This document shows, piece after piece, positions 1-64,000 of a stretch of 64,000 nucleotides of DNA. The notes beneath the pieces are model-generated. The model ran no database searches, had not been told where the DNA came from, and was given only the letters and a program-made list of their open reading frames with translations. The translations under genes were made by a program, and so were the position numbers. Location: contig JADGAN010000009.1 of the NCBI GenBank assembly GCA_015231955.1, forward strand, positions 62,001 through 126,000, in the 5' to 3' direction. The stretch's first letter is position 1. The number at the start of each line of letters is the position of its first letter. The stretch comes from Oligoflexia bacterium (GTDB lineage Bacteria; Bdellovibrionota; Bacteriovoracia; Bacteriovoracales; Bacteriovoracaceae).

Positions 1-2631
1 GGACATCTCCTGCCCCCCTATATATGTAGAAAAAATATTTTTATTTTCAGAAATATTTTTATTTTCTCCTACATAGGGTAGTAAGAAGTCCGCATGTCCG
101 CCAGACTGTTCTTCTCCCCCATCATTACTGGGATTTTTGCCTGCGGACATTAATTTTTCAGATGTCCGCTCATGTCCGCAATGTCCGCAATCTGAGGATC
201 TTTTCGCAGAATATTTCGCTTGCCTAGCGTGGGTATCATTCCTATCAATGTCTAAAATGATTGCCCCTCTAAAATCATCCTCCGTCTCGATAGGTAATTC
301 CCTCTTGTTATATGGCCCTAGTAATTTGCCAAGAAAAGTTGCTTTGGCTTTTGAACTTTCCTTACTCATGAGTTGAGTGCGAAACAGCTCCTTTTCTTCT
401 GCCATGCTCACCAACTCTGCGGCAGTAAATACTTGATCCAAGTGTCCTTCGAAGAGGTAAGCAATTTCTTGCAGGGTATCGTCAAATTTAGCCGCAGCCT
501 CATCCGCATTGCTTAGAAATTCACTATGGCCGTTTGCCTCTAAGATACCTCCGATGATTCCAGCATACCGCTTGAAGCGGTAATCAATGTCCTTGATGGG
601 TTTTCCCTTAGCTTTCCATACCTCTATAAAACCAATCAGTTCTGCCAATAATTGCTCCCGATGCTCTTCTGCATAAGCAGCAGGATCGAGGATACAAAAT
701 TTCCTTTTCGATGGATTGTCTGGGTAGTAGAGTTCTACAGGGAGCGCGCGAGTTATTAAGTCCTTATTCAAAGAGGCATCATTCATACTGAGCATGAATA
801 GAATTGTGTTAGGCCGCTCTATATTCTCGGTCTTTCCAAGTATCCTAGCAGCGTAAACTTTAGATGTTATCATCCCTTCTAAAAACTGGGATTCGATCTT
901 ATTACCTCTTACGTTATCGATAAAAACGTAGTCGTTATTACGAGCATGGACGGTAATTGCACGCTCAAACTGCTCATCATTAGGATTGTAGTTAACTCGT
1001 GGGGATTGTTTTCCGCTATAGATTATTGCGATAAGGTTTCCTAACAGTGATTTCCCCAAGCTAGGTTGATTGCCTACAATTGCCAAAAAGGGGCATTCTC
1101 CCATGAACATTGTAGGAAGTAGACGGCTTATCAACGCTCCAAGGAAATTATCTCTATCCGCCATGGATTTAAAACAAAACTCGTTCAATAACTTACTTAG
1201 ATGTGTGGTGGTCTTTTTATTATTCAGATCGTGATTAAGCGCGCCTGATGATAAGTATATTGGTACTATCTCTTTGCCGAAATAATAAATCTTTGAGGAT
1301 TCATTGAACCCAGGTTTCGCAATGATAAATTCGGAGTCAAACACTGGTGCAATTACAAAAGAAACTATCTCTCTAAATGCTTTCCTCATGAGTGGATTTA
1401 GTATAAAACCTTTTGCTATCTCGCTAGGAATTAGATCGTACTTAGTACCATCTTTTGTATTAGTTGCATACTCCGAGAAGTTGTTGAAAATTCCAGAAAA
1501 ATTTTTTTCGGTTAACGTATCAAAACGATCACCAAAGATATTTATCAATTGATTACCAAAGCTGAAAATATCTTTGTCAATTAATGTAGAAAGCATCTTC
1601 GCAAACAATTGATTTCTTGGGCCGGCATCATCTAATAAAAAACCAAGTCCTGCCTTTTCTTTGTTTTTTGCTTGAGATTGAACTCGCTTTATGGCCTTAT
1701 CTAACTGCCCCTTAGTCACCCCCGCTACCTTACAGATAGCTTTTCTCAATAATGCATATTCGACCTCATCATCAGTAACGGCCAAATATCTCACTACTTT
1801 ATCATAATCATCCTTTCTTTCTGAGTATCCAACATCGTCCGGAAGTGATTTAATATACCCAGAAAACGGGTACGCCCATGCTTTATCTATGAGAAACTTA
1901 AAAGCTTCGACACCATTCTCTACGATAAATTCATCAACACCCATCTCTTGTTGTTTGTTCGCCTCTAAATGAATAATATACACCTCGGCACCTCTGTCTC
2001 TGAGCATCTTTGCCAGTACCAGTTCAGCCTTAAGGACAAAGGGATTTTTCGATTTATTCTTGTCGAACACGATATAACACTTGCGTCCTGTTAATGGGAT
2101 ATCATCAAAATCAGATCGCAAAACATATTGCCCATCCTCTTTGTCAGACAAAGAAGGGTCATGAAAATTACAGACACCTGGAGCAGCTACACAACTAAAA
2201 CCATTAAGAGTTAAAGCAATTGACTTTTTTTCACCTTCTGTAAAGAAGAGAGGTGTGTCCACATCATTTAAACTCTGCTGATTTAATATTGGAGGTGAAT
2301 AGATATGTGTAGAGGTATTCTTGGGCTGTTCATATTTAACAATTTTTCCACTGGAATCCATTCGTGGATTATCTGGCTTAAGACGTGTAGATATCTTGTT
2401 TCGCTGGGGATCTCCTCTCATATGATATGAAAACTCAAGTGCTGGTGCTAATCCGACAGCCTCCCATCCTAGAATACTACTAATTTCATTGTCACTCTCG
2501 ATGTTTTTAATCCCACATGCAGCAGCGATTTCAGTGCTAATTCCACTCTTAGCAAGATCCTCTCTTTGTTTAACAGTATATTTAATCTCTAATCCGCCGA
2601 TAAAACCTGAATCACTAATGATAACACACAT
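1..2631 (-). CDS. DUF3854/TOPRIM-like and P-loop helicase of an integrative element (partial)
   Basis: I translated this frame by hand; it is open from an ATG at 2631 to the left edge, at least 877 residues, and the C-terminus lies outside the window. The start has GGAG five bases upstream. Near residue 125 is the DUF3854 signature (FTEGEKKSIAL, then a hydrophobic strand and VFDKN near 185), a TOPRIM-like fold used by element-encoded primase-helicases. A Walker A motif (GNQPSLGKS, near residue 520) and Walker B (YVFIDN, near 567) follow, and then ITRALPVEL, as in D5/DUF927-type phage helicases. It probably unwinds element DNA for the separately encoded Prim-Pol at 4327. The last 60 codons contain a repeated CGGACAT-type word (see repeat at 86-188). 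Family placement is good; exact helicase subfamily is not certain. Confidence 0.8.
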   Translation of the reverse strand, partial: MCVIISDSGFIGGLEIKYTVKQREDLAKSGISTEIAAACGIKNIESDNEISSILGWEAVGLAPALEFSYHMRGDPQRNKISTRLKPDNPRMDSSGKIVKYEQPKNTSTHIYSPPILNQQSLNDVDTPLFFTEGEKKSIALTLNGFSCVAAPGVCNFHDPSLSDKEDGQYVLRSDFDDIPLTGRKCYIVFDKNKSKNPFVLKAELVLAKMLRDRGAEVYIIHLEANKQQEMGVDEFIVENGVEAFKFLIDKAWAYPFSGYIKSLPDDVGYSERKDDYDKVVRYLAVTDDEVEYALLRKAICKVAGVTKGQLDKAIKRVQSQAKNKEKAGLGFLLDDAGPRNQLFAKMLSTLIDKDIFSFGNQLINIFGDRFDTLTEKNFSGIFNNFSEYATNTKDGTKYDLIPSEIAKGFILNPLMRKAFREIVSFVIAPVFDSEFIIAKPGFNESSKIYYFGKEIVPIYLSSGALNHDLNNKKTTTHLSKLLNEFCFKSMADRDNFLGALISRLLPTMFMGECPFLAIVGNQPSLGKSLLGNLIAIIYSGKQSPRVNYNPNDEQFERAITVHARNNDYVFIDNVRGNKIESQFLEGMITSKVYAARILGKTENIERPNTILFMLSMNDASLNKDLITRALPVELYYPDNPSKRKFCILDPAAYAEEHREQLLAELIGFIEVWKAKGKPIKDIDYRFKRYAGIIGGILEANGHSEFLSNADEAAAKFDDTLQEIAYLFEGHLDQVFTAAELVSMAEEKELFRTQLMSKESSKAKATFLGKLLGPYNKRELPIETEDDFRGAIILDIDRNDTHARQAKYSAKRSSDCGHCGHERTSEKLMSAGKNPSNDGGEEQSGGHADFLLPYVGENKNISENKNIFSTYIGGQEMS
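86..188. repeat. Cluster of ATGTCCGC words inside the helicase gene
   Basis: ATGTCCGC occurs at 94-101, 162-169, 172-179 and 181-188. A near copy is at 86-93 and an inverted copy, GCGGACAT, at 143-150. The inverted copy can pair with 162-169 around an 11-base AT-rich loop. The copies at 162, 172 and 181 are spaced 10 and 9 bases, about one helical turn. Next to it (about 34-66) AATATTTTTATTTTC is directly repeated. This is the look of an iteron-type or origin-type DNA element, but it lies in coding sequence and could also be a low-complexity protein tail. Confidence 0.5.
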
Positions 2632-2720
2632 ACTAACTCCAATATTCCTGGTTCATAACAGAAAATATTATGTAAAAATAAATAGTAAATTTTCGATACA
2701 CAGGTGGCGTGAGCTACTGA

Positions 2721-2749
2721 TTGATTTTCAGAATAAGTATGCTTATAAA
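2721..2749 (+). promoter_or_regulatory. Sigma70-like promoter pointing away from the helicase gene
   Basis: TTGATT at 2721-2726 and TATAAA at 2744-2749 are separated by exactly 17 bases. No protein gene follows on this strand, only the hairpin and T-run at 2810-2845. Confidence 0.4.
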
Positions 2750-2755
2750 TTTTAA

Positions 2756-2845
2756 TTTTAAATAAAAAATGCTACACTCAAACTAATCAGCAATCATCCG
2801 GTCATTTCCAGGCATCGAATGTGCAACCGCTCGATGCCTTTTTTT
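2756..2845 (+). ncRNA. Candidate 90-nt small RNA between helicase and HTH genes
   Basis: A promoter-like pair ends at 2749 and an intrinsic terminator ends at 2845, with no open frame between. The predicted transcript is about 90 nt and runs opposite to both flanking genes. Satellite phage P4 uses a short RNA upstream of its primase gene for immunity; the position here is analogous, but no sequence similarity is claimed. Confidence 0.3.
2810..2845 (+). terminator. Intrinsic terminator, plus strand
   Basis: AGGCATCGA (2810-2818) pairs perfectly with TCGATGCCT (2831-2839) around a 12-base loop, followed by seven T. On the minus strand the hairpin has no U-run after it, so it acts in the plus direction. 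The T-run also contains the stop codon of the minus-strand HTH gene. Confidence 0.65.
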
Positions 2846-3056
2846 ATCCAAAAATTTCGGTTGCTTTTATGCCTAAAATCTTCGCAAGTTTTTGCTTTTC
2901 AGTATCTTTGAATTTTGAAAATCCATTGATGCTTCGACAAATTCTACCGGCTGAAGTGTTCAGGTTGTATGCAAGCAGATCGTAAGATAAATTTTTTTCC
3001 TTGAGAAGGGACTGTAGTTTTTCGAGGGCAATAGGACGTTGTAACTGAGATTGCAT
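2844..3056 (-). CDS. Small Cro/Xre-like HTH protein
   Basis: This 70-residue protein has a predicted four-helix Cro-like fold: LQSLLKEKNLSYDLLAYNLN, then SAGRICRSING as the recognition region, and LAKILGIKATEIFG, the usual closing helix of Xre/Cro domains. AAGGAGC seven bases before the ATG supports the start. It lies between the helicase gene and the 330-residue gene, all on the minus strand, and is the likely regulator of the left replication module. The DNA target is unknown; the palindrome at 4281-4311 is one candidate. Confidence 0.6.
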   Translation of the reverse strand: MQSQLQRPIALEKLQSLLKEKNLSYDLLAYNLNTSAGRICRSINGFSKFKDTEKQKLAKILGIKATEIFG

Positions 3057-3132
3057 AAGAGAAGCTCCTTATAAAAAGTGATAGAATAATAATAAAAATA
3101 CCACTGGTTATAGAGAGGCATTTGAAATTCTT

Positions 3133-4125
3133 TTATCTGCTTTTAACGCACTTTCCTGTGCGCGAGCTGTGATTAAACTGGGATGGTTCTGGTTCCATAT
3201 CTATCGAGACCCAATCAGGTATTGTCCTGTACACATATGATAGGAAAGATTTTAAATCCATTCCTTTAAATGAGTTTCTGGCCACGGCATTGTTGACTTC
3301 TACTTCAAGGAACTCTTTTGTTTGTGGAAATCTTAGATATGTCTTTTTTAAGTTATACTCCGTTAAAAACAAGTAGAGTGGAGCGAGTCTTTGTGCTAAT
3401 TTTTCCCATTTAATTTTAGGTAGTTTCTCCTCAAAAGAGTCTCCGGTGATGGTGATAAAATCTAATTCATCCTTTCCATCGACATTATTTTGATACCCCC
3501 ATATATCATACAAGACTGCACTTAAAGCAAACCCACCTATTCTCGCTTTTAATCCATTGTTATAGTTATTTTTTAATAGCCGGTTTGACTTGAAAAATTT
3601 GTTAAATTTCTTCACTTCTCCATCTCGCTCATCTCCTGATTTTTTGTTAAGCTTGGATTTCTCTTTGGTGATAAAATTATTGATTGCATCATTGGTAATC
3701 CAATTAGGAGACAATGGAAGTAAGTACATTGCTAACTCCTCTAGCTTTGTATCGTCATTCCTGTATGAATTTATAGCGATATGAATCTCATTCACAAAGA
3801 CCTCTATGAGACAAGATAGTGTCTTTCTGGGAAAAACATCGATGATCCTGCCATGGAGATATAGGACATTGTCTTTACCTCTGGTTTTATCTTCAAAATT
3901 TTCCAGAGAATAGTATGTTGCGAGCATTATTAAACCGCAGAAAATAAGCTGAACATCTTCGCCTGTTAGTTCATGGAAGTGCTTATGTTTGGCGATACCT
4001 CTTATGAAACCACAGTATCCTTCCTTTGTAGCTGTTCTTTCGAAAACTTTATATGCAAAGGGAAAACGCTCACAGTTTTTTATTTTATTCATGAATTTAT
4101 CTAGATCGATACAAGCAGTAGTCAC
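3133..4125 (-). CDS. Unknown protein of the replication module
   Basis: This 330-residue protein has no family I recognise. It starts at a GTG with AAGGAGGG five bases upstream. There is no signal peptide and no clear membrane segment. The middle is Lys/Asn-rich (about residues 150-190, with a KLNKKSGDERDGEVKK-type charged linker), suggesting two folded parts joined by a linker. It is divergent from the Prim-Pol gene across about 200 bp and reads toward the HTH gene and helicase, so a replication or copy-control role would fit, but that is inference from position only. Confidence 0.55.
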   Translation of the reverse strand: MTTACIDLDKFMNKIKNCERFPFAYKVFERTATKEGYCGFIRGIAKHKHFHELTGEDVQLIFCGLIMLATYYSLENFEDKTRGKDNVLYLHGRIIDVFPRKTLSCLIEVFVNEIHIAINSYRNDDTKLEELAMYLLPLSPNWITNDAINNFITKEKSKLNKKSGDERDGEVKKFNKFFKSNRLLKNNYNNGLKARIGGFALSAVLYDIWGYQNNVDGKDELDFITITGDSFEEKLPKIKWEKLAQRLAPLYLFLTEYNLKKTYLRFPQTKEFLEVEVNNAVARNSFKGMDLKSFLSYVYRTIPDWVSIDMEPEPSQFNHSSRTGKCVKSR

Positions 4126-4280
4126 TCGTCCCTCCTTTTATATAATGAAATAACAAAACAACAACAATACGTTCTATCTCTTTTCTGTCAAGAAACCATG
4201 CGCGGTGGCACCTAAAAAAATAATAAAAAGAATTTTGAATGCCCCGATTAAAACTGGCTTACAACTAGATAATTATTAAC

Positions 4281-4311
4281 AACAAAAACAATAATTTGTT
4301 TTGTTTTTGTT
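4281..4311. promoter_or_regulatory. Palindrome just upstream of the Prim-Pol gene
   Basis: AACAAAAACAA (4281-4291) and TTGTTTTTGTT (4301-4311) are perfect 11-bp inverted arms separated by 9 bases, ending only 5 bases before the ribosome-binding site of the gene at 4327. It is a plausible operator for the element's HTH regulator. Confidence 0.4.
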
Positions 4312-4326
4312 TATAGAGGAGGATTT

Positions 4327-5097
4327 GTGAGCAGTTTTAAAAATGATTATTCAGAATCAGTCAAAAGGGCAGCTCTTAGGTATGCAGAGAAAGGGTTTAA
4401 TGTGGTAGTACTACAATCTCCATTGGGGGAAGGCAAATGCTCTTGTGGCAAAGACACATGCCCGGCAATAGGAAAACATCCGATAACTAAACACGGTGTC
4501 AAAGATGCAACAACTAACTATGAAATTATTGGTAGTTGGACTAATAGAGAAAGACCAATGAATATTGGGATCGCAACAGGAGAAAAATCTGGAATACTTG
4601 CGGTAGATGTTGACGAGCGACATGGAGGGCATGAATCTTTGTATTTTTTTGAGAAAAAAAATGGTGTCCTCCCTAAAACCAGAGTGTGTTTTACTGGTAA
4701 TGGCAAACACCTCTATTTTAGATATCCTAAAGGGATCGATATAAAGTGTCCCACAGAGGTGTTAAAAGGTATAGATATTCGAGGTAATGGGGGATACGTC
4801 GTTGCGCCACCAAGCCTACACGCATCTGGTGTCCACTATCAATGGGAAGATGAAAATGTCGAAATAGCTGAAATGCCCCCTGCACTACTAAAACTAATTA
4901 CTAGTGCCAAAACTCTATCGATTGATGATTATGATCTAAAAAAGGCCGAAAGAGCAGCTTTGTTGAATAACACTTCCGAGCGAAATCCTTCATCTTCTGT
5001 CTCTCTTCAGATTGGGAAAGACTTCGATTCAGCAACATTACTAGTTTTAAAAACTGCTCGTGATTTTCTTGAGGCAGTTAATCATCTTAAAAAATGA
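4327..5097 (+). CDS. Prim-Pol (bifunctional primase/polymerase N-terminal-type) protein
   Basis: A 256-residue archaeo-eukaryotic-type primase (PF09250-like). The GTG start has GAGGAGG upstream. Seen in order: a Cys/His cluster (CSCGKDTC then GKHP, about 38-51), the metal-binding DVD of LAVDVDE (D94, D96), the GNGKHLYF His motif near 125, and VVAPPS, typical of the family. It should make primers, and possibly short DNA, for the element. In many plasmids and phages this domain is fused to the helicase; here the two halves are in separate divergent genes. The C-terminal 60 residues look disordered and may contact the helicase. The next gene follows 95 bp later. Confidence 0.85.
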   Translation: MSSFKNDYSESVKRAALRYAEKGFNVVVLQSPLGEGKCSCGKDTCPAIGKHPITKHGVKDATTNYEIIGSWTNRERPMNIGIATGEKSGILAVDVDERHGGHESLYFFEKKNGVLPKTRVCFTGNGKHLYFRYPKGIDIKCPTEVLKGIDIRGNGGYVVAPPSLHASGVHYQWEDENVEIAEMPPALLKLITSAKTLSIDDYDLKKAERAALLNNTSERNPSSSVSLQIGKDFDSATLLVLKTARDFLEAVNHLKK

Positions 5098-5192
5098 TTA
5101 TTGTTGTTAATAGGCACATCGGCGCTAGATTGCCAGATAGGGCAATGGTGTCGATGCTCCTATTGATTTTAGTAATCTCTTCAGGAGGGCGA

Positions 5193-5678
5193 ATGATAAT
5201 AGGAATAGATATAGGTCTTAACGGCGCAATTGTAGGAATAAATAAAGCAGGACAAGCAGCGGAAAAGCACTTAATGCCAACGATAGGGAACACACTAAAC
5301 ATTAGTGAGTTAAATAAACTCCTCTTAAGACTAAGAAAAAACATAGACCATGTTTTTATCGAGAAGGTTTCTTCTATGCCAAAGCAAGGAGTCGCTAGCA
5401 CTTTCAAATTTGGGAAATTAGCTGGAATAGTTGAAGGCCTCATTACTTCACATGGCCTTAAATTTACACTAGTGGCACCTCAAACCTGGCAGAAAGAAAT
5501 TTTTGAAGGCATAGATAAGAAAAACTTAAATCCAAAACAACGAGCATTAACGGCAGTCCATCGGCTATTCCCCAATATTGACCTAAGAGCATCGGATCGC
5601 TGTAAAGTGCAGCATGATGGATTAGTTGATGCGCTCCTTATCGCGGAGTATGGCCGTCGCAAGATGTTGAGAGATTAG
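5193..5678 (+). CDS. RuvC-like Holliday junction resolvase of the element
   Basis: I place the start at 5193 because AGGAGG precedes it and the family signature begins there (GIDIGLNGAI, with catalytic Asp6); the frame is open upstream to 5094, but that part is unlike the family. At 161 residues it is the usual RuvC length. The second acidic residue is in HVFIEKV and the C-terminal pair is in the QHDGLVDALLIAEYG motif. It should cut four-way junctions during element replication or excision. It follows the Prim-Pol gene and precedes the excisionase-like gene on the same strand. Confidence 0.8.
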   Translation: MIIGIDIGLNGAIVGINKAGQAAEKHLMPTIGNTLNISELNKLLLRLRKNIDHVFIEKVSSMPKQGVASTFKFGKLAGIVEGLITSHGLKFTLVAPQTWQKEIFEGIDKKNLNPKQRALTAVHRLFPNIDLRASDRCKVQHDGLVDALLIAEYGRRKMLRD

Positions 5679-5718
5679 ATGCGGTTACTTTACTTAAAAT
5701 ATAGTTATCGGAGTAAAA

Positions 5719-5991
5719 ATGAATCATCACGCAAATAAATCAGGGGTTCCTAAAGGAGAGATACTATCCTATAACAACTCCTCAAATATAAAACTGCTCT
5801 TTAACAAGCAAATACAAGAACAAGAGTGGATAACGACGGACGAAGCGGCCAAGTACTTAGGGATTAGTAAACGATGTCTCCTTAATAATACTAGCCAAGG
5901 GAAAATACCTTTTTACAAATTCGGTCGCCGTAACCGCTATAGATTAGATGAACTAAGACAACTCCTGTTGTCACAACGTCGTGGTCGTTAG
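5719..5991 (+). CDS. Excisionase-like HTH protein
   Basis: A 90-residue protein with a MerR/Xis-type winged helix in residues 35-88: WITTDEAAKYLGISKRCLLN, a GKIPFYKFGRRNRYR wing, then LDELRQLLL. The N-terminal 30 residues look unstructured. GGAG lies six bases before the ATG. It ends 28 bp before the integrase start, so int and this gene are probably co-transcribed; a role as recombination directionality factor fits. It could instead be a regulator of int. Confidence 0.75.
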   Translation: MNHHANKSGVPKGEILSYNNSSNIKLLFNKQIQEQEWITTDEAAKYLGISKRCLLNNTSQGKIPFYKFGRRNRYRLDELRQLLLSQRRGR

Positions 5992-6019
5992 GCCATGTTA
6001 AGTGACAAAGGAGTTTCTA

Positions 6020-7120
6020 ATGGCAATTAAACTTGATCCTAAAACCAAGAGATATACCGTTCAGATAAGTGGTAGACACCCTATCACTAGAGTTCCTAGT
6101 AACCTAAGACGTAAAGGAATTAAAACTGAAGCAGAAGCCAAAAGAGTAGAGAGAGAATTGATAATTAAGCTAGACGAAAAGTTGAAGCAAACTATATGCC
6201 CGTTATGGCAAGTTGTTGCTGAGGAATTTTTAGAGTCGTATGAATCTAGAGGTATCTCAAAAACAACCTATCACGCTTATAAGTACCATCTACAGACGTA
6301 TACCTATGATTCGTGGCAGGATCGTTCAGTTGATAGCATAACTGGCGGCGAAATTAGACAACTGATCCTAACTCAAGCCGGAAACAGATCAACAGGACAT
6401 CAAAAAAATGTCAAGAAGTGTATCAATGCAGTATTTAGTTATTCCGTAGAGAGAGGGTACATCAATCGTAACCCAGTACCTTTTCTGAAATTCAAAATTG
6501 CTGATTCTATAAAAAAAGTTTTGACTGAACCTCAAGTAGAGCTTTTTCTAAATAAGGCCAAGGAAATGGCCGTAGAGTGGTATCCTCACTGGTGCGTGGC
6601 AATTTACACCGGATTAAGGAATGGAGAGCTATACGCTTTGACGTGGGATAGGGTTGACCTGGATAAACGGCAGATGCTAATCAACTGCGCATGGAATAAT
6701 AAAGATGGTTTTAAATCTACTAAAAGTGGTGATGATCGCATTATTGAAATAGCACCTACTTTAATTCCAATGCTAAAAGCAATGAAGTTACAAGGGAGTG
6801 ATTATCCTTTTGTTCTGCCCAGGATCGACAAGTGGGATAAGGGAGAGCAAGCCCGGGAATTACGAATGTTTTTATTAGGCCTAGGATTACCACAGATCCG
6901 GTTTCATGACCTAAGAGCTACATGGGCAACTATCATGCTGAGTAAAGGGATTGTTCCTATCAAGGTGATGAAAATGGGGGGATGGAAAGACCTTAAGACC
7001 ATGCAGATTTATGTGAGAAAAGCAGGAGTGGATATAAAAGGCATAACGGATGGATTAGAGCTTCATAATGCAAGCTCTCAGTCAGGAACAGTTCTTAGTC
7101 TTATTCCTTGCAACAAGTAA
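6020..7120 (+). CDS. Tyrosine integrase of the left element
   Basis: The start is the ATG at 6020, where AAAGGAG sits six bases upstream; an in-frame GTG at 6002 has no such site. The 366 residues have an AP2-like arm-binding N-terminus (KTKRYTVQISGR), a SAM-like core-binding domain (about 65-165) and the catalytic domain with Arg in TGLRNGELYAL, HDLR, GGWKDLKTM (Trp in the His/Trp position) and the nucleophile Tyr in QIYVR. It ends 92 bp before the att-like core at 7213, which is where an integrase gene is expected. Confidence 0.92.
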   Translation: MAIKLDPKTKRYTVQISGRHPITRVPSNLRRKGIKTEAEAKRVERELIIKLDEKLKQTICPLWQVVAEEFLESYESRGISKTTYHAYKYHLQTYTYDSWQDRSVDSITGGEIRQLILTQAGNRSTGHQKNVKKCINAVFSYSVERGYINRNPVPFLKFKIADSIKKVLTEPQVELFLNKAKEMAVEWYPHWCVAIYTGLRNGELYALTWDRVDLDKRQMLINCAWNNKDGFKSTKSGDDRIIEIAPTLIPMLKAMKLQGSDYPFVLPRIDKWDKGEQARELRMFLLGLGLPQIRFHDLRATWATIMLSKGIVPIKVMKMGGWKDLKTMQIYVRKAGVDIKGITDGLELHNASSQSGTVLSLIPCNK

Positions 7121-7212
7121 GGGGAAACGGTGATGTTTGATATGTGTGTAGGTATTTGTAGGGATTTAACTTGGAAAATTAAGTATTTTCAAATAGTTAA
7201 AACTACCTTCAG

Positions 7213-7249
7213 TCTCTCCGCCAATGAAAACACAAGTTTTTTGCAAACC
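7213..7249. repeat. att-like core, left copy
   Basis: The 37-bp word starts TCTCTCCGCCA, which matches the 3' end of many tRNA-Ser genes, and continues to GCAAACC. It matches 33 of 37 positions at 20890-20926 in the same orientation. There is no T-arm (no GGTTCGA) before it, so this is a recombination copy and not an intact tRNA. It lies between two integrase genes that point toward it from opposite sides. Confidence 0.65.
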
Positions 7250-7323
7250 TGAATTTTTATAGGTTTGACTTTTCTCCTCTCAAATAATCCTTTTTAAAAA
7301 AAATCAAAATTTGTAATTTTACT

Positions 7324-7587
7324 AAAGTTGAACTTGATTTAATCAAGTTGAAGTTGATTTTTTTAGTATCTTTTCAGAGACAATCGATTTCCGTTTAAGA
7401 GCATGGAAACCAATCCGGCCCCACTTCCTGTGGGGCTTTGGTACCTGATAGCATGCTCAATTTACGAATGAAATTACCTGAAATTTGATCTTGTAAACTA
7501 CTCTCATCTATGAATTATCCTTGATCTGTCTTACTTCTTTACAACTTAAGTTTATTACTTGAAAACCTGAATCAAGTTGAACTTGAT
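7324..7587. promoter_or_regulatory. ATCAAGTT/AACTTGAT palindromes beside the integrases
   Basis: AACTTGATT (7331-7339) and AATCAAGTT (7341-7349) form a palindrome with a one-base centre, and a further GAAGTTGAT follows before seven T. At 7571-7587 ATCAAGTTGAACTTGAT is a 17-bp palindrome. These could be arm-type or excisionase sites, or operators. The 7331-7360 unit with its T-run could also terminate the integrase transcript. Confidence 0.45.
7418..7439 (+). terminator. GC hairpin downstream of the left integrase
   Basis: GCCCCAC (7418-7424) pairs with GTGGGGC (7430-7436) around TTCCT. Only three T follow, so terminator strength is doubtful. Confidence 0.35.
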
Positions 7588-7745
7588 AAAATCCACTCCT
7601 ACTTGATACTTATCTGTAATCGGCTGATATACTTGAGAAAAGTAAATTTAGGATCATTGCGAAAAAACTTGTAATATCCACATTTCACACACTTCCATTC
7701 TTGCTCAACCCTAAACAGTTTTTTGCACAACCTAATCTCAATTTT

Positions 7746-8927
7746 TCAAGAGAATAATGCTGATTCAATCGCTAGCACTGCCTCCCTGTTTTTGATCTCA
7801 GGTAATGCCGCATACTCCTCGCATTGAGTAATTGATTTATGACCAGTAATTGCCATTGAGAAATCCAAACTTCCCAAAATCCCTCTCGCTAACGTCGCTG
7901 CTGAATGTCTGAGGAAATGTGATGTGACTACATTATCCAATCCTGCCTTATTCAAAGCTCGCCGATAGTGATATTGGATCTGTCTGTAACCAAGAGGTTT
8001 ACCTTCGATATGGAACAAGTACTCTGAATGTGGATGCTTTAACCCCATTCGCCTGACCACAATTTCCTTTAAGAGATCGTTTAAATAGCAGTATCTCACT
8101 TTACCATTTTTAGGTTTTGGCTTTAAGCAGACAAATCTCTTATCACTTCCCCATACAACTACATCTTTGATCAATATAGAGCGATTTTTAACATCAATCG
8201 AACTAATCTGTATACCAGCGCTTTCCTGGACTCTCCCTCCAATAAAAAACTGAAATACCGCTAAGTCTTTATATAGATCTGATTCGATGTTATTAAAAAA
8301 TTGTTTTAGCTCCTCAATTGAAAGCTTTTTCTTTCTCTCAACATTTGGCTTGATTTTCCCTAATGCTGAATGCCTTTTCATGATAACAGGATTTATGAAA
8401 GTAAAATCAATTACATTCTTGTACCATTCGCAAAAGGTTTTTAGCTCTCCCAATTCCTTGTTGAAATTACAACGCTTTGTTGAGGCAGATTCTCTTTGTT
8501 TTAACAAATGCTCATCAATGACTTCAGGATTTAGCTGGCTCATTGCCAATGATTTCAAATGTGCAGTGAAAAATCTTCCTGCAATGCCATTTTTCTTTTC
8601 TATGGATGATTTCTCTAGGTGGGGAAAGGAAAATTTTTTATACTTATCCCAAGCCTTTTCGAAACTTGTCCCATTATCTCTTCCATTGAGTGATATTTGA
8701 GCTGTAGTTATGGATGGATACTTAGGTAATTCTATGCTTGTTTTGGTTGCATTTAAGTGCTCGAACTTAGGATTATAGGTATGCCTCCACGCTAACGCCT
8801 CTTTTAAGCTTTTAAAGGTCTTAGTATAGCTCTTGCCACCAATCTTCTTGATAGCTTGAAAATTACCACTAAGGTTATCTTTCCTTATTCCTATTTTACC
8901 TTCTAATGGTATGTATCTTTTGCTCAC
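7746..8927 (-). CDS. Tyrosine integrase of the right element
   Basis: A 393-residue tyrosine recombinase. The GTG start has AAAGGAG six bases upstream. Catalytic residues are visible: Arg in IGGRVQESAG, HFLRHSAAT (HxxR), TGHKS and Tyr in CEEYAAL. It is not closely similar to the integrase at 6020, so the two att-sharing elements use different enzymes. Its ribosome-binding site lies in a small hairpin (AACTCC at 8932-8937 and GGAGTT at 8945-8950), which could dampen translation. Its gene end is about 500 bp from the att core, consistent with it serving the element that runs to 20926. Confidence 0.9.
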   Translation of the reverse strand: MSKRYIPLEGKIGIRKDNLSGNFQAIKKIGGKSYTKTFKSLKEALAWRHTYNPKFEHLNATKTSIELPKYPSITTAQISLNGRDNGTSFEKAWDKYKKFSFPHLEKSSIEKKNGIAGRFFTAHLKSLAMSQLNPEVIDEHLLKQRESASTKRCNFNKELGELKTFCEWYKNVIDFTFINPVIMKRHSALGKIKPNVERKKKLSIEELKQFFNNIESDLYKDLAVFQFFIGGRVQESAGIQISSIDVKNRSILIKDVVVWGSDKRFVCLKPKPKNGKVRYCYLNDLLKEIVVRRMGLKHPHSEYLFHIEGKPLGYRQIQYHYRRALNKAGLDNVVTSHFLRHSAATLARGILGSLDFSMAITGHKSITQCEEYAALPEIKNREAVLAIESALFS

Positions 8928-8979
8928 TGGAAACTCCTTTGTTTGGAGTTACCCTCTTCTTTTGTTTGATTGTAAAAGA

Positions 8980-9935
8980 GCTATTGATGCCTTTTGTCAG
9001 ACTTATATTGAGTAGCTATTTTCTATCAGGTTTTGCAGTCTTTTTCCATTCTGGATATTTTGTTTTGTAGAAAGCATGGAGGTTGCCTAATGCCCATTTC
9101 AGTAAATCTTTTTTAGATTGGGACTGACCTTCGCAAAGTCTATCGATATTGATAACATTTTGATCTTTTATAAAATCTTCAAATTGAATCATACATATAA
9201 AACCACTCTTATTTCGGTCTAGATTGATATTTTTCTTCATAAAATTAGGGTATATGGAATTATAAACCTGATCCACAGCTAGCTCTATCAAAAATTTATT
9301 GTCTTTTGTGGCTTGCATATAAAAATCATCTTCTTCAAATCTGTCTTCAATATCTTCCCTTGCAAGCTTGCTATTAGAGTAAAATTTCTTGAGATTCTCC
9401 TCACTTCTGTCGCATGAAAAATCATCAAAATAGCGATAAGTTAGCTCATATAAATTATAATACCCTTCTTGTTCTAATTTTGAGTCAAGAGGAAGATTTT
9501 TTAATCTTACGTTATTAACAATGATAACTCTGTCTTTGGCAAGCTGGTGTATTGGTAGCTGATTTTTTGGATCGATAGTGCTTGCCCAAGGGTACTTATT
9601 GAATACAGCAGGATCGCACTTCGTCTGAGCGTCCATTAGCTCTTGAGGAATGGGCTTTGCAAGATCTGCAAATGCCGAATTGCTGCCAATAATTTGGTGA
9701 TAGCAAATTAACAAAAATAATATAACAGCTAATTGCTTTGGATAATTCATTTAATTCTCCTGTAAACCCTAAACGGCTCTCCAAAAAAAGAGCTAGGGGC
9801 ATTTTGTATTGGCGCCTTATATTTCTTGTCGCGAGATCTAGTTTCCCTCTTGCTATTGACGCCTTTTATCAGGCTTATGTTGAGTAGTTATTTTCTGTCA
9901 GGTTTTGCAGTCTTTTTCCATTCAGGATATTTAGA
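8980..9935. repeat. Tandem duplication covering gene ends and 3' flanks
   Basis: From 36 bases downstream of each stop, 8980-9061 and 9852-9933 match at about 74 of 82 positions. The similarity therefore runs outside the coding sequence into the 3' flank, evidence for a recent tandem duplication or gene conversion of the two exported genes. Confidence 0.7.
9016..9750 (-). CDS. Exported protein, paralog of the next gene upstream
   Basis: A 244-residue protein with a Sec signal peptide (hydrophobic to about residue 22, ending SNSAFA) and no known domain. It is a duplicate of the 256-residue protein at 9888: shared stretches include LAKDRVIIV/LAKNRIIIV, EEDDFYM/AEDDFYM, KSGFICM/KSGFVCM, IDRLCEGQ/INKLCEGQ and an identical final 14 residues (KYPEWKKTAKPDRK). 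It is the last gene of the six-gene exported operon, 137 bp after its paralog, with AGGAG before the start. As a small periplasmic protein downstream of a peptidoglycan hydrolase gene it could be an immunity-type inhibitor; that is inference from context. Confidence 0.75.
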   Translation of the reverse strand: MNYPKQLAVILFLLICYHQIIGSNSAFADLAKPIPQELMDAQTKCDPAVFNKYPWASTIDPKNQLPIHQLAKDRVIIVNNVRLKNLPLDSKLEQEGYYNLYELTYRYFDDFSCDRSEENLKKFYSNSKLAREDIEDRFEEDDFYMQATKDNKFLIELAVDQVYNSIYPNFMKKNINLDRNKSGFICMIQFEDFIKDQNVINIDRLCEGQSQSKKDLLKWALGNLHAFYKTKYPEWKKTAKPDRK

Positions 9936-10658
9936 CTTATAAAATTCATGTAAGTTATTCAATGCCCATTTCATTAAGTCTTTCTTGGATTGAGGTTGTC
10001 CCTCGCAAAGTTTATTAATATCAATAGAATTTTGATCTTTAATAAATTCCTCTGCTTTTACCATGCAGACAAAACCGCTTTTGCTATTATCAATAATCTT
10101 ACCTTTTTGGTCTATTCCAGGATACATAGAATAGTAATTATCTCCTTCAATCGCTGTTTCTATTAAAAAATTATTGCCCTTGCGACTCATGTAAAAATCA
10201 TCTTCCGCGAAACTATCCTGAATCCTACTTTTAGCAAGAATTTCCATTGAGTATGCAGTTTTTATTATATTTTCACTATCGTCACAACTAACATCATTTG
10301 TAAAAACAGGAACACCTTTGGAATCATTAAAGCTATTTTCAAATATTCTATAAGATAATTCGTATAAACGAAGATATCCATTCTTTAATAATTTGGAATC
10401 AACAACACGATCTTTAAGCTGAATATTCCCAACTATTATTATCCTATTTTTTGCCAATTGAAATTTTGCTGGTTGATTGTCTAATTCAATACTCGTGAAT
10501 CCTTTGTATTTATCCAATATACTCTGGTTGCATTTTAATTGAGCATCTAGTATTTCTTGTGGGGTGATCGAAACAGTGGTATCTGCAAACACCTTAACTG
10601 CAAATTGACTGTAAATACATAAAAAGAAAACACAGTTCATAATTTTTTTGAAAATCAT
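9888..10658 (-). CDS. Exported protein overlapping the NlpC/P60 gene
   Basis: A 256-residue protein with a signal peptide ending near SQFAVKVFA and no domain I recognise. The start ATG overlaps the stop of the hydrolase gene (ATGA), with AAGGAGA in front, so the two are translationally coupled. It is the closest relative of the protein at 9016 and carries an insertion of about 12 residues (FNDSKGVPVFTN) that the other lacks. Two conserved Cys pairs (near the DVSC/DFSC and the VCM...LCEG region) suggest a disulfide-bonded periplasmic fold. Coupling to a hydrolase points to a partner or immunity role (inference). Confidence 0.75.
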   Translation of the reverse strand: MIFKKIMNCVFFLCIYSQFAVKVFADTTVSITPQEILDAQLKCNQSILDKYKGFTSIELDNQPAKFQLAKNRIIIVGNIQLKDRVVDSKLLKNGYLRLYELSYRIFENSFNDSKGVPVFTNDVSCDDSENIIKTAYSMEILAKSRIQDSFAEDDFYMSRKGNNFLIETAIEGDNYYSMYPGIDQKGKIIDNSKSGFVCMVKAEEFIKDQNSIDINKLCEGQPQSKKDLMKWALNNLHEFYKSKYPEWKKTAKPDRK

Positions 10659-12175
10659 ATTTTTATTCTCCTTAAAAATCTAAATGGATCGCCTAATTTT
10701 GATGCTTTTGTTTCCTGGACTGGAGCTTTGTGATCAGGGTCATTAACAGGTAGCGCGCCTAGGGAAATTTGGGTTATAGGATCCTTTCTTGATTGCATGC
10801 TTATCTCCATTATTTCACCGGATCTACTTTGCTTAGAGTAAAATCCTACATGATTATAAGACTTTCCCGTTTCTCTTTTCAAGTGAATTATTAAATCTCC
10901 CGGGCGAGCTTCTTCTCGTGAGATCTCACTCCAATGTTCTTTATCATTTACAATATCTTGTACGCTTGGAGCACGACCATTTTTATCAGCAAAAGGCATG
11001 CCCTTCGCTGCATACACTGCTTGCACAAAACCACTACAATCGAAAACTTTTGGACCATTTCGCTCATCTGGATTACCGCTGTACCTAAGGGATTTGTCGC
11101 CCACATATTCTTTTTTTGCATAGTCTACAATTGCTTGCCCTTCTTTTTCAGTGACAGGTCCAGGTTCTCTTTCTAAATATTTCTCAAAATCCAAATCGGT
11201 TTTATTAAGATAATCTCGAAAATTTACAACAATCGAATCAAAGCCTTCTTGAATTCTGGTTGAGGTGTTCACATTTGCAACTTTTTTATTATGGGAATTC
11301 ACGCTGGTAGAAACCTTGCCTTTTGTGGCGGCGTCTTGCTTTTCCCATACTTTCTTTCCTTCGTTTTTTAAGTTACCAGCCACTGTTTGTGCCAATTTTG
11401 AGTGATTCTCTATTTGGCTTCCTAGGTTTGAGATGTCGCCGTTGAGTTGCCCGCTTTCAGTGCTTGCCTGATTTGTCGACTGCTGAACTCTACTTGTTTC
11501 CGTCTTTAAGTTTGATTCTTTTTGTGCCAGTTCGCTAATCTCATTGTTTTCCTTGTCTTGTTCGGCTGCCAGCTTTGCCAGCTCATTTTTCACTCGCTCG
11601 GCTTGTTCACTAAGAGAGTTAGCTTCTTTTCGCAAACCATCTATTTCGGACTTCTCCTGTCTGGCTTGAATTTTTAAGGATTCAATAGAGTAGCGAGTGC
11701 GCGAAATTTCTCTTTCGGTATCGGCAATCTCAGAAGAGTAAGAGCCGGATCCTGAAATACTTAAATCTGGAGCAATACTGCTGGGAGGCGCGCCAAGTGC
11801 AGAGGGAGGCGAGAATGATACACCCACAGTCTCTGAATAGCGCATGCCATCGAACTCGTAATGAATGGTCGCGCATATCTGGTGGGCGCAGTCTGTACTA
11901 TATGTGATATATTGAAAGGCGGACGATTCAGAAAGCCTTGAGCGAATCAACTTGTCAATTTCATCAATATAGGTGCCGTAGGTACTGTCAGGGGCTGCTA
12001 TGTAGGTTGTGTCGTAGTCGCCTTTAATGGGTATTGTTGGTGTAGATAGTTCTTTAATGGAGCTATGTTTTTGAACATTAAATAAATCGTCATATTCGCC
12101 AAAATCTGTGGCAAAAGCAAAAATATGCAAAATTGAAAATATTATCAGTAGGAGCAGGTTTGCTATTCTCATCAT
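10655..12175 (-). CDS. Exported NlpC/P60 peptidoglycan hydrolase with coiled coil
   Basis: 506 residues. Signal peptide to about residue 22; a 100-residue domain of unknown type; a GSGSYSS linker near 145; a coiled coil from about 150 to 250 rich in Glu/Lys/Leu heptads; a second linker; then an NlpC/P60 domain with catalytic C380 in FDCSGFV, the PGDLI strand and H442 in SYNHVGFY. Such enzymes cut cross-links or stem peptides in peptidoglycan. The coiled coil could hold it inactive, as in RipA-like or CwlO-like enzymes, or dock it to the coiled-coil partner at 12187. Start: AAGGAGA precedes two successive ATG codons. Gene order and overlap with the duplicated exported genes suggest a hydrolase-immunity arrangement. 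Confidence 0.85.
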   Translation of the reverse strand: MMRIANLLLLIIFSILHIFAFATDFGEYDDLFNVQKHSSIKELSTPTIPIKGDYDTTYIAAPDSTYGTYIDEIDKLIRSRLSESSAFQYITYSTDCAHQICATIHYEFDGMRYSETVGVSFSPPSALGAPPSSIAPDLSISGSGSYSSEIADTEREISRTRYSIESLKIQARQEKSEIDGLRKEANSLSEQAERVKNELAKLAAEQDKENNEISELAQKESNLKTETSRVQQSTNQASTESGQLNGDISNLGSQIENHSKLAQTVAGNLKNEGKKVWEKQDAATKGKVSTSVNSHNKKVANVNTSTRIQEGFDSIVVNFRDYLNKTDLDFEKYLEREPGPVTEKEGQAIVDYAKKEYVGDKSLRYSGNPDERNGPKVFDCSGFVQAVYAAKGMPFADKNGRAPSVQDIVNDKEHWSEISREEARPGDLIIHLKRETGKSYNHVGFYSKQSRSGEIMEISMQSRKDPITQISLGALPVNDPDHKAPVQETKASKLGDPFRFLRRIKI

Positions 12176-12186
12176 TTCTCCTTAAA

Positions 12187-13608
12187 TCAACAATTCTCTA
12201 CAATCTGAACATATGCTCGCTCAGAGTCTAGTGTGTCTTCATCTTTCTCAATAAGCATCTTGATTTTATCCTTGCATTCATCATTCAGCTTTTCACTTTT
12301 TTCCATCTTTAGAGTCAGTCGCCTCTTTCTCTCTTTGAAATAATTGCCCGATGATTCGCTCGCGGGGACGATAGAGCTTTCATAAATGTCAAAAGACCGC
12401 TCATACTCCTTTAACAGCACCACTGTTTTGCCTAGAAGGATCGAATCTAGGTGTAATCCAGGAAGAATGGAATTCATGTCTGAAAGATATTTTTTCGCCT
12501 CTTCTAAGTAAATTCTTGCTAGTCGCGGGCAATATTTTTCACGAAAAGTCCTCTGAGTTTTGAATTGCCTTTTATCTAGGGATGTTTTGATTTTAAAATA
12601 AAAATCGCTACTATTGAGCGCGTTGTTTGCTGATGCAATTGCCGTGGCGCTAACACTTAAAGACGATGCCGAGATCCTTGCCTCTGCAAGCTTGTTCCAA
12701 TTACCAGGAATAGTGAAAGATAAGTACCCGCGCTTCATCTGGAGTTTATCAAGGGCAATTTTTGATTTAGCCAATGATATGCGAGTTTCATGAATCTTAA
12801 TATCTTGCTCCTTTAAGCTTTCAAGTAAGCCTTCATCAATCTTCTTTTCTCGTAAGCTTGCCATTGATGTGCTTCCAGCAAAGAGCGCTAACTTTTCTTG
12901 TAATTCAGAAAGAGAGGCGTCGAGCACTCGAATTTTTTCAAAATATTGTTTTTTATCCTCAAGGATATTGCTTTCGTTTGGTGTGCTGGTTCGAAATAAA
13001 TTTATTTTCTTTGTTTCAAGAAAAAAACTTTCCAGATCCACAATATTGTTAAACTCTGGGACATATTTCTCTACAGACAACAATAGATTATCTAACCACT
13101 CCTGGTGACTACTGGAAATCTGGTCATAGAAAGAGAGCGTTTCGTCGATTTCTTTTTGCAATGACATCGAACTATCATAAATCTCTTGTAATTGAATTGC
13201 GGCGGAGGACAATCCCGTGTCTTGAATCATCAGAGCGGCTTTTTTATTTTGCAAGATATGTCTTTCTTGAAGGAGCTTTGCCAAGACTTCTCGTTTTTCT
13301 TTCAACTCTTTTTCAAGATTGGAAACATTTACTTGGTGCTGTGTTTTTTTAATTCGAAGACGAATCAGGTTGCGAGTTACTTCATTAGCTCCATTTTCAC
13401 AATCTCTTTTTTGTCTATCTAAATTTGAAATAGTTGCGGCTAGTTCGTTTTTTTGCTTCCCACAATCTGATAGGTAGTCTTTTAGTTCTGCTTCGTATTT
13501 TTTAAGTTCTCTTAGTTGAGATTTTAATTTATCTAGTCTATCGATAGCATCATTTGAAAACGCGTTTGCACAGAAAAGTAAAAACAGGACAAAAACTATA
13601 TTATTCAT
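12187..13608 (-). CDS. Exported long coiled-coil protein
   Basis: 473 residues with a signal peptide (hydrophobic to about 15, ending ANAFS). Nearly the whole mature part is predicted helical coiled coil: residues 20-160 with an LKSQLRELKKYEAELKDYL-type heptad pattern, 210-300, and 390-470. No enzymatic motif is visible. A few Cys (in the N-terminal helices and a C-terminal ENC end) might form disulfides. It ends 11 bp before the hydrolase gene. EnvC-like activators of peptidoglycan amidases are exported coiled-coil proteins too, but no LytM domain is present here, so an activator or scaffold role is only a suggestion. Confidence 0.75.
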   Translation of the reverse strand: MNNIVFVLFLLFCANAFSNDAIDRLDKLKSQLRELKKYEAELKDYLSDCGKQKNELAATISNLDRQKRDCENGANEVTRNLIRLRIKKTQHQVNVSNLEKELKEKREVLAKLLQERHILQNKKAALMIQDTGLSSAAIQLQEIYDSSMSLQKEIDETLSFYDQISSSHQEWLDNLLLSVEKYVPEFNNIVDLESFFLETKKINLFRTSTPNESNILEDKKQYFEKIRVLDASLSELQEKLALFAGSTSMASLREKKIDEGLLESLKEQDIKIHETRISLAKSKIALDKLQMKRGYLSFTIPGNWNKLAEARISASSLSVSATAIASANNALNSSDFYFKIKTSLDKRQFKTQRTFREKYCPRLARIYLEEAKKYLSDMNSILPGLHLDSILLGKTVVLLKEYERSFDIYESSIVPASESSGNYFKERKRRLTLKMEKSEKLNDECKDKIKMLIEKDEDTLDSERAYVQIVENC

Positions 13609-13623
13609 AAAAAAAATCCTTGT

Positions 13624-14790
13624 TTAAATGTTTTCATAAATTATTGGCTCTAAAACCCACTTCTTCTTTTTAAGCTTCTCTAAAACAGAATTATCAACAA
13701 GAGCAATCGCCCACAATGCGTTTCTAATAATTTTGATATTTTTAATCTCTCTGTGATAAGCTTGAGCATTTTCTAGTCCTGCTGGAGAGGTGATCACATC
13801 GCCGTCTTTGAAATTTTCTTCTGAGACAACATAATTTTGCTTGTCGAGTTCGCACCTGCCACTGAATTCTTTTTGAGTCTTTTCGTTAATAAAATATTTC
13901 CAATAATCAGGGAGTCCGCTTGTATCGCGTGGTACTTCAGAGCGCTTGATTCCATTTTTATTCACAGCTTCTTCAATTGCTGCCACAATTCCTTGCTGAG
14001 CAACGAAAGACAAGCTGCCCCACCCAGCCTCTGATAAATCCTGCACATCTCTCAGTGTCGAAGCAAGCTTCCAGATGGCGCAGAAGGCTCCCTTTTGCTG
14101 ATCGAGAATTACGCCGTTTAGAATAAAAGCAGACACCACGATTTTATACCGAGTGCTAATCATGGAGCTTAAGCTTTCTGTGTTTCTGGCAACGGCGAGA
14201 GGATTGTAAGTGATAGCTACTTGGTCGATATCCAATTTACATTTGGCAGGGATTCTTTGCTGTGGTAGCGGGTGCTCCCTCGAGAAAGTGTAGTCATGAT
14301 TAACTAAATTAAATTTCAGAGACACATCAATTGCATCTTGATTTATTTTATAAGACACACCATCAACCAAACTCAGGGCATCTTGGTAATGACCGACAAA
14401 AATTTCTTCGTTTTTATTACTGGAATTAGGAATAACAATGCTCACTCTATTATTCCAGACGTCATGGCGCGAGCACTCCACATCTTTCGTCCAGTTAACG
14501 GCATAAGCTAATTCGGGTTCTAATCCGTCTAAGTATTGAACGGTCTGCTCTGTTTCCGATTCGCTTAGTAATATCTTTTTATCTAGCAGCAAGGAAAGGA
14601 TATCGTCGGCATTGCCCTTATCACCAAGCGAAAGAGATATGGAGTGCCTAGTTTCTTGTGGCGAATCATCTACCCAGCAAAATTGCCGAGTTTGATACAG
14701 AGTGTTTTCCCTCTTGCATTTGAGAAAATCCATTCCCATCGCGGGGATACTGAACAGCAACAAAAGAGGAAATAGTTTTAATTTAATCAT
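13624..14790 (-). CDS. Exported protein of unknown function
   Basis: 388 residues with a signal peptide (LFPLLLLFSIPAMG). AAAAGGAGACAAG precedes the ATG. No domain recognised. The mature part has several Cys (KCKREN, FCWVDD, VECSRHD, KCKLDI, FCAIWK, GRCELD), consistent with a disulfide-bonded periplasmic or surface protein, and mixed beta-type sequence. It sits second in the exported operon, 15 bp before the coiled-coil gene and 11 bp after the gene at 14802. Confidence 0.7.
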   Translation of the reverse strand: MIKLKLFPLLLLFSIPAMGMDFLKCKRENTLYQTRQFCWVDDSPQETRHSISLSLGDKGNADDILSLLLDKKILLSESETEQTVQYLDGLEPELAYAVNWTKDVECSRHDVWNNRVSIVIPNSSNKNEEIFVGHYQDALSLVDGVSYKINQDAIDVSLKFNLVNHDYTFSREHPLPQQRIPAKCKLDIDQVAITYNPLAVARNTESLSSMISTRYKIVVSAFILNGVILDQQKGAFCAIWKLASTLRDVQDLSEAGWGSLSFVAQQGIVAAIEEAVNKNGIKRSEVPRDTSGLPDYWKYFINEKTQKEFSGRCELDKQNYVVSEENFKDGDVITSPAGLENAQAYHREIKNIKIIRNALWAIALVDNSVLEKLKKKKWVLEPIIYENI

Positions 14791-14801
14791 CTTGTCTCCT
14801 T

Positions 14802-15455
14802 TTACAGACGCTTAGACACTTCTTCTTCAAGTTTTTTCAGGACATCAATTTTCCATGCACCATCATAGGGCGCTCTTTTGTCACCTGGGATCTCTTCGTC
14901 CCATGCAGAAGATTGATCATCAAGGAAAAGACATCGCCATTTATAAACGCTGTCAGATAAACATTCAAGGGTTCCCTTTAGGTAGTAGGAAAATAAAGGA
15001 CTAGTCGACGGATTTCTCTCGTCTTTGCTGTGATAATAGATTCGGTCGGCGTAATTAATAATAATTTTGAACGAGGTTTCGGACCAACTGGTGATTTGGC
15101 ACTCTCCAGGGCTGCCGTATTCATAAGTGCCCGAGATAAAATATACAAGTCCATTACTTTTTCTGCTGCTTTGGGTGCTTTCTAGCACAGCTCTGATTTT
15201 ATCCATTTGGGTGTTTTTGATTACAAGGCAAATTTGCCTGGCAAAATCTTCGCCAGGACATCTAGGGTCATAATGGATACCCAGATTTGTTACCAGCGGA
15301 ATAGTTCTCGGCGCTCTAATGCAATTACTATGTTGGTCGACGGTTCCCTCTAGAATTACTCTCAAAAAGGTGTGACCTTCACGTATAAAATGAACGTCAC
15401 CAAGAGCGAGACTTGGAATAATTAAAAAACTAAAAATAAAAATTTTAAATCGCAT
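14802..15455 (-). CDS. Exported protein of unknown function, first gene of the operon
   Basis: 217 residues with a signal peptide to about residue 19 (IIPSLALG). GGAGGG lies a few bases before the ATG. The mature protein is beta-rich with four to six Cys (NCIRAPR, RCPGEDF, ICLVI, ECQITS, ECLSDS, RCLFLD) and no family I recognise. It leads the operon that runs to 9016. The ribosome-binding site can pair with an upstream arm (see 15461-15533), so translation of the first gene may be structure-controlled. Confidence 0.7.
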   Translation of the reverse strand: MRFKIFIFSFLIIPSLALGDVHFIREGHTFLRVILEGTVDQHSNCIRAPRTIPLVTNLGIHYDPRCPGEDFARQICLVIKNTQMDKIRAVLESTQSSRKSNGLVYFISGTYEYGSPGECQITSWSETSFKIIINYADRIYYHSKDERNPSTSPLFSYYLKGTLECLSDSVYKWRCLFLDDQSSAWDEEIPGDKRAPYDGAWKIDVLKKLEEEVSKRL

Positions 15456-15460
15456 TGTGC

Positions 15461-15533
15461 CCTCCAGAATTAGAGGCTGTTAGTTAGCATGCGGCTATTT
15501 GCCATGTCAACCAAGCGAAACAGCCCCTGGAGG
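15461..15533 (-). promoter_or_regulatory. Inverted repeat sequestering the ribosome-binding site of the exported operon
   Basis: On the plus strand CCTCCAG (15461-15467) and GGCTGTT (15475-15481) are the inverted partners of CTGGAGG (15527-15533) and AACAGCC (15519-15525). In a minus-strand transcript that starts upstream of 15533, the CTGGAGG containing the ribosome-binding site would be paired. A transcript from the promoter at 15481-15510 would lack the upstream arm and be free. Confidence 0.45.
15481..15510 (-). promoter_or_regulatory. Candidate promoter of the exported operon
   Basis: Read on the minus strand, an exact TTGACA (15510-15505) is followed after 18 bases by TGC-TAACTA (extended -10 type, 15486-15481). 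The -10 hexamer itself is poor. Confidence 0.4.
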
Positions 15534-15572
15534 ACTATTTGTGGCTTTCTTTGTGAAATCAAAGAGTAAGCG

Positions 15573-15592
15573 TTTTTTCAAATGTGAAAAAA
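15573..15592. promoter_or_regulatory. AT-rich palindrome
   Basis: TTTTTTCA (15573-15580) and TGAAAAAA (15585-15592) are perfect inverted arms around AATG. It lies upstream of the exported operon promoter and could be an operator or a weak bidirectional terminator. Confidence 0.3.
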
Positions 15593-15653
15593 GTACACGA
15601 AGAGAGGGGGGTTATTTACCTCCATGAAGTCTTCTGGAGATTAGTGGTAAAAC

Positions 15654-15675
15654 GGCTTGGGCTGCGGCCCAAGCC
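15654..15675 (-). terminator. Strong hairpin between the Xre region and the exported operon
   Basis: GGCTTGGGC (15654-15662) and GCCCAAGCC (15667-15675) form a perfect 9-bp stem with a TGCG loop. On the minus strand GTTTTAC follows, so it may end transcripts coming from the Xre/zinc-ribbon genes; there is no U-run on the plus strand. Confidence 0.45.
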
Positions 15676-15872
15676 TCTCCATTCTCTCATCTAGCTCTTC
15701 TCTTCCTTGAAATAGTGGTGATGGCGGCGTTTATTTGTGATTTAAACTCAACCTCAGTCCCGTGAATAGCAAGGTTACTAATAACTCACGAGGGTTGTGG
15801 TTTTGGGTTGAGATTTTCTTGACGAGCTAATACCAGCGCAGCTCAAGCAATGGATTTTTTGTTTTTAATATT

Positions 15873-16097
15873 ACAAAATGTTGGATTTCATTGCTAAAAA
15901 CAGCATTCACGGGGGTGAACGCCCACAAAAGAGAGCAATCTCTCAGCGAGAGTTACATTGCCCGCGTAGACATCTCTAAACCCATCATTCTCGCAGAAAT
16001 AAGTCCTGGACGCTTTAATGTAATACTTGAATCCGTCATGAAAATAGGTTTTTTTTGCAAAGAAGAGCCACAGCAAGCGATCAAGAAGAGTTAGTTC
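15873..16097 (+). pseudogene. Fragment resembling a ParB-like (IDGHHR-type) protein
   Basis: A short frame contains GVNAHKREQ, SYIARVDISKP, ILAEISPGRFNVI, the order seen in small ParB-like nuclease-fold proteins, where GRFNVI is normally followed by an IDGNHR-type motif. Here that motif is missing and the frame ends at a TAG a few codons later, with no good start or ribosome-binding site upstream. I read it as a decayed gene; the family match is from memory and moderate. Confidence 0.35.
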
Positions 16098-16262
16098 GTT
16101 CAATCACCGATTATTATTGAAAAAAAAGTATACAAGGCTTCAAGATGTAAGTCAGGATAGTCTCTTCATCACAAAAAACTTTAACTTCTTCATCTAAAAA
16201 GACCTTGTATGGACTATAACACTATCAGTTTTTGGTTTAAAGATCTAGGCATCCCGACAAGA

Positions 16263-16421
16263 TTATTTGATACAATTTCCAATAACAATGAAACCAATTG
16301 CAACGATTTTGAGTTCTCTAATATCTTTCTTTAATTTTGCGGATTGAAGAGCGCAAATGGGGCATGGATCGTTAATGTTTCGTATTTGGGTTTTACATTT
16401 AGGACAATGTAGCTGAGTCAT
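16263..16421 (-). CDS. Tiny zinc-ribbon membrane protein coupled to the Xre gene
   Basis: A 52-residue protein that I translated from an ATG 2 bases after the Xre stop codon, with AGGGA six bases before the ATG. It has two CPxC knuckles (HCPKCK and PCPICA, 11 residues between), a typical zinc ribbon, then a Lys-rich stretch and a hydrophobic tail (IVAIGFIVIG) that could span or touch the membrane. Its coupling to the Xre regulator suggests a sensor or co-regulator; function unknown. Confidence 0.65.
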   Translation of the reverse strand: MTQLHCPKCKTQIRNINDPCPICALQSAKLKKDIRELKIVAIGFIVIGNCIK

Positions 16422-16423
16422 TA

Positions 16424-16807
16424 CTAATCCCTTTTTACTCGTCTTAGTACCACTTCAAAGATCCCTGCATTGATTTCATCGTTGTATTTTTGGATCGTTT
16501 CAGCATGATCTTTTCTTGCACTAAAGTCGGAACGAGCAGAACCACTTTCTTTTTGAATTCCAAAGCAAAGATAATCCAAGCTGACTTGGAAGAAATCGGC
16601 CACTCTCTTTACTTGAGTAAAACTTTTTGGCTCAACCCCAGTAAGCCAATTGTGAAGAGCTTGAGTGGGGATTTTGGTGGCCTTTGAGACTTTTGCCACT
16701 GATGTTTCGTTTTCCTTGATTAATTGCTTGAATATTCTTTTTAATTCCATGGAAAGCATCTCGTCATACAACTTGTACTGGTTAATACTAAATCCCTTTG
16801 GTGACAT
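16424..16807 (-). CDS. Xre-family transcriptional regulator
   Basis: The HTH domain occupies the middle: LIKENETSVAKVSKATKIP, then TQALHNWLTGVEP and VKRVADFFQVSLDYLCFG, the classic Xre closing helix. A C-terminal helical tail of about 40 residues follows. The start is uncertain: the frame opens with a GTG at 16840, but the ATG at 16807 has a GGGA-type site and I prefer it (127 residues). The palindrome at 16794-16847 overlaps the start, as in autoregulated repressors. It is divergent from the Phd/PIN locus and may control both directions. Confidence 0.8.
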   Translation of the reverse strand: MSPKGFSINQYKLYDEMLSMELKRIFKQLIKENETSVAKVSKATKIPTQALHNWLTGVEPKSFTQVKRVADFFQVSLDYLCFGIQKESGSARSDFSARKDHAETIQKYNDEINAGIFEVVLRRVKRD

Positions 16808-16847
16808 ACATATCCCACTGATGACATTGATCTGTGTCACAAAAGGG
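16794..16847. promoter_or_regulatory. Operator-like palindrome at the Xre start
   Basis: CCCTTTGGTGACA (16794-16806) and TGTCACAAAAGGG (16835-16847) are inverted arms matching at 12 of 13 positions. A further ATGACA half-site lies at 16821-16826. Confidence 0.5.
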
Positions 16848-17012
16848 ATAGAGTTCTTTAACCAGTTGAGGTGTTGGTATACACAGCACTGCTATTAAAT
16901 TGAGATACCTCATATAGCGGATACTAAAGGGATGAGAACGGTAGAACGCCATCTTCACAAGGTGTACTCTTTGTGGTACTTTTTCAATAACACATCGGAA
17001 GGAGGTTTGTCG

Positions 17013-17282
17013 GTGCAAAATACTAATCCTAAACAATTCAGGGCCGAACTTAAAGATTACTTAGAATTAGCAGAAAAAGAACCGATCCGGATTCAACGTC
17101 GATCTGGAGAAAGCTATATTCTCCTCAAAGAACAGGATTACCAAGGATTGCAAGAGGAAATTATATCACTACAGAGACGATTATTAGGTATGTCTCAAGC
17201 TATTTCCAGTAAGGGCAGAGATTATAAAACAGGAGACCATTCTCATTTAGCTCGATTAAAATCAAAAAACAAGAAAAAGTAA
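17013..17282 (+). CDS. Phd/YefM-type antitoxin
   Basis: I place the start at the GTG 17013, since AAGGAGG lies seven bases upstream; the frame is open back to 16932 but those codons are unlike the family. The 89-residue protein shows the Phd/YefM N-terminal dimer fold (FRAELKDYLELAEKEPIRIQRR, YILLKEQDYQGL) and a C-terminal charged tail (KSKNKKK) of the kind that wraps the toxin. It is followed 30 bp later by the PIN gene. Confidence 0.8.
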   Translation: MQNTNPKQFRAELKDYLELAEKEPIRIQRRSGESYILLKEQDYQGLQEEIISLQRRLLGMSQAISSKGRDYKTGDHSHLARLKSKNKKK

Positions 17283-17312
17283 AATGGCCCGCTTAAATTC
17301 TGGAGGAAGATA

Positions 17313-17805
17313 GTGGAAATAAAAATCCGAAAGTTTAAAATCTACATAGACACCTCAGTCATAAGCAATCTCATCGCAGATGATGCTCCCGATATGATGA
17401 AGGGTTCTCTTGATCTATGGGATGAAATCAGAAATGATACTTAATGAAGTTTATGTCTCTGATTTAGTGATGCAAGAAATAGACAGATGCCCTGAACCTA
17501 AGAGAAGCGAACTTGGTAAATTCATGAAGGAGATCCTCTATAAAGAGATACTCGTTGATCAAGAAGCTGTAGAATTAGCGAATCAATATATTTCCGCAGG
17601 TATTATTCCAATTAAGTATGAAGAGGATGCGCTTCATATTGCCATAGCTAGCACACAAAATTGTAATGCCATAATATCTTGGAATTTTCAACACATGGTT
17701 AAGTTAAAAACCATTATCGGTGTTAATGGCATCAATTCTGTACATGGATATAAATCCATTGAAATCGTAACCCCATTCAGCATTATCGAAGAGGATTTAT
17801 TATGA
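17313..17805 (+). pseudogene. PIN-domain toxin, broken by a frameshift
   Basis: The gene starts at GTG 17313 (GGAGGA upstream) with FKIYIDTSVISNL, the PIN strand with its first catalytic Asp, and reads to LWDEIRNDT before a TAA at 17442-17444. The rest of the domain continues in another frame as LNEVYVSDLVMQEI, DALHIAIAS and NAIISWNFQHM, and ends at 17805 with PFSIIEEDLL. Removing one T at about 17440-17442 would restore a single 160-residue protein. Unless this is a sequence error the RNase is dead. The last codons overlap the next small gene by ATGA. Confidence 0.75.
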
Positions 17806-17969
17806 AAAAAGAAACAAAATCACTCAAAGAATTGCACAAAATAAGAGAGAGTATTTACGAGGAAACTAAACACATGTCGGTAAAAGAAAAAGTTAAATAC
17901 TTTAACAAAAAAGGACAAGAAGCAAGAAAGCGATTGGGCCTTGATGAAAAAAAGGTTGTTAAGCGCTAA
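17802..17969 (+). CDS. Small helical protein that accompanies PIN toxins
   Basis: A 55-residue Lys/Glu-rich protein whose ATG overlaps the toxin stop. It has the pattern IRESIYEETKHMSVKEKVKYFNKKGQ, as in the small proteins usually encoded beside this PIN subfamily (an ETK-x-M-x3-EK-x3-YF core). It may be a second antitoxin or accessory factor. Its persistence next to a broken toxin is notable. Confidence 0.6.
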   Translation: MKKETKSLKELHKIRESIYEETKHMSVKEKVKYFNKKGQEARKRLGLDEKKVVKR

Positions 17970-18305
17970 ACACTTTTTCTAAATTAGAATTTTATTTTGT
18001 TTAATTTCGCGAAAAGATGCACCTCAACTGTTGCGTTCAAGTCTGAGGTAAAGGTTAAATCAGAAAAGCAAAGGGCCTATCACTATCACACCTAACCAGT
18101 ATTGAGCAGACGAATGACCTTGCAGGAATTCATCTAAGTGGGTGATGGTGTTTGTCCATACCACCACTTGGCCACGTAAGGTAGCGCTAACCATTGATGA
18201 ACTAGAGTTCGACTGTGTTTATCGACAAATTTAAAATTACAACGAAACTTAGATTGCATAAAATTACTTTTGTAAATTCAGTTAATAAAATGAGAGGACT
18301 ACAGT
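17970..18305. other. Gap without a supported gene
   Basis: No promoter, RNA or family match is clear in these 336 bp. A 44-codon minus frame (18194 to 18060) has a hydrophobic end (YWLGVIVIGPLLF) but no ribosome-binding site, and may be the remnant of a membrane protein gene. Confidence 0.4.
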
Positions 18306-19085
18306 TTATGAATTCTTTTTTGCAACTATCAGAATACGATCGCTTTTCGTATTATAAAATCTTGCCCCATCGACGGTACATTGGTGCAAAACCTTAAACC
18401 CATTGCTAGTTAGCATCTCGCTAAGCTCTTTTGCAGTATAGATCTGTAATGTTTGCATACTCTTGGAGATCTTTGCTTTGCCTGAACCTTTTTGCTTATA
18501 GGAAGTTGTGTAAGAGGCAAGAACTCCACTTTGATCTATTGTGCTGTACTGGATATCACGAAAAATAGTATCACCAACAGTTTTTTGCCAATCAATAGTG
18601 AGCTTGGTTATAGCACCGTCGTTTAGAAGATATTCTAAGTTGAAGATATCGAAGACATAGATCCCACCTTCACTTAGATTGCTCTTGATGTTTCTCATTG
18701 CTTTGTCAAAATCTGCTTTAGTGAGATGCCCGATAGCATTGAATATCGTTAGGATAGCATCAAACTTACCCACCTTTACAGTGCGCATGTCACCCTCTAG
18801 TAGTTTTACCTCGACCTTTTCTCTCTTTGCTTTGTCCTTTGCAACTTTCAACATCCTCTTGTTAATATCTGATCCTGTCACTTTATACCCACATTTTGCC
18901 AGCCAAAAAACTTGTGGGCCAGTACCACATGTAAGATCAAGAACTGTCTTAACTTTATATTTCTTAAGTATCCGCTCTATATTCTGATTTGTTGATCGTG
19001 AGTTTTTTTCATTGAATGTATCGTAGCTTTCAGCATCTTTATCATAGTGAGAAGCTTTAGCACTATGGTGAATTGAATTAGTCAT
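18306..19085 (-). CDS. Class I SAM-dependent methyltransferase
   Basis: A 259-residue small-molecule-type methyltransferase. I use the second ATG (19085), since AAGGA lies directly against the first. Motif I is TVLDLTCGTGPQ, motif II GSDINKRML, then EGDMRTVKV and FDAILTIFNAIGHL, and a beta-rich C-terminal half as in UbiE/TylM-like enzymes. The substrate cannot be read from the sequence. It is followed 75 bp upstream by the nucleotidyltransferase-GrpB gene on the same strand; both may be element cargo. Confidence 0.82.
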   Translation of the reverse strand: MTNSIHHSAKASHYDKDAESYDTFNEKNSRSTNQNIERILKKYKVKTVLDLTCGTGPQVFWLAKCGYKVTGSDINKRMLKVAKDKAKREKVEVKLLEGDMRTVKVGKFDAILTIFNAIGHLTKADFDKAMRNIKSNLSEGGIYVFDIFNLEYLLNDGAITKLTIDWQKTVGDTIFRDIQYSTIDQSGVLASYTTSYKQKGSGKAKISKSMQTLQIYTAKELSEMLTSNGFKVLHQCTVDGARFYNTKSDRILIVAKKNS

Positions 19086-19160
19086 AACCATTCCTTTCTA
19101 TATTAATTAAAACCGTCCAACTTTTAACTCTTGCCAACTGATAACTCCATATGGCCATAA

Positions 19161-20399
19161 TCACTCTCTCTTGTGAGGAATTGTATTTATTTTCTCTATC
19201 TCCTGCAGTTGCTCTAACTCCAGACCATGCTTTTGTAAAATTGAAATAATAAACGAACTCTTCCCATCAACATAGTGATCAATATCCGTAGGAAATTTTT
19301 TGGCCAGTGTTCTCTTTAATTCTCCATACTCTTCTCGTGCAAGCTGATTATTCAAGAGATAATCTCTTAGTATAAGATGGTTTTTTAGCGCCAAAGAATC
19401 CTTCAAACAGACATACAAGTGGTGTGCTGGTGCCACTGCAGCTGATGTGGTGACCGCTGAAGTATAGGTGTCTCTATGTCTAAAGGCCTCTCGTCCAGCG
19501 ACTCCCATATCACCACGATGGTCATAACCAAGTTTTTGAAGCCTGTTAATTATTTCACAAAGAGTATCGTTAGACGAGATAACGATGTCGATATCGATTA
19601 TTGGTTTCGCTGCTAATCCTGGTACAGCTGTACTGCCAACATGTTCTATAGAGATTGCAATGTCACAAACATGTGGCCAAATTTTTGCTTTAAGCTCTGC
19701 AAACTCTTTGGCCCATAAAGGGTTATAATCTTCAACTACCACACTTCGAAGTATTGTGGTTAAATCTCTATCAATCTCACTTACTAAATTTGAAATGGCC
19801 TCATGACTGGCATTAGGCCTTAGTGCTCTTTCATAATATTCAAATATTTTTGGTTGTAATTTTTCAAGTACACAAAAACTCTCCTTAGGGCCTCGGTACC
19901 ACCAACCTCTTATTTGAAAGTAATCCTCAATAAGTGCCATCAGTAACCATGATCTACGGTAATTTCCCTCAATATCCTCTTGGCAAGTGCGTGCGAGCAT
20001 TTTCTGTGCCCACACTCTTTTGACTTGGATTTCTAAAGGAGATAGTTTTTTAGGTCCACGTTTATAAATCTCTTCAGCATGCTCTAGTAACTTTGTCCCG
20101 ATATCATCCTTTTGCAAGAGAACGATACCACCTCTTATACGGATTAATTCTTCACGGGCGGAGGTAAGCTTGGACTCAGGATAGATGAAGGCATCAAGAT
20201 AGAAGTCATGAAAGAAACGAGCGTCATGGATGATTTCCTCTCCATATTCCTTAATGGCAAAGAGATCATAGTCACTGTTGGTAGTAAAATCTCCCCGTGC
20301 TCGCGAACCATAAAGAATAAAAGTATGGCACTGGTACATAGCTTGTAAGTTGGTAATGTATTCAGATAAAGGTAAGTCAATTGTTTTTGCGTTCATCAT
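19161..20399 (-). CDS. Nucleotidyltransferase-GrpB fusion protein
   Basis: About 412 residues from the ATG at 20399 (an in-frame TTG lies 12 codons upstream). N-terminal: a minimal nucleotidyltransferase with GSRARGDFTTNSDYDL (GSxxxG and DxD type). Middle, about 120-215: an all-helical region like a HEPN or substrate-binding domain. C-terminal, from about 222: a GrpB/UPF0157 domain (VEDYNPLWAKEF, EHVGSTAVPGLAAKPIID with the DxD IDIDIV, and LKNHLILRDYL). GrpB is itself of the nucleotidyltransferase superfamily, so the protein carries two such catalytic units. Substrate unknown; nucleotide transfer to a small molecule, RNA or protein is possible. Confidence 0.82.
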   Translation of the reverse strand: MMNAKTIDLPLSEYITNLQAMYQCHTFILYGSRARGDFTTNSDYDLFAIKEYGEEIIHDARFFHDFYLDAFIYPESKLTSAREELIRIRGGIVLLQKDDIGTKLLEHAEEIYKRGPKKLSPLEIQVKRVWAQKMLARTCQEDIEGNYRRSWLLMALIEDYFQIRGWWYRGPKESFCVLEKLQPKIFEYYERALRPNASHEAISNLVSEIDRDLTTILRSVVVEDYNPLWAKEFAELKAKIWPHVCDIAISIEHVGSTAVPGLAAKPIIDIDIVISSNDTLCEIINRLQKLGYDHRGDMGVAGREAFRHRDTYTSAVTTSAAVAPAHHLYVCLKDSLALKNHLILRDYLLNNQLAREEYGELKRTLAKKFPTDIDHYVDGKSSFIISILQKHGLELEQLQEIEKINTIPHKRE

Positions 20400-20428
20400 C
20401 TTTTTATCATCCCTAAAAAATATTGTAA

Positions 20429-20779
20429 GCTTCAACTAGATTTAAGTTAACCAGTCAAATAATCCAGATAGTAGCTAGCGGCATCAAAGGAACTCATGAT
20501 CCATGGTCATTCATAAACTATATACTTTTTATTTTCAAATCCGCATATAAGGAATTTGAAGGGAGGGTCGGCGAGATACAAATTCCTAAAGGTGGTAAGA
20601 CTGAATTAATTGTGGCGGCAATAAACAAGCAAGTGGGAAAGTTTTCCATTGTGCAGATACAAAAGAGTTGTCCTGGCGCAGGTATCGATATGATTAGGAA
20701 GGTTTTAAAAGATTAAAAAAAATCGGGAAAGATAGAGTGCTTAGGCCGAGGAAAAGATGCTTACTGGAAAAGGACTTAA
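20429..20779 (+). pseudogene. C-terminal remnant of a Fic-family protein gene
   Basis: The frame reads GTHDPWSFINYIL, SAYKEFEGRVGEI, KTELIVAAINKQVGKFSI, CPGAGIDMIRKVLKD, then a TAA at 20714-20716, then KKSGKIECLGRGKDAYW in the same frame to a TAA at 20777. This is the end of a Fic/DOC-family protein (COG3177 type): the helix after the Fic core and the winged-helix tail. The Fic HPFxxGNGR core is absent, and the internal stop confirms decay. It lies 111 bp inside the right att repeat, so the element boundary may have cut it. Confidence 0.7.
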
Positions 20780-20961
20780 TTAGGTAATACCGATTTAATA
20801 GGTAACATGGAACAAGTGTTAGAAAAGGTGCAAGCCGCTGTAAATGCTCTAAATCCGCTTCTGGAGTGGGTTTTTAATATTGGCCCCTATCTCTCCGCCA
20901 CTTAAAATACAAATTTTTTGCAAACCCTACTATATTTTTTTAACGGTACCCCTACCTCCAT
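20780..20961. other. Right end of the second element
   Basis: Contains the att-like repeat. A 32-codon frame (20807-20905) runs through the repeat; it has no clear ribosome-binding site and I do not call it. Confidence 0.4.
20890..20926. repeat. att-like core, right copy
   Basis: TCTCTCCGCCA followed by 26 bases ending GCAAACC matches the copy at 7213-7249 in 33 of 37 positions, same orientation. Together they bracket a 13.7-kb segment with an integrase at its left end. Confidence 0.65.
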
Positions 20962-21267
20962 CTATCCTTCCTTACTTCTTTTTAATCGGTTGATAAAATT
21001 TTCAAACTCACTTCTTCCACCTTCTTTTTCACACCAAGTTTTTACCTTGGCAATGTTAAAAGGATGCTTCTTTGCAACCATAATTGCTTGATCTAAACAA
21101 TCATTTGCCTTGAAGTGAATATAAGAGGCCAACCGATCACGAATACAATCAGTAGGAGAAAATATTTTTATAAGAATACCATCCACATCAACTCCATTCT
21201 TTGCCAAATGAGTAGCTACAAATTTCCAAAGTTCAGGAATTGTACAAGATTTAAAGTTAAATTTCAT
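20962..21267 (-). CDS. Small protein, possible C-terminal part of a nucleotidyltransferase-like family
   Basis: A 101-residue protein. The motif SPTDCIRDRLASYIHF and DQAIMVAKKHPFNIAKVKTWCEKEGG is what I recall from the C-terminal half of nucleotidyltransferase-like proteins that pair with winged-helix regulators; the N-terminal catalytic strands (GS and DxD) are missing. Its ATG overlaps the stop of the regulator gene (ATGA at 21264-21267), so the pair is coupled. It may be a shortened accessory subunit or a decayed gene. Confidence 0.55.
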   Translation of the reverse strand: MKFNFKSCTIPELWKFVATHLAKNGVDVDGILIKIFSPTDCIRDRLASYIHFKANDCLDQAIMVAKKHPFNIAKVKTWCEKEGGRSEFENFINRLKRSKEG

Positions 21268-21656
21268 ACTCTTGCTTTCTTACGAATTACAACTTTATTT
21301 TTTGCACGAGGACGGCCACGTCTATGAAACATCTTCTCCTTTAAAAGTATTGGCATGGCCTCATAAGTAATTTGCATGATCTCTTTTACTGGTTTGGTAT
21401 AAGGTGACTTGGGATTAAAAAAATAGAGTCGAGTTCTTCCAATTTCTTGAGAGACTAGAAGGCCAATATCTTCCAATTTTTGAAGTTGGTTTAAGACGGG
21501 CCTTAAGGCCTTAGAGATATTCGCTGAAATTGCAGAGGCATGGATTTTTTCATAGTGAAAAATATTGAGTAAAATAAGACCTGCAGTTTCATTTCCAAAT
21601 AATTTTTCAATCATAATAGATTTAGCATAGATCAAATAATAACTTGTATCAATCAA
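21264..21656 (-). CDS. Winged-helix regulator
   Basis: 130 residues. ALRPVLNQLQKLEDIGLLVSQEIGRTRLYFFNP is a MarR/ArsR-style recognition helix and wing. The C-terminal tail is basic (HRRGRPRAKNKVVIRKK), with a GRPR AT-hook-like motif that could bind the minor groove. The start is uncertain: a TTG at 21656, or the ATG at 21614; neither has a good ribosome-binding site. The palindrome at 21628-21667 overlaps the start and suggests autoregulation. Confidence 0.65.
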   Translation of the reverse strand: MIDTSYYLIYAKSIMIEKLFGNETAGLILLNIFHYEKIHASAISANISKALRPVLNQLQKLEDIGLLVSQEIGRTRLYFFNPKSPYTKPVKEIMQITYEAMPILLKEKMFHRRGRPRAKNKVVIRKKARV

Positions 21657-21667
21657 TATTTGATCTA
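21628..21667. promoter_or_regulatory. Palindrome at the winged-helix gene start
   Basis: TAGATCAAATA (21628-21638) and TATTTGATCTA (21657-21667) are perfect 11-bp inverted arms with centres 29 bp apart, close to three helical turns. A likely operator for the regulator. Confidence 0.55.
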
Positions 21668-21957
21668 TAAAGTTCTACAAGCTTGCATCGCACCAAAAGA
21701 TGGCTCAACTTCTTATTTCCTTTAGGTATGCTCCTAAATCCATCATGGGTGTCCCACTCTATTCGTCTCGGTTCTAATTACGGGCACTTCTCTACTCCAA
21801 TGATAATCATTAAAAAACAAAATAAATTTCTTGAATGAGTATTTTTGCTCTGACATGTAGTATACTTTTTTAATCAAATTTTTTATTCATTCCAATAACA
21901 ATTTATTATGATGTAACGTTAATGAAGTCGTAGGTAATAAAAATGGAATCCTTTCTA
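21668..21957. other. Gap without a supported gene
   Basis: About 290 AT-rich bases between the winged-helix gene and the exported DUF4097-like protein. I see no conserved motif, RNA or convincing terminator. Confidence 0.4.
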
Positions 21958-22554
21958 TTACCTACTGCTTGAGGGATTTACCTTTAACTCATTCCAAGAT
22001 GGTAGCGGCCGATAGCTACAACTCTCAGGAATGGTAATTTCTCCACTGACAATACCGCATTGGATATGTAAACGCTTGCACCCTTTGATTTCAACATCTA
22101 ACTTGCAAGTGCCGCCACTCAAGGATAGTTCCTCTGAAACCATTCCACCACCACTCATATTGATCATACCACTACTGATCCAAAGTTTACTGACGTCGAT
22201 ATTGCCGTGAAAATTGATTATACTAGCGGTGATCTGTAACTTTGAACCTCGAGGAATCAATAGCTGGTAGCTGATGCTAAACCCCTCTTGTCCAGGGGCC
22301 TTGTGATGGATGCTTAACGTGCCCTTCATCTGCTCTACCGTAATAGGTAAATCGTTACACCCATCGACCTTTATGCCTTTAAGTTCAACCTCATCTCCAT
22401 TGGAGATACCAAATTCTATCGTATTCGATCCATCCAATACCATTTCGATAGAGGATATCCCCTGTTTTTTTACATCTGCGTACACTTTAACATCGGCTTC
22501 GGCCATCGGAAGAACTCCCACAATACAAGCAAAAATAATGATTAAACACTTCAT
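21958..22554 (-). CDS. Exported beta-helix (DUF4097/toast-rack-like) protein
   Basis: I start it at the ATG 22554 (AAGGA upstream), which begins a signal peptide (MKCLIIIFACIVGVLPMAEA); the frame is open upstream to 22617. The 198-residue protein has short repeated beta strands (LQITASIINFHGNIDV, LWISSGMINMSGGGMV, LSLSGGTCKLDVEI, LHIQCGIVSGEITI) like the right-handed beta-solenoid of DUF4097/toast-rack proteins. Four Cys may pair. Role unknown, probably periplasmic or surface. Confidence 0.6.
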   Translation of the reverse strand: MKCLIIIFACIVGVLPMAEADVKVYADVKKQGISSIEMVLDGSNTIEFGISNGDEVELKGIKVDGCNDLPITVEQMKGTLSIHHKAPGQEGFSISYQLLIPRGSKLQITASIINFHGNIDVSKLWISSGMINMSGGGMVSEELSLSGGTCKLDVEIKGCKRLHIQCGIVSGEITIPESCSYRPLPSWNELKVNPSSSR

Positions 22555-22748
22555 ACGCCTATCCTTCCCCTTTGTATAGCATCCACCTGCACATCGTCCG
22601 AAACAGATGCACTGCAAAGCGCAGTGATCACAATGGCACCCCCCTTAAATTTACTGGCACCAAGGCCTTTAAGCTTTTAAATAAATTCAAGTTTTATAAA
22701 TTTTTGTCCGAAATTAACATTATCGTAGTCTTTTATATGGAGATGAAA

Positions 22749-23135
22749 ATGGAAAGAATAAAAGTTCTCAGCAATAAGAATCAAAGTATCCTCTATATAG
22801 ATTTCTCGAATTTGGCATCACCCGACATGAAAGAATTATTCAAGAAAGCTAATCGAGTAATATCAAACTATGAACACCATTCACTCTACTTACTAACCAA
22901 TTTTACTAATGCCAAATTTAACTCGCAAGAAATGATATCGGCAACAGAATACGCTGCTGCAAACCGTGATTATGTTAAGGCATCTGCCGTTTTTGGGATT
23001 CCCCTTAGTTCTATAAAGATGTTTGAACATCTCTGCAAAAAAGTTGAGCGAGACATTAAGTTATTTGAGACAGAGGAAGAGGCAAAAGCGTGGTTATTTC
23101 AATGCCAGTTTGAGGCAACTTCCGAAAAAAAATAA
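22749..23135 (+). CDS. SpoIIAA-like/STAS-type small protein
   Basis: 128 residues from the ATG at 22749, chosen since GGAG lies six bases before it; the frame is open back to 22572. The alternating pattern SILYIDFSNLASPDMKELFKKANRVI, SLYLLTNFTNAKFN, and VKASAVFGIPL fits the single-domain SpoIIAA-like/STAS-type fold (cytosolic, often protein or lipid binding). The partner is unknown and the flanking genes give no hint. Confidence 0.5.
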   Translation: MERIKVLSNKNQSILYIDFSNLASPDMKELFKKANRVISNYEHHSLYLLTNFTNAKFNSQEMISATEYAAANRDYVKASAVFGIPLSSIKMFEHLCKKVERDIKLFETEEEAKAWLFQCQFEATSEKK

Positions 23136-23270
23136 CTAAGGGCCTTTGGCCGCCGCTTATGATCGTCACCAACTAATCACGACGCTTTCCAGGAACTAGC
23201 AGGTATAATACACTCCTCTCTACGGCCGGTTGCATGTTTGGAGTTCCCGCTAGAACTTGGATGAAAAATA

Positions 23271-24848
23271 GTGAATAACAAAAATATCGTATTAGTGACC
23301 ATGAATGCTCGTTACTCCCATTCAGCGCTAGGGTTGTACTACCTTAAGGCGAACCTCCAGGAGCTGCAAGAACAAGCGCATATCACCGAGTTCACTCTTG
23401 AGACAAAGATTGAAGATTGTGTAGAAGAGATATTCGCCTACACCCCAAAGATCGTAGGCATCGGAGTCTATATTTGGAATGTAGAGAAGATGCTGGCGCT
23501 GGCACAAATGTTAAAGTTGCTAGCACCCAAGCTGCTGATCGTTGGGGGAGGGCCTGAACTTTTTTACGAAGTAGAGAAACACCCGCTCTTTCCCTATCTC
23601 GATTATGTTATACCGGGAGAAGGGGAGCGAGTTTTTTACTCTTTCTGTAAAAATATTTTTCAAGGCAAATTGCCAGGAGAAAGTAAGATTTTACCAAGAG
23701 ATTTTCCTCCTCTTGAAAGCTTGCTATCACCCTACCCTCTCTATTCAGAGGAAAATATTAAAAATCGCCGTGTCTATGTTGAATCTTCTCGTGGGTGTCC
23801 TTATCATTGTGAGTTTTGTCTCTCTTCCAGAGAGACAAAAGTTCGCCATTTCCCTCTACAACACTTTTTACAAGATCTTTCCTCGCTTTGGAATCGTGGT
23901 GTGCGAGAATTTAAATTTATAGATAGAACCTTTAATCTCGATTTGCAGCACTCGCTTCCTATCCTCGAATTTTTCTTAAATCAAAAACAGCACGATTTTT
24001 TTCTCCATTTTGAAATGGTTCCGCACCACCTGCCTTTGGAGCTTAAAGAGGTGCTGAAGCGCTTTACGCAGGGGCAAATACAAGCGGAAGTAGGTGTTCA
24101 AAGCTTTAACCCAGAGGTGGCAAAAAGGGTAGGCCGAGTAGCAAAAGGCCAAGAGATCTTAGAAAACCTCAGCTTTCTTCGTAATGAAACCCAGGTCTAT
24201 CTTCACGTTGACCTGATTGTAGGACTCCCTGGTGAAAGCTTAGAGAGTTTTGCTGCTGGATTTGATCTACTCATGGGATTAAGTCCCAAAGTTCATGAAA
24301 TTCAAATAGGGATTTTAAAGTGCCTTCCAGGGGCGCTGATTGCACGCCATACTGAAGATTTTGAGATGCTCTACAATCGTGCCCCTCCCTATGATATTTT
24401 ACAAAACCAGCAGATCACTTTTGCCGATCTGCAGCGGATAAAACGCTTGGCCAAATTTTGGGATCTTTACAACAACAGTGGTAACTTTAAAAATACGCTA
24501 CCTCTCCTCTTTAAGCGAAAACGCGAGAGTTGCTTAAACCAGGCCTTCGCTTTTTTTTCATTCCTAGATTTTAGCGATTGGTGTTATCAACAGGTAAAGC
24601 ATACAAGCTCCCTTGCCTTGGAGAGGCAGGCGCTTTTACTCTATCGCTATCTTATAGAACAAATAAAATACCCCGCAAGTGATGTTACTCCTTTGTTGCA
24701 AAAAGATTATTTATGTATAGAAGGACGCCATCTTCCTCCGTTTTTAAGAGGACTACAGCAGGAACACTCTTTATTGAACAAAGATAAAGGTGAGAAAATT
24801 GCCAAGAGATCTTTATCTAGAAAAAGACAAATCAAGCAAGGATCCTAA
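23271..24848 (+). CDS. B12-binding radical SAM protein (DUF4080 type)
   Basis: 525 residues starting at GTG. N-terminal cobalamin-binding-like Rossmann domain (about 5-140: VGIGVYIWN, LLIVGGGPE, YVIPGEGE), the radical SAM core with the CxxxCxxC cluster in SRGCPYHCEFCLS (about 183-190), and a C-terminal DUF4080-like helical region. Such enzymes transfer or rearrange carbon groups; the substrate of this subfamily is unknown. It is monocistronic here, and converges on the exported TraB-like gene across 31 bp. Confidence 0.85.
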   Translation: MNNKNIVLVTMNARYSHSALGLYYLKANLQELQEQAHITEFTLETKIEDCVEEIFAYTPKIVGIGVYIWNVEKMLALAQMLKLLAPKLLIVGGGPELFYEVEKHPLFPYLDYVIPGEGERVFYSFCKNIFQGKLPGESKILPRDFPPLESLLSPYPLYSEENIKNRRVYVESSRGCPYHCEFCLSSRETKVRHFPLQHFLQDLSSLWNRGVREFKFIDRTFNLDLQHSLPILEFFLNQKQHDFFLHFEMVPHHLPLELKEVLKRFTQGQIQAEVGVQSFNPEVAKRVGRVAKGQEILENLSFLRNETQVYLHVDLIVGLPGESLESFAAGFDLLMGLSPKVHEIQIGILKCLPGALIARHTEDFEMLYNRAPPYDILQNQQITFADLQRIKRLAKFWDLYNNSGNFKNTLPLLFKRKRESCLNQAFAFFSFLDFSDWCYQQVKHTSSLALERQALLLYRYLIEQIKYPASDVTPLLQKDYLCIEGRHLPPFLRGLQQEHSLLNKDKGEKIAKRSLSRKRQIKQGS

Positions 24849-24879
24849 ACACTAGCTAGTGGCGAAGGTAAAATTTTTT

Positions 24880-25863
24880 TTACTTTTTTGTTGGCCAAAG
24901 CAAATCAGAGGCACGATCAAGGTTCTCCTCTGTCACTGCAAGATTATGCCATAGCCCCTCCTTCGGAACACCTAGACGGGTGCTCGTATTGGGAATAATC
25001 ACTTTTAGTCCAGGAACACCATCTTTAAAGCGAAGCATATACTGATTAGCTTCTTGAGTAAGATGATCTCTTCCCGCAATGTAAAAATAGATGGGGCCAC
25101 CCTCTTCGCTTTCACTTAAAACCTTTTGAATAGAATCGGCAATTGCCTCATTCCTACAATCCCCCATGCAGCAAACAATACCGTTCATCTTTGCTTTATT
25201 AAAGTAGTTGTGACTTTTGTTAACAGCTCGGTAACGCTCCTTCAGTTTCATTATCCCATCGGAATAGGGATCAAAATCGCCACCACCGCTGGTGGTCTTT
25301 AGATACTCTTCAATTGCAGTTAAGAGCAGCTGGCTCTCCTCCAATGTGCGAATGACATCCCTTCTCAGCTGGTTTTTTTCCTTCTGCACCGATTTTGGTT
25401 CCCAGGTGCTGAAAGAGATATGTTTTAGATTTTCACGCTCACTAACGCTATCTCCTACATTCATATAGAGAACATCGTTTAAAAATGCTCTCTTTTTCTC
25501 TTCATCACTATTGTACTCTTGTGAACGCCCATCATCTAACATTTCATGAACAAAGACGATATCGCGCCCTGCTTCCAGCAACTCTTTCATCATTTTAGCA
25601 AAAACCTCTCCTCGCTTTTCTAAGACAGGAACATCGGTATGAGTCTCTCCAAAGGCATAAAGCTTAATTGGACTGTCGCCCTTATCACCATAGACGATGC
25701 AGCTCTTTTTTGTAAATTCCCTAACTATCCCCTCAATACCCAGAAGATTATCGCTACTCTTGTCCTTAAGACAAGAGAACCCGCCTCCTGCATAAGCAAA
25801 CTGCAGTGAAAGCAATACTCCTAAAACAACGAAGGTCGATCGAATTTTTTTTATCAATTGCAT
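24880..25863 (-). CDS. Exported TraB/Tiki-like or ChaN-like protein
   Basis: 327 residues with a signal peptide (VVLGVLLSLQFAYA) and AAGGGGAG before the ATG. The mature part has the GxxH signature FGETHTDVP, a conserved DIVFVHEML strand, GDCRNEAIADSIQ and, near the end, FYIAGRDHL, the two-histidine layout of the TraB/Tiki/EreA/ChaN superfamily of metal-dependent hydrolases. If active, it would be a periplasmic metallohydrolase. The central helical insertion (about 115-215) is not typical and may carry the specificity. Confidence 0.6.
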   Translation of the reverse strand: MQLIKKIRSTFVVLGVLLSLQFAYAGGGFSCLKDKSSDNLLGIEGIVREFTKKSCIVYGDKGDSPIKLYAFGETHTDVPVLEKRGEVFAKMMKELLEAGRDIVFVHEMLDDGRSQEYNSDEEKKRAFLNDVLYMNVGDSVSERENLKHISFSTWEPKSVQKEKNQLRRDVIRTLEESQLLLTAIEEYLKTTSGGGDFDPYSDGIMKLKERYRAVNKSHNYFNKAKMNGIVCCMGDCRNEAIADSIQKVLSESEEGGPIYFYIAGRDHLTQEANQYMLRFKDGVPGLKVIIPNTSTRLGVPKEGLWHNLAVTEENLDRASDLLWPTKK

Positions 25864-26041
25864 TTTTTAACTCCCCTTAAGCAAGATGTGTATATTTTTC
25901 ACTGACTATTTTAAAGGAGATCGGAGGGCAAGAAACAATTTTTTTTGATAAAGTTGTAAGCGTATGATTTTAGATAAGCGATAACAGCTATGAGCATTCA
26001 TGATGTAGACAGGAGTGGCCATATTTTAAGGCGGTGTTTTT

Positions 26042-27334
26042 TTATTTAATCCACAAGACCACTTCTTGGTTTTGGGTTGCAGGAGAGGCAGGGATCACTA
26101 ACGGTTGTCCAATAGCTCGCATAATGTTTTCTAGTGGCAGATTGTATTTCATCAACTGCTGAAAGGCCTTCATGTATTTTGCCGTATGATTGTAAAACGC
26201 CTTATAACCAGAACACAAATAATTAAGGCCATCGCTTAAGCGATCTTTAGGACAGCCTCCGCGGCAGATGAAAAGCACTTCACACTCTTTACACCTCTTC
26301 GGCAACATGCTCTCTTTGCGCCTTCCCCACTCTTGATGTTTTGGAGAGTTCACCAGCTTTTGAACATCATCGTTTAGGATGTTTCCTAGTTTGTATTGGG
26401 GGTAAACAAAGTGGTCGCAACTGTAAAGATCGCCGTTATGCTCGACAATTAAAGCGTTTCCACACTCTTTACTTAAGTAGCAGATGGCCCCATCTCCACC
26501 AATGCAATTGAAAAGAGTCCACTCAAAGTTCATGACAAAAATTTTTCCTACGTCATGACGAACCCACTCCTCAAAAATGGAGATTAAAAAATCACCATAC
26601 GCTTTAGACTCTACACTCTCAGTAGTGGTTGGTGTGCTGGTTTTCTTGCTACGATCAAGTCGTGGAGGGGCCGCAAACTTAAGTCCTAAATTTTGGGCCC
26701 ATGGATCGGGAAGCCTCTCTACAATAGGAGAGAATTGAATAAACTCCACCCCTTGTTGTTTAAAAAAACGATAAACCTCTAGTGCGAAGGCGGCCGTATG
26801 ATGAGCAACCGAGGCCAAGACGTTGTACTCTACCCCATGTTTTTGCAAGAGCTTTAACGCTCTTAGTGTTTGTTCAAAGCTAGGCCTACCATCGGTCCCC
26901 ACACGGTAACGGTTGTGAATGGCCTCACCTCCATCTAGGCTAAGGCCCACTAAAAAACGATTTTCTGCAAACCATGCACACCACTCATCGTCAAGCAAGG
27001 TGCCGTTAGTTTGAAAGCTATTACAAATGGGCCTCTCTTCCGCATACTTTTTTTCCAAGCTAAGTGCACGACGAAAAAAATCTAGGCCCATTAGCGTGGG
27101 CTCTCCTCCTTGCCAAGTAAATAAAATGCCCGCTGGATTATTGCAATTGCACAGAATTGATTGCTTGATGTACGCTTCCAACACCTGATCACCCATGCGT
27201 GGTGGTGTTGGAGTGGCGTTTGCGTAAAGCAGCTGCTTCTCCAAATAAAAGCAATATTGGCATTGCAAATTACAACTAGCACCCGATGGTTTGGCCATCA
27301 GGTGAATGCCCGAGGAGAGTTGCTTTGAATCCAT
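26042..27334 (-). CDS. Anaerobic sulfatase-maturating radical SAM enzyme (anSME)
   Basis: 430 residues. The cluster motif is CNLQCQYC near residue 22 and the C-terminal SPASM part has CIGGDGAICYLSKECG, CDHF and CKECEVLFICRGGCPKD, which bind the two auxiliary 4Fe-4S clusters. The enzyme converts the active-site Ser or Cys of a sulfatase to formylglycine without oxygen. The ATG at 27334 overlaps the sulfatase stop (TGATG), so the two are coupled, and the partner has a Ser-type motif as expected. Confidence 0.93.
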   Translation of the reverse strand: MDSKQLSSGIHLMAKPSGASCNLQCQYCFYLEKQLLYANATPTPPRMGDQVLEAYIKQSILCNCNNPAGILFTWQGGEPTLMGLDFFRRALSLEKKYAEERPICNSFQTNGTLLDDEWCAWFAENRFLVGLSLDGGEAIHNRYRVGTDGRPSFEQTLRALKLLQKHGVEYNVLASVAHHTAAFALEVYRFFKQQGVEFIQFSPIVERLPDPWAQNLGLKFAAPPRLDRSKKTSTPTTTESVESKAYGDFLISIFEEWVRHDVGKIFVMNFEWTLFNCIGGDGAICYLSKECGNALIVEHNGDLYSCDHFVYPQYKLGNILNDDVQKLVNSPKHQEWGRRKESMLPKRCKECEVLFICRGGCPKDRLSDGLNYLCSGYKAFYNHTAKYMKAFQQLMKYNLPLENIMRAIGQPLVIPASPATQNQEVVLWIK

Positions 27335-29748
27335 CAAATAGTTTCACTCCGCGATTTTTGGTTGTGCACGATAATCTTATGAATCTTACCTGTAAATCTG
27401 TAGGGTGAAAGCATCCCATAATCCTCTATCACTGGGGTGCCATCATCAAGACCAACATCTGCTCCCTCTTCCGCCATAAAGCGGTACATTTGGGTTTGTT
27501 CAATTCGCCCCTCTGCCACCTTGCTGCCATTGACAAGTAAGCGGCCCATGCCACCCTTGCCAAGACCATTGCCATCGTAGAGGAAATCAAAGGTAAGCGT
27601 GACATTGTTGCCAACAGGAAGTGCACTACTACCCGCAATCGTGTAGCGGTGAAGTCCTAGCCAATTATAAGTGTAGTAGGGAATTCCATTTTTTAAGTAA
27701 AGACTCCAACCTCCAAAGCGACCGGCCTGGGCCATGATCACTCCGTTTGCACCCTCTTCCGGAATGTAAAGATTAGCAACCACCATGTGCGATTGATTTT
27801 TTATGTTGATAAAAACCCCTTCATTAATATCTTCCATTCCCTCATAAAAAGTGATGGAAGAGCGATCCCCAATAAGGTTAGGTCTACCGACAATGCGATA
27901 ATCTAAGCGCTGTAGAGTACGGTCATCAAGAGGAAAAACGTTATGCTTAATCGCTTCGCTAGTAAAGAGATCTTGCATCTCTTTGAGTTTGGCCGGAAGT
28001 TTAGAGGCGAGATCGTTTGCAAGACTAAAATCGTTACGGGTGTCGTAGAGTTCCCAGCGATCATTTTCAAAAGATACTCCTGCCGATAGCTCCCAAGGAA
28101 CACGATGAACCGTACCCGCTAACCATCCCTCGTGATAGATGGCGCGATTGCCGAGTATCTCAAAGTATTGAGTGAGGTGGCGGCCATCAGCTTTGGCATC
28201 ATTTAGGGTGTATAGCATGCTTACGCCTTCAATGGGTGTTTGCAAAATGCCATCGACCATGCTGGGTTCCGGCAGGCGCGTACTCTCTAAAATGGTGGGT
28301 ACAATATCCACGACGTGGTGCCATTGCGTGCGCAGTTCACCTTTTGCCTTAATTTGTTTGGGCCAATGAACAATCATGCCATTGCGAGTACCACCATAAT
28401 TAGCGGCCACTTGCTTGGGCCAAGTAAAGGGTGTGCTGCCTGCAATCGCCCATCCAGCAGCATAGTGTCCATAAGCTTTATCGGTTCCTAAATCATCGTA
28501 GTGCTGGAGGATCACATCGAGTGGCTCGCGAACTCCATTAGAGTAGCTCATTTTATTAAAGGAACCAATGAGTCCCCCTTCGGCACTGGCCCCATTATCT
28601 CCTAAAATATAAAAGACAAGCGTATTCTCTAAAGCTCCTACCTCGGAAATAGCATTGACGAGTCGACCAATCTCATAGTCAGCATACTCTCCAAATCCGG
28701 CAACAATCTCCATTTGCCGCGTAAACAATTTTCGCTCCTCTGAAGAGAGTTTCTCCCAATCCTTTATGCCTTTGGGTTTGGGGGCAAGTTGTGTGCCTTC
28801 AGGTACCACTCCTAGTTTAATTTGTCTTTGCAAAGTCTCTTTTCTTAGCTCATCCCAACCTTGATCAAATTTTCCCTTGTAGCGGTCACTCCAGATTTTA
28901 GGAACGTGGTGGGGAGTGTGGATTGCTCCAGGTGCAAAGTACATAAAAAAAGGTTTATCAGGAGTAAACGATTGCTGCGATTTTACCCATTTAATCGCAT
29001 GATTAGTCATATCAGTCATAAAGTGATAGTTGGGGTCATCTGGGATCTCCACTCTGGTGAGATCTTCATAGACCGCAGGCCTCCACTGATTAGTCTCTCC
29101 CCCCATGAAGCCATAAAATTTATCAAAGCCATTATAGGTAGGCCAACGATCAAAAGGACCAGAGGTGCTCTGTTCCCAGATTGGTGTTTCATGATTTTTG
29201 CCAAATTGAGCAGTGGAGTAACCATTGTAGCGAAGAACCTTCGCCAAAGGAGCAATGCTGTCGGGGCGCACTCCTGTTTGTCCTGGAAATCCAGTGGCCA
29301 GCTCCATGATCGATCCCGTGTTGTTCATATGACTATTGCGACCAGTGAGGAGGGCCGCTCTGGTGGGAGAGCTCAGTGCAGTAGTATGAAAATGGTTATA
29401 ACGAAGACCACCGGCAGCTAAACGTTCTGCTGTGGGCATTTTAATGGGACCACCGAAAATGCTAGGTTGGCCAAAACCCACATCATCCAAAAGAATAATA
29501 AGCACATTAGGGGATCCAGTAGGTGCTTTAACTTCAAAGCGCTCGGGGGCCCTCGCATTGCGAACATCGACGATGTTGGAGTGTGGAATTTTAGGTGCTT
29601 TAATGGGAAGTTGGCTTCGATCCATGATCGCATCATCGCTTGCTGCTGCCAGCACAGGAACCGAAGTAAGCAGCGAACCGAAACCGACGGCAACGGCAAA
29701 GGTAAATGCACGAGAAGGAATAAGATGTTTTATCACTGTTTTTTTCAT
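27334..29748 (-). CDS. Exported Ser-type arylsulfatase
   Basis: 804 residues from the ATG at 29748, where AGGGAG precedes it and a signal peptide begins (cleavage near VPVLAA). The alkaline-phosphatase-fold sulfatase signature is SSPTR (S126 to R130), followed by AALLTGR; S126 is the residue for formylglycine formation. Metal ligands include DD at 88-89 and the LGDNGA motif. The last 200 residues look like a beta-sandwich, laminin-G or lectin type. It would release sulfate from sulfated organic compounds or glycans in the periplasm. Confidence 0.92.
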   Translation of the reverse strand: MKKTVIKHLIPSRAFTFAVAVGFGSLLTSVPVLAAASDDAIMDRSQLPIKAPKIPHSNIVDVRNARAPERFEVKAPTGSPNVLIILLDDVGFGQPSIFGGPIKMPTAERLAAGGLRYNHFHTTALSSPTRAALLTGRNSHMNNTGSIMELATGFPGQTGVRPDSIAPLAKVLRYNGYSTAQFGKNHETPIWEQSTSGPFDRWPTYNGFDKFYGFMGGETNQWRPAVYEDLTRVEIPDDPNYHFMTDMTNHAIKWVKSQQSFTPDKPFFMYFAPGAIHTPHHVPKIWSDRYKGKFDQGWDELRKETLQRQIKLGVVPEGTQLAPKPKGIKDWEKLSSEERKLFTRQMEIVAGFGEYADYEIGRLVNAISEVGALENTLVFYILGDNGASAEGGLIGSFNKMSYSNGVREPLDVILQHYDDLGTDKAYGHYAAGWAIAGSTPFTWPKQVAANYGGTRNGMIVHWPKQIKAKGELRTQWHHVVDIVPTILESTRLPEPSMVDGILQTPIEGVSMLYTLNDAKADGRHLTQYFEILGNRAIYHEGWLAGTVHRVPWELSAGVSFENDRWELYDTRNDFSLANDLASKLPAKLKEMQDLFTSEAIKHNVFPLDDRTLQRLDYRIVGRPNLIGDRSSITFYEGMEDINEGVFINIKNQSHMVVANLYIPEEGANGVIMAQAGRFGGWSLYLKNGIPYYTYNWLGLHRYTIAGSSALPVGNNVTLTFDFLYDGNGLGKGGMGRLLVNGSKVAEGRIEQTQMYRFMAEEGADVGLDDGTPVIEDYGMLSPYRFTGKIHKIIVHNQKSRSETI

Positions 29749-29906
29749 ACTTGCTCCCTTTGAAAAATTTCTAGAGGACAATTGTAGTATTGCTCCTCTG
29801 TTTTGGCCAATGAAAATGTTGCCCATCCTCTACGACCACGCTAGTATTAAGTTGTTAATAACCAGTTGTACGCTCCTAACCTAAACCCAATAGCAAGCGC
29901 AAAAAA

Positions 29907-30317
29907 ATGACATCAATGCCAACTAGACCCAATACCTCTACTTCTAACCATGCCGCCAATCAACATGAGGCCAGTATTGCATTTAATATTATTTTGTCAC
30001 TCCTGACCTGCGGCCTTTATAATATCATTTGGAACTACCGAGAGATGATTGCCGTCAATGACCTTTTAGGACGCGAAGAGTTCACTTTTCTATCGTGGGC
30101 GCTTCTAACTCTGGTGACCTGTGGTCTCTATCATATCTATTTTGAATATCGTATGGCACGCGTGATTATTGAACTCCAAGAGCGCCATGGAGTAGCTCCT
30201 GAATACCTTTTACCAGCGATTAGTTTAACCTTAACCTTTTTTCAGTTATGGATTATAACTGATGCTATTCAACAAAATGAGATTAATAAAGTTTGTCGAA
30301 AACTTAGCATCGCTTGA
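29907..30317 (+). CDS. DUF4234 membrane protein
   Basis: 136 residues with three to four membrane segments: IAFNIILSLLTCGLYNIIWNY, LSWALLTLVTCGLYHIYFEY (the repeated LTCGLYxIxW/xY of DUF4234) and AISLTLTFFQLWIIT. The N-terminal 20 residues are polar. The start has no strong ribosome-binding site. It overlaps the next gene by 56 bp in a different frame. Confidence 0.7.
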   Translation: MTSMPTRPNTSTSNHAANQHEASIAFNIILSLLTCGLYNIIWNYREMIAVNDLLGREEFTFLSWALLTLVTCGLYHIYFEYRMARVIIELQERHGVAPEYLLPAISLTLTFFQLWIITDAIQQNEINKVCRKLSIA

Positions 30318-30582
30318 TTTTTTAGAGCTTCTAGATCGTCTACCCGATCTATGCCTCTTTCATCGGATAACTGGACTGCGCTGCCCTGGCTGTGGGATGA
30401 CTCATGCCCTGGTCTCTTTAAGCAGAGGCGATTTTCAAAGTGCCTTTTACTTTAATCCTTTCTGCTATCTTTTGCTGTTGATGCTTCTTTGCTACTTACT
30501 AAAAATCGGCCGGAAACCGAAGCTTCTCAAACTGAGCATCCTAGGTGCTCTTGTCATTTATGGATTTAGCAGAAACCTCTAA
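30262..30582 (+). CDS. DUF2752 membrane protein
   Basis: 106 residues with the DUF2752 signature CLFHRITGLRCPGCGMTHAL (CPxCG type), then two hydrophobic segments (about 65-98). It overlaps the DUF4234 gene, and this pair is often found together in other bacteria. The exact start within the overlap is uncertain (ATG 30262 or 30277). Function unknown; the CPGCG could bind metal. Confidence 0.7.
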   Translation: MLFNKMRLIKFVENLASLDFLELLDRLPDLCLFHRITGLRCPGCGMTHALVSLSRGDFQSAFYFNPFCYLLLLMLLCYLLKIGRKPKLLKLSILGALVIYGFSRNL

Positions 30583-31989
30583 TTATCTATTAATCATAAT
30601 CGATAAGATTTGTTCATCCGTAGCAATCATGCCAGGGGATGCAATCTTGCCTAAATTGCTTAAAGTGCTCTCAATGCTAGAACCAAGGACGCCATTGGTT
30701 TCGGGAATTTTTATATTGGAGGATGCGAGCATGGCCGCATGGTAAGCGGAGGAGACAGAACAGACGGCCTTGACAGAACAGCCAACCTTAGCACCATCAC
30801 AAATAATTCCTGTTACACTTGCAACCATGATATCGATCGCACACTCAAGCTCTTTTACCACCTCTTCTACACTTATTTTAAAAGCTGCTTGCTGAGCATT
30901 TCTTTGGTAATTCATCAAGTAGGTTAACGCCGATGCCAAACCGAGACCAGCACACACCACACAGCCACACATCGCCGAGAGCGTTCCCGTATGCGCCTTT
31001 GCGATCGATGTTGTGAGGTGGCCTAAGGCCAAGGCTTCGCAAAGAATATTTTCTGGAAGCTGATAAACTTCTGCAAAGATCTTTAGTGGAAGTGTGATGG
31101 TTAATCCTTGATTACCAGACCCAGCAGAGGTCATCACCGGCATATCAAAACCAGACATTCTAGCATCTACAGCTGCTGAAAGTGTAGCAATCGCCTGGTT
31201 AATAAAGGGAGCTTCACTCTTTTTATCGCCCACTTTAAAGAGCTTATTATAGGCCTGTCCGATTTTCAAAATTCCTCTGGAGTTGCTTATTGCATTTTCG
31301 ACCATCGTGCTGTTAATGGTTACTCCCTCGAGCAGGTGTCTTCTACTCTCCTCTGATAGATGCGGAAGTATGGAGACAATATCTGCATATTGGAGAGCTG
31401 CAAGCTCTTTGCGAAGAGCTGTTAGCTGTGTTTGTTCTTTTGCTCCAGTGGTACTTTGCGGCCCTTCTACAGAGGGCGCCTTAGCGGTAAGCAACGATTG
31501 ACCATTTTTTTCAAGTTTAATGAGAGTATCATGCCCATCTTTGATAACTGCCACAATAGTATTACCCTCATGATCGAGCGCCATCGCCTCCACTGATAGT
31601 CCATGGGTGGCATAATCGATTTCAATCGCTATCGTTCCAGCGCTCACTAGCGATTTGGCAGAAGTAAAATGGCATTGAGAGATCTTTGATAAGATATTAA
31701 GGCCAGGAGTTATCCCTTTTTCTCGGGCCAAGACCGCTCCCAGCGCGGCCGCTAAGGGCACACCATGGTTATAATCTGTTCCTGGAATGCCAACTTCCAT
31801 GGCATTTTTAAAAAGATTGATGGAGGGACGAATGGTGAGTTTTTGTAGCTGCTCCCCTGTAAGCTCTCGGCAAGCATAGAGCACCGCCAAAGCAATGGTG
31901 ACCGGTTCTGTACAACCCGTCGCTACTTTCACATCAAGTGCTAACATTTTTTCTACAACTTTTTTTTTATCTACCAGTAAGTGATCCAA
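30583..31989 (-). CDS. cyuA: L-cysteine desulfidase (UPF0597/CyuA type)
   Basis: 468 residues starting at a TTG, with AGGAGA six bases upstream. The enzyme has the 4Fe-4S serine dehydratase-like fold; here are the Cys-containing motifs MCGCVVCAGLGL and IICDGAKVGCSVK, GCTEPVTIALA at the N-terminus and SAGSGNQG in the middle, as in YhaM/CyuA. It would degrade cysteine to pyruvate, ammonia and sulfide. The adjacent EamA exporter is divergent; the two share a short promoter region. Confidence 0.9.
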   Translation of the reverse strand: MDHLLVDKKKVVEKMLALDVKVATGCTEPVTIALAVLYACRELTGEQLQKLTIRPSINLFKNAMEVGIPGTDYNHGVPLAAALGAVLAREKGITPGLNILSKISQCHFTSAKSLVSAGTIAIEIDYATHGLSVEAMALDHEGNTIVAVIKDGHDTLIKLEKNGQSLLTAKAPSVEGPQSTTGAKEQTQLTALRKELAALQYADIVSILPHLSEESRRHLLEGVTINSTMVENAISNSRGILKIGQAYNKLFKVGDKKSEAPFINQAIATLSAAVDARMSGFDMPVMTSAGSGNQGLTITLPLKIFAEVYQLPENILCEALALGHLTTSIAKAHTGTLSAMCGCVVCAGLGLASALTYLMNYQRNAQQAAFKISVEEVVKELECAIDIMVASVTGIICDGAKVGCSVKAVCSVSSAYHAAMLASSNIKIPETNGVLGSSIESTLSNLGKIASPGMIATDEQILSIMINR

Positions 31990-32093
31990 AGTTATTCTCC
32001 TGCTTTTGCTTTTTTTTTAAGTCCCGTCTCATATCATAAGAACTCTATTGTGAGCATAGGACTCTAAAAGGTCAAGCGGTGTGCAAGGAGATA

Positions 32094-32183
32094 ATGTTTA
32101 GAACATGTTGCCAAGCAGCTGCAGCAGTTATAAGATGGTTCCTCGATTTTCAAACTTTTTACCCTGTGACTTTTTCGATATGA
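32094..32183 (+). CDS. 29-codon upstream ORF coupled to the EamA gene
   Basis: ATG at 32094 follows a near-ideal AAGGAG site, unlike any in-frame start of the exporter. The peptide begins MFRTCCQAAAAVIRW and continues FLDFQTFYPVTFSI. Its TGA overlaps the exporter ATG (ATGA at 32180-32183), so translation would feed into the exporter. The peptide is rich in Phe (five) with Trp and Tyr, which hints at aromatic sensing. Could also be just a coupling leader. Confidence 0.5.
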   Translation: MFRTCCQAAAAVIRWFLDFQTFYPVTFSI

Positions 32184-33094
32184 AAAATATTACCTCACCT
32201 ATTTTTATGGCCATCTCCCTGATCATTTGTAACATTATCTGGGTCATCTCCATTCCTGTTTCCAAGTTACTTATGAGTGCAATCTCTCCTCTCGCACTTT
32301 CAAGCTGGAGGCTGATCATTGCCACCACTGTACTCATGGCCTTTGTGAGAAAAAAAGATTTTCCGGCCAATTTCAAACTCAATTGGACAGACGCCTGGTT
32401 GATGTCTGCAATGGGTATCGTTGGGTGTATCGGAGGACCGGTGCTGCAATATTGGGCCACAGATCTTACCCTCTCCTCGAATATTGCGCTTTTGATTGGC
32501 ATGGAAACCATCTTTATCGTCTTATTTGCTGCTCTCATTTTGCATGAGAAGTTAAAGCGTGGCCATCTCTACTCTCTTGCTATAGCACTTATAGGAGTCA
32601 TCATCATCAATGTGGATTTAAAAAGTTTAACTTTATTAGAGAGCAAATATTTCTTTGGTAATCTTCTCATGCTCCTCTCCGTAGTCTGCTACGCCTTCTA
32701 TCTTATTTTTGGAAAATTGCTTGCGCGCAGGCATTGGGGTAGCTCCACCATCACAGCACTCCCCTTTTTGGCGGCCATTTTTCTACTCGTCCCCGCCTCC
32801 ATTCTCTTCGATTATGAAAATTTTCTACGAATTGCCGATTTTAATTTTCTGCAAGTGTTATCGCTCTTCTTTTTAAGTGTGATTGCAACCGCTCTTTGTT
32901 ATCTTTGGTGGAATTTTCTCTTAAAACACCTCACGGCAAGACAACTCTCTTTTTCGCTCTACCTGCAACCCATCTTAGGGCCAGTTGTCTCTTTTCTTTT
33001 TTTAGGAGAGGTACCGATTTTCTCTTATTATATTGGATCGGCGCTGATTATCTTTGCCATGTACTACGAACAACGAGTAACCAACGTCAAGTGA
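32180..33094 (+). CDS. EamA/DMT-family exporter
   Basis: 304 residues with ten predicted membrane segments in two EamA repeats (about 8-145 and 150-295). I choose ATG 32180 since the family-like sequence begins there (ITSPIFMAISLIICNIIW) and it overlaps the stop of the coupled upstream frame; the frame is open back to 32105. LSSWRLIIATTVL and the GEVPIFSYYIGSALI end are typical. Substrate is not readable from sequence; amino acids are common. It converges with the antiporter gene with only a 2-base gap. Confidence 0.85.
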   Translation: MKNITSPIFMAISLIICNIIWVISIPVSKLLMSAISPLALSSWRLIIATTVLMAFVRKKDFPANFKLNWTDAWLMSAMGIVGCIGGPVLQYWATDLTLSSNIALLIGMETIFIVLFAALILHEKLKRGHLYSLAIALIGVIIINVDLKSLTLLESKYFFGNLLMLLSVVCYAFYLIFGKLLARRHWGSSTITALPFLAAIFLLVPASILFDYENFLRIADFNFLQVLSLFFLSVIATALCYLWWNFLLKHLTARQLSFSLYLQPILGPVVSFLFLGEVPIFSYYIGSALIIFAMYYEQRVTNVK

Positions 33095-33096
33095 GA

Positions 33097-34443
33097 TCAA
33101 TTCTTGGAGACTAAAAACTCCTGCTTCCAAGTCAGAGCGATAAAGAAAATAGCAATAAAGCAGCTGGCAACTAACACCATATAGGTCTCTCTCCAACTGT
33201 AGGTTTGGGTGATCCATGCCAGTACAATACCAGAACTGGTGGCACCAAAAGCGTAGCTAAAAAAGCCTGCAAATCCGCAAGCAGCAGAGGTGGCCTCACG
33301 AACAGTGATGCGACTCATTTGCACCCCACCCACCAGATTTTGAGGTCCATCTACAAAAAAGCCAATACCCGCAATGCAGATACTCGAAAGCAGCATATGA
33401 TCGGGGCCGGCAAAGAGGTAAAAGCCCCAAATACTTAAAGCAAGAAACAGCATATAGATAATATTGATTTGAGTGCAGCGACCTTGAAACAGCTTATCAG
33501 AAAGATATCCGGCCATAATTCCACCCGGCATTCCAAAAAGCGGCATAAGCGACCAGAGCAGTGGATTTTGTACCTTACCCACCCCACGCTCATCCATAAA
33601 AAGCACGGCCCAATCGAGTGTCCCAAAGCGAATCAAGTAGATAAAAATATAGGCAAAACTTAAATACCACACAAACTTATTGGCAAAAACATACTTTACC
33701 AGCGTCTGCCACTGAGAAAGCTCACCCTCTTTTTTAAGCGGTAGCGGATCGTTAAAGAAATCCTCAACAGGAGGAAGACCAACAACACTGGGACGATCAC
33801 AAAGGGTTTTAAAGAGGAAAAAGGAGGAGAGCAAACCGATAACTCCTGGAACATAAAAGATGCTTTGCCAACCGATGTAACCTTGGTGATAAAGAAAGAT
33901 CAACAGTGCCACTAATTGCCCGACTAAGAATGCTCCCAAGGTATGCGATGAAGACCACAATGTCCACTTCGTCCCTCGCTCACTAGGAGAGAACCAGTGA
34001 ACAAGTCCTTTGGCCACAGGAGGAAAGCCCATCGATTGCACCCCTGAGTTTAATCCCCAAAAAAAGACCAAGGCCCATATAGAAACTAAATAACCATAAA
34101 AGAAGTTAACAAGAGAAGAGAGCAGAAGACCTAAGGCCATAAATTTTCTCATATCGGCCTTGTCAGCAAGGACTCCACTTAAAAATTTCCCAATCCCATA
34201 AACAACGTGTCCCACCGATGCAATGATCCCCAACTCTATAACATCCACTTTTAGTTCATGACTAAAAAGTGCAATTCCTGGAGAGAGATTTTTTCTAGTA
34301 AGATAATAAACAACATAACCAAGGTACATTCCGAAGAAAACTTTGATCCTCATCAGGCGGTAGGTTTTAACAATCTCTGCCTTATTAGTGAGTTTATGAG
34401 CAGACTCAGGCGGTTCTTTGAAATAATCAATTAGCTTTGACAT
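33097..34443 (-). CDS. UhpC/GlpT-type organophosphate:phosphate antiporter (MFS)
   Basis: 448 residues, 12 predicted membrane helices. MRIKVFFGMYLGYVVYYLTRKNLS near the start is the first helix of the OPA family, with YLTRKNLS holding a conserved Arg; GKFLSGVLADKADMR is the MFS loop 2-3 motif. It imports a sugar phosphate in exchange for phosphate, or senses it, as UhpC does. It is 129 bp after the aro operon with its own likely -10 (TATAAT, 34481-34476), so it is probably a separate unit. Confidence 0.85.
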   Translation of the reverse strand: MSKLIDYFKEPPESAHKLTNKAEIVKTYRLMRIKVFFGMYLGYVVYYLTRKNLSPGIALFSHELKVDVIELGIIASVGHVVYGIGKFLSGVLADKADMRKFMALGLLLSSLVNFFYGYLVSIWALVFFWGLNSGVQSMGFPPVAKGLVHWFSPSERGTKWTLWSSSHTLGAFLVGQLVALLIFLYHQGYIGWQSIFYVPGVIGLLSSFFLFKTLCDRPSVVGLPPVEDFFNDPLPLKKEGELSQWQTLVKYVFANKFVWYLSFAYIFIYLIRFGTLDWAVLFMDERGVGKVQNPLLWSLMPLFGMPGGIMAGYLSDKLFQGRCTQINIIYMLFLALSIWGFYLFAGPDHMLLSSICIAGIGFFVDGPQNLVGGVQMSRITVREATSAACGFAGFFSYAFGATSSGIVLAWITQTYSWRETYMVLVASCFIAIFFIALTWKQEFLVSKN

Positions 34444-34475
34444 ACAAGTTCTTATCCAGTTTTTTACAATCTATG

Positions 34476-34481
34476 ATTATA
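34476..34481 (-). promoter_or_regulatory. -10 element upstream of the antiporter gene
   Basis: An exact TATAAT on the minus strand, 32 bp before the antiporter ATG. No consensus -35 lies at 17 bp. Confidence 0.35.
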
Positions 34482-34518
34482 GAGTGGTAATACCGATCTC
34501 TCCTAAAAGTTCACTGTT

Positions 34519-34560
34519 TTATCGCAATCTTGATTCTTTTGAAAGTAAATATTGCGATAA
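34519..34560. promoter_or_regulatory. Palindrome between aroDE and the antiporter gene
   Basis: TTATCGCAAT (34519-34528) and ATTGCGATAA (34551-34560) are perfect 10-bp arms around 22 bases. No T-run follows on either strand, so an operator fits better than a terminator. Confidence 0.4.
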
Positions 34561-34571
34561 TTTATTGGCCA

Positions 34572-36089
34572 CTATAACAATGCTGCTTTTGCTAGCTGCA
34601 AGGCCCGCAGGCGAGCGTTCATCCAATCAACCTCAAGTGTGGGAAACCATGCTTTAAATTGATAAAGCGCTTGCAACGCAAACATCTGATATCCGTAGAT
34701 CACTGGGCAACCACGAGAACGAGACAGCATCAGCAGTGGCGTCTCTTTGGGATTGGAAATAATATCAAACACAATGGTTGAGGGAGAGAGTAGCGATTGA
34801 TCAAAGAGTATCTCCAGCGAAGGGATTGTATTCACTAAGATCTTGTAGTTTTTAAAATCAAGCGCATTAAGCTCTTCCCACCTCTTGGCCATGCAACCAA
34901 AATCTTCTGCAATAGCGTTTGCCTTAGAAAAAGTGCGACTAATAATGGTCACCACAGCGCCTTGTTGTCTGGCCTCATAAGCGATGGCCCTGGCCGCCCC
35001 TCCGGCCCCTAAAAGCAAGAGTTGCTCTCCTTTGCAAGAGTTGGATAGGGTCTCGCTTATGGCATCGAGCGCTCCCAATCCATCACAATTAAATCCATGG
35101 AATTGTTGCTGTTGTCGAATGCAAATTGTATTCACCGCCACTATTTTGACCGCATGTGCATCAATGGTATCTAAATACTGCATGATGGTCTCTTTATGGG
35201 GCATGGTCACACTTAAACCATAAAGCGGAAGCTCTTTAAGAAGAGTCAAAACCGCTTCTAACTCCTTTGTCAAAACTTTAAATTTGATATAGACAGCGTT
35301 TAGTTTTAGCTCTCTAAAGAGGGCATTGTGGGTCTTATCACTAATGCTTTTATCAACGGGATCGCCGATAAGCGCATAGATAGCGGTTTGCCGGTCAAGA
35401 GAAGCATAATGGTATTGATCTAAGAGTGTCTTAATAGGTAGTTGTCCAGGTGCCGATGCATTTTTTTTATCGCAAGTTATCGTTGCATAAGTAATTTTAC
35501 TTCCAAGAATTTTTCCCACAATACGTGAGGGCATCCCTAACTCACCCATAGAGATTGTGATCAGCTCATGTTTTTTGCTATTTTTAATCGTAAATTGCAT
35601 TAAGCGAAGAGTATCTAGAGTGCTATTACTCATGAAAGCAAGTTTATAGAGGTCTCCGTTTTTAGTAAGCATGGAAGAAAAAATTTGCTGAATGGTTTGC
35701 TCTGAGGGAGTTTTAGTAAAATCGTGATACGAAAGGATTAATTTTATTTGAGGAAATTTTTCTCGAAAGGCAAGTATGAACTTTTCATTGCTATCAGCTT
35801 CAAGATCAACATAATCGGGAGCACCTGCTATGCTTATTGCTAATAGTATTGATTGCCGCCGCTCTTCACTCTCTTTGAAGTGCCCACCCTGATATAGCGT
35901 TCTTAGAGTGAAAATTTTAGGAGTGGTGAGCACTCTTAGATCAGCACAGATTTTCAACAACTCTTCAATGCTAAAATCCATGAGATAATCGAAACGCACT
36001 TCCAGCAAATCAGCGTTTTGTTGCAAGGCCTTTTGGATTTGCTCGTTTATTTCACCGTGATTGCTTCCATTAATTACAACACAAATCAT
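34572..36089 (-). CDS. aroDE: Bifunctional 3-dehydroquinate dehydratase / shikimate dehydrogenase
   Basis: 505 residues. Residues 1-225 are a class I dehydroquinase: E30 in LLEVRFD, H122 in SYHDF and Schiff-base K149 in DLYKLAF. Residues about 237-505 are shikimate dehydrogenase: IGDPVDKSISDKTHN for the substrate, the Lys of SVTMPHKE, NCDGLG and the NADP loop LLLGAGGAARA. It carries out two consecutive steps, dehydroquinate to shikimate. The start overlaps the aroB end by 20 bp. The fusion is known in Chlamydiae and plants and is uncommon elsewhere. Confidence 0.95.
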   Translation of the reverse strand: MICVVINGSNHGEINEQIQKALQQNADLLEVRFDYLMDFSIEELLKICADLRVLTTPKIFTLRTLYQGGHFKESEERRQSILLAISIAGAPDYVDLEADSNEKFILAFREKFPQIKLILSYHDFTKTPSEQTIQQIFSSMLTKNGDLYKLAFMSNSTLDTLRLMQFTIKNSKKHELITISMGELGMPSRIVGKILGSKITYATITCDKKNASAPGQLPIKTLLDQYHYASLDRQTAIYALIGDPVDKSISDKTHNALFRELKLNAVYIKFKVLTKELEAVLTLLKELPLYGLSVTMPHKETIMQYLDTIDAHAVKIVAVNTICIRQQQQFHGFNCDGLGALDAISETLSNSCKGEQLLLLGAGGAARAIAYEARQQGAVVTIISRTFSKANAIAEDFGCMAKRWEELNALDFKNYKILVNTIPSLEILFDQSLLSPSTIVFDIISNPKETPLLMLSRSRGCPVIYGYQMFALQALYQFKAWFPTLEVDWMNARLRALQLAKAALL

Positions 36090-37131
36090 CTTGCATCCAT
36101 TGTATTGCTTTGGTTATTATACTTTCATCAATATATTCACAGTACCTACCCTGAAAATCGTAGGCCTCACCAATAGTTTTAAGTAGCACAAAGCGTGGAG
36201 TATTTTTAAGTGCCTTTTTGTCGTAAACCATGCACGCTTGAATTTTCTTAGCATCAATTCCGTTTGGAAAATAAAGGGGGATCGCATAGTCAGCAACTAT
36301 TTTTTTCAAGCGTTCGAAGTCACTTTGTGGGAACTTTCCTAATAGCATGCCCATATAAGACTCCACCAGCATCCCTTGGGCCACGGCCTCTCCATGTCCC
36401 ATAGAGTAGTTCGATAATGTTTCCATGGCATGCGCATAGGTGTGCCCAAAATTCAAAAGATGGCGCTTAGCTTTTTCACGCTCATCCTCCTTTACCACTG
36501 CTGTTTTAATCCTTACACTCTCCTGGATCGCTTGTTCTACAACTTTTTGATCTTGGCGTAAAATATTCTCCACGTTTTTTTCCATAAAACCGAAATAGTC
36601 CGCATCCAAAACCGCTCCATGCTTAATCATCTCTACAATACCATTTTTAAACTCCGCAACTGGGAGCGATTTTAAAAATTTAGGATCGATGATGATTTTC
36701 TGGGGTTGATAAATGGTACCGATTAAATTTTTACCCGAAGGGGTATCCACGCCATTTTTTCCACCAATGCTAGCATCAACCATGGCCAAGAGAGAGGTTG
36801 GTATCATCACCAGAGGAACACCTCTGCAAAAAGTTGCCGCTACATAACCGGCAATATCTGTTACCACTCCACCTCCCATGGCCACCACCACACTATCTTT
36901 ACCAAAAGCTTTAAAGAACATTTGATCTTCAATCATCTCTTTGGTGTGACGATTTTTATACTGTTCTCCTGGAGGAAAAGAGAAAAGCTCTGCCGCTATC
37001 TTAGCACTCTTGAGCAAACGATAAAACGGCTCAGCGTAGAGGGAGAGGATGGTATCATTGGTGATGATCGCAACTTTATAGTTTTGATAATTGCTCTGTA
37101 AGTAGCTCACCATTTCTGCAAAAAAATTCAT
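36070..37131 (-). CDS. aroB: 3-dehydroquinate synthase
   Basis: 353 residues from the ATG at 37131, which overlaps the aroC stop (ATGA); the frame is open upstream to 37221 but those codons lie within aroC. The NAD site VVAMGGGVVTD, the IPTSLLAMVDASIGGKNGVD signature, the metal ligands in EMIKHG and LLNFGHTYAHAME are visible. It turns DAHP into 3-dehydroquinate, the second step of the pathway, using NAD and a divalent metal. Confidence 0.95.
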   Translation of the reverse strand: MNFFAEMVSYLQSNYQNYKVAIITNDTILSLYAEPFYRLLKSAKIAAELFSFPPGEQYKNRHTKEMIEDQMFFKAFGKDSVVVAMGGGVVTDIAGYVAATFCRGVPLVMIPTSLLAMVDASIGGKNGVDTPSGKNLIGTIYQPQKIIIDPKFLKSLPVAEFKNGIVEMIKHGAVLDADYFGFMEKNVENILRQDQKVVEQAIQESVRIKTAVVKEDEREKAKRHLLNFGHTYAHAMETLSNYSMGHGEAVAQGMLVESYMGMLLGKFPQSDFERLKKIVADYAIPLYFPNGIDAKKIQACMVYDKKALKNTPRFVLLKTIGEAYDFQGRYCEYIDESIITKAIQWMQDDLCCN

Positions 37132-38234
37132 GCCACTGCACCTTTGTTTAAAAGTATGGCGTCGGCCAAAACGATAGAAAGCATAGCATCCACCACCACG
37201 ACACCACGGATTGCCACACAAGGATCGTGCTTTGATCCTTCAGGAAGGGAAAAGCGGGCCTCTTGGTAATCGAGGGTTAAGGTCATTTGAGTCTTTTTAA
37301 TGCTCGAGGTAGGCTTAAAAGCAAGGCGTCCTGTGATCGGCATTCCTGTGGATATACCACCTAAAATACCACCAGCATGATTGCTCTTGGTTTTAACTAA
37401 TCCCGTTTCTTGTTCTAAGATGAATTGATCATTATGTTCATGGCCTTGCATGCTTGCACTCGCAAAGCCACTGCCAATTTCAAATCCCTTGACGGCCGGA
37501 ATGCTCATCATCGCCGCTGCAAGTTTGGAGGATAATTTTTCATAGACAGGATCACCCAGACCGCAAGGAACATTTTGTGCTACAAATTCTACGACTCCAC
37601 CAATGGAATCACCCTCGTCCTTCATTTTAGAGATCAAATCAATCATATGAAGTGTGGCGGTTTTGTCTGGACAAAAAAGGGGACTCTCTTGTGTTTGCTT
37701 ACAAAGTTCTGGATATCCCATTGCCTCTATTGCAACTTGGGAGACGCTAATAGAACCCATTTGTTTTAAATAAGCAAGCGTTGTGATGTGGTGGCGTGAT
37801 AAGATTTTTTTGGCCACTACCCCTGCTGCCACCCTGGCTGCAGTCTCTCTTGCGGAAGAGCGCCCTCCTCCGCGATAATCAAAAATTTTATATTTTTCCA
37901 GGTAGGTGAAATTGGCATGTCCCGGCCTTAGTAGTGAATGGATGGGTTCATACTTACTCGAATCGTAATTGCTATTTTTAATTTGAATCGAAATTGGTGC
38001 ACCTGTGGTTTTACCCTTGAAAATGCCGGAAAGAATTTCCGCTTGATCACTCTCCTTGCGAGGAGAAGTATAGGGATTATGTCCTGGGGCGCGTAGTGCC
38101 AGTGCTTGATTTACTTCTTGCAGATCCAGCTCTAGCCCTGCCGGACAACCATCAATAACGACTCCAATGGCAGTCCCATGAGACTCTCCCCATGTCGTTA
38201 TTTTGAAGATAGTTCCAAATGAATTAGCGGCCAT
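37128..38234 (-). CDS. aroC: Chorismate synthase
   Basis: 368 residues of the usual length. Signatures: TWGESHGTAIGVVIDGCPAG near the start, RPGHAN, YRGGGRSSARETAARVAAG and the C-terminal AVRGVVV-like stretch. It makes chorismate from EPSP and needs reduced FMN. It overlaps the aroAK stop by 11 bp and aroB by 4 bp, so the three are tightly coupled. Confidence 0.95.
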   Translation of the reverse strand: MAANSFGTIFKITTWGESHGTAIGVVIDGCPAGLELDLQEVNQALALRAPGHNPYTSPRKESDQAEILSGIFKGKTTGAPISIQIKNSNYDSSKYEPIHSLLRPGHANFTYLEKYKIFDYRGGGRSSARETAARVAAGVVAKKILSRHHITTLAYLKQMGSISVSQVAIEAMGYPELCKQTQESPLFCPDKTATLHMIDLISKMKDEGDSIGGVVEFVAQNVPCGLGDPVYEKLSSKLAAAMMSIPAVKGFEIGSGFASASMQGHEHNDQFILEQETGLVKTKSNHAGGILGGISTGMPITGRLAFKPTSSIKKTQMTLTLDYQEARFSLPEGSKHDPCVAIRGVVVVDAMLSIVLADAILLNKGAVA

Positions 38235-40056
38235 GATCTAACCTCCTTAAACATAAATCAACTATAGCGTCGAGATCCAAGTGATCGATATTATCCAAAA
38301 TAAGATCTGCACTCTCTTCGTAACCAGGGCCACGCTTTTCTACCAAATTAATAAACTCTCTATTCGCATCCTCTCCCTGAGAATGCAAATAGGCGGGAAG
38401 GATGCGATCTCTTTTGCAGATCCGTGCAAAACACTCTGCTGGCGAGGTTTTTAGATAGATGACGGTTCCTAATTTTTTTAAGGCGGCAACGTTTGCACCA
38501 CTTGCAAAAGCACCTCCTCCTGTAGCTATCACACTGTTCTTCTGAGGAGCAAGCGAGGCAATGCACTCTTCTTCCAATTGGCGAAAAAAGGCCTCTCCTT
38601 TTTTATTAAAGATCTCTTTGCACGAAAATTTCTCTCCATGTCTGGCAGCATAGACATCTTCCACGAGACGATCACAATCCAGAAATTGATAGTGTAATTT
38701 TTTTGCCAATAAATCTCCTATCGCACTTTTTCCACAAGCTGGTGCTCCACAGAGCAGGATATTGCTTACAATCGTGGCCCCAATCGCAGAAAAATCTTCT
38801 CTGAAATTTGGATAAGTTTTTTTCACACACTCTACATCCACAATCTGACTATCCCCGCTAGCAGCAAGTGCGGCCACCGCTAAAGACATCACCATGCGAT
38901 GATCGTGGTACGATTGTAACTTGCACCCGTTAAGTTTTGATTTACGAATAACTAGTCCATCGCTACTCTCTCTAATATCTGCGCCCATCTTTTTTAATTC
39001 ACTATAGATACAGTGAAGGCGATTGCACTCTTTGTTTTTAGCAATGGCCGCATTGTAGATGGTTGTTTCTCCTTCTGCAAAACAGGCGATAACCGCTAAG
39101 ATGGTTATGCTATCAATGAAATCATTGATATCGATTTTTTTTCCTTGCAGTGACTGCGTCTTATGAATTTTTAGTTGCCGTTTACTCTCATCATAATCGA
39201 TCTTTGCGCCCATAGAGATGAGTACCGAGATCAGCTGTTTATCCCCTTGCACATCACTCATATCCAAATTGTTTAAGATAAGCTCTGACTTTGTAATAAT
39301 GGCCGCGGCAATCGCAAAGGCCGCCGAACTAAAATCACCCGGTACCGTATACTCAAAACCAGCATGGGTAGAGTTACCGGCAATTTTATAGTATTGAAAA
39401 TCTTTTTGTTCATACTGGATATTTAAGCGGCAAAACCAATCTAGAGTTAAATTAACCCACGCTTTCTCTCCTGGATTTACCACATGAAGTTCTGTTGGCC
39501 CGGGCGCATAGGCACTGGCGATAAGTAGGGCCGAGACAGGTTGAGAATCTTCACCACTGATGGTGGCCTTTTGCTGTCCTAAAAGTGGCCCCTTTACAAT
39601 GATCGGAGCAAAACCATCACCTCTCATCGAATCCACCCACACCCCAAGCTCTTTCATCGCTTGCAGCTGCGCTTGCATTGGACGTTGGTGCCGAATCGAA
39701 TGATCCCCGGTAATCACCACCGTACTAGATCCTAAGGCCCCAATGGCAGAACAGAAGCGCAAAACAATTCCTGAGTTGCCAGCATTAATCACATCTTCAG
39801 TTACAGTAATTTTACCAGAGACACCTTCAATCACTAACTGCTCTGCGAGCACAGTGATCTTTGCCCCAAACAATTTACAGGCCTCAATCATCGCAAAAGT
39901 ATCACTTGAGGGAAGGTAACGATGAATCGTGCTGGTTCCACTTGCCATAGTTGCAAATAAAATTGCCCTCAGTGTGTGTGACTTTGAGGAGGGCACTGTG
40001 ATTTCTCCACAAAGCATCCCTTGGTGAGGCAGTGGTTTTATGAAGTAGTTTCCCAT
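38224..40056 (-). CDS. aroAK: EPSP synthase-shikimate kinase fusion
   Basis: 610 residues. Residues 1-430 are EPSP synthase (SSKSHTLRAILFA, NAGNSGIVLRF, the SAAFAIAAA region and a final HHRM-like DHRMVMSLAVAAL). From residue 432 a complete shikimate kinase follows, with P-loop GAPACGKS (437-444), the DCDRLVED Asp motif, TGGGAF and RDRILPAY. In order of chemistry the kinase acts first, so the fused product hands shikimate-3-phosphate to the synthase next to it. I do not recall this fusion as a common bacterial form; fungal AROM is another fusion of these enzymes. Confidence 0.93.
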   Translation of the reverse strand: MGNYFIKPLPHQGMLCGEITVPSSKSHTLRAILFATMASGTSTIHRYLPSSDTFAMIEACKLFGAKITVLAEQLVIEGVSGKITVTEDVINAGNSGIVLRFCSAIGALGSSTVVITGDHSIRHQRPMQAQLQAMKELGVWVDSMRGDGFAPIIVKGPLLGQQKATISGEDSQPVSALLIASAYAPGPTELHVVNPGEKAWVNLTLDWFCRLNIQYEQKDFQYYKIAGNSTHAGFEYTVPGDFSSAAFAIAAAIITKSELILNNLDMSDVQGDKQLISVLISMGAKIDYDESKRQLKIHKTQSLQGKKIDINDFIDSITILAVIACFAEGETTIYNAAIAKNKECNRLHCIYSELKKMGADIRESSDGLVIRKSKLNGCKLQSYHDHRMVMSLAVAALAASGDSQIVDVECVKKTYPNFREDFSAIGATIVSNILLCGAPACGKSAIGDLLAKKLHYQFLDCDRLVEDVYAARHGEKFSCKEIFNKKGEAFFRQLEEECIASLAPQKNSVIATGGGAFASGANVAALKKLGTVIYLKTSPAECFARICKRDRILPAYLHSQGEDANREFINLVEKRGPGYEESADLILDNIDHLDLDAIVDLCLRRLDHGR

Positions 40057-40071
40057 GTTTTATCCTTCTTA

Positions 40072-41265
40072 TTATCCTTTTATCACTTGTAAGCTTTTTT
40101 CGAGTTGCCAAATTTCTTGCGTGGCCCTTTTAATCGCCTTTAGTCCATCAACAATATCACTTTCAGGACAAGCAAATGATAAGCGAACATAATCTTGAAC
40201 ACCAAAGGCACACCCTGGAACCACTGCTGCATTATAATCTTGCAGAAGTTTGCTACAAAATGCAACACCATTTATAGATTGAGGAGTGCCAAAAGCACTC
40301 TGCGGAATAAAAGCGTAAAGCGCTGACTTGGGAGCTCTAATGCCAGCATTAAAATGTAAATTAAACTCTTGAATGAAAAGATCCCTTCGTTTTTGCATCT
40401 CCCTTTTCACATAGAGGTTCACCTCCGCATAGTTTTCCAAGGCAGCAATCGCGGCCTCTTGCGATGCCAGCGATGCCGCTGTAATGGTTTGCCCCTGTAA
40501 GCTACAGATTTTGGTCACTAGCTTTACTGGTGCTACCGCAAGACCAATACGCCATCCACTGAGCGCAAAATTTTTAGAACAACTTTGCACAATAGAAACT
40601 TGCTCTCGATACTTTGGAAAAGAGGCACAGGAGATAAAAGGGTGATCCTTCTCATAAGCAAGCCCACTATAAACCTCATCAGAGATCACATGCAGCTGGT
40701 GTTGGTGTGCAAGTTCTAAAATTGCTTCCAACTCCTCTTGGGAGTAAATCTCTCCTGTGGGATTATTGGCACTATTAATAATTAAAATTTTACTTGTAGC
40801 TGAAATCGCTTTAGCAATCTCTTCCACCCCCACTTTCAAACCCTTTTTTGCATGAACTATTTTTGCTACACCACCGGCCAACTCCACCATTGCTGGATAA
40901 GAGACCCAGTAAGGGGCCAAAAGCAAAACCTCATCTTTAGGCCTTAACAGTGCACAGAGAAGAAGGTAGAGTGCAAATTTCCCACCACTGGTCACCACAA
41001 CATTTTCCACGCTAAAGTTACTCTTACACGTTTGATTAAGCCAGGAACTGGCCAAGTCCCGAAGCTGTTTAAGCCCTGCCACCGGAGCATAGGGAGAGTA
41101 TCCTAGCTCAACTAGTTTCATCACCCTCTCAATCACCAAGTCATGGTTTTTTATACAGGGATCTCCCGCAGAAAAGTTATAAACTTTCTGTGCTAGTTTC
41201 ATCTTTTCTTGAGCAAGATTATGAATCGCCACTGTGGCCGATTCTTGAAGGTTGCTGCTTTTCAT
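40072..41265 (-). CDS. PLP-dependent aminotransferase, class I/II (probably aromatic/aspartate)
   Basis: 397 residues from the ATG at 41265, overlapping the tyrA stop (ATGA). The fold-type I motifs are NNPTGEIYS, SDEVYSGLAYE, and SCSKNFALSGWRIG with the PLP Lys. The GDPC and SGGKFALY stretches fit the aspartate/aromatic aminotransferase family. In this operon it most likely converts 4-hydroxyphenylpyruvate to tyrosine, the step after the dehydrogenase (inference from position). Confidence 0.9.
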   Translation of the reverse strand: MKSSNLQESATVAIHNLAQEKMKLAQKVYNFSAGDPCIKNHDLVIERVMKLVELGYSPYAPVAGLKQLRDLASSWLNQTCKSNFSVENVVVTSGGKFALYLLLCALLRPKDEVLLLAPYWVSYPAMVELAGGVAKIVHAKKGLKVGVEEIAKAISATSKILIINSANNPTGEIYSQEELEAILELAHQHQLHVISDEVYSGLAYEKDHPFISCASFPKYREQVSIVQSCSKNFALSGWRIGLAVAPVKLVTKICSLQGQTITAASLASQEAAIAALENYAEVNLYVKREMQKRRDLFIQEFNLHFNAGIRAPKSALYAFIPQSAFGTPQSINGVAFCSKLLQDYNAAVVPGCAFGVQDYVRLSFACPESDIVDGLKAIKRATQEIWQLEKSLQVIKG

Positions 41266-42320
41266 AGTTCTCTTCCCTTTCGCATATAACGAATCCATAA
41301 GTTTAAATATTTTTGAATGTAATTTTTATTATACCGTTTGATTTCAAATTGCATGGCAGGATTATCATGGGCCAGTCGAGTAAAAGATTGAAATCCAGGA
41401 CCTGCAAATTTTATACTGGACTTATCATGATCCAAAATAAAATCCAAATAAGCTTTTGATAAAAGCGCCGGCAAATGAGAAATCAGTGCCACTTTCTTAT
41501 CGTGATTTTGTGGCGCTAAAGTGCGAGGTACACCACCAACAAGCGAGATCAAGCTTTTAATTTTGCTTATTGTATGTTTACAATTTTGATCATGAGGAAC
41601 AATAATCCAGGGACGATGAACAAAGAGCGTTGCCTCACTATTGCTTATCCCGCTTTTTTCTTTGCCCGCCATGGGATGCGTACTCACGAACTCTAGTTTA
41701 GAGTTCGAGTTTTGTTGAAAATATTGATTAATCTTGGCCTTCACACTCGCCACATCCATAACAATAAGTTTCTTCTCTCTCTTCTGTGCGGCCTTGGTAA
41801 TTTTTTGCGCCACCTCTGTGATCGTTGACAGAGGCGAGGCCAAAATAATAAGATCAACATGCCTAAGCAGCACTTTAAAGGAGCGGTACTCATGATCAAC
41901 AAGTCCACTCTCTCGCGCACTCCTAGAATCGCTATCCTCACGCTTGATGCTTACAATTTTCATTGCCGGATTTTGCAATTTTATTGCCTTACAAAGGGAT
42001 CCTCCTAGTAGTCCTAATCCAATCACCGCAATCTTGGTAAAAGGAGGTTTTACCTTATGAGATAGGGCCTGCGTAATTCTAGAGAGGGTGAAAATATCAT
42101 TGTAAAGCCCAGGGAGTTTCTCTTTTAATACTGGATGATCCACCTGCTGTAACAGTTGTGCTACAATTCTCTTTTCTCGCTGGGCCTGATATATTTTGGC
42201 GCGTTTTTGTCGTTTGAGCTTGCCAATTTCAGTGACAACATCCATCCGTTTTTGCAATAAGCTCACAAGTTGCCTATCAATTTCATCAATAGCGGTGCGA
42301 TGTTTTATCAACTTTTTCAT
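41262..42320 (-). CDS. tyrA: Chorismate mutase-prephenate dehydrogenase
   Basis: 352 residues. Residues 1-88 are an AroQ-type chorismate mutase (IDEIDRQLVSLLQKRMDVVTEIGKLK). From about 94 the prephenate dehydrogenase begins, with NAD loop GLGLLGGS (101-108), the THPMAG motif with its catalytic His and the SHLPALL region. The same two-domain order occurs in enteric T-protein. The product goes to tyrosine. No prephenate dehydratase lies in the operon. GGGGGGA lies before the start. Confidence 0.95.
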   Translation of the reverse strand: MKKLIKHRTAIDEIDRQLVSLLQKRMDVVTEIGKLKRQKRAKIYQAQREKRIVAQLLQQVDHPVLKEKLPGLYNDIFTLSRITQALSHKVKPPFTKIAVIGLGLLGGSLCKAIKLQNPAMKIVSIKREDSDSRSARESGLVDHEYRSFKVLLRHVDLIILASPLSTITEVAQKITKAAQKREKKLIVMDVASVKAKINQYFQQNSNSKLEFVSTHPMAGKEKSGISNSEATLFVHRPWIIVPHDQNCKHTISKIKSLISLVGGVPRTLAPQNHDKKVALISHLPALLSKAYLDFILDHDKSSIKFAGPGFQSFTRLAHDNPAMQFEIKRYNKNYIQKYLNLWIRYMRKGREL

Positions 42321-42331
42321 AAAATCCCCCC

Positions 42332-43165
42332 CTAAAAGGCCATCTGCTGCATGCTACACTTTGTTGTTGTTTCAAGCACGGCCTCTTCTCGTATGATCTT
42401 TAAAACCTGCTCAAACTCAGCAAGAGTTAACTGCTGTTTAGCATCGGTTTTCGCCACACTTGGATTAGTATGCACCTCAACCATATATCCATCAAAATCG
42501 TATTGACTTGCCTCTTGGCAAATAGAGATTACATTTTGCGAACTACCTCCAATATGTGAGGGATCAAGCAGCATAGGAAGCCCACTCTTGGCCTTTACTC
42601 TCATCGCCATCTCAAAATCGGGGAGATTTCTTAGTCCTATGGGATTTGCTTGCTTGCCTGGATAAAATCCGCGATGACAAACCATTAACCGCTCCATCGG
42701 AAATCCAGCAGAATAGAGATGCTCTGCTATGCCCATCCAGTGCCGTTCATCTTCCCACATAGGATTTTTAAACATGAGTAACACTGCTTTCGGGCCACTT
42801 GCTAAAATTTTAGCAATCTTCTTTTGTTCTAAATGATTTTGATTTCTTGCTCCTAACCACAAAACCATTTTCGCCTGCTCCTCCCCATACCTTTGCAAAG
42901 CTTGAACTGCTAGTTGTGCATGTTCTGCGCTTAAGATTTCACTCGCCGGTACTAGTCCATAAGCAAGGGTCTCCTCCAATAGAGTAGAAAGACCAATCGC
43001 ACCAGTGCCCTCCCATCCAGGGGAAGTTCGAGGTTTCCATAACGATGCACGGATATGGTTCACTCCTAGTGCCTTTAACATCAACGCCACCTCTCTTAGT
43101 TGCTGTTTTGATTCCAAGGCACATGGCCCTGCAATCACCAACTTCTCTTTTTTTTCTTTTTTCAT
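42332..43165 (-). CDS. aroF: DAHP synthase (AroG/KDO8PS-like type)
   Basis: 277 residues, the short type without a chorismate mutase domain. AGPCALES and KPRTSPGWEG bind substrate and metal; LWLGARNQN, CHRGFYPG, LDPSHIGGSS and VEVHTNPSVAKTD follow. It makes the first pathway intermediate from erythrose-4-phosphate and phosphoenolpyruvate. It is first in the operon, placed 24 bp after the attenuator U-run. No regulatory ACT or mutase domain is present, so control is likely at the leader (43252-43371), in accord with tyrosine attenuation. Confidence 0.93.
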   Translation of the reverse strand: MKKEKKEKLVIAGPCALESKQQLREVALMLKALGVNHIRASLWKPRTSPGWEGTGAIGLSTLLEETLAYGLVPASEILSAEHAQLAVQALQRYGEEQAKMVLWLGARNQNHLEQKKIAKILASGPKAVLLMFKNPMWEDERHWMGIAEHLYSAGFPMERLMVCHRGFYPGKQANPIGLRNLPDFEMAMRVKAKSGLPMLLDPSHIGGSSQNVISICQEASQYDFDGYMVEVHTNPSVAKTDAKQQLTLAEFEQVLKIIREEAVLETTTKCSMQQMAF

Positions 43166-43188
43166 ACTCCACGTCCTTTTTCTTCCCC

Positions 43189-43220
43189 AAAAAAAAAGGC
43201 CCCGTTTTGCGGGGCCTTTT
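43189..43220 (-). terminator. Intrinsic terminator (attenuator) before the aro operon
   Basis: On the minus strand GGCCCCG (43216-43210) pairs with CGGGGCC (43204-43198), 7 GC pairs around CAAAA, flanked by A-U pairs, and followed by nine U (43197-43189). It lies between the leader peptide stop and the first structural gene, so it should stop transcription unless an antiterminator forms. Confidence 0.85.
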
Positions 43221-43267
43221 GATGTGTTATTATTTTATCTCTTCATCATCATTAACCGGCCCGCCGC
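43198..43267 (-). promoter_or_regulatory. Possible antiterminator pairing in the aro leader
   Basis: GCGGCGGGCC (minus strand, plus positions 43267-43258) ends 4 bases before the leader stop codon. Its GGGCC pairs with GGCCC of the 5' terminator arm (43216-43212), extended by GC across a one-base bulge. A ribosome at the stop codon would cover it; a ribosome stalled on the Tyr codons (43305-43279) would leave it free. Confidence 0.55.
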
Positions 43268-43371
43268 GACTCTCCTTTAAAATAATAATAAAAGCTATAA
43301 TAATAGAGTTGCCACAATTGGCAGTTTTGAAAGCGAAGAGTGTTAGTAGGTTTTTTATATTCTAATTTCAT
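43252..43371 (-). CDS. Tyr-rich leader peptide of the aro operon
   Basis: I read a 39-codon frame from an ATG at 43371 to a TAA at 43252. It contains seven Tyr and three Phe; the core YYYSFYYYF occupies 43305-43279. The stop is 32 bases upstream of the terminator. The ribosome-binding site is weak (TTTGCGGT), and the promoter is not clear. Right after the Tyr run, AAAGGAGAG lies in the coding sequence, and the stop overlaps an ATG (TAATG) that begins a five-codon MMMKR frame. A Tyr-codon run before a terminator ahead of a tyrosine pathway operon is what a ribosome-mediated attenuator requires. Confidence 0.8.
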   Translation of the reverse strand: MKLEYKKPTNTLRFQNCQLWQLYYYSFYYYFKGESRRAG

Positions 43372-43534
43372 ACCGCAAATGTATCACTAGAAAAGCGCAT
43401 GTCTTCTTAAACATCCTTACATTCACTACGAAAGGTTACAATTTTCGCTAGATAGACCTTTTTAATAGCATACACAACTTTTTGCTAACACTATTGTTGT
43501 GGCAATCTCTAGAGGCACTTTTCAGGAGTGACTA

Positions 43535-43555
43535 ATGGACAAACCCCTCTTTTAA
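43535..43555 (+). CDS. Six-codon micro-ORF upstream of glmS
   Basis: ATG at 43535 six bases after CAGGAG, encoding MDKPLF and stop, 45 bp before the glmS start. The site is better than chance, but so short a frame may be accidental. Confidence 0.25.
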   Translation: MDKPLF

Positions 43556-43600
43556 GCGTAGATAATGGTTCTTTTGGCGCAAAAGTAAGGAGTAACTCAT

Positions 43601-45451
43601 ATGTGTGGTATTGTCGGATATCTTGGAAATGCTAATAGAAATGGTGTCGACGTTATCCTTGAGGGTCTAACCCGGCTAGAGTATCGTGGCTATGACTCTG
43701 CTGGAATTTGTTTTAGAAATGAAAAGAGTGAACTACTTACCATCAAGAGCGTGGGTAAGGTTCAAAACTTAAAATCCCTGCTTGAGCTTAACAAAAATCG
43801 CCCTATTTCTAATATGGCCATCGGCCACACCAGGTGGGCCACCCATGGGGAGGTTGCTGAAAAAAATGCTCACCCACACGTCAATGGAAAGCTTGCGATT
43901 GTTCATAATGGAATCATTGAAAATCTCTATGAGCTAAAGAGTTATCTACAAGCGGAAGGGGTACAGTTCTCTTCAGATACCGACTCGGAAGTGTTTTTAC
44001 ATCTTACTTACAAATTTTTTAATAGTGGTGCTTCCCTGAAAGATGCCGTGATAGAGGCGTTTAAGCTGATTAAAGGAAACTCCGCTTTTTTGGTCATTGC
44101 CCATGATTTGCAAGAGATGATTGCGATCAAACGAGTAGCTCCTTTAGTGATTGGAAGGAATAGCTACCAATCAGAGGTGTTTGTCTCCTCTGATCCCTTT
44201 GCACTGATTGGTTATGCTGATCAACTGCTCTTTCCTGAGGATGAGGTTGTTGCAGTTTTAACCTTGGAAGAAGAACCGCAATTTTTTGAACTTAATGGAG
44301 CTGCTTCCAAGCGCTTTTCTACACAAAATCAGCAAATGCACTACTCCGATCTTGGCAAAGGATCTTATGAGCACTTTATGCAAAAGGAGATCTTTGAGCA
44401 GCCACTGCTGATAAAAAATTGGATTCATCACTACTTAGAAGGTCAAGGCAAGAAAAGCGTAGAGGAGCTCACCAAGTTACTTTCCATAAGGCCCGAAAAG
44501 ATTGGGCGCATTCACCTCGTAGCTTGCGGAACTGCTTGGCATGCGGCCCTCTTGATTGGGGATATGATTGAACGCACCTCTCGCATTCCCACCAATGTAC
44601 AGCTGGCCAGTGAATTTCGTTATAAAAATCCCATTTTGCATGCCAATGATATCGCTATCTTTATTAGCCAATCGGGAGAGACGGCCGATACGCTAGCAGC
44701 ACAAGAGCTTTGTAAAAGAGCAGACCTCTTCACTCTTGCGATCGTCAATGTCGCCAACTCCACGCTTTATAGAAACAGTCACTTTAATCTGCTTACCCAT
44801 GCAGGTATCGAAGTTGGCGTGGCCAGCACTAAGGCCTTTACACTACAAGTGCTCACCGGATACCTCTTCTCTAAAATTTTAAAAGAGAGAGAGGGTTTTG
44901 ATCGTAATCAATTTAAACACAATGTCTATGAGCTCCTTCAAAACATGGAGAGAGGACTCGATCGTGCGGGAGAGATCGCAGCGATTGCCTCTGAACTCTA
45001 TTCAAAAAAAGGGTTTATCTTCACGGGAAGGGGGCCTTACTTTCCCATTGCCCTTGAGGGGGCGCTTAAAATAAAAGAGATCGCCTATGTCCATGCTGAA
45101 GGGTATGCTGCTGGCGAATTAAAGCATGGACCGATCGCGCTTATTGATGAAGAGATGGTGAATATCGCAATTTTAGGATCTGAACTTTTTGAGAAAACGT
45201 TATCCAACATGGAAGAGGTACGCGCTCGTAAAGGGATTATTTTTGCTATTGCTCCTAAAGAGTTTTCAGAGGTAAGGCCAAGACTTGGCAATCACGATTT
45301 CTATTTTCCCCTCGAATATGGAAAGGAGGTGGATTTAAACCCACTCTATGTGAGTACACTCATGCAACTCTTCTCCTATTATGTCGCTAAAATGCGCGGA
45401 ACCGATATCGACAAACCTCGAAACCTTGCCAAATCGGTGACAGTGGAATAA
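43601..45451 (+). CDS. glmS: Glutamine-fructose-6-phosphate aminotransferase
   Basis: 616 residues, the usual length. The processed N-terminal Cys is in MCGIVGYLG; GHTRWATHG, HNGIIEN and SDTDSE complete the glutaminase domain (1-240). Two SIS domains follow (from about 290: ACGTAWHA, ISQSGETADT, GRGPYFPIALEGALKIKEI), and the C-terminal DKPRNLAKSVTVE is the family signature. It makes glucosamine-6-phosphate for cell wall and LPS. AAGGAG precedes the start; a small CTTTTG-GCG-CAAAAG hairpin (43571-43585) lies just before it. Confidence 0.97.
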   Translation: MCGIVGYLGNANRNGVDVILEGLTRLEYRGYDSAGICFRNEKSELLTIKSVGKVQNLKSLLELNKNRPISNMAIGHTRWATHGEVAEKNAHPHVNGKLAIVHNGIIENLYELKSYLQAEGVQFSSDTDSEVFLHLTYKFFNSGASLKDAVIEAFKLIKGNSAFLVIAHDLQEMIAIKRVAPLVIGRNSYQSEVFVSSDPFALIGYADQLLFPEDEVVAVLTLEEEPQFFELNGAASKRFSTQNQQMHYSDLGKGSYEHFMQKEIFEQPLLIKNWIHHYLEGQGKKSVEELTKLLSIRPEKIGRIHLVACGTAWHAALLIGDMIERTSRIPTNVQLASEFRYKNPILHANDIAIFISQSGETADTLAAQELCKRADLFTLAIVNVANSTLYRNSHFNLLTHAGIEVGVASTKAFTLQVLTGYLFSKILKEREGFDRNQFKHNVYELLQNMERGLDRAGEIAAIASELYSKKGFIFTGRGPYFPIALEGALKIKEIAYVHAEGYAAGELKHGPIALIDEEMVNIAILGSELFEKTLSNMEEVRARKGIIFAIAPKEFSEVRPRLGNHDFYFPLEYGKEVDLNPLYVSTLMQLFSYYVAKMRGTDIDKPRNLAKSVTVE

Positions 45452-45473
45452 AGCGATCTACTGCTAAATAATT

Positions 45474-45509
45474 TTTTTTGTCATATTTTTTGTCATGTTT
45501 TTTGTCATG
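45474..45509. repeat. Three tandem copies of a 12-bp word
   Basis: TTTTTTGTCATA, TTTTTTGTCATG and TTTTTTGTCATG follow without gap in the glmS-argG interval, 23 bp after the glmS stop. T-rich with a repeated TGTCAT. May contribute to glmS termination or bind a regulator of argG; unproven. Confidence 0.6.
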
Positions 45510-45656
45510 CCTCTCTTTTATGCCAGAAGCTTGCTATGATCAAAGCTTATCTTATCGATATTTATAGCTAGTAAAATATCTTTAACTCCTCCTCTAGGAT
45601 CATAAGTATAATTAAAAAGTACACTTCTATTACTTAAATTTTTAAGGAGAGCAAAC

Positions 45657-46913
45657 ATGAGCATGCATAACAAAAAGAGAGTTGTTTTGGCCTACAGCGG
45701 AGGGTTGGACACTTCTGTGATTCTTAAGTGGCTTATTAATGATGGTTATGAGGTGATCGCCTTTGTTGCCGACGTTGGCCAAGAAGAGGATTTTGAAAAA
45801 GTGCGTGAGAAGGCCTTAAAGGTGGGCGCCTCTAAAGTTTATGTTTGCGATCTAAAGCGCGAGTTTGTAACCGACTATATCTTTCCTGCGATCAAAGGTA
45901 ATGCCGTATATGAGAGTCGTTATCTTCTTGGAACGGCACTGGCACGGCCACTGATTGCAAAAGAGCAAATCGCTATTGCAGAAAAAGAGGGGGCAGAATA
46001 TGTTTCCCATGGGGCCACAGGAAAAGGGAACGATCAAGTGCGCTTTGAGCTTACCTATTACGCTTTAAATCCGAAAATTAAAGTCATCGCTCCTTGGAAG
46101 ACCAAAGAGTTTTTGGAGACCTTTCAAGGTAGACCCGATATGATTGCCTATGCAGAAAAGCATGGGATTGAGATCAAGTCAACGCTTGCAAAACCTTATA
46201 GTGAAGATGACAATCTTTTTCATATCAGCCATGAAGCGGGCATTTTAGAGGATCCCGCTTGTGAGGCAAGCGATGATGTCTATAGCAAGACTGTCTCACC
46301 AGAAAAAGCTCCCGATGTCGCCACTAAAATTATGATTGAGTTTCAAGATGGTACTCCGGTAAAAGTGCAAAATCTGTCGGATGCTAAAACTACCACTAAG
46401 ACCGATCCACTCGAACTCTTTACCTACTTAAACGAACTGGGAGCACAAAATGGTATTGGACGCTTGGATATGGTGGAAAATCGCTTTGTAGGAATCAAAT
46501 CACGAGGAGTCTACGAGACACCGGCCGGTACTATTTTACATGCGGCCCATAGAGACATTGAAGGCATTGCCATGGATCGCGAAGTGATGAGACTTAAAGA
46601 TATGTTTTGTGCAAAATTTTCGGAGCTGATCTATAACGGTTTTTGGTTTAGTCCTGAAATGGATTTTTTAATGCAAGCAATTGAGCGAAGTCAAAGCGCG
46701 ATTGATGGTAAAGTTTATCTAAAACTTTATAAAGGAAACGCCTATTGTGTTGGACGTGAGAGTGCAAGCTCACTTTATGATAAAGAACTCTCCAGTATGG
46801 ATATTCAAGGTGGCTTTAACCAACAAGACTCTGCTGGATTTATACGCATTCACTCCATTCGCTTGATGGCCCATCATGCAATTATGAAAAACAAATTAGC
46901 ACGGAAAAAATAG
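45657..46913 (+). CDS. argG: Argininosuccinate synthase
   Basis: 418 residues. The ATP pyrophosphatase loop is [33 protein letters not shown] and [10 protein letters not shown] are conserved. It couples citrulline and aspartate to make argininosuccinate. AAGGAG precedes the start. Two bases separate it from argH, so they form an operon. No convincing ArgR box was seen upstream. Confidence 0.96.
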
Positions 46914-46915
46914 TT

Positions 46916-48124
46916 ATGAAACTTTGGCAAAAAAAGGGAAGCAAAGCTAGTGAGGTTGTGGATACATTAATTCACCACTACACCATCCAAAATGATCCGC
47001 TGTTAGACCTGCGCTTACTTCCGTACGATGCACTGGCCTCGATGGCGCATGCAAAAATGTTAGTGAAGATTGGTCTTTTAAAACCAGGCGAAGGTAAGGC
47101 CCTGGTTTCGGAGTTGCAATCCATCTATGAGCTAAGTTTAGAGGGGAAATTTCCTATCGCGGCCAGCGATGAAGATTGCCATACGGCGATTGAAAATCAC
47201 CTCACTAAAAAATTAGGAGAGGTTGGAAAAAAGATCCACTCTGCGCGCTCTCGCAATGATCAAGTGTTGACTGCTATCCGCCTCTTTGAAAAGGCGATGC
47301 TTGAAAAAATGGAGCAAGAGAGTCGTCATCTGCAAAAGGCGCTCACCGCACTCATCAAAAAACATGGGAAAACTACCCTCCCGGGGTATACCCACATGAG
47401 GCAAGCAATGCCCATGAGTGTATCCATGTGGCTTTCACAATATGCCGACGCCCTCAAAGATCACTTAAAACTTTTAGCGGCGGTTCGCACGCTTTGTGAT
47501 CAATCACCACTAGGAACTGCGGCGGGATTTGGCGTTCCGGCGATTTTAAAGATCGATCGTAAAATGACTGCAAAAGCGCTAGGTTTTAAGCGTGTACAAA
47601 AAAACCCACTCTATGCACAGCTGAGTCGAGGTCTTTTTGAAGGAAGCATTTCACACTTTTGTGCTTCTCTGATGTTGATCTTAAATCGACTGGCCTCTGA
47701 TCTTATTCTCTTTTCTATGAAAGAGTTTTCCTTTATCTCTTTGCCAGCAAAATTTTGTACTGGAAGCTCCATCATGCCTCAGAAATTAAATCCCGATGTG
47801 CTTGAACTGGTGCGTGCCAATTATCATGTGGTTTTAGCTGAAGAGTTTAAGATTATGGGTATCACCAGCAACCTTATCTCTGGTTATAATCGCGATTTGC
47901 AACTCACCAAGGCCCCGCTCTTTAACGCTATCGAGGTCACGCTCTCATCACTTGCAGTCACTGCTCATGTCATTAAAGGTATAACGATCAACACGCAAAA
48001 ATGTATAGAAGCTGTTCGCAGTAGTGAAGAACTCTATGCCACTCATGAGGCCTATCGTTTGGTGGTAGAAGAGGGTGTACCGTTTCGAGATGCCTATCGA
48101 ATGATTGCTAATAAATATAAGTAG
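46916..48124 (+). CDS. argH: Argininosuccinate lyase
   Basis: 402 residues, slightly shorter than the usual 450-460. SDEDCHTAIENHLT, HSARSRNDQV, LPGYTHMRQAMP and the signature GSSIMPQKLNP are present, with the active His and Ser. It splits argininosuccinate to arginine and fumarate. The start follows the argG stop by two bases, without a strong ribosome-binding site of its own, so translation is probably coupled. Confidence 0.95.
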   Translation: MKLWQKKGSKASEVVDTLIHHYTIQNDPLLDLRLLPYDALASMAHAKMLVKIGLLKPGEGKALVSELQSIYELSLEGKFPIAASDEDCHTAIENHLTKKLGEVGKKIHSARSRNDQVLTAIRLFEKAMLEKMEQESRHLQKALTALIKKHGKTTLPGYTHMRQAMPMSVSMWLSQYADALKDHLKLLAAVRTLCDQSPLGTAAGFGVPAILKIDRKMTAKALGFKRVQKNPLYAQLSRGLFEGSISHFCASLMLILNRLASDLILFSMKEFSFISLPAKFCTGSSIMPQKLNPDVLELVRANYHVVLAEEFKIMGITSNLISGYNRDLQLTKAPLFNAIEVTLSSLAVTAHVIKGITINTQKCIEAVRSSEELYATHEAYRLVVEEGVPFRDAYRMIANKYK

Positions 48125-48134
48125 GGAAAAAATT

Positions 48135-49103
48135 ATGAAGTATTCTCTTTTATCTTTTATAACTCTTGCATGCTTGCTTGCCTCTTTTGTTACGAAGGCG
48201 GACTCTGTCTCCTTCGAGAAAATTGATGATACTTTTTTTCTTACGGCCAACAACTGTGAGCTACTACAAAAGCAAACGACTGCTCTGGAAAAGTGGCAAG
48301 CAATCCCTCACCAGGAGCTTTACTGTAGTTGTGATGCAAAAAATCTCTGCAAAGTTGATATCACTCCCCTCCTTATTGCGACTCCCATTAAAACAACACT
48401 TGGAAAGCTTCCTATCTGTCATGGGCCAAACTGTTTTAACGCTGCCTTGGTCGCTAGTCAAATCTTGCCCTACTTTCGCCTCTCTGACGATAAAGAGTTT
48501 AAGTTTTGGGTAAACTCTCCGCTTTGTCGAAAACTAAGCTATGAGGAAGAGAAAAGGCCTGGTGATGTTGTGGCGATTCGAGAAAGTGTAGTGGGCGAAT
48601 ATGAAGTACACCCCTTTATCTATCTTACAGAGGAGCTCGCCTATACTAAAAACGGTTATCGTAACGACGATATGCCTTACGCCTTGATGCCTGTTTCCGA
48701 AATCATGCAAACTTACAATGTCCGCAAAGAGTGCTACACCAAGCAACCAACCAATGAAGAGTGTTGGCGCTACGCTACTTACTATCGCTGTGACACACTT
48801 CCCGAGTATGCAAAAAAGCAAGGGAGAGAGTTTAAGCTTGAAAAAAGTGAGGGGCTTTTTTCACAGCAACAAGAGTTAAAAAATATTGTTCAAACTATCA
48901 ATGAAATCGATCACGATCTCTTTAAGGCGTCCATGACAGGTTGTCCTTTGGCCTTGGCCAAGAGATTTTCGCTGTTTGAACTTTCCAATGACCTTTGTGA
49001 TGCCGCTAAAGCAGTAGCAAATGATCCGCTTTCCGTGCTCCTTTGTCAGGGGTTGGAGAAAAGATTAGACGCCTTTAAAATCGCTCTACGTTACCTATTT
49101 TAA
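48135..49103 (+). CDS. Exported cysteine-hydrolase-like protein
   Basis: 322 residues from ATG 48135, where the signal peptide starts (LLSFITLACLLASFVTKADS). CHGPNCFNAAL (C100) followed by RPGDVVAIR (143 on) and EVHPFIYLTEE (H159) are spaced like the Cys, the PGD strand and the His of NlpC/P60-type peptidases, though the family is remote. The C-terminal 120 residues are helical, with Cys that could form disulfides. It follows argH by ten bases; whether it is co-transcribed is not clear. It may act on peptidoglycan. Confidence 0.6.
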   Translation: MKYSLLSFITLACLLASFVTKADSVSFEKIDDTFFLTANNCELLQKQTTALEKWQAIPHQELYCSCDAKNLCKVDITPLLIATPIKTTLGKLPICHGPNCFNAALVASQILPYFRLSDDKEFKFWVNSPLCRKLSYEEEKRPGDVVAIRESVVGEYEVHPFIYLTEELAYTKNGYRNDDMPYALMPVSEIMQTYNVRKECYTKQPTNEECWRYATYYRCDTLPEYAKKQGREFKLEKSEGLFSQQQELKNIVQTINEIDHDLFKASMTGCPLALAKRFSLFELSNDLCDAAKAVANDPLSVLLCQGLEKRLDAFKIALRYLF

Positions 49104-50297
49104 ATAGGTAAGCCTACGCCATAGGTATTCTACTGGACCAAATTCATGAAAACGCAGCCAAAACTTACAACAAGCGCCCACAATAAAATAGTAGATAACC
49201 GAGAGTGGAAAGAGGTATGCGGGACCAATTTTAAAAAAGAGTCCTAGTCCATACCCATAAAGAAGAAGGGTAACAAAAATAGTGTGGGCCAAGTAAGCGG
49301 ACAAGGACATTTTGCCTACGCTTCGAAAGAGATCAAAAAGCGGATTCCCTTCATAACGTCGTAGTACGATAATAAAAGTGATCACATAAAATGCCGCCAA
49401 GATCTCTCCTTTAAGGATGCCATAATGTTTTTCAAAAAAGGGATGAAGTAAGATAAGATGAATTGCTACCGCCGCTATCAAAAATCCCCACCAACTCTTC
49501 TTAAGTGTGCTTTGATAAAGATCGATCTTCTTATGCCAATCACTTTTAGCAACAAAAACACCTAACAAAAAAAGTCCAAAAATTCCAAGATAGTAAGCAA
49601 AAAAACCGATAGCTACTTTTATAGTAATTTGATCAGAAAGTAAGAAAGTAAAATCATAGAGGTAATCCAGCAAGCGCTGTCTTACAATTTCAGAAAAGCT
49701 ACCTGCACTGTAGGTGGCAATCATCTGTTCAGGAGTAAAGGGGTAGGCATTAAGTCCACTTAGCAAAGAGGTGGACATGTCCACTACTCCTAGAGAGGCC
49801 AGAGCACCAAGAATTACACCTAAAACCGGGATGAGTAGTAGAGTAAAGAGTGAGGCCTTTAATAATTTTTGTGCCGATAGTTCCATAAAGGGGATCAGCA
49901 AAAAACCCAAGATCGCATACATCAGCAGAATATCTCCCCACCAGACAAAGAAGATGTGCAGGCACCCCAAGAACAACAAGATGAGATAGCGCCGAGAGAT
50001 TAAAACCAGGGGATTAAATCCTTTATTTTTGGCATTGGTATAAAAAATATAACTTCCAAAACCAAATAAAAAAGCAAAGATGGGATAAAATTTGCCATTA
50101 AAGACTAAAAAATTTAGTTGCTCAAAAAACTTATCCCATGTTGTAACCACACCACCAAATTTTGAAGTCTCATCCCCAGAAAAACAGTTTATTGATGGAA
50201 AATTCACAATCATAATTCCTAACATAGCAAGACCGCGAAGAGCATCGATAATTTCAATCCTCTTGGTTGTAACCTGCTTAACTACATTCTCATTCAT
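49095..50297 (-). CDS. DUF418 (YeiB-like) membrane protein
   Basis: 400 residues, about ten hydrophobic segments. IDALRGLAMLGIMIVN at the start and FRSVGKMSLSAYLAHTIFVTLL in the C-terminal DUF418 domain are typical. These proteins are related to acyltransferase-3 but the function is unknown. It overlaps the end of the gene at 48135 by 9 bp in convergent orientation. Confidence 0.85.
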   Translation of the reverse strand: MNENVVKQVTTKRIEIIDALRGLAMLGIMIVNFPSINCFSGDETSKFGGVVTTWDKFFEQLNFLVFNGKFYPIFAFLFGFGSYIFYTNAKNKGFNPLVLISRRYLILLFLGCLHIFFVWWGDILLMYAILGFLLIPFMELSAQKLLKASLFTLLLIPVLGVILGALASLGVVDMSTSLLSGLNAYPFTPEQMIATYSAGSFSEIVRQRLLDYLYDFTFLLSDQITIKVAIGFFAYYLGIFGLFLLGVFVAKSDWHKKIDLYQSTLKKSWWGFLIAAVAIHLILLHPFFEKHYGILKGEILAAFYVITFIIVLRRYEGNPLFDLFRSVGKMSLSAYLAHTIFVTLLLYGYGLGLFFKIGPAYLFPLSVIYYFIVGACCKFWLRFHEFGPVEYLWRRLTYLK

Positions 50298-50443
50298 AAT
50301 AGAACACCTCCTAATTATTTTTTCTAAATTTCCGACTATTATAATCTATTTAAAATACTTCTGCATTCTTCTATTCTATTATCTTCTCTTCGGCTTTTTG
50401 TGCGAAAATCGTAATAAGTATGATATGCACTAGGAGTGAAGTT

Positions 50444-52027
50444 ATGCACTCACTGCTTCCAACCATTAGTCTTCTTTTAATTTTTCTTGCAACCGGAGTA
50501 AGGGTTATGGTCAATAATGATAGCACTAATCCCATTGAAAAGTCGGATAAAATTGTTGCGATCACGGAAGGTAATCGCTGGTATCCTGAAGATCGCCTTA
50601 ATCTCAAAAATCTACTGCAGAGGTACTGGGAAAATGTTAGTAGCGCTACTAGCGCTAGCAGCAACAGCAAATATCGTAAAATCAAGGCGATGATCTCTCC
50701 CCATGCTGGCCTCCAGTATAGTGGGGCAACCGCCGCTTACGGCTTTTATCCCCTCTCTAAACTTGCTGATGGGGGGATAAAGTATGAGCGAGTAATTGTT
50801 ATTGGACCTAGTCACTACTACCCCCTTCAAAATCAACTAGCACACCCAGTTGGCACTCTCTACAAAACCCCCTTGGGCAACATCGCAATAGACCAACAAG
50901 CAATCAAGCAACTAACCTCACTACGGCCCGATCTTTTTACCGGAGATGATACCCCTTTTTACCGTGAACATAGCGTTGATAACCAGATCCCTTTTATTCA
51001 ATACTCCTTAAAATATGATTTTAAAATTATTCCTTTAATCATGGGACACTCCAATTTGCACACGATAAAAGAGATGGCAAAAACCTTATCTTTACTCATG
51101 AAGAACAAAGGTGATAACACCTTGATTATCATTAGCTCCGACTTTACTCACTATGGAAGCAATTTTGGGTTTACTCCCTTTACAAAAAATGTAGAGGAAA
51201 ATTTAAAAAAGCTCGATTATGAGGTAGCACAAACTATTCAAAATTTTGCATTGGAGAAGTTCTACTCTTTCGAGCAAGATAAAGCACAGACAGTATGCGG
51301 GCATGGCCCCATCACCCTACTAATGGCGATGAGTAATGCTGCGGAAACGGAGGTCGTCATTAATCATTATGAAACCTCTGGCCGACTCTCTCAAGACTTT
51401 TCTCTCTCTGTAAGCTATTTTTCCATCCTCTTCTTTCCTAAAGAGACAGCGGAGTACACCCTTACTGATACAGAAAAAAAATTGCTTTTAAAAATTGCAC
51501 GCAAAAATCTTGAGGAAAAAATTCTTCGCGGCAAAATACTCAGCAGCAAAGAGGTAGAGAAAGAGTTTGGAAAAATTCCTGACAATCTTTTGGCAAAACG
51601 CGGAGGATTTGTTACACTTAATATTGGTCACGATCTTAGAGGATGCATAGGAGAAATTTTTCCATCTCGTCCACTGATCGATGTGGTGCTTGCACGTAGC
51701 ATCGATTCGGCGTTAAACGATACTCGTTTTCACCCAGTAAAAGCAGACGAGCTATCAGAAATTACCATTGAGATCTCTGTGCTCACGCCTCCTAGATCTG
51801 TACCATCGTATAATGATATTATCATAGGAAAACATGGAGTGGTGTTAACGAAGGGTGTGCATGGAGCGGTCTTTCTTCCGCAAGTGGCTTCCGAGCAGGG
51901 TTGGGATTTACCAACAACACTTGCCCACTTGTCACAAAAGGCCGGGCTGCATCCTCACGCTTGGCGAGAAGATACCAGCTTCCAAGTTTTTGAAGCAATT
52001 GTTTTTAACGAAGATGGGATGAAGTAA
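50444..52027 (+). CDS. MEMO-AMMECR1 fusion (AmmeMemoRadiSam type) with N-terminal hydrophobic segment
   Basis: 527 residues from the ATG at 50444 (AGGAG seven bases upstream). Residues about 55-330 are the MEMO dioxygenase-like domain (SPHAGLQYSG, IGPSHYYP, SSDFTHYG, CGHGPI, with His ligands). Residues about 345-527 are AMMECR1 (NLEEKI, GFVTLN, LRGCIGEI, TRFHPV). The radical SAM third partner is not in the window. The N-terminus LLPTISLLLIFLATGV is hydrophobic, like a signal peptide or anchor; if used, the protein would be outside the cytoplasm, unusual for the family. It is directly upstream of nrfH with a one-base gap. Confidence 0.85.
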   Translation: MHSLLPTISLLLIFLATGVRVMVNNDSTNPIEKSDKIVAITEGNRWYPEDRLNLKNLLQRYWENVSSATSASSNSKYRKIKAMISPHAGLQYSGATAAYGFYPLSKLADGGIKYERVIVIGPSHYYPLQNQLAHPVGTLYKTPLGNIAIDQQAIKQLTSLRPDLFTGDDTPFYREHSVDNQIPFIQYSLKYDFKIIPLIMGHSNLHTIKEMAKTLSLLMKNKGDNTLIIISSDFTHYGSNFGFTPFTKNVEENLKKLDYEVAQTIQNFALEKFYSFEQDKAQTVCGHGPITLLMAMSNAAETEVVINHYETSGRLSQDFSLSVSYFSILFFPKETAEYTLTDTEKKLLLKIARKNLEEKILRGKILSSKEVEKEFGKIPDNLLAKRGGFVTLNIGHDLRGCIGEIFPSRPLIDVVLARSIDSALNDTRFHPVKADELSEITIEISVLTPPRSVPSYNDIIIGKHGVVLTKGVHGAVFLPQVASEQGWDLPTTLAHLSQKAGLHPHAWREDTSFQVFEAIVFNEDGMK

Positions 52028-52028
52028 A

Positions 52029-52616
52029 ATGATCATGACTCCATTTAAAAAGTTAATCATCCTTAGCTCTCTTGGCACGTTTGTTGGAATGATCGCACTG
52101 CTCATGCACATCTCTAACGTCTTCTCCTACCTCTCGGATAACCCCAAAACCTGCATGAATTGTCATATCATGGGAACGGAGTATGCAACTTGGCATCACA
52201 GCAGTCATCGTGAAAATGCCAGCTGTAATGACTGCCACGTTCCTCAAGATAATATAATTAAGAAATGGGGATTCAAAGCAATGGATGGACTAAGGCACTC
52301 CACCGTTTTTACTTTACGAGCAGAACCATCTGCTATCAAAATTAAAGATGCGGGCAAGAAAGCGGTTCAAGAGAATTGCATTCGTTGCCACTCGCCGCTC
52401 TTTCTCGCCCAAGAGAGTTCCATGCAAATCAATTCGTTTAATATCTCTCACCAAAGCAATGAAGAGGGACGCACCTGCTGGGAGTGCCACCAAGAGACGC
52501 CTCATGGAACTATCCGAAGCATCTCCTCCACTCCCTTTGCACGTGTACCAGTAACTGGTAGTGCAGTCCCTACTTGGCTTAGTGAACTTATGAAAAAAGA
52601 GGAGCATCCTAGATGA
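52029..52616 (+). CDS. nrfH: Cytochrome c nitrite reductase small subunit
   Basis: 195 residues of the NapC/NirT family: one N-terminal membrane anchor (about 8-32) and four CxxCH motifs (CMNCH, CNDCH, CIRCH, CWECH). It takes electrons from menaquinol and passes them to NrfA. Its stop overlaps the NrfA start (ATGA). Confidence 0.94.
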   Translation: MIMTPFKKLIILSSLGTFVGMIALLMHISNVFSYLSDNPKTCMNCHIMGTEYATWHHSSHRENASCNDCHVPQDNIIKKWGFKAMDGLRHSTVFTLRAEPSAIKIKDAGKKAVQENCIRCHSPLFLAQESSMQINSFNISHQSNEEGRTCWECHQETPHGTIRSISSTPFARVPVTGSAVPTWLSELMKKEEHPR

Positions 52617-54115
52617 GCTTAAACAATTTACTCGAAAAAAAACCGTGGATCGGATGGGCCGTTTTCCTTGGTTCTCTCACGGCCGTTTTTTTATTAGGAC
52701 TACTTGCGGCCTCGATTATGGAGAGGCGTTCAGAAGCGCTGATTGCCTTTGCCCCCAAGGTGCAGATTAAAAGTCTTGATCCTCGAAACAGCAAGTGGGG
52801 AGAAAACTATCCACGAGAGTATAACTCCTTTCTGCTCACCCAAGAGGGAAATTTTAAAAGTAAGTACAATGGTAATGGTGTGGTAGATATGCTTGAGCAG
52901 GCACCGGCCATGGTGATTCTTTGGGGCGGCTACGGCTTTTCTAAAGATTATAACCAACCTCGTGGACACTTTTACGCTGTTGAAGATATACGTAAAACTT
53001 TGCGTACAGGAGCACCAAAGAGTGAAAATGAAGGATCCCAACCCAACACTTGTTGGACTTGCAAAAGTCCCGATGTGCTACACCTGATGAAGCAAATGGG
53101 TATCGAAAATTTTTACCAAGGAAAGTGGGCCTCAGCTGGGCCTTCTATTAAAAATCCTATTGGCTGTAGCGATTGCCACGACCCTAAGAATTTAAACCTT
53201 ACCATCACTCGTCCAGCGCTGGTGGAAGCGTTTGCTCGTCAAGGAGTCGATATCAATAAGGCCACTCACCAAGAGAAGCGCTCTTTAGTCTGTGCTCAAT
53301 GCCATGTTGAATACTATTTTAAAGGCAGCGACCCTAAAAAGCCTGGAACTAACTTAACCTTCCCTTGGGATCAAGGTACCACCGTTGATAATATTGAAAA
53401 ATATTACGATGCTTTAGAGTTTAGCGATTGGACACACTCGCTTAGTAAGGCCCCTATGCTAAAAGCACAACACCCCGATTATGAAATGTGGAAAATGGGT
53501 ATTCATGCGAAACGAGGAGTATCGTGTGCTGACTGCCATATGCCCTATGTTGCCGAGGGTGGTATTAAATACACCTCTCACCATATTCAAAGTCCACTTA
53601 ATAACATCAATCAGTCGTGCCAAGTTTGCCATCGTGAAAGCGAAGAGGTGCTAAAGAATAATGTTTATGATAACCAAACAAAAGTTACAGAAATTCGAGA
53701 ACGAGTGGAGCAAGCATTAGTACGCACTCACGTTGAAGCAAAAATTGCCTGGGAAAAGGGTGCAAGCGAAGAGGAGATGCAACCGATCTTGAAACTTATT
53801 CGTCAATCCCAATGGCGTTGGGATTTTGCGGCCGCAGGTCACGGTAACTCTGCCCACGCCCCATTAGAGAGTGTACGCATGCTAGGACATGCTCTAGAAA
53901 AAGCAGGAGAGGCGCGCCTCTTACTTGCAAACGTGCTCAACAAGCATGGAGTTGCCTGGCCAATTGATATGCCTGACCTCTCCACTAAAGAAAAGGCCAT
54001 GGCCTATGTTGGTATTGACTTACCCAAACTTAAAGGAGAGAAGGAAGAATTCATAAAGAGTATTCTTCCAACCTGGGATCAAAAGTATAATGAGTTTGAA
54101 AAATCTCTCGACTAA
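52613..54115 (+). CDS. nrfA: Ammonia-forming cytochrome c nitrite reductase
   Basis: 500 residues, periplasmic after an uncleaved or cleaved N-terminal segment (about 12-34). Five heme sites: the catalytic CWTCK (147-151) and four CxxCH (CSDCH, CAQCH, CADCH, CQVCH). It reduces nitrite to ammonium with six electrons. The Lys-ligated heme 1 needs a special ligase, which is encoded next (nrfI). Its last 26 bp overlap the nrfI start. Confidence 0.96.
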   Translation: MSLNNLLEKKPWIGWAVFLGSLTAVFLLGLLAASIMERRSEALIAFAPKVQIKSLDPRNSKWGENYPREYNSFLLTQEGNFKSKYNGNGVVDMLEQAPAMVILWGGYGFSKDYNQPRGHFYAVEDIRKTLRTGAPKSENEGSQPNTCWTCKSPDVLHLMKQMGIENFYQGKWASAGPSIKNPIGCSDCHDPKNLNLTITRPALVEAFARQGVDINKATHQEKRSLVCAQCHVEYYFKGSDPKKPGTNLTFPWDQGTTVDNIEKYYDALEFSDWTHSLSKAPMLKAQHPDYEMWKMGIHAKRGVSCADCHMPYVAEGGIKYTSHHIQSPLNNINQSCQVCHRESEEVLKNNVYDNQTKVTEIRERVEQALVRTHVEAKIAWEKGASEEEMQPILKLIRQSQWRWDFAAAGHGNSAHAPLESVRMLGHALEKAGEARLLLANVLNKHGVAWPIDMPDLSTKEKAMAYVGIDLPKLKGEKEEFIKSILPTWDQKYNEFEKSLD

Positions 54116-55937
54116 AAATTTCTGGTCAACGCCTTGGGGTCTTAAGCAAAACTTCTTTATCATTTTAGGTCTGTGGATTGTGGGTGGTGCCTTAGAATTT
54201 GTAGGCGCTACTCACAGCGTGCATCTCCCCCTTATCTGCATACTATTCCTCTTCTGGACTTTCTGTTTCAAGATCCCCTTTTTTTACCCTCTGATTGAGT
54301 GGTCACGCGGAAAAAATTTCTCCATCACCATTTTAGCATCACTTGGTCTACTAACACTCTTTGCTGCCTTTACTCCAAATAGCGTGGTAACGATTAAAAG
54401 CTGGCCCTGGTTTTTAACTCTTATCCTCGCCTTGCAGTCACACTTTTTTATCATCACTAAAGCACGCTGGCCTTTGCGCCTCTCTTTTTTCCTCCATTTT
54501 GGAGCACTCCTAGTGATGCTCTTCGGATACCTAGCGGCAAACTCTCTCACTCGCACCACAATTGAACTTAGGCCTAAAGAAAAAGTTTCACCGAAAGAAC
54601 TTCCTTTTGCACTCGAATTAAAAAAATTTGATATCGAATATTTTCCTGCAGAACTAGTGATTGCTAGAGGTGAAAAGATTGAAAAAAAGCTAGGCACCAT
54701 CGATAAAATCACTAGCACTTTTACTTGGAACAACCACTCTTTCACCATTAATGATTCTACTCCCTTTGCTATCGAATTTGCTGGTAATATCCATCGTATC
54801 GACCACCCTAGTGCAACTCCTATGGTATGGTTGAGCATTTCGAATAAGCAAAAGCTTCAACAAAAGATCACCCTCATCCCTGGAGCTGCACACGCTTTAG
54901 AGAGCGATTATATTTTAGCGCTTAACTCTCCTAAACCCAAAAAGTATACCTCACTCTTAAACTATTATCTCCCAACTGATGCTAAAAAAACTCCTCACGA
55001 ATACTTTCTTAGCGTCAATCATCCGCTAAAGATAGGACAGTGGACGATCTATCAGCATAGCTACGACTCCTCCATGGGGAAGTGGTCTGCCTACTCTATG
55101 GTTGAGGCCGTCTACGATCCCTGGCTCCCCTTTGTCTATCTAGGATTTATTATAATTCTGTTGAGTTCTTGCCTGCTGCTTTGGAAAGGAGATCGTTTAG
55201 CAGTCATCAATAAAAATACAATAACAGCGAGGACTACAACTACACTTGCTTCACGCCTTCTCTTAGCACTAAAAATAGTTTTTACTGTAGCAGCGGGAAT
55301 TTATCTGGCCTCTTTATGGATTAAACTTGCTCGTCCTCCAATGAAAACCTTGGGAGAGACACGCCTTTGGTATATCTTTCTTCTTCCGGCCATTGGTCTA
55401 CTGGTGGATTATCGCCTTAAAAGCAGTTGGGTTAGCAGCTACTCACTCTTTTTATCGTTACTCTTTCTTGGAATCTGCTATCTCCATCCTGAGCAGTTTG
55501 ATCAAACCTTGGCACCAGCACTACAAAGTCCTTGGTTTATTCCCCACGTAATTGTGTATATGCTGGCCTATGCTCTGCTTGCGGTGGCCACCCTTTTTGC
55601 CATTCGTGGCCTTGCCAAAAAAGAGGAACATTTGATCGTCCATGCCACCGCCCTGGTACATGCAGGATTTGCTCTCTTAACCATGGGACTGCTCTTTGGT
55701 GCTTTATGGGCCAAAACTGCTTGGGGCCACTATTGGAGTTGGGATCCTAAAGAGACTTGGGCCCTACTCACCTGGATGCTTTACCTCTTGTTCATTCACT
55801 TTCGTCTCTTTGAACGCACAAAAATTATCGAGGCGCAACTGTTGCTACTGCTCAACTTTATCATCTTGCTCCTCTGTTGGTTTGGAATCAACTACCTTCC
55901 TATTGCTGCTAATAGTGTACACACCTACACTTCATGA
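54090..55937 (+). CDS. nrfI: ResB-CcsA fused cytochrome c heme ligase
   Basis: 615 residues with a ResB-like N-terminal half (two membrane segments, then a periplasmic domain about 155-345) and a CcsA-like C-terminal half with several helices and the heme-handling WWD-type motif (WGHYWSWDPKETWA). In Wolinella NrfI in the nrfHAI operon is the dedicated CcsBA that ligates heme to CxxCK of NrfA; the same gene order here supports that job. The symbol follows that analogy. Confidence 0.88.
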   Translation: MSLKNLSTKNFWSTPWGLKQNFFIILGLWIVGGALEFVGATHSVHLPLICILFLFWTFCFKIPFFYPLIEWSRGKNFSITILASLGLLTLFAAFTPNSVVTIKSWPWFLTLILALQSHFFIITKARWPLRLSFFLHFGALLVMLFGYLAANSLTRTTIELRPKEKVSPKELPFALELKKFDIEYFPAELVIARGEKIEKKLGTIDKITSTFTWNNHSFTINDSTPFAIEFAGNIHRIDHPSATPMVWLSISNKQKLQQKITLIPGAAHALESDYILALNSPKPKKYTSLLNYYLPTDAKKTPHEYFLSVNHPLKIGQWTIYQHSYDSSMGKWSAYSMVEAVYDPWLPFVYLGFIIILLSSCLLLWKGDRLAVINKNTITARTTTTLASRLLLALKIVFTVAAGIYLASLWIKLARPPMKTLGETRLWYIFLLPAIGLLVDYRLKSSWVSSYSLFLSLLFLGICYLHPEQFDQTLAPALQSPWFIPHVIVYMLAYALLAVATLFAIRGLAKKEEHLIVHATALVHAGFALLTMGLLFGALWAKTAWGHYWSWDPKETWALLTWMLYLLFIHFRLFERTKIIEAQLLLLLNFIILLLCWFGINYLPIAANSVHTYTS

Positions 55938-55953
55938 TGATACTTTGAAAAAA

Positions 55954-55974
55954 ATACCCAATTCTATCGGGTAT
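55954..55974 (+). terminator. Weak hairpin after nrfI
   Basis: ATACCC (55954-55959) pairs with GGGTAT (55969-55974). No T-run follows at once, so this is a weak candidate for the nrf operon end. Confidence 0.25.
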
Positions 55975-56086
55975 ACTCATCTAAATTTTCGATTACTCTT
56001 ATTGGAAAATATTATTAAGTAAAATGCAATAAAACTGGCATAATTATTTTCTTGTAATCCAGTTAACCCTAGGGAGGATTTTCAAA

Positions 56087-59000
56087 ATGAAAAAAACATG
56101 GCAAACCACACTTTTGGTAGCACTGGGAGTATTGCTCTTTACAGCTTGTGATCATGGCCTAAAAGAGAATCAAAATCGAGAACCCAGTCAAATGATAAAA
56201 AATGAACAAGGAGAGTTTGAAAGTAGCATCAGTGAAAAGACCATCTCCAATAAAATTATAGAATACGGGTATACTTTAAAAGGTACAATAGAGTTACCAC
56301 TGTCAGAGCACATCTATATTTTTTCCCACTACCTCGATTTAAAAAGAGAGATGCTAGCTCACTCCGATGATGAGGTAAGTGTTAAAAGACTACAAGCAAT
56401 TTTAAAAGATCCTCATCTATTCCAAGAAAATTTCCAAGCAAGCTACCATGAGTTTTTTCCACTGCTAGATGAGCGTGATGATCAAGAGGAAAAAATCAAC
56501 AGTAAGGCCATTAAATATTGGGTCAGCAAGCAGTTGAAATTTACAACCATCCCTCTCGAACGGGCGAAGAAGAAGGTGATGCTGACAATCAAGGAGGTAC
56601 AAATTGATCCTCAAAGCATTATCATCGATCACGAGAAACAACTGCTCACCCTACAATATACCGCTGAGTGTGACGGTATTCGCACCATTGATTCACAGGA
56701 AGATAGTTCACATTTAAAAGATGGCCTCATGGTCAAAGGTGACACTATCGCTGTTCCTAAAAATATTTTCACCGTCTATTATCATACCATAGATGATCAA
56801 AACTTTTTTGCTAAAAATCTCGGGCGCATGAAAAGTTTAGATTTTAATGATCAAGAGCTCGATAACTATTTTGCTCGCATTAAAGATCAGCAAACAGCAA
56901 CACCATGCTATGAAAAGGGAAAGTATATTTCACCCTTTAACTATTTTTACTACTTCGATAAACAACGAGAAGGTTGCAAAGTTAGTGACGACACCATGGT
57001 GAATGTGCTGGTCGAAAAGGTTCACAGCAAAGCACCAGACTACTCCATCTACCCTGAATACCATCGACTATTTGCAGATCGTAAACTCTCTTTCTTTTCC
57101 TATTTTAATAAAGTTGATGATGAGGCCCCAAGAAATGTACGTGCACTACTCCGTCAACTGACCTCGAAAGAGCATGGTTACAAATTTATCAATCAAGGAG
57201 GTGACACTTTTGATGCTTATTTTGCAAAAGGAGAGTTTAAGCTAGAAAAGAGGATTGTTCCTGTAGGAAGTGATGATCCCACGCCCATTGTCTTTAAGCT
57301 TACCATTGTTTTGGCAGAAAATTTGAAAGAGGAAGCAAGTAAGCGCTTTGCAGATGCCGTGGCCAGTGACGAGATTGTTGTATATGATGGCCATGCAGGA
57401 CATGGTGCCAACATAAGTGAGCACTTTACTATTCCTGAAAAATATCCGGCCAACACCTACCAAATATTTTTTTTAAATGGATGCCAAACCTATTTTTATG
57501 GCGTATCAGAAATTTTAAGCTCCAAAGCACTTCGTGATTTCGATTTCTTTAACTTAAATATTGACTTGATCACTACTCACAGTAGCTCCCATATGAATTG
57601 GTCCATGAAACTTGAGCTTATAAAAACTCTCGAAGTAGCGGCCAAAATTTACCAAACTCCTCCTTCGCTCTGGTCAAAAAAAATCAAACAAGATTTAAGT
57701 TGGTATGGGATTATCACACGTATAAACGATTTAGATACTGCTGATGCCTACTATCTGGTAAGTGGTGAGCAAAATAACGATTATCAACCTGGGAAAAAAT
57801 CTTTTGAGCAAAAACTCGATACTGAAATCAATATGAATCACATCAAAAATTACATCAAAAACTCTAACGGTAATATCAAAGAAAAAGAGAAATTTTTGGA
57901 GTACCTGATATCCTTAATTCAAGAAAAGAGTAATTCATTGGAAGAGCTCCTGGAAAAATCACAAGCTCTATGCCTTGAATTGCATGACGAGCGCTTGGCC
58001 ATCCTACTGCAACCACAATTTACTCTCCCCTCCTGTAAGGCCAAGCGATTAAAACTCTATAAAAATTTTACCATCCCAAAACCAAGTCATTTGCAACTAG
58101 CAAAAGGCAGCACCATCTATTTCAATGAAGACAGCACCACCCCGACCCAAATCATACTCGCCACAGACACCGCATTAAACGGTGTAACTTATGCCGCCAA
58201 AAGCACCCTCTACTTTTATAACAATGGGCAAATTGAATCTGGCAAGCCAGCAACCGATACAGAAATCGAGCTAGCATCCTTAGGAAAACTACTATTCAAA
58301 GGAAATCAAATTATTTATTTCGATGAAAATGGCCATGTGATCGCAGGAATGATCGCAAGAGAATTTCTGCATGAAGATCTGAAACTGATCGCAGATCAAA
58401 AACTTATTTTCAATAGTGATGGTACGCTTTCATTAAAATCGGAACGCAAAGGATACTTACTTGTCGCTAAAACCCTTCCTACGACACTTGCTGGAAGCAA
58501 TCGTGAGCTTTTTATCGAAAAAAACTCCTATGTGGAGTATAAAGCTGATGGCAAAATCTATAAAATTATTTTTGAAAATCCTAGCAACATTTTTTCCATT
58601 GCTTTTGCTGCTAAAACCAGCATGGTTTTGGAATCGTATGGCAATACTAGTGCAACCATCTGTTCTAGCAGCAACTTTCAATATAAAGAGGTACTGTTGG
58701 CGGCAGCAGCTTTCCAAGACAAAACACCACAAAACTGTGCAAAGTTCGATAAAAGTGGTCTCTTGCAAGCGGCCTCATTAGCAGAAGATTACTCTTTTAG
58801 AGGAACTACTTTTCTAAAGAATACCCCAATTAGTTTCTTTAGCAATGGAGTGGTGAAATCAGGATGGGTTATTGATGGCACCACCATCGATGGAATTAAA
58901 TATTCCAATAAAACCCCTATCTCCTTTTATCAATCCTTTAAAATAAACAAAGGGACTATCTATGAAGAGCACTGCTTTGCGGATACTCTCGTCATCCCGG

Positions 59001-59629
59001 CCATGAGTCACATCACGCTGCTGGAAAATGGTAAGTTATCAGATACTACACTTTCAAGCGATACTACCATTGCAGGGTTACCTCTAAGCAAAGGTTATGT
59101 GCAATTTCATGCCAATGGAAAAATAGAGTCAGGAACTTTGTCAGAAAACATCACTTATAGAGAACTCCCCCTTTTTGCCTCTTACGTTCAACTCTATGAA
59201 GATGGCAAAATAAAGCAAGCAACGCTTTCTCGCAATACGCGAATTGATACTATCCTCTACCTGGCAACGCTCCCTAATACTAATGACGATGAAGAGTATC
59301 ATGATCACCCTTTAGAGTTTTTTCGAAGTGGAAAAGTTATCTCTGGCACACTTGCAGAAAATACTCTTATCCAAGGAATGCTTGCTCTTGCAAACTATTC
59401 TATTATGTTTTTTGATGATGGAACGGTTAAAAGCACAGAGATTGAACGAGTGGTGGAGAAAAAAGGAGGAATCATCGATGCGTGCACAGGTTATATCTCA
59501 TTTTATCGGCAAAATCTTCTTCGCTCCTGTGCTCTACGCGAAAGTGTTACTGCAAATGGAACCACTTATGCTCCTGGAATGAAGATCACTTTGAACCAGC
59601 AAGGTGAAATAACCTCTGCACGCCTCTAA
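56087..59629 (+). CDS. Large lipoprotein with a caspase-like His/Cys pair and C-terminal repeats
   Basis: 1180 residues. The signal is lipoprotein type (VLLFTAC, Cys21), with AGGGAGG before the ATG. In the middle, a strand-and-His motif EIVVYDGHAGHG (H436/H439) and, about 30 residues on, the strand IFFLNGC (C466) match the order of clan CD (caspase/gingipain) peptidases. From about 665 to the end it has some 10 repeats of about 40-60 residues of the type FYxNGxIxSGxLxxDTxI, a MORN/beta-strand-like pattern I associate with Bdellovibrionota proteins. It is likely on the outer membrane. Catalytic activity is not proven. Confidence 0.65.
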   Translation: MKKTWQTTLLVALGVLLFTACDHGLKENQNREPSQMIKNEQGEFESSISEKTISNKIIEYGYTLKGTIELPLSEHIYIFSHYLDLKREMLAHSDDEVSVKRLQAILKDPHLFQENFQASYHEFFPLLDERDDQEEKINSKAIKYWVSKQLKFTTIPLERAKKKVMLTIKEVQIDPQSIIIDHEKQLLTLQYTAECDGIRTIDSQEDSSHLKDGLMVKGDTIAVPKNIFTVYYHTIDDQNFFAKNLGRMKSLDFNDQELDNYFARIKDQQTATPCYEKGKYISPFNYFYYFDKQREGCKVSDDTMVNVLVEKVHSKAPDYSIYPEYHRLFADRKLSFFSYFNKVDDEAPRNVRALLRQLTSKEHGYKFINQGGDTFDAYFAKGEFKLEKRIVPVGSDDPTPIVFKLTIVLAENLKEEASKRFADAVASDEIVVYDGHAGHGANISEHFTIPEKYPANTYQIFFLNGCQTYFYGVSEILSSKALRDFDFFNLNIDLITTHSSSHMNWSMKLELIKTLEVAAKIYQTPPSLWSKKIKQDLSWYGIITRINDLDTADAYYLVSGEQNNDYQPGKKSFEQKLDTEINMNHIKNYIKNSNGNIKEKEKFLEYLISLIQEKSNSLEELLEKSQALCLELHDERLAILLQPQFTLPSCKAKRLKLYKNFTIPKPSHLQLAKGSTIYFNEDSTTPTQIILATDTALNGVTYAAKSTLYFYNNGQIESGKPATDTEIELASLGKLLFKGNQIIYFDENGHVIAGMIAREFLHEDLKLIADQKLIFNSDGTLSLKSERKGYLLVAKTLPTTLAGSNRELFIEKNSYVEYKADGKIYKIIFENPSNIFSIAFAAKTSMVLESYGNTSATICSSSNFQYKEVLLAAAAFQDKTPQNCAKFDKSGLLQAASLAEDYSFRGTTFLKNTPISFFSNGVVKSGWVIDGTTIDGIKYSNKTPISFYQSFKINKGTIYEEHCFADTLVIPAMSHITLLENGKLSDTTLSSDTTIAGLPLSKGYVQFHANGKIESGTLSENITYRELPLFASYVQLYEDGKIKQATLSRNTRIDTILYLATLPNTNDDEEYHDHPLEFFRSGKVISGTLAENTLIQGMLALANYSIMFFDDGTVKSTEIERVVEKKGGIIDACTGYISFYRQNLLRSCALRESVTANGTTYAPGMKITLNQQGEITSARL

Positions 59630-59635
59630 GATCAA

Positions 59636-62600
59636 TTACTCAAGATAAAATTGCTTAATCCCATAGTATCCCTCAATAATCTCCATACTCCTTTGTGATG
59701 GCGTATAATGGATATTCTCCTCACCGTCCATATAGCTATGAACCTTGATCATAGCTTTCTTTTCACTCTTATTAAAAAGAGGATCAACTTCGACAAGTGA
59801 GATCGCTGCTACTTTTTGGTTCTTTACGGCATTGATTTTTCCAATACGCACTTCAAATCCTGAGCGGAAAAGTAGATAAAAATCATCACTTCCATCTTTT
59901 ACCGACACTACTTTTGTAAGTCGCATTTGCTGATTAGAGAGTGCAGAATCGGTGCGATAGCTATCCTTTACAAAGCGAAAATTGGCATCAACATCAAGAT
60001 AGGTAAAAAAGGCAACATGATTCGAACGATCTTCTCGCTCTAAGCACACCATTTTTTTACTACCCTCTTTCAAAAACAAGATCTGATTCTCTACAATTTT
60101 ATTAGTTTCATAAATATCTTGTAAGCTTGCCTTACTGCCTAGTTCTAACCTTAAGGATGCAAGATCATCATTGCCTCTTATAAATCGTGGAGGCACAATC
60201 ATCGATCTTGACATCATAGCATTATCTTCTTCAATACCGCCAGGAATGGGTCTAGGGACAGGAGCAGTCTCAGTAGTCGTGTAGTCCAGTGTCAACAGAA
60301 GGTTATCAACAATACGAAATGGATGTCCAGGAATGTTGATTGGAGTTTTGCAATTCCAACTGCCGCCCCCCTCAGAATAGAGTTGCATAATGAAGTTTCT
60401 CAAATAAAAAATGCCCTCTTTTTCTGGATCTTTAACCTTTAGATTAAAAGCGATGTAGGGTTCTCCTGCCAAAACTTTCAGCGAAAGTTCAGCAATCTCC
60501 TGCGCATTTTGTTTACTGCTAAGGTAGCTGCATTTGGAGAGGTCTATTTGCTGAAGATTAAGATCACTACCATTATTGGTGATACTTGCTTCAAAAAGTT
60601 TGTTGTCACCAAGAATCAGCCATACACGACCACCAATTACCTCTATTTTCTCATTTCCATCACTAAGAGCATACCTACCTAGCTTTTTTTGCTGATCAGA
60701 AGTGGATACCACCTCTTTGGTGATGATTGTTGCCTTGTTTTCACTAGCAAACGTTACTAGCGAGATATAGTTTTTTGTAAGATACTTCTCTGCAACTTTC
60801 AAGTTCTCTTTGGTTAAAAGCAGGAACTCTCTTGGTGATTGTTTAAGCATATCCACGTATCGACCCTTGATTTTCAAACTCTTCACCACCTCTTGTTGTT
60901 CACTATCGGCACGATCAATCTTTACTACTCTTAATTCAGTGTAATTATCTTCACTATTGCCACTATAGTAGAAAAAGTAGGCTTCAGGAGAGATCACCTG
61001 TAATCCAAAGCTTTGTCGATTTTCGTCTTCAAAAAGCTGATAGTCGACAATATTTCTAGAGAGTTCTAAAGTGCTAATGGCACTAAAGATTTTATGGTGA
61101 TCGCCAATAATCCCAATATTTCCGCTGACATCATAAGTGGAAAGTGCTTGATCACTAAAGCTGTTGATCCTGTCAATTTCACTATTTTGAAAGACACGCT
61201 TTAACCAACCTTTTTGTGCTCGTAAATACCCTCCCTCTTGAAACACTTCACTCTTATTTAAATCGAGTCCAATTAACTTTCCACCAGCATCAGAACCACC
61301 ACTATTCCCATTGCTAGTCCAACGGTAAGCCTGAAACAAAATCGTTCCTAAACCACTTTGTGGATCAAAACGAAATTCCATCATCTTATCGGCCGCATTG
61401 AAATCGGTCCACAGGCGTTTTTCTGGTGAGAAGGTCATTTGTGCTACTACTTCTTTGCTAATGCTGCCATCTGGAGCATTGGTAATCTTAAAGAGCATGG
61501 TTTGAGGATAACTGCGATTGTTTTCATTATTTACAGTAGGTATGATGTAACCTAGACCTACAATATACCTCTCTCCTCGATAGGAGATGGGAAATGCACG
61601 CTGAATCCAACCATCAAAACTCAAACGCCCCTTGTAGATAACCGCGCTGTCAGTGGATAGCGTTGATAGGTCAAAAACATCCAGTGGATCTATTAAATTT
61701 TGAGGCACCCAAAATACGTAGAGTTGATCTTTTTCTACTCGTACCTCTTGAATGGAGGCATTGAGATCCTCACTACTGCCAACATTGATTTCAAAGTCAT
61801 GGGCGATACTCTTATCGGTGCTTATTTCAGCAGCACGGATTTTAAAACTCTCAACTGCAATTCTTTGTCGTGAATTATTGCTGGGTTGATAGTTGCTAAC
61901 AGCGATTAAGTGGCCCTCTTTAACAAAAGCTTGACTACGCTCTCTAATCGTTCCTTTAAGTGATGCAATCATCAGTGGTTTAATTTTCCCAAGTTCACTG
62001 GAGATATCCACTACCATCACTTGATGAGCACGCTCATTCCAGTTACGATAATCTTTCTCTAATACAGAAAGTAGATAATAGCGATAGTGACCATTTTCAA
62101 ATTGCTCCACAATATTCATTAACTCGCCATAGGCCATACGCGCTTTGATTGAAAATTCATCTACCATGCGCACTGGTTGCTCTCTAAGAGAAAATGCTGT
62201 CACCTTGCCCTGATCTTTTTCCACTGAAGCGACATACAATACTTCACCGACCATGCGAGAATCCATAATGCGTCCAGGGATTGCAATCTCCTGAACCGTT
62301 TTAGGTTCATCAACATTACTTACATTATAAACTAAGATCTTACTTAACCCATACGGATAAAGGCGATCATAGCTAGCATTCTCTAAAGATAAAATCCGAT
62401 CACTTGCCTCATGATAATACATATTACTAACCCAGTTGCCACTGGCCTCACTGCGACCTAATAGTTTAGGAGTATTGATACCATCTTTAAAAGAGACAAT
62501 CTGTAGTCCGCGATAGTTGTTAAGCAAATAAAGTAATTTGGAATCCTTTTTTCCTACTTTATACACATCCGATTCTTGCACACTCCTTTGTCCCCCCTCA

Positions 62601-62863
62601 TCTTGAGAAACTTTTTCTGCAGCAACTGGTGCTGCTCGAAGCAGGTCTCGATAATAAAATTTCATTGGATTTAGAAACTTTGTTTGTCCATAGTAACGAC
62701 TTAATTGCGCAGCAATAGTATCTGGTGATTCTGGTGCTGGGTTTAATGCTTTTTCATAACTACTAGCACCCATCACCGGTACACTTATTCCACACACAAG
62801 TAAAAGAGTCAAAATTTGTTTGCCAAATAGCGAACAATAGCTGAACGATGTTTTTTTTCTCAT
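59636..62863 (-). CDS. Secreted beta-propeller protein (COG4880-like)
   Basis: 1075 residues with a signal peptide (TLLLVCGISVPVMG). Residues about 95-480 resemble the C-terminal beta-propeller family PF09826: VQESDVYKVGKKDSKLLYLLNNYRGLQIVSF, DRILSLENAS, GRIMDSRMVGEVLYVAS, DISSELGKIKPLM. Further beta-strand repeats run to about 800; there is no active site I recognise. Converges with the lipoprotein gene across six bases, with no clear terminator. A 62898-62940 palindrome lies in its promoter region. Confidence 0.7.
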   Translation of the reverse strand: MRKKTSFSYCSLFGKQILTLLLVCGISVPVMGASSYEKALNPAPESPDTIAAQLSRYYGQTKFLNPMKFYYRDLLRAAPVAAEKVSQDEGGQRSVQESDVYKVGKKDSKLLYLLNNYRGLQIVSFKDGINTPKLLGRSEASGNWVSNMYYHEASDRILSLENASYDRLYPYGLSKILVYNVSNVDEPKTVQEIAIPGRIMDSRMVGEVLYVASVEKDQGKVTAFSLREQPVRMVDEFSIKARMAYGELMNIVEQFENGHYRYYLLSVLEKDYRNWNERAHQVMVVDISSELGKIKPLMIASLKGTIRERSQAFVKEGHLIAVSNYQPSNNSRQRIAVESFKIRAAEISTDKSIAHDFEINVGSSEDLNASIQEVRVEKDQLYVFWVPQNLIDPLDVFDLSTLSTDSAVIYKGRLSFDGWIQRAFPISYRGERYIVGLGYIIPTVNNENNRSYPQTMLFKITNAPDGSISKEVVAQMTFSPEKRLWTDFNAADKMMEFRFDPQSGLGTILFQAYRWTSNGNSGGSDAGGKLIGLDLNKSEVFQEGGYLRAQKGWLKRVFQNSEIDRINSFSDQALSTYDVSGNIGIIGDHHKIFSAISTLELSRNIVDYQLFEDENRQSFGLQVISPEAYFFYYSGNSEDNYTELRVVKIDRADSEQQEVVKSLKIKGRYVDMLKQSPREFLLLTKENLKVAEKYLTKNYISLVTFASENKATIITKEVVSTSDQQKKLGRYALSDGNEKIEVIGGRVWLILGDNKLFEASITNNGSDLNLQQIDLSKCSYLSSKQNAQEIAELSLKVLAGEPYIAFNLKVKDPEKEGIFYLRNFIMQLYSEGGGSWNCKTPINIPGHPFRIVDNLLLTLDYTTTETAPVPRPIPGGIEEDNAMMSRSMIVPPRFIRGNDDLASLRLELGSKASLQDIYETNKIVENQILFLKEGSKKMVCLEREDRSNHVAFFTYLDVDANFRFVKDSYRTDSALSNQQMRLTKVVSVKDGSDDFYLLFRSGFEVRIGKINAVKNQKVAAISLVEVDPLFNKSEKKAMIKVHSYMDGEENIHYTPSQRSMEIIEGYYGIKQFYLE

Positions 62864-62897
62864 AATACACCTTCTGAAAAGAATTGTTTATAAGAGA

Positions 62898-62940
62898 TGT
62901 GTTCCAAATTTTTTCAAACGATCAAAAATCTAGGAACACA
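62898..62940. promoter_or_regulatory. Palindrome upstream of the beta-propeller gene
   Basis: TGTGTTCC (62898-62905) and GGAACACA (62933-62940) are perfect 8-bp arms, with inner ATTTTT/AAAAAT also inverted. Candidate operator or stem-loop 35 bp before the start. Confidence 0.4.
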
Positions 62941-63346
62941 CTTTTTCATTTCATCTTGATATTGAAAAATATAAATTAAAAAATCCCCACAAAAAAAACA
63001 CAAAGAACTTACGAAAGATGTGGATGATCTTTTTACAGTCAATGAAGATACAAATTTTTTTTTAAGATCGTATCGATAATACCACCACTACATGGCGATT
63101 ATTCGCAATTTAAATCTTTTTAAGTACAAATTAAATTTAGATTTGACTTTGATTGCCTGCTTCGTGATGCACTGGATGTTATTTTTCTGATGCTTTATCG
63201 GTAATATTTGGTATGAATGTTATTCTCTACCGGGAAAGATCTAGCGATGGGCGCAAAAGAAACTTAGAACAGACCGTTTCTGGTTCTGGTGCCCGTTACG
63301 CCAACAAAGAGTAGTATTCTAATTTTTTTAAACTCATGGGGTATCC
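62941..63346. other. Intergenic stretch with a gene remnant
   Basis: AT-rich, with the MliC remnant at 63168-63314. A 32-codon frame (MAIIRNLNLFKYKLN start) near 63094 has no support. No clear terminator or promoter was found. Confidence 0.4.
63168..63314 (+). pseudogene. Remnant of a MliC-type lysozyme inhibitor gene
   Basis: The frame has ALSVIFGMNVILYRERSSDG and ends in LEQTVSGSGARYANKE, then TAG. The SGSGARYAN segment is the signature of the MliC/PliC domain (the Ser-Gly-x-x-x-Tyr loop that enters the lysozyme active site), usually followed by a W-G-K stretch. Here a stop cuts it, and no signal peptide precedes it (TGA at 63165), so it is decayed. Confidence 0.5.
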
Positions 63347-64000
63347 ATGCACACACTTATTTTTCTCATTATCTTTTTTTTACAACTCCTCGCTACTCCA
63401 CTCGCTCAAGGACAGGCCAGATCCTCTTTACCCTTAGAAAAAATTAAGCTTCCTCCAGGATTTAAAATCTCTCTCTACGCTACCGCCCCTGGGGCCCGAG
63501 GGATGAGCTTAGGATCGAAAGGAGTGGTTTTTGTAGGGACACGGAACGAAGGGGTGGTCTATGCTTTGACTCCCTCCCCACAGTATACGAAAGCAAAGGA
63601 GGTTCTTACCTTAGCTAGCAAATTAGAGATGCCCTGTGGGGTCGCCTTTAAAGATGGAAAACTTTATATCGCCGAGATCAGCAAAATTATCAGATTGGAT
63701 GACATTGAAAATAGAGTTAAAAATCCCCCCTCTCCTGTTGTGATCCATGATGGGTACCCCTCTGACAAGCACCATGGTTGGAAGTTTATTGCCTTTGGTC
63801 CTGATGGTTACTTGTACGTTCCAGTGGGCGCTCCTTGCAATATTTGTACACTCTCTAAAGAGGTCTATGCCTCGATCACGCGCATAGATGTTAATAAAAA
63901 AAATGCGCCTATTGATATTTTTGCAAAGGGAATTCGCAATACCGTTGGCTTTGATTGGCACCCTACCAGCAAAGAGCTGTGGTTTACAGATAATGGCAGA
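63347..64000 (+). CDS. PQQ-type (soluble aldose) sugar dehydrogenase, N-terminal part
   Basis: Starts at ATG 63347 with a signal peptide (LIFLIIFFLQLLATPLA) and stays open to the window edge at 218 codons. KIKLPPGFKISLYATAPGARGMSLG, GTRNEGVVYAL, MPCGVAFKDGKLYIAE, HHGWKFIAFGPDGYLYVPVGAPCNIC and IDIFAKGIRNTVGFDWHPTSKELWFTDNGR-type elements are the propeller blades of the glucose/sorbosone dehydrogenase family; the conserved His of the PQQ site lies in the HHGWK part. The C-terminus is outside the window. Confidence 0.85.
   Translation, partial: MHTLIFLIIFFLQLLATPLAQGQARSSLPLEKIKLPPGFKISLYATAPGARGMSLGSKGVVFVGTRNEGVVYALTPSPQYTKAKEVLTLASKLEMPCGVAFKDGKLYIAEISKIIRLDDIENRVKNPPSPVVIHDGYPSDKHHGWKFIAFGPDGYLYVPVGAPCNICTLSKEVYASITRIDVNKKNAPIDIFAKGIRNTVGFDWHPTSKELWFTDNGR

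Follow-up and report, generated by a model that had tools for sequence, protein, structure and literature searches.

A tyrosine-rich leader peptide and terminator upstream of a chlamydial-type shikimate-to-tyrosine operon in an Oligoflexia bacterium: a candidate attenuator of probable horizontal origin

Upstream of a set of aromatic amino acid biosynthesis genes in an Oligoflexia bacterium lies a short reading frame crowded with tyrosine codons and followed by a terminator, and the question raised by this locus is what that arrangement does and how it came to be there. In the window, meaning the whole 64-kb stretch of DNA analysed, the pattern YYYx(0-4)YYY occurs a single time in six-frame translation. 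The arrangement is very likely a tyrosine-sensing, ribosome-mediated attenuator over a complete shikimate-to-tyrosine operon, acquired together with that operon from the Chlamydiota and with its sensor codons retuned. The features concerned are as follows.

43252..43371, minus strand: leader peptide gene, 39 codons, with YYYSFYYYF as codons 23-31
43279..43305, minus strand: putative aromatic sensor codons, six Tyr, two Phe and one Ser
43258..43267, minus strand: proposed antiterminator strand GCGGCGGGCC, within the end of the leader ORF, predicted to pair with the terminator 5' arm
43189..43220, minus strand: intrinsic terminator, stem 43220-43194, nine U at 43197-43189
42332..43165, minus strand: aroF, DAHP synthase (PF00793), chlamydial subtype
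41262..42320, minus strand: tyrA, chorismate mutase-prephenate dehydrogenase fusion (Pfam/NCBIfam)
40072..41298, minus strand: class I/II aminotransferase (Pfam/NCBIfam)
38224..40056, minus strand: aroA-aroK fusion, EPSP synthase plus shikimate kinase (Pfam/NCBIfam)
37128..38234, minus strand: aroC, chorismate synthase, inside a Chlamydiota clade
36070..37221, minus strand: aroB, 3-dehydroquinate synthase, start codon uncertain (Pfam/NCBIfam)
34572..36089, minus strand: aroDE, fused dehydroquinase-shikimate dehydrogenase (Pfam/NCBIfam)

Downstream of the leader and terminator, the seven genes form a tightly packed operon, and, as the pathway is understood, the enzymes they encode together account for the whole conversion of PEP and erythrose-4-phosphate to tyrosine. 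The order aroF-tyrA-aminotransferase-aroAK-C-B-DE had been proposed in a first-pass annotation and is borne out by Pfam and NCBIfam, the top NCBIfam match of AroDE, PRK09310, scoring under its curated cut-off. That annotation had also described a 39-codon leader with YYYSFYYYF and a GC hairpin followed by nine U; translation confirms the former at 43371-43252 of the minus strand (ATG at 43371, TAA at 43254-43252; product MKLEYKKPTNTLRFQNCQLWQLYYYSFYYYFKGESRRAG), and the latter is found at 43220-43189, with 31 nt separating it from the leader's end. The locus possesses, as an attenuator should, a short ORF in which codons for the amino acid made by the pathway stand in a run, and after it an intrinsic terminator ahead of aroF. 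A single ORF (38224-40056) carries both AroA and AroK here, and in several chlamydial relatives the matches to these two parts lie in separate adjoining stretches. Just past aroDE, at 33097-34443, lies a gene for a UhpC/GlpT-like sugar-phosphate transporter, possibly part of the same transfer.

In the proposed mechanism, scarcity of Tyr-tRNA would stall a ribosome in YYYSFYYYF, the pre-stop GCGGCGGGCC would then be open to pairing with the emerging 5' arm of the terminator, and polymerase would read through; with plentiful Tyr-tRNA, a ribosome at the stop codon would cover GCGGCGGGCC and the terminator would form. The standard ribosome footprint reaches about 10 nt beyond the A-site codon. With such a footprint and the spacing found here, a stalled ribosome would leave the G-rich motif free, and one at the stop codon would cover it. 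The RNA folding that the first-pass annotation had called for gives a matching picture: when a ribosome occupies the last aromatic codon and the 3' arm is still to be transcribed, the predicted fold of the window RNA is the proposed antiterminator (-16.1 kcal/mol), and when a ribosome is at the stop codon it is the terminator. Pairing of GCGGCGGGCC with the 5' arm, itself predicted by that annotation, beats about 99% of random segments. The claimed position of GCGGCGGGCC immediately before the stop codon needs correction, as one Gly codon (GGT) intervenes; the idea that stalling would expose it and a ribosome at the stop would hide it agrees, in the model, with both spacing and folding. At this level of folding and spacing one can recognize an antiterminator that excludes the terminator, that stalling would expose and that a ribosome at the stop codon would hide. 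We infer that the leader is transcribed, that ribosomes stall in it, and that the stalling is specific to Tyr.

Several observations count against the attenuator reading. At equilibrium the terminator (-23.6 kcal/mol) is more stable than the antiterminator (-16.1 kcal/mol), and co-transcriptional folding must therefore be assumed. Inspection by eye shows no good Shine-Dalgarno sequence for the leader ORF, and the search for a promoter gave no convincing candidate. On alignment the antiterminator stem is conserved with two-sided covariation absent, so that its support comes from energy, position and conservation. The terminator helix, which counts in favour, is 99.3% paired across 15 units, with two-sided changes in 5 of its 9 pairs. 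Finally, a post-stop hairpin of the CGCUUGU...ACAAGUG type, present in most chlamydial units and stronger than at least 98% of shuffles in 11 of 15, is absent from the window and from both units of locus L121; since it is not common to all members, it was not treated as defining.

The same design recurs elsewhere. A generic detector, requiring an aromatic-rich short ORF plus a terminator and run on 3.0 Mb (both strands) of the window and collected loci, returned one match in the window; the other four convincing matches all lie before the same aroF type in chlamydiae. In two chlamydial genomes, G369 and G418, aroF is preceded by two leader-terminator units in tandem, with leaders MRRLTSFAFYYFYEIPIRREIC and MSYAQNFYFYFFYFIPPIWRET in the first genome and MKNMQAENNTRFWYYYFDRMRYGVC and MRIFNLTNGFYNSYYWCFHSHRRKIG in the second. 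These tandem units, at L113:1113-1424 and L121:854-1150, have different Phe/Tyr/Trp mixes. Among nine chlamydial copies of this aroF type, leaders precede two, one copy lies at a contig edge, and six have no leader visible upstream.

A first covariance model was built from the four tandem chlamydial units alone with the window unit left out, and the window site is therefore an independent test: it scores 48.9 bits (E 2e-8), the next best site in the window reaching 13.3. Run on 234 Chlamydiota genomes, the same model gave strong matches in ten further genomes (E below 1e-8), and a second model raised an eleventh, L148, to E 5e-11. For each of the eleven, at least one of the two models gives E 5e-9 or better, and MRYLKSISLSFFFFFNLPMRRETY and MQRTKTAYFFFFFMLPTRREDC are among their leaders. 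Eight of these units precede Trp/Tyr permeases, by the Pfam Trp_Tyr_perm model in L140, L141, L142, L144, L146 and L147 and by resemblance, judged by eye, in L143 and L148; the remaining three (L138, L139, L145) precede an aminotransferase (Aminotran_1_2). A run equivalent to the window's aromatic codons is present in 15 chlamydial units, and its position, the RR near the C terminus and the spacing are found again in chlamydial units. A GGCGGG-type motif lies in most relatives 13 nt from the last aromatic codon, as GCGGCGGGCC does in the window, and the stop codon follows that last codon by 24-27 nt in most units, the window included, with an earlier stop in L141. The five units first tested all fold as antiterminators before the 3' arm is made and as terminators with a ribosome at the stop codon, and most remaining units likewise fold into antiterminators.

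In the host family, the covariance-model matches resemble ordinary terminators, a matching leader being absent in the nine loci read, and the weak chlamydial matches read (E above about 1e-5) have no convincing leader. No Rfam family matches anywhere in the window at its curated cut-off, and no chlamydial leader locus reaches a cut-off either, the nearest being Phe_leader. By its sequence, then, the window leader is a member of a leader family uncatalogued in Rfam and shared with environmental chlamydiae.

The genes behind the leader point to the same source. The first-pass annotation had named neither the wider leader family nor a horizontal origin. The contig itself fits the 5.6-Mb host genome, since the adjoining GlmS is closest to that of the host family (50-55% identity, vs 41-43% to other families of the phylum). 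No host-family DAHP synthase exceeds 41% identity to that of the window, a DAHP synthase query against the genome contigs gave no match, and a search of the phylum's 357 other genomes for the AroDE fusion found none at E 1e-35. In trees, AroF falls within a chlamydial group with support of 99/98 after a careful search, and AroC does so with support of 100 after a quick search, in a group that also holds three gammaproteobacterial MAGs; the best AroC matches, at 60-67% identity, are mostly Parachlamydiaceae and other Chlamydiae MAGs. One Parachlamydiaceae MAG, G369, possesses tyrA-aminotransferase-aroA-aroK-aroC-aroB-aroDE in the same order as the window (L033). Its aroF, 63% identical to the window's, sits on a different contig and is followed by a gene for prephenate dehydratase and then, read by eye, the start of a chorismate mutase, and the two contigs would presumably join into one operon. 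A chlamydial-operon prephenate dehydratase at L128:2690-3166 stops at 158 aa, profile position 149 of 181, through either truncation or faulty assembly. Chlamydial-group AroC with neighbouring aro genes also occurs in Coxiellaceae, Legionellales and other gammaproteobacterial MAGs (L045, L046, L050), which suggests further transfers.

Which amino acid is sensed is the point on which the window and its relatives part. An alignment with relatives, suggested in the first-pass annotation as a check for conserved Tyr codons and terminator, upholds the terminator and the aromatic run; Tyr dominance is confined to the window, the relatives being Phe-rich or mixed. The window leader has 7 Tyr, 3 Phe and 1 Trp codons, chlamydial aro-linked leaders have 3-4 Tyr and 2-5 Phe each, and permease- or aminotransferase-linked leaders have 0-3 Tyr and 2-7 Phe, so that a clear Tyr excess is limited to the window among the units compared. 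It could be argued that the leader is a general aromatic attenuator in which Tyr and Phe codons, and Trp20, count equally and the Tyr excess has no special meaning, an account suggested by the composition of the chlamydial leaders and by the C. glutamicum aroR leader, whose Phe-Tyr-Phe answers to Phe, not Tyr (PMC11802643). The two Phe codons within the window run lend it further weight, since Phe could also be sensed, which counts against a Tyr-only reading. Tyr nevertheless fills six of the run's eight aromatic positions, vs 3.9% Tyr and 4.6% Phe codons in window genes, and the operon makes Tyr. No prephenate dehydratase was detected in the host genome by a PF00800 search (assembly about 95% complete) that was positive in 14 of 14 controls, and the host is therefore predicted to make Tyr without Phe. 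A general aromatic attenuator is thus rather unlikely. The pairing of a Tyr leader with an operon that makes Tyr and not Phe is consistent with the lack of a detected prephenate dehydratase, an enzyme encoded in the closest chlamydial operon, the independent cases being few. The attenuator was probably retuned after its horizontal acquisition, and the change in sensor codons would have run toward mainly Tyr.

Attenuators arise repeatedly, and the enterobacterial Phe_leader model also matches the window weakly (36.9 bits against a cut-off of 55), so the leader might have arisen in the host lineage, its chlamydial likeness being convergence on attenuator design. Such an independent origin is improbable given that the downstream genes group with chlamydiae, that units built in the same way precede the gene for the closest AroF relative, and that no such leader was seen in 29 upstream regions read at host-family DAHP synthases. 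Alternatively, the transfer may have left a degenerate or constitutive relic that kept its terminator and lost regulated read-through, as the weak ribosome-binding site, the missing post-stop hairpin and the distance between host and donor might suggest; this is very improbable, as the leader frame, spacing, terminator and matched G-rich element are intact despite an AroF only 63-64% identical to its closest relative. The attenuator reading retains the support of codons, G-rich element, terminator and spacing that recur in chlamydiae, and the Tyr excess stands as a feature of the window unit. On the donor side, related and mostly Phe-rich leaders lie in Chlamydiota before Trp/Tyr permease, aminotransferase or aro genes. 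It is fairly likely, in a broader reading, that an undescribed family of attenuators controls how environmental Chlamydiota take up and make aromatic amino acids, in some cases through tandem Phe/Tyr units, and that one copy was transferred, along with its operon, to an unrelated phylum and there shifted in specificity from Phe or Phe/Tyr to Tyr, in line with an operon whose product is Tyr and not Phe.

The leader family is common to two phyla, with sensor codons that appear to track the genes they control, and it opens the study of how attenuators change specificity and move with operons. It also suggests that attenuation governs the uptake of aromatic amino acids in some environmental chlamydiae. 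In the open-access literature searched, with most subscription papers outside it, no report was found of the chlamydial leader family or of a Tyr attenuator that controls an entire shikimate operon, in keeping with the earlier claim that Tyr attenuators are rarely described and that none is known to control such an operon.

Published work describes or proposes attenuation of aroF in C. glutamicum, where it responds to Phe, and in Acholeplasma and E. coli. The enterobacterial pheA Phe leader (RF01859) resembles the window in having an aromatic-codon leader with a terminator directly downstream, and its match is sub-threshold (window 36.9 and chlamydial units 28-38 bits, against a gathering cut-off of 55); the window differs in its Tyr codons and the genes that follow. 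Similarly, the C. glutamicum aroR leader upstream of aroF (PMC11802643, PMC4046766) is a leader-peptide attenuator before a DAHP synthase operon, but, compared by description, it has Phe-Tyr-Phe only, is Phe- rather than Tyr-responsive and belongs to another phylum. Acholeplasma uORFC-13-1 is likewise an upstream ORF plus terminator before aroF, with at least one Phe codon and no Tyr run, and is a computational prediction only (PMC8632094). The Salmonella mgtCBR tandem attenuators (PMC3641672) parallel L113 and L121 in placing two short ORFs in one leader of one operon, whereas the genes are different and the window has a single unit. The predicted Chlamydia trpL attenuators (PMC3937554) by description differ from the window family in their Trp codons and trp genes, and share with it a leader-peptide attenuation proposed in Chlamydiota.
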